From NCBI GenBank assembly GCA_030445695.1, contig JASUTF010000021.1:1-7957 (forward strand): a stretch of 7,957 bases of DNA, written 5' to 3'. Below are positions 1-7,957 of the stretch, one piece after another; the first letter of the stretch is position 1; each line of letters starts with the position of its first letter. A model generated the notes under the pieces. That model saw only the letters and a list, made by a program, of their open reading frames with translations, did not search any database and was not told the DNA's origin. This DNA comes from Candidatus Iainarchaeum sp. Lineage in GTDB: Archaea; Iainarchaeota; Iainarchaeia; JAADDC01. The position numbers were made by a program, and so were the translations under genes.

Positions 1-473
1 AAATTAAAAAATTGGTCGAAGGAGGCAGAACACGGACAGAATCCATATACAACACAGTAAGGGAGCTTGACGAGAGTTGTAAAAAGGTGGTATTTAACGA
101 TGCTGCTCGTCCTTTCGTTCCCGGTTACGTACTTGATGAGATGCTGGACCTCCTTGACGTATACCCCGTTGTGAAATTCTGCTCAAAAATCGTAGACTAC
201 CTTATGTTTGTGGATGATGCGGATTCGATTCAGAGAATCGACGATCGATCAAAGTGGCTACTGTGCAAGGCACCCGTAGCGTACAGAGCAGAAATTATGC
301 GAGACGTTCTTGCAAAAAGCACCGAGGAAGACATACTGTCCGCAGAGAGCGATCTTGAGCTAGCATTAGCGAAAATCCCGGGAATAAAGATACACCCTTA
401 CGTTTCGGAAGTCTTCAACTATAAGATTACATACTTAGAGGATCTAGAAATAGTCAGGAATCTGCTAAAGTAG
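1..473 (+). CDS. IspD/TarI-family cytidylyltransferase, C-terminal part (5' end outside window)
   Basis: The reading frame is open from base 3 and continues off the left edge, so the N-terminal CTP-binding loop (GGxGxR) is missing. Counting from the codon at base 12, landmarks of the IspD/TarI fold are visible: GGRTR with SIYN (residues 4-14), NDAARP (29-34), VD at 61-62, DRS..W (78-82) and FNYKIT followed by ED (135-144), the usual NxKxT...D end of the family. These enzymes join CTP to a polyol or methylerythritol phosphate in the cytoplasm. The usual TPQ-containing segment is replaced by CKAPVAYR (264-287), so it is a divergent member. Archaea make isoprenoids by the mevalonate route, and the convergent neighbour is a CDP-polyol phosphotransferase, so I infer a CDP-polyol or related CDP-activated precursor for a surface polymer rather than IspD function. 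Its stop overlaps that neighbour by 9 bases. Family assignment is fairly sure; substrate is unknown. Confidence 0.8.
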   Translation, partial: IKKLVEGGRTRTESIYNTVRELDESCKKVVFNDAARPFVPGYVLDEMLDLLDVYPVVKFCSKIVDYLMFVDDADSIQRIDDRSKWLLCKAPVAYRAEIMRDVLAKSTEEDILSAESDLELALAKIPGIKIHPYVSEVFNYKITYLEDLEIVRNLLK

Positions 474-1844
474 CTCCTGCACCGAATCTACCAGTTCTTT
501 CTTTGGGGCAAAGATGCGGGAACGGAGTTTACGCCGGGCCTCTGCATATTCGTCCCTACCTCTAAGGACGTCGATAATAGCTTGCTTTAATTCCTCGTAA
601 GTCCTCACTTTTGGCCCAGGGGTGGCTGAATCATAGTCAAAATACATATCTCTGTTTCGGGAGAGGTAATCCTCCAGATCGTAGCAGAAAAATACAATTG
701 GCCGGTCCAACAAAAGAAAGTCAAAGTAAATGGAAGAATAATCGGTAATAAGCGCATCGGCATGCTTGAGTATGGGATACAAATCAGATCGTGGGTTTAC
801 TAAGTGAATTCTGTGCAGATCGCCAGGTATTTTCTGTAAAGACGAGAATACGTGTGGTTTTATCAGTAACACAGCGTTTTCTCGCTCGAGTAACTCGTCA
901 AGGTCATGCCAATCCACCATGCGTAACACGCGCTCGTCTGATCCATCATCACGGAAGGTCGGCGCGTATACGATAACCCGTGTTCCCGAATTTTTCGCAG
1001 AAGAAACAAGATCATAAATCCCTCTATCCACTCCAATAATCTGCCCGGGCAAGTCTTCAAAGAAAACCTTGCAACGCGGGTACTCAGATACAATAACCCT
1101 GCTGGGAGGAACTCGAAACGCGGAGGAAAAAAATTTTGAGAGATCTGGAGAGGTTGCCAAAACATAATATTTGGGGTATCTAACGGACTCATAGACCATG
1201 GGGTATAATATATGGTGTAAAACGCGCGTAAGGGTGTGTTTCCTCAACAACACAAATAGTAGCGAAATACCTTTCTTAGCATCATACTCAATCTTCTTCA
1301 AAGGTATTCCATGCCAAAGATTGACAAGTAGTGCACCATTTGAGAGCCAACAATTAATGTCCTCTGAAGAGCAAGTAAAAAACCAGACACCCGCGCGTGT
1401 AGCGACAACCATACCTCCAATGGACCACTTATAGTATGCTTCAAAGCCCTTCTGACGAAGTACTCTCACGAGTTCCTTATTTGACGAAATCCATACGGCA
1501 CGAACGCCAGGAACGTGTTTATTAACATAAAGATACAAATACTTCGAATTATCAGAAAAATTGCTGTGGCAATTCCCAAAAACCCAGAGATTGCGATCAC
1601 GGCGAACAAAACCACTTAAGAAATACATGCCCCACAAAAAAGGCGATAAAATCAGACGTCGCAACACTGAAAGAATTCGGTGTCCAAGAGGTTTACAAGA
1701 AAGGAACCAGCGCACAAAAGGATTATCTAAGACTCGCACAAAAGGATTATCTAAGACTAATGCGTTTATAAATATACTACAAAAACAGGACAGCGAATCT
1801 AGACACGCATGATTAAAAGTACCCGTAAACGCGAGAACCCCCAT
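465..1844 (-). CDS. CDP-glycerol/ribitol glycerophosphotransferase family protein (TagF/TagB-like)
   Basis: A 459-residue product. Family landmarks in order: RRDRNLWVFG (81-90) and SDNSKYL (97-103) at the domain entry, LWHGIPLKK (176-184) with the catalytic His, EYPR (254-257), YAPTFRDD (293-300), IKPH (328-331) with the second conserved His, and ITDYSSIYFDF (366-376) followed by a PGP segment near 409. This is the Glyphos_transf family, which moves polyol phosphate from CDP-glycerol or CDP-ribitol onto a lipid-linked acceptor at the inner membrane face. No signal peptide is seen; basic and hydrophobic helices at 46-80 may bind the membrane. The start is uncertain. ATG at 1844 has a weak GGTG at 1855-1852, and an in-frame TGA lies two codons upstream. 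A GTG at 1739 (residue 36) lies about 30 bases below a TATA-like run and would also give a sensible N-terminus. Residues 30-45 are a perfect 8-residue duplication. Acceptor and polyol cannot be told from sequence. Confidence 0.88.
   Translation of the reverse strand: MGVLAFTGTFNHACLDSLSCFCSIFINALVLDNPFVRVLDNPFVRWFLSCKPLGHRILSVLRRLILSPFLWGMYFLSGFVRRDRNLWVFGNCHSNFSDNSKYLYLYVNKHVPGVRAVWISSNKELVRVLRQKGFEAYYKWSIGGMVVATRAGVWFFTCSSEDINCWLSNGALLVNLWHGIPLKKIEYDAKKGISLLFVLLRKHTLTRVLHHILYPMVYESVRYPKYYVLATSPDLSKFFSSAFRVPPSRVIVSEYPRCKVFFEDLPGQIIGVDRGIYDLVSSAKNSGTRVIVYAPTFRDDGSDERVLRMVDWHDLDELLERENAVLLIKPHVFSSLQKIPGDLHRIHLVNPRSDLYPILKHADALITDYSSIYFDFLLLDRPIVFFCYDLEDYLSRNRDMYFDYDSATPGPKVRTYEELKQAIIDVLRGRDEYAEARRKLRSRIFAPKKELVDSVQELL
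1711..1758. repeat. Perfect 24-bp tandem duplication inside the TagF-like gene
   Basis: Two identical, directly adjacent 24-base copies (1711-1734 and 1735-1758). The length is a multiple of three, so the frame is kept and the protein repeats VLDNPFVR at residues 30-37 and 38-45. No base differs between copies, which points to a recent slippage-type event. It lies before the recognisable catalytic domain, so activity is probably unaffected. Confidence 0.95.
1765..1776 (-). promoter_or_regulatory. TATA-like run inside the TagF-like ORF, candidate internal promoter
   Basis: On the minus strand the run reads TATATTTATAAA. Its centre is about 30 bases upstream of an in-frame GTG (1739-1737). Since leaderless starts look common in this window, this could be the true promoter with translation from that GTG. 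It could equally be chance in an AT-rich stretch coding for SIFINA. Confidence 0.3.
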
Positions 1845-1903
1845 ACATCAACACCGCGCACCACAGTAAAGCGGGCGCCAAATGCTCTCACAACGACATT
1901 AAG

Positions 1904-1913
1904 TATTTTATTC
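1904..1913 (-). promoter_or_regulatory. Candidate TATA box for the TagF-like gene
   Basis: The minus strand reads GAATAAAATA in the 104-base gap between the exporter stop and the ATG at 1844. Transcription would begin near 1882, leaving a leader of about 37 bases with a GGTG seven bases before the ATG. This competes with the internal TATA-like run at 1765-1776. Confidence 0.4.
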
Positions 1914-1925
1914 CAGAAGCACAGC

Positions 1926-1935
1926 AAAAGAAAAA
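1926..1935 (-). terminator. T-rich tract after the exporter gene, possible archaeal terminator
   Basis: Just past the exporter stop codon (1951-1949), the minus strand reads TTTTTCTTTT. Archaeal RNA polymerase commonly stops at such T-rich tracts without a hairpin. It would separate the exporter transcript from the TagF-like gene, which has its own candidate promoter just downstream. Confidence 0.45.
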
Positions 1936-1948
1936 TGAGGGATATTTC

Positions 1949-3205
1949 TCACAAATGTTCTCGGTGAGCTAAAAGAACAAAACGCACAGCAACCACAAAG
2001 CCTGCAATACCAATGCTTGTCACGGTTGCCATTGCAGCACCCACCGCGCCCCATTGGAGAATAAACAGATAGTTGAGAACAACATTCAAAATTCCAGCAA
2101 CAAGGGGATACACCACCTGTTCCCGCTCACGACCGATAGCGATGAGTCCCTGGATGGAAAGTGCATAAACAAAATATGTAGGAATCAAGAAAAGCAAAAC
2201 GTAAAATATTGGAATGGATTGCATGTACTCATCGCCAAAGAAAAAGAGAATGAGTGGGGGCCCCACAAAGTAAAACACTGCAATTGCTGCTACTGAAACG
2301 GCGGACGAAAGTGCAAGTAGCAAGAAGAACGTCCTCTTGAGTTGACCACGCGCCGTAGCACGGGAAAGGGTGGGCAGAGAAACCGCCACAATCGGAAGGA
2401 CAGAAATGATCGATGTTACCGCGAGTTGGGCGACCTTATAGTAACCAACCGCCTCCATGGGTCTGAGTGCTGAGAGCATAATTACATCCGTCTGGGCCAG
2501 TAGCATGTGAGCGATGCCGAAGAAAAGGAAGGGAAGCGCTTCGATCAAAACATTCAAACCATATTTTTCAGACGGTTGGGCATGCTTGCGGACAACACGA
2601 TAGAGCAACAGCGCGTAAAATCCGAAGACAAAAGTATATGCAAGAACCACCGGAACAAAATCGCGGACGAAATATACCAAAGCAAGAACAAGGATTAGTC
2701 GCAGAACATCGCGAACGACAGCAGGGATAACAGCACGCTCAAGCCGGTGAAGAGCGATTAATATTGATTCAAAGATTAAACCCAAAATCATAGTTGCCGA
2801 GTAAAGTCCGGCAAGAGTAAACAGCAAGATGGCTGCTTCCCGACCAAGGAAGACGTTCGCAAAGATCCCAAGAGCCACTGAAAAAATTATTGATAGTGCC
2901 ACCACACGAGAAGATGTTGACAGAATAGCAGACACTAATGATCCTGCATTGTCCTGCTGTTCATCCCAGAAAGCGACGTGCCTCTGAATATAGCCGGGGA
3001 GCCCAAAGCTGAAAACGGTGGCGAGAACTCCTGCAACGGATGCAACAAAGGAAAAGTAACCCAGCTGGGCAGGGCCGAGGAAACGAGCAAGGTATATTGT
3101 GATGATTAGACCTACAAGCTTAGACCATGCACTAATAATAAATCGAGGGCCGAGATTGCGGAAGTAGCGGGTGCGGAGATAGTCCTGAAAGCCCACGAAG
3201 GTCAT
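1949..3205 (-). CDS. Wzx-like polysaccharide/lipid-linked glycan exporter (MOP superfamily)
   Basis: A 418-residue, very hydrophobic protein with about 12 predicted membrane spans (roughly 20-42, 48-70, 100-120, 125-148, 168-185, 187-205, 220-240, 258-280, 294-315, 333-353, 366-384, 388-410). The opening pattern, a short basic N-terminus then ARFLGPAQLGYFSF (40-53), is typical of polysaccharide biosynthesis proteins of the Wzx/RfbX group, as are QTDVIMLSAL (238-247) and EAVGYYKVAQ (251-260). Such proteins flip lipid-linked glycans from the cytoplasmic to the outer face. It lies upstream of the TagF-like gene on the same strand with a 104-base gap, supporting a shared role in making a surface polymer. 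ATG at 3205 has only a weak AAGGA upstream. GTG at 3196 lies 24-25 bases below a TATA-like box and may be the real, leaderless start, shortening the protein by three residues. The cargo is unknown. Confidence 0.88.
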   Translation of the reverse strand: MTFVGFQDYLRTRYFRNLGPRFIISAWSKLVGLIITIYLARFLGPAQLGYFSFVASVAGVLATVFSFGLPGYIQRHVAFWDEQQDNAGSLVSAILSTSSRVVALSIIFSVALGIFANVFLGREAAILLFTLAGLYSATMILGLIFESILIALHRLERAVIPAVVRDVLRLILVLALVYFVRDFVPVVLAYTFVFGFYALLLYRVVRKHAQPSEKYGLNVLIEALPFLFFGIAHMLLAQTDVIMLSALRPMEAVGYYKVAQLAVTSIISVLPIVAVSLPTLSRATARGQLKRTFFLLLALSSAVSVAAIAVFYFVGPPLILFFFGDEYMQSIPIFYVLLFLIPTYFVYALSIQGLIAIGREREQVVYPLVAGILNVVLNYLFILQWGAVGAAMATVTSIGIAGFVVAVRFVLLAHREHL

Positions 3206-3208
3206 TGG

Positions 3209-3220
3209 AAGGATATCCTT
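3209..3220. promoter_or_regulatory. Perfect 12-bp palindrome at the exporter start, possible operator
   Basis: AAGGATATCCTT is its own reverse complement. It overlaps the candidate TATA box of the exporter gene and ends three bases before the ATG at 3205. That position suits a repressor that would block TBP/TFB or the initiation site. No regulator gene is visible here, and chance cannot be excluded. Confidence 0.35.
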
Positions 3221-3224
3221 AAAT
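3217..3224 (-). promoter_or_regulatory. Candidate TATA box for the exporter gene
   Basis: The minus strand reads ATTTAAGG. Its centre is 24-25 bases upstream of GTG 3196, the fourth codon of the longest reading, which fits leaderless initiation there. A second TATA-like run (AAAAATAAA, around 3279-3288 on the minus strand) would instead give a leader of about 50 bases before ATG 3205. Confidence 0.4.
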
Positions 3225-3328
3225 CAGAAGATGGCGTCTCAATGGAAGGGACAGAGATTCGTAATGCCAGAAAACGCCGTTTATTTTTGCGAAAAGAGGC
3301 AGAAATCGATCTTTCCCGGAAGAATACC

Positions 3329-3335
3329 TTTAAAA
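3329..3335 (+). promoter_or_regulatory. TATA box of speD
   Basis: TTTAAAA is centred 28 bases before the speD ATG, with a purine-rich stretch just upstream (GGAAGAATA) that could serve as BRE. No ribosome-binding site lies between box and start, so the mRNA is probably leaderless or nearly so. Confidence 0.7.
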
Positions 3336-3359
3336 CAATATCCGCACCACCTTTGAAAC

Positions 3360-3779
3360 ATGGTGCCCGTTGTAGGAACGGAGGGGACGCACTACATCGT
3401 AGAAGCAGCGGGTTGCTCCGAGGAGATCATCTCAGACCCGAAGAAAATAGAGCAGATATTCAAAGAAGCAGCCAGAGTAGCAAATATGACCGTAAAGGCG
3501 TCCCACTTCTTCCGCTTCAGCCAGGGCGGGGTATCCGGTGCGGTCATCGTTGCGGAGTCACATATCTCCCTCCACACATGGCCGGAAGTGGGGTACGCGG
3601 CGATAGACGTGTATACCTGCGGCGACTCCGACCCCGAGAAGGCCGTGGACTACATACTCGACAGAATAGGGGCAAAGTACGCCCACGTGTCAGAGGTGAG
3701 GCGGGGCATCCCTGAGGACGACGGGACGTTCACGCACACAATCCTCACGTGGGAAGAAAAGCGGGATAGGAATAAATAG
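3360..3779 (+). CDS. speD: S-adenosylmethionine decarboxylase proenzyme (pyruvoyl, class 1B)
   Basis: A 139-residue cytoplasmic proenzyme. The self-cleavage site is the Glu66-Ser67 bond in AESHISLHTWPE; Ser67 becomes the pyruvoyl group at the start of the alpha chain (67-139), and 1-66 is the beta chain. His72 (processing) and Cys87 in the TCG motif (proton donor) sit at the same spacing from the serine as in the Thermotoga enzyme (Ser63, His68, Cys83). Length is normal for the short bacterial/archaeal form. It supplies the aminopropyl donor for spermidine and longer polyamines. ATG 3360 is supported by the TATA box 28 bases upstream and by the N-terminus aligning with the family (GTHYIVEAAGC). 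No spermidine synthase is nearby. Some SpeD homologues are arginine or ornithine decarboxylases instead, so the substrate is likely but not certain. Its stop codon lies inside the TATA box of the next gene. Confidence 0.93.
   Translation: MVPVVGTEGTHYIVEAAGCSEEIISDPKKIEQIFKEAARVANMTVKASHFFRFSQGGVSGAVIVAESHISLHTWPEVGYAAIDVYTCGDSDPEKAVDYILDRIGAKYAHVSEVRRGIPEDDGTFTHTILTWEEKRDRNK
3771..3778 (+). promoter_or_regulatory. TATA box of the beta-propeller gene, overlapping the speD stop codon
   Basis: AATAAATA is centred 25-26 bases before ATG 3800, and the speD TAG occupies 3777-3779. A purine-rich GGGATAGG directly precedes the box. The spacing supports leaderless initiation at ATG 3800 rather than TTG 3794. 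Confidence 0.65.
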
Positions 3780-3799
3780 AACGGCCACCAGCATTGTAC

Positions 3800-5734
3800 A
3801 TGATAACTCATGACCTGAAAATCGTTGGCGTGTTCTTTCTGGTAATCCTTGCTTTCATATTCTTCGCGGGAATGCAGGCGTTCCTGCAGCAGGCACAGCC
3901 CACGGAATGGAAGACGGAAGAATTCAGACTTGTGCCAGCAGAGAACCCCGAGGATCTGAACGCTTACGTCGTGAAGAGCCGCGCCACAATCTATGCAGGG
4001 GCAGAAATATATACCTTGGGTGCTGCGGTGCGAACTGCGGATGCGGCGGCGGAGTCAGCAGGTGCAGTTGAATCTACCCCCACCGCGGAACAGCCGGCCC
4101 CCGAACGGGAATCAACAACGAACGTCCAGGTTGCAGGCATTGACGAGCCGGATATCCTGAAAATAGGCGACGGAAAGGCGTTCTTCCAGTCCAGGGGAAG
4201 GGTGAAGGTAATCGACGCGTTCCCGCCGGAGGAGGCAGAGGTCCTCTCAAAGATCCCGACGAACTGGGGGACAGAACTCCTAAAGACGGACAACGTGCTC
4301 ATACTTCTTGAAGGAAGGAGGATAGTGGGGTACGACGTCTCGAACCCCGAGAAGCCGGAAGAGGCGTGGAGCGTCGAGCTAAACGGCTACATAACCGACG
4401 CGAGGGAGAAGGACGGGAAGATATACGCAGTAGTGTCCGGCTACCGCGTGACCTGTCCGTACTATGCTGCGGAAGGTGTGATCGTCCCCTGCATGCGTTA
4501 CTATTACCCCACAGTTCCGCTCCCGGCAGAGGTAACGTACACGGTGCTGAAGATAGACGGAGAAAGCGGAGAGGTTGAAGAATCCGTCGCACTGATCGGA
4601 ACGTACGATACAACGGTCTACATGAGCGAAAATGCGATCTACTTCACATATAGGATCCAGAAACCGTACGATGAAGTCCTGTACGACTTCATACTGGAGA
4701 AGGGTGACGAGTTCCTGCCGGAAGACGTTGTGGAGCACCTGAAGAGGGTGAACGAGTACGACATAAGCATCATGGCAAAGATCGCGGAACTCCAGATCGT
4801 TCTGTACAAGTACTACGGGAGCATCCCGCCGGAGGAGCAGAGCAACGTGCAGAATAGAATTGAAAAAGCGCTGGAGGAGTACATGAGGGAGAACGGCGAT
4901 AAGATAGACAGAACGGGCATAGCGAAGATATCACTGGACGACCTGAGCGTTGAGGCAACCGGGGAGGTGCCCGGACACCTGCTGAACCAGTGGAGCATGG
5001 ATGAGTATGAGGGATACCTGCGCGTTGCGACCACGACGTCGGGTACCTGGCGGCAGAACTTCGGGAACAACCTCTACATTCTGGACGGAGACCTGGACGT
5101 CGTGGGGAAGATTGAGGGCCTGGAAGAGGGGGAGAGGATATACGCAGTGCGCTTCATGGGAGAAAAGGCATACGTGGTGACGTACAAGGAAACGGACCCC
5201 CTACTGGTCCTCGACCTCTCTGACCCGAAAACCCCGAGGGTCCTCGGCGAGCTGAAGATACCCGGCTTCTCAACGTACCTGCACCCGATAGGAGATAACC
5301 ACATGATCGGCGTGGGCCGTGCAGACGACTGGAAGGTGAAGGTAAGCCTCTTTGACGTGTCGGACCCCGAGAATCCCGTCGAAAAAGACGTGTACTACCT
5401 GAGCGAGACGTGGAGCGACGTCATATACGACCACCACGCCTTCCTCTGGGACGCCAAGCACGACCTCCTCATACTGCCCGCCGGTACAAGATACTACCTG
5501 CTGCGCGTGAGAAAAGATGAGAAGCCGTACATAGAAGCCGTAAAGATAGTGGAGTTCGACAGCACGGCGAGGCGGGCGGCGTACATGGACGACTACGCGT
5601 ACCTCTTCTCAGACGGCGAGATGGCGGTCGTGGACGAGGTCAGCGGCAAGGAAGTGAAGCGGCTGAGGGTCGAGGATGCGTGGTACCACCCGCCGATTGT
5701 CCGTCCCGAACCGGTAGGGATAGAGGAAGGCTAA
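3800..5734 (+). CDS. Membrane-anchored extracytoplasmic beta-propeller domain protein
   Basis: A 644-residue product of the secreted C-terminal beta-propeller family (Beta_propel, COG4880-like), whose function is unknown. Residues 8-28 form one hydrophobic span after a short HDLK start, with no obvious cleavage site, so it is probably an anchor with the rest outside the cell. An Ala/Glu/Pro-rich linker (80-105) precedes the family signature TTNVQVAGIDEPDIL (106-120). A charged helical insert (about 287-372) follows the first blades, as is usual in archaeal members, then PGHLLNQWSMDEYEGYLRVA (391-410), YLHP (493-496), SLFDVSDPENP (516-526) and DHHAFLWD (544-551). The only two cysteines, 219 and 231, flank a short loop and could form a disulfide outside the cell. 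ATG 3800 is preferred because of the TATA box 25-26 bases upstream. The 3' end overlaps the convergent UbiA-type gene by 4 bases. The propeller may bind protein or glycan. Confidence 0.88.
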   Translation: MITHDLKIVGVFFLVILAFIFFAGMQAFLQQAQPTEWKTEEFRLVPAENPEDLNAYVVKSRATIYAGAEIYTLGAAVRTADAAAESAGAVESTPTAEQPAPERESTTNVQVAGIDEPDILKIGDGKAFFQSRGRVKVIDAFPPEEAEVLSKIPTNWGTELLKTDNVLILLEGRRIVGYDVSNPEKPEEAWSVELNGYITDAREKDGKIYAVVSGYRVTCPYYAAEGVIVPCMRYYYPTVPLPAEVTYTVLKIDGESGEVEESVALIGTYDTTVYMSENAIYFTYRIQKPYDEVLYDFILEKGDEFLPEDVVEHLKRVNEYDISIMAKIAELQIVLYKYYGSIPPEEQSNVQNRIEKALEEYMRENGDKIDRTGIAKISLDDLSVEATGEVPGHLLNQWSMDEYEGYLRVATTTSGTWRQNFGNNLYILDGDLDVVGKIEGLEEGERIYAVRFMGEKAYVVTYKETDPLLVLDLSDPKTPRVLGELKIPGFSTYLHPIGDNHMIGVGRADDWKVKVSLFDVSDPENPVEKDVYYLSETWSDVIYDHHAFLWDAKHDLLILPAGTRYYLLRVRKDEKPYIEAVKIVEFDSTARRAAYMDDYAYLFSDGEMAVVDEVSGKEVKRLRVEDAWYHPPIVRPEPVGIEEG

Positions 5735-6582
5735 ATGAGGTAGATAACAGCAAAGAGCACAGCAGCCCACAGCGCGAGCCCTAGAAGGAATCCCCGGTCG
5801 TAGACCATTTTGGCGGCGTCCTCCGCAAGGTCTGGGTTCCTCATGGCGTCGTTGTACCACCTGAACAGCGTGAAGACGGCAATGGGAAGCGTGGTCACGG
5901 CGGTAATTGTCTTGTGGGGGAGGTGCGAGTCAAAGACGTAGAGCGTGTAGAGGACGAGGATTATGCCGAGCGTTACTGCGGAGAGGACGCGGAGGGTATC
6001 TGCATCGTACTGCTGGAGTGATGCACGCGCCTCCGTGGTCCTCTGGAGCTCCCCGTAACGCTTGAGGAGGGCAAGGAAGACGGCGATGAAGTAGGGGATT
6101 ATGATGATCCAGTAGGACGGGTATACACCAATCGCGAAGACACCGGCCAGGGTTCGGAAGAGGAAGTTCAGGGCAAGGTCAGCAACGTCTATGAAGGCAA
6201 AACGCTTGAGGAAGAGGGAGTAAATGAGGGTGTTGAGGATGAGGGCGGAGACAGAGAGGAAGACCAAGGCGTTCACCGAGTAGGCCAAGAGTAGGGCAAG
6301 GGCAACGAGCGCATAGCCGTAGACCGTGGCAGCGGGGACGGAAATGCGGCCGGAGGGGAGCGGACGATTACGTTTCTTTGGGTGCAGGCGATCCTTCTCC
6401 ACGTCGATTATGTCGTTGATCACGTAGACGCCGGAGGAAGCCAGGGAGAGGGCAAAGAATGTGATAGTAACGGAGAGGAGTGCGTGAAGGTCCAAGAACA
6501 GTCCTGCGAAGAAGATGCCGAGGAAAGCGACGACGTTCTTGTACCATTGCCAGGGGCGGACAATCTCCACGTACGGGTTCAT
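5731..6582 (-). CDS. UbiA-family prenyltransferase, probable polyprenyl-phosphate phosphoribosyltransferase
   Basis: A 283-residue polytopic membrane protein with about eight to nine spans. The first UbiA Asp-rich motif is NDIIDVEKD (56-64), followed by RLHPKKRNRPLPSG (65-78). Other landmarks are YSLFLKR (121-127), IDVADLALNFLFRTLAG (131-147) and LKRYGEL (173-179). The RPWQWYKN opening (9-16), HPxKR-RP, YSLxLK and KRYxEL patterns resemble decaprenyl-phosphate phosphoribosyltransferases more than quinone or geranylgeranylglyceryl-phosphate enzymes. That family moves phosphoribose from PRPP to a polyprenyl phosphate, giving lipid-linked pentose. ATG 6582 is chosen because RPW-YKN lies near the N-terminus in the family and a TATA box is centred 25 bases upstream. 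A longer reading from 6648 would run through that promoter into the divergent gene. The divergent flippase-like neighbour and nearby epimerase support a role in envelope glycan synthesis. The exact acceptor and donor are inferred. Confidence 0.85.
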   Translation of the reverse strand: MNPYVEIVRPWQWYKNVVAFLGIFFAGLFLDLHALLSVTITFFALSLASSGVYVINDIIDVEKDRLHPKKRNRPLPSGRISVPAATVYGYALVALALLLAYSVNALVFLSVSALILNTLIYSLFLKRFAFIDVADLALNFLFRTLAGVFAIGVYPSYWIIIIPYFIAVFLALLKRYGELQRTTEARASLQQYDADTLRVLSAVTLGIILVLYTLYVFDSHLPHKTITAVTTLPIAVFTLFRWYNDAMRNPDLAEDAAKMVYDRGFLLGLALWAAVLFAVIYLI

Positions 6583-6603
6583 GAGTAGAGAAGTGTCAAG
6601 GAG

Positions 6604-6610
6604 TATAAAA
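6604..6610. promoter_or_regulatory. Single TATA box shared by two divergent genes
   Basis: TATAAAA lies in the 48-base gap between two divergent starts. Its centre (6607) is 24 bases from GTG 6631 on the plus strand and 25 bases from ATG 6582 on the minus strand. It reads as a good TATA box both ways (TATAAAA / TTTTATA), with purine-rich BRE-like bases on both sides (CAAGGAG on plus, CGAAA on minus). No second TATA-like box is seen in the gap. Confidence 0.7.
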
Positions 6611-6630
6611 GGTTTCGAGCAGATTCTGAT

Positions 6631-7521
6631 GTGAATGTATTGAAGCACTGGAGAGCCCTGTTCATCATCGCCCTCATTCTGCTAGCGGTCGCATACAGGG
6701 AGGAAGCGGTAAGGATTATTGAGGTAATGCGGAGCGCACCCCTCTGGCTGTTCTTCGCGGCGCTTGTTCTTGTCGTTACTGAGTTCGCGCTTCAAGCGCT
6801 CAGGATGAAACTCATATTCAAGCGAAGCTGGATGGAGATTCTCCGAGTATATGCGATCGGACACTTCGTGGCGCTTTCATTCCCGTCGAGAACGCTGGGA
6901 GAGGGGGCCCGTGTTGCTGCGTTTGCAAGGGAACTGAACGTCAACCTCGGGGATGCTGCTGCATACGTATCCGTTGAAAGGATAGCGGACATAGCAGTAA
7001 TTCTTGCAGCGGCATCGCTCGTACTGGTGAACATCAACCCGCTCCTCGCCGCAGGCATAGCAGTGCTCGTGGTTGTGGGGTTCGTGCTCCTCGAGTCCGA
7101 TGGCATATACGCAAAGATAATGGAGAAAAACCTGCCAAGGTTTGTTACGGACTACATAGAGCGCGGGAGAAAGATCGTGAAGGACAGGAAATTGTTTGCG
7201 GCGATCTTTGGGATCACGGTGGTCCTCTGGGCGATAGACTTCTACAGGATGTGGATAATCCTCGAAGCAATGGGTGGAAGGGTCGACTACGTGACCGTGG
7301 CATCCCTCGTTTCCCTCGCATACATCCTCGGGACGATCTCGTTCCTGCCTGGCGGACTTGGAGCGTACGAGGGAGGGCTGGCGGGGGGCCTCGTCCTGAA
7401 GGGGGTCCCATACGACGTGGCAATCGCGGCGACGCTGTACGAGCGCTTCTTCTCGTACTGGCTGTGGATCGTTGTGGGGGCGCTGGCGGGGGTCAGAAGT
7501 GGATCATCATCAGGCGCTTGA
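6631..7521 (+). CDS. UPF0104 / lysylphosphatidylglycerol-synthase-like membrane protein (flippase-like)
   Basis: A 296-residue protein with about seven to eight membrane spans (first two near 9-22 and 36-57). It has the landmarks of the LPG_synthase_TM family: SFPSRTLGEGAR (83-94), VERIAD (115-120), FLPGGLGAYEGG (238-249) and YERFFSYW (270-277). The cytoplasmic catalytic domain of MprF is absent, so it is not a lysyl transferase. Stand-alone members often sit beside glycosyltransferase and polyprenyl-phosphate genes and are thought to move lipids across the membrane; here it is divergent from a UbiA-type gene and convergent with an epimerase, which fits. GTG 6631 is favoured by the TATA box 24 bases upstream and no Shine-Dalgarno site; the ATG at 6635 is out of frame. 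Arginine codons are mostly AGG/AGA (13 of 19). Its last 29 bases overlap the convergent gene. The substrate is unknown. Confidence 0.85.
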   Translation: MNVLKHWRALFIIALILLAVAYREEAVRIIEVMRSAPLWLFFAALVLVVTEFALQALRMKLIFKRSWMEILRVYAIGHFVALSFPSRTLGEGARVAAFARELNVNLGDAAAYVSVERIADIAVILAAASLVLVNINPLLAAGIAVLVVVGFVLLESDGIYAKIMEKNLPRFVTDYIERGRKIVKDRKLFAAIFGITVVLWAIDFYRMWIILEAMGGRVDYVTVASLVSLAYILGTISFLPGGLGAYEGGLAGGLVLKGVPYDVAIAATLYERFFSYWLWIVVGALAGVRSGSSSGA

Positions 7522-7957
7522 CTATTGCCAGGATCCCCTGCCGCCACATGACGCGATGTGTGACCCCCTCCTTGCCCTTTAACTCGTCGTAGTGTTCTAT
7601 GAACCAGTCGTAGGTGCGTATTAGCGATTCAGCGTTGGAATACTTGGGGTGCCAGTTGAACGTGCTCGTTATCTTCTCCACGGACACGTAGTGATCCTTG
7701 TCCGCCGTGCCGTAGGCCCACTCGTAGAGGGGGGAAAGATGGAGTTTGTTGAGAACGGAAAGGATGAACTTCGTGGGGCCGGCGGGCAGGTGAATGATCT
7801 TCGAGCCGGAACCCGCGTGCTTGATGAGTGCGCCGAGGTCCTCGTTCCACGTGCCGAAACGTTCCGCGCCCACGTTGTAGACGTCGTTCACGAGCTCCGG
7901 ATCGCCCTCCGCCATGAGAATTTCTGCGTCCACGAGGTCCGCCACGTCCAGGAGCTG
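7493..7957 (-). CDS. NAD-dependent epimerase/dehydratase family protein, C-terminal part (5' end outside window)
   Basis: The frame is open to the right edge, so the N-terminal Rossmann part with GxxGxxG and the YxxxK catalytic pair is missing; 154 residues are visible. They match the C-terminal half of extended short-chain dehydrogenases acting on nucleotide sugars: QLLDVADLVDAEILMAE at the visible start (the usual HVxDxA segment), VYNVGAERFGT (27-37), KIIHLPAG (50-57), LSPLYEWAYG (71-80), VSVEKITSTFNWHPKY (88-103) and SLIRTYDWFIEHY (108-120). A basic, hydrophobic tail (about 134-154) ends the protein and could touch the membrane. Such enzymes epimerise or dehydrate UDP-, GDP- or dTDP-sugars. 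With the lipid-carrier genes beside it, supply of an envelope sugar is a reasonable inference. The exact reaction cannot be judged without the N-terminal half. Its stop lies 29 bases inside the convergent membrane-protein gene. Confidence 0.82.
   Translation of the reverse strand, partial: QLLDVADLVDAEILMAEGDPELVNDVYNVGAERFGTWNEDLGALIKHAGSGSKIIHLPAGPTKFILSVLNKLHLSPLYEWAYGTADKDHYVSVEKITSTFNWHPKYSNAESLIRTYDWFIEHYDELKGKEGVTHRVMWRQGILAIVKRLMMIHF

Follow-up and report, generated by a model that had tools for sequence, protein, structure and literature searches.

A single TATA box, probably read in both directions, between two divergent and predicted leaderless genes of a Micrarchaeota genome

Bidirectional promoters of bacteria and archaea are said to arise from sequence symmetry; in the study by Warman et al. 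2021 (Nat Microbiol), as cited in PMC10268837 and PMC12825309, bacterial starts are reportedly found, as a rule, 18 bp apart, with a shared -10 box. The near-symmetric TATA element which TBP recognizes in Pyrococcus furiosus allows promoters of the BRE-TATA-BRE type to fire both ways, with starts 49 bp apart in vitro (PF1918) (Gruenberger et al. 2019, PMC6640164). Leaderless archaeal genes, for example in Haloferax volcanii, have no leader, and their TATA box is found about 26 nt ahead of the start codon (PMC3986360). In E. coli, the two directions of bidirectional promoters do not interfere at the basal level, strong activation one way can repress the other, and equal output is not forced (PMC12825309).

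The locus described here lies in a window of 7,957 nucleotides (the whole stretch of DNA analyzed), which corresponds to contig C9 of G000, a draft genome from the Micrarchaeota (664 kb and 55% GC, in 29 contigs, with a completeness of 88.6%). Two divergent genes are separated by an intergenic gap of 48 nt (6583-6630). The first, on the minus strand (5731-6582), starts with ATG, is predicted to be leaderless and encodes a UbiA-family prenyltransferase (PF01040, E=6.3e-27); the protein is similar to decaprenyl-phosphate phosphoribosyltransferase models, with scores under their cut-offs. The second, on the plus strand (6631-7521), starts with GTG, is likewise predicted to be leaderless and encodes a flippase-like integral membrane protein (LPG_synthase_TM / TIGR00374), matching PF03706 with E=1e-34 and TIGR00374 with 102.5 bits, against a cut-off of 43.2; its homologue in a congener-level relative is 58% identical.

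The far end of the window differs in composition: GC content is 44-48% over positions 1-3200, as compared to 52-59% for most of the remaining window and 55% for the genome, and this low-GC region is possibly an acquired surface-polymer island. An IspD-family cytidylyltransferase fragment (3-473) adjoins there a CDP-glycerol glycerophosphotransferase family gene (PF04464, 465-1844), the two constituting a teichoic-acid-like gene pair in an archaeon. Within the latter gene, at 1711-1758, a 24 nt sequence (CGCACAAAAGGATTATCTAAGACT) is present in two copies as an exact tandem duplication, which repeats eight residues in frame.

Genes were called by hexamer coding score in 569 kb of the 664 kb of the genome, yielding 582 genes, and a promoter model with variable spacing was trained solely on its non-divergent genes. 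AT hexamers peak at -30 to -27 from the start codon, with 20% of genes per position vs a 2% background, and the model consensus consists of a TATA block at -29 to -23, a T at -7 and a C at -1. Read from sequence, this signal is the usual picture of leaderless transcription, and leaderless promoters are predicted to be common in this genome. A Shine-Dalgarno-like GGTGA or GGAGG also precedes a share of the genes, so that both modes appear to exist.

In the gap under study, a single TATA box is found at 6604-6610 (TATAAAA on the plus strand, TTTTATA on the minus strand), and it is the predicted TBP site for both directions. Its centre, at 6607, is 24 nt from the GTG at 6631 and 25 nt from the ATG at 6582; the box occupies positions -28 to -22 relative to the UbiA start and -27 to -21 relative to the flippase start, in keeping with the 23-29 nt taken as typical of leaderless genes. 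One element is therefore placed midway between two divergent starts, as used here to define a bidirectional promoter, positions being those of codons and not of mapped 5' ends. When both strands were scanned over 6561-6680, TATAAAA scored 7.1 in both readings and no second TATA-like box was found: the next scores (4.5, 3.9, 3.6) belong to the same box off register, and separate sites, all inside the flippase ORF, do not exceed 3.3. The first-pass annotation, which had reported this box, the distances of 24 and 25, the 48-base gap and the lack of any other box, was exact in its coordinates. Its proposal that one box serves both directions is also supported by the positional box scores: 7.4 for UbiA (minus strand) and 6.8 for the flippase (plus strand), which rank at the 99th and 96th percentile, respectively, among 375 non-divergent genes, while none of 1648 internal start codons scores 6.8 or above. 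Total promoter scores fall at the 94th percentile for UbiA and at the 86th for the flippase.

The proximal promoter/initiator region of UbiA (6583-6592, minus strand) is pyrimidine-rich, with T at -7 and C at -1, and fits the leaderless consensus of the genome; that of the flippase (6621-6630, plus strand) reads AGATTCTGAT, with T at -7. Their initiator scores, 4.6 and 4.3, are at the 59th and 53rd percentile. No Shine-Dalgarno-like sequence is seen ahead of either start, and the box sits 1-2 nt nearer to each of them than the genome optimum. The suggestion that both mRNAs are leaderless is supported as a prediction, the T at -7 on both sides and the C at -1 for UbiA matching the genome consensus. 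Possible BREs, proposed on sequence only, are GAAACC for the UbiA direction (6611-6617, minus strand), directly upstream of TTTTATA, and CAAGGAG for the flippase direction (6597-6603, plus strand), directly upstream of TATAAAA. The latter is purine-rich, identical in the relative G003 and similar in two others, G002 and G004. Genome-wide, the BRE signal is itself weak, with an A at -34/-33 that contributes about 0.2 bit per position; the flanks of the box differ among relatives, and the BREs are weak and lack clear conservation on both sides.

The locus is not special, being one of a class which covers about 30% of the divergent pairs of the genome. With starts picked without promoter information, start-to-start gaps of 47-53 nt are found in 12 of 93 divergent pairs (longest ORF) or in 15 of 93 (coding score only), adjacent 7-nt bins containing 0-2 pairs; relative to local bin means, the excess corresponds to Poisson P of about 4e-5 and 4e-6, respectively. 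An AT6 run is present in the central 14 nt of 9 of the 12 pairs, vs a background of 4.1%. With promoter-aware starts, about 29 of the 93 pairs feature one common box (both readings above 3 in 26), and the gap mode is 50-51 nt, slightly above the 48 nt of our locus; since the same model chooses the starts, this count is partly biased, hence the promoter-free counts and a shift control. When the candidate starts of one gene were moved, the shared-box count fell from 25 to 8.5 +/- 2.3. AT content, averaged over the 29 gaps, has a mirror-like profile: a 7-bp box occupies the middle, and AT-rich shoulders lie 16-19 nt to either side. In other Micrarchaeota families, the 47-53 nt peak is found in G012 (7 or 5 of 67 pairs), where it is weaker than in G000, and is slight in G013 (3-4 of 45); it is absent in G015, an AT-rich genome (25% GC).

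A second class of divergent pairs in G000, with gaps of 29-38 nt, includes 10 of the 93 pairs with promoter-aware starts, and shows a local excess also with coding-only starts. These gaps contain two AT boxes, each lying over the T-rich proximal element of the other gene, as in face-to-face, interlocked promoters; an example is the gap GTTATAAAGATGTCTTCCTCCTTTTAATAGG, found between cat and atg.

Comparison with relatives, which had been indicated as a check of the original observation, showed that the spacing is maintained, and that there is a single box instead of two. The 48-53 nt gap is retained in five relatives, and TATAAAA is kept in place in four of them (G001, G002, G003, G004). UbiA and flippase genes are divergent neighbours in G000 (gap 48), G003 (50), G001 (51) and G008 (53), the last from another genus and with a degenerate box, TTCTTAA. 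The same two genes do not share the promoter across all relatives: the pair is kept in G001, G003 and G008, and one partner is exchanged in G002 and G004, that is, in two of the four relatives keeping TATAAAA. The box on the UbiA side, CTTTTATACTCCTT, is preserved without change in G002, where the divergent partner is instead a nucleotidyltransferase gene, exactly 50 nt away. The flippase and UbiA genes of G004 are separated by a gene for a GT87-like membrane protein, which shares the TATAAAA of the flippase across a 49-nt gap; UbiA, for its part, shows a separate TTAAAT at -27. Given these exchanges at 49-50 nt, it is the spacing that is conserved, while partners are exchangeable. Among orthologous pairs keeping both partners, in the stretches sampled from G001 and G002, 5 of 6 have a box at the centre of a 49-51 nt gap, and one reads 30. 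The nucleotidyltransferase gene of G002 (locus L163, plus strand from about 2364; Polbeta/NTP_transf_2) is followed by a HEPN-like frame, and the two together look like a toxin-antitoxin pair of the MntA/HepT type.

In all likelihood, the gap is a single archaeal core promoter which works in both directions. Its layout would be initiator, proximal element, BRE, TATA, BRE, proximal element, initiator: TBP would bind the single box, with TFB and RNA polymerase joining in either orientation, and transcription would start about 25 nt off in each direction, with the first base of the UbiA ATG or of the flippase GTG, so that the starts of the two leaderless mRNAs would be separated by 49 bp. The two directions would take turns on the same TBP site, so that TBP supply would be coupled, without forcing equal or obligatory joint expression. 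A symmetric box may also offer a ready-made reverse start to any gene with a start codon about 50 nt away, and this is the probable reason, as we infer, for its retention. More tentatively, a rule may be envisaged for the Micrarchaeota lineage, whereby about one third of divergent pairs have start codons locked at about 50 nt, with a single TBP site in between and leaderless messages in both directions, and orthologous boxes swap partners at kept spacing; the reverse start of the symmetric TATA would be the docking point where neighbours gain expression.

The arrangement of one box and two mRNAs could be under true selection for a co-regulated, lipid-linked pathway, to which UbiA and flippase would both belong. 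Both protein families handle polyprenyl or lipid carriers, and the pair is adjacent and divergent in several congeners as well as in another genus. Yet one partner was swapped in the congeners G002 and G004, where the geometry of 49-50 nt was left intact, the geometry is common across the genome, and the output of known bidirectional promoters need not be coupled (PMC12825309): selection of this kind is therefore unlikely. The original claim, that two membrane proteins linked in function are obligately co-regulated, is not supported, because the geometry, found in about 29 of 93 pairs, outlives its partners; partner exchange and the E. coli data (PMC12825309) speak against such co-regulation as the origin of the arrangement. 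Space economy in a small genome, together with the reverse start that a symmetric box provides by itself, explains the arrangement equally well.

It is improbable that the box drives one gene only, more likely UbiA, the flippase relying on a weak, TATA-less or upstream start and the spacing being coincidental. The UbiA side does score higher, for the box as well as in total, and has an ATG and a C at -1; moreover, G002 retains the UbiA promoter without a flippase neighbour. The flippase-side box, however, still ranks at the 96th percentile, and the flippase of G004 has its TATAAAA at an unchanged distance, although UbiA is no longer its divergent neighbour. One-sided use, in addition, cannot yield the genome-wide excess of 47-53 nt gaps.

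The assignment of both start codons was compared with relatives. Conservation of the UbiA protein begins at MNPYVEI/MNPYLEI in all five congeners, no such conservation is seen in the frame upstream of the ATG at 6582, and the UbiA ATG of G004 is immediately preceded by a stop codon; these data support the ATG at 6582. The longest UbiA ORF, from a GTG at 6648 within the flippase gene, was rejected. For the flippase, a GTG is located six codons ahead of a conserved Trp in G000, G003 and G004; this shared distance, and the lack of a box for the in-frame TTG at 6640 (score -1.4), which was rejected as a start, support the GTG at 6631. In G001 the flippase start is less certain: the promoter model selects a GTG, which gives the gap of 51. 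Mis-assigned starts, with short-leader mRNAs and a box-to-start distance uninformative on leaderless messages, are very improbable: sequence is a poor guide to GTG starts and a TTG is present nearby, but relatives fix the UbiA ATG, the TTG lacks a box, the GTG is kept in G003 and G004, and neither start has the Shine-Dalgarno-like sequence which occurs elsewhere in the genome.

The genome-wide frequency of shared boxes is more interesting than the locus itself. With the 47-53 nt peak, bidirectional use of TATA boxes can be read from genome sequence alone in uncultured archaea without transcriptomes; the peak also helps to set start codons in draft genomes. The swap of partners at constant spacing, seen in G002 and G004, makes the recruitment of neighbour genes by symmetric boxes a testable idea.

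As in the BRE-TATA-BRE promoters of Pyrococcus furiosus, one near-symmetric TATA element would give rise to opposite transcripts about 50 bp apart, 49 being predicted here (6582 and 6631). The two-way promoters of P. furiosus mainly produce a sense and a non-coding antisense RNA in head-to-tail genes, 5' UTRs are short, and the median head-to-head distance is 117 bp (PMC6640164). At the present locus, differently, leaderless mRNAs are predicted in both directions, and the fixed distance of about 50 nt is that between the start codons. Given this precedent, and the equal distance of 49 bp, the simplest account is the same mechanism, with TFB and polymerase taking alternative orientations on one TBP site. 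Similarly to the promoters of Warman et al., as described in papers that cite their study, a symmetric core element would engage polymerase in two orientations; unlike the bacterial ones reported there, the element is a TATA box and the predicted start separation is 49 bp. The distance of the box from the start codons is like that of Haloferax volcanii leaderless genes, the difference being that the same box is here available to two divergent ones. The locus is an instance of a known two-way archaeal promoter, here with both products predicted to be leaderless mRNAs.
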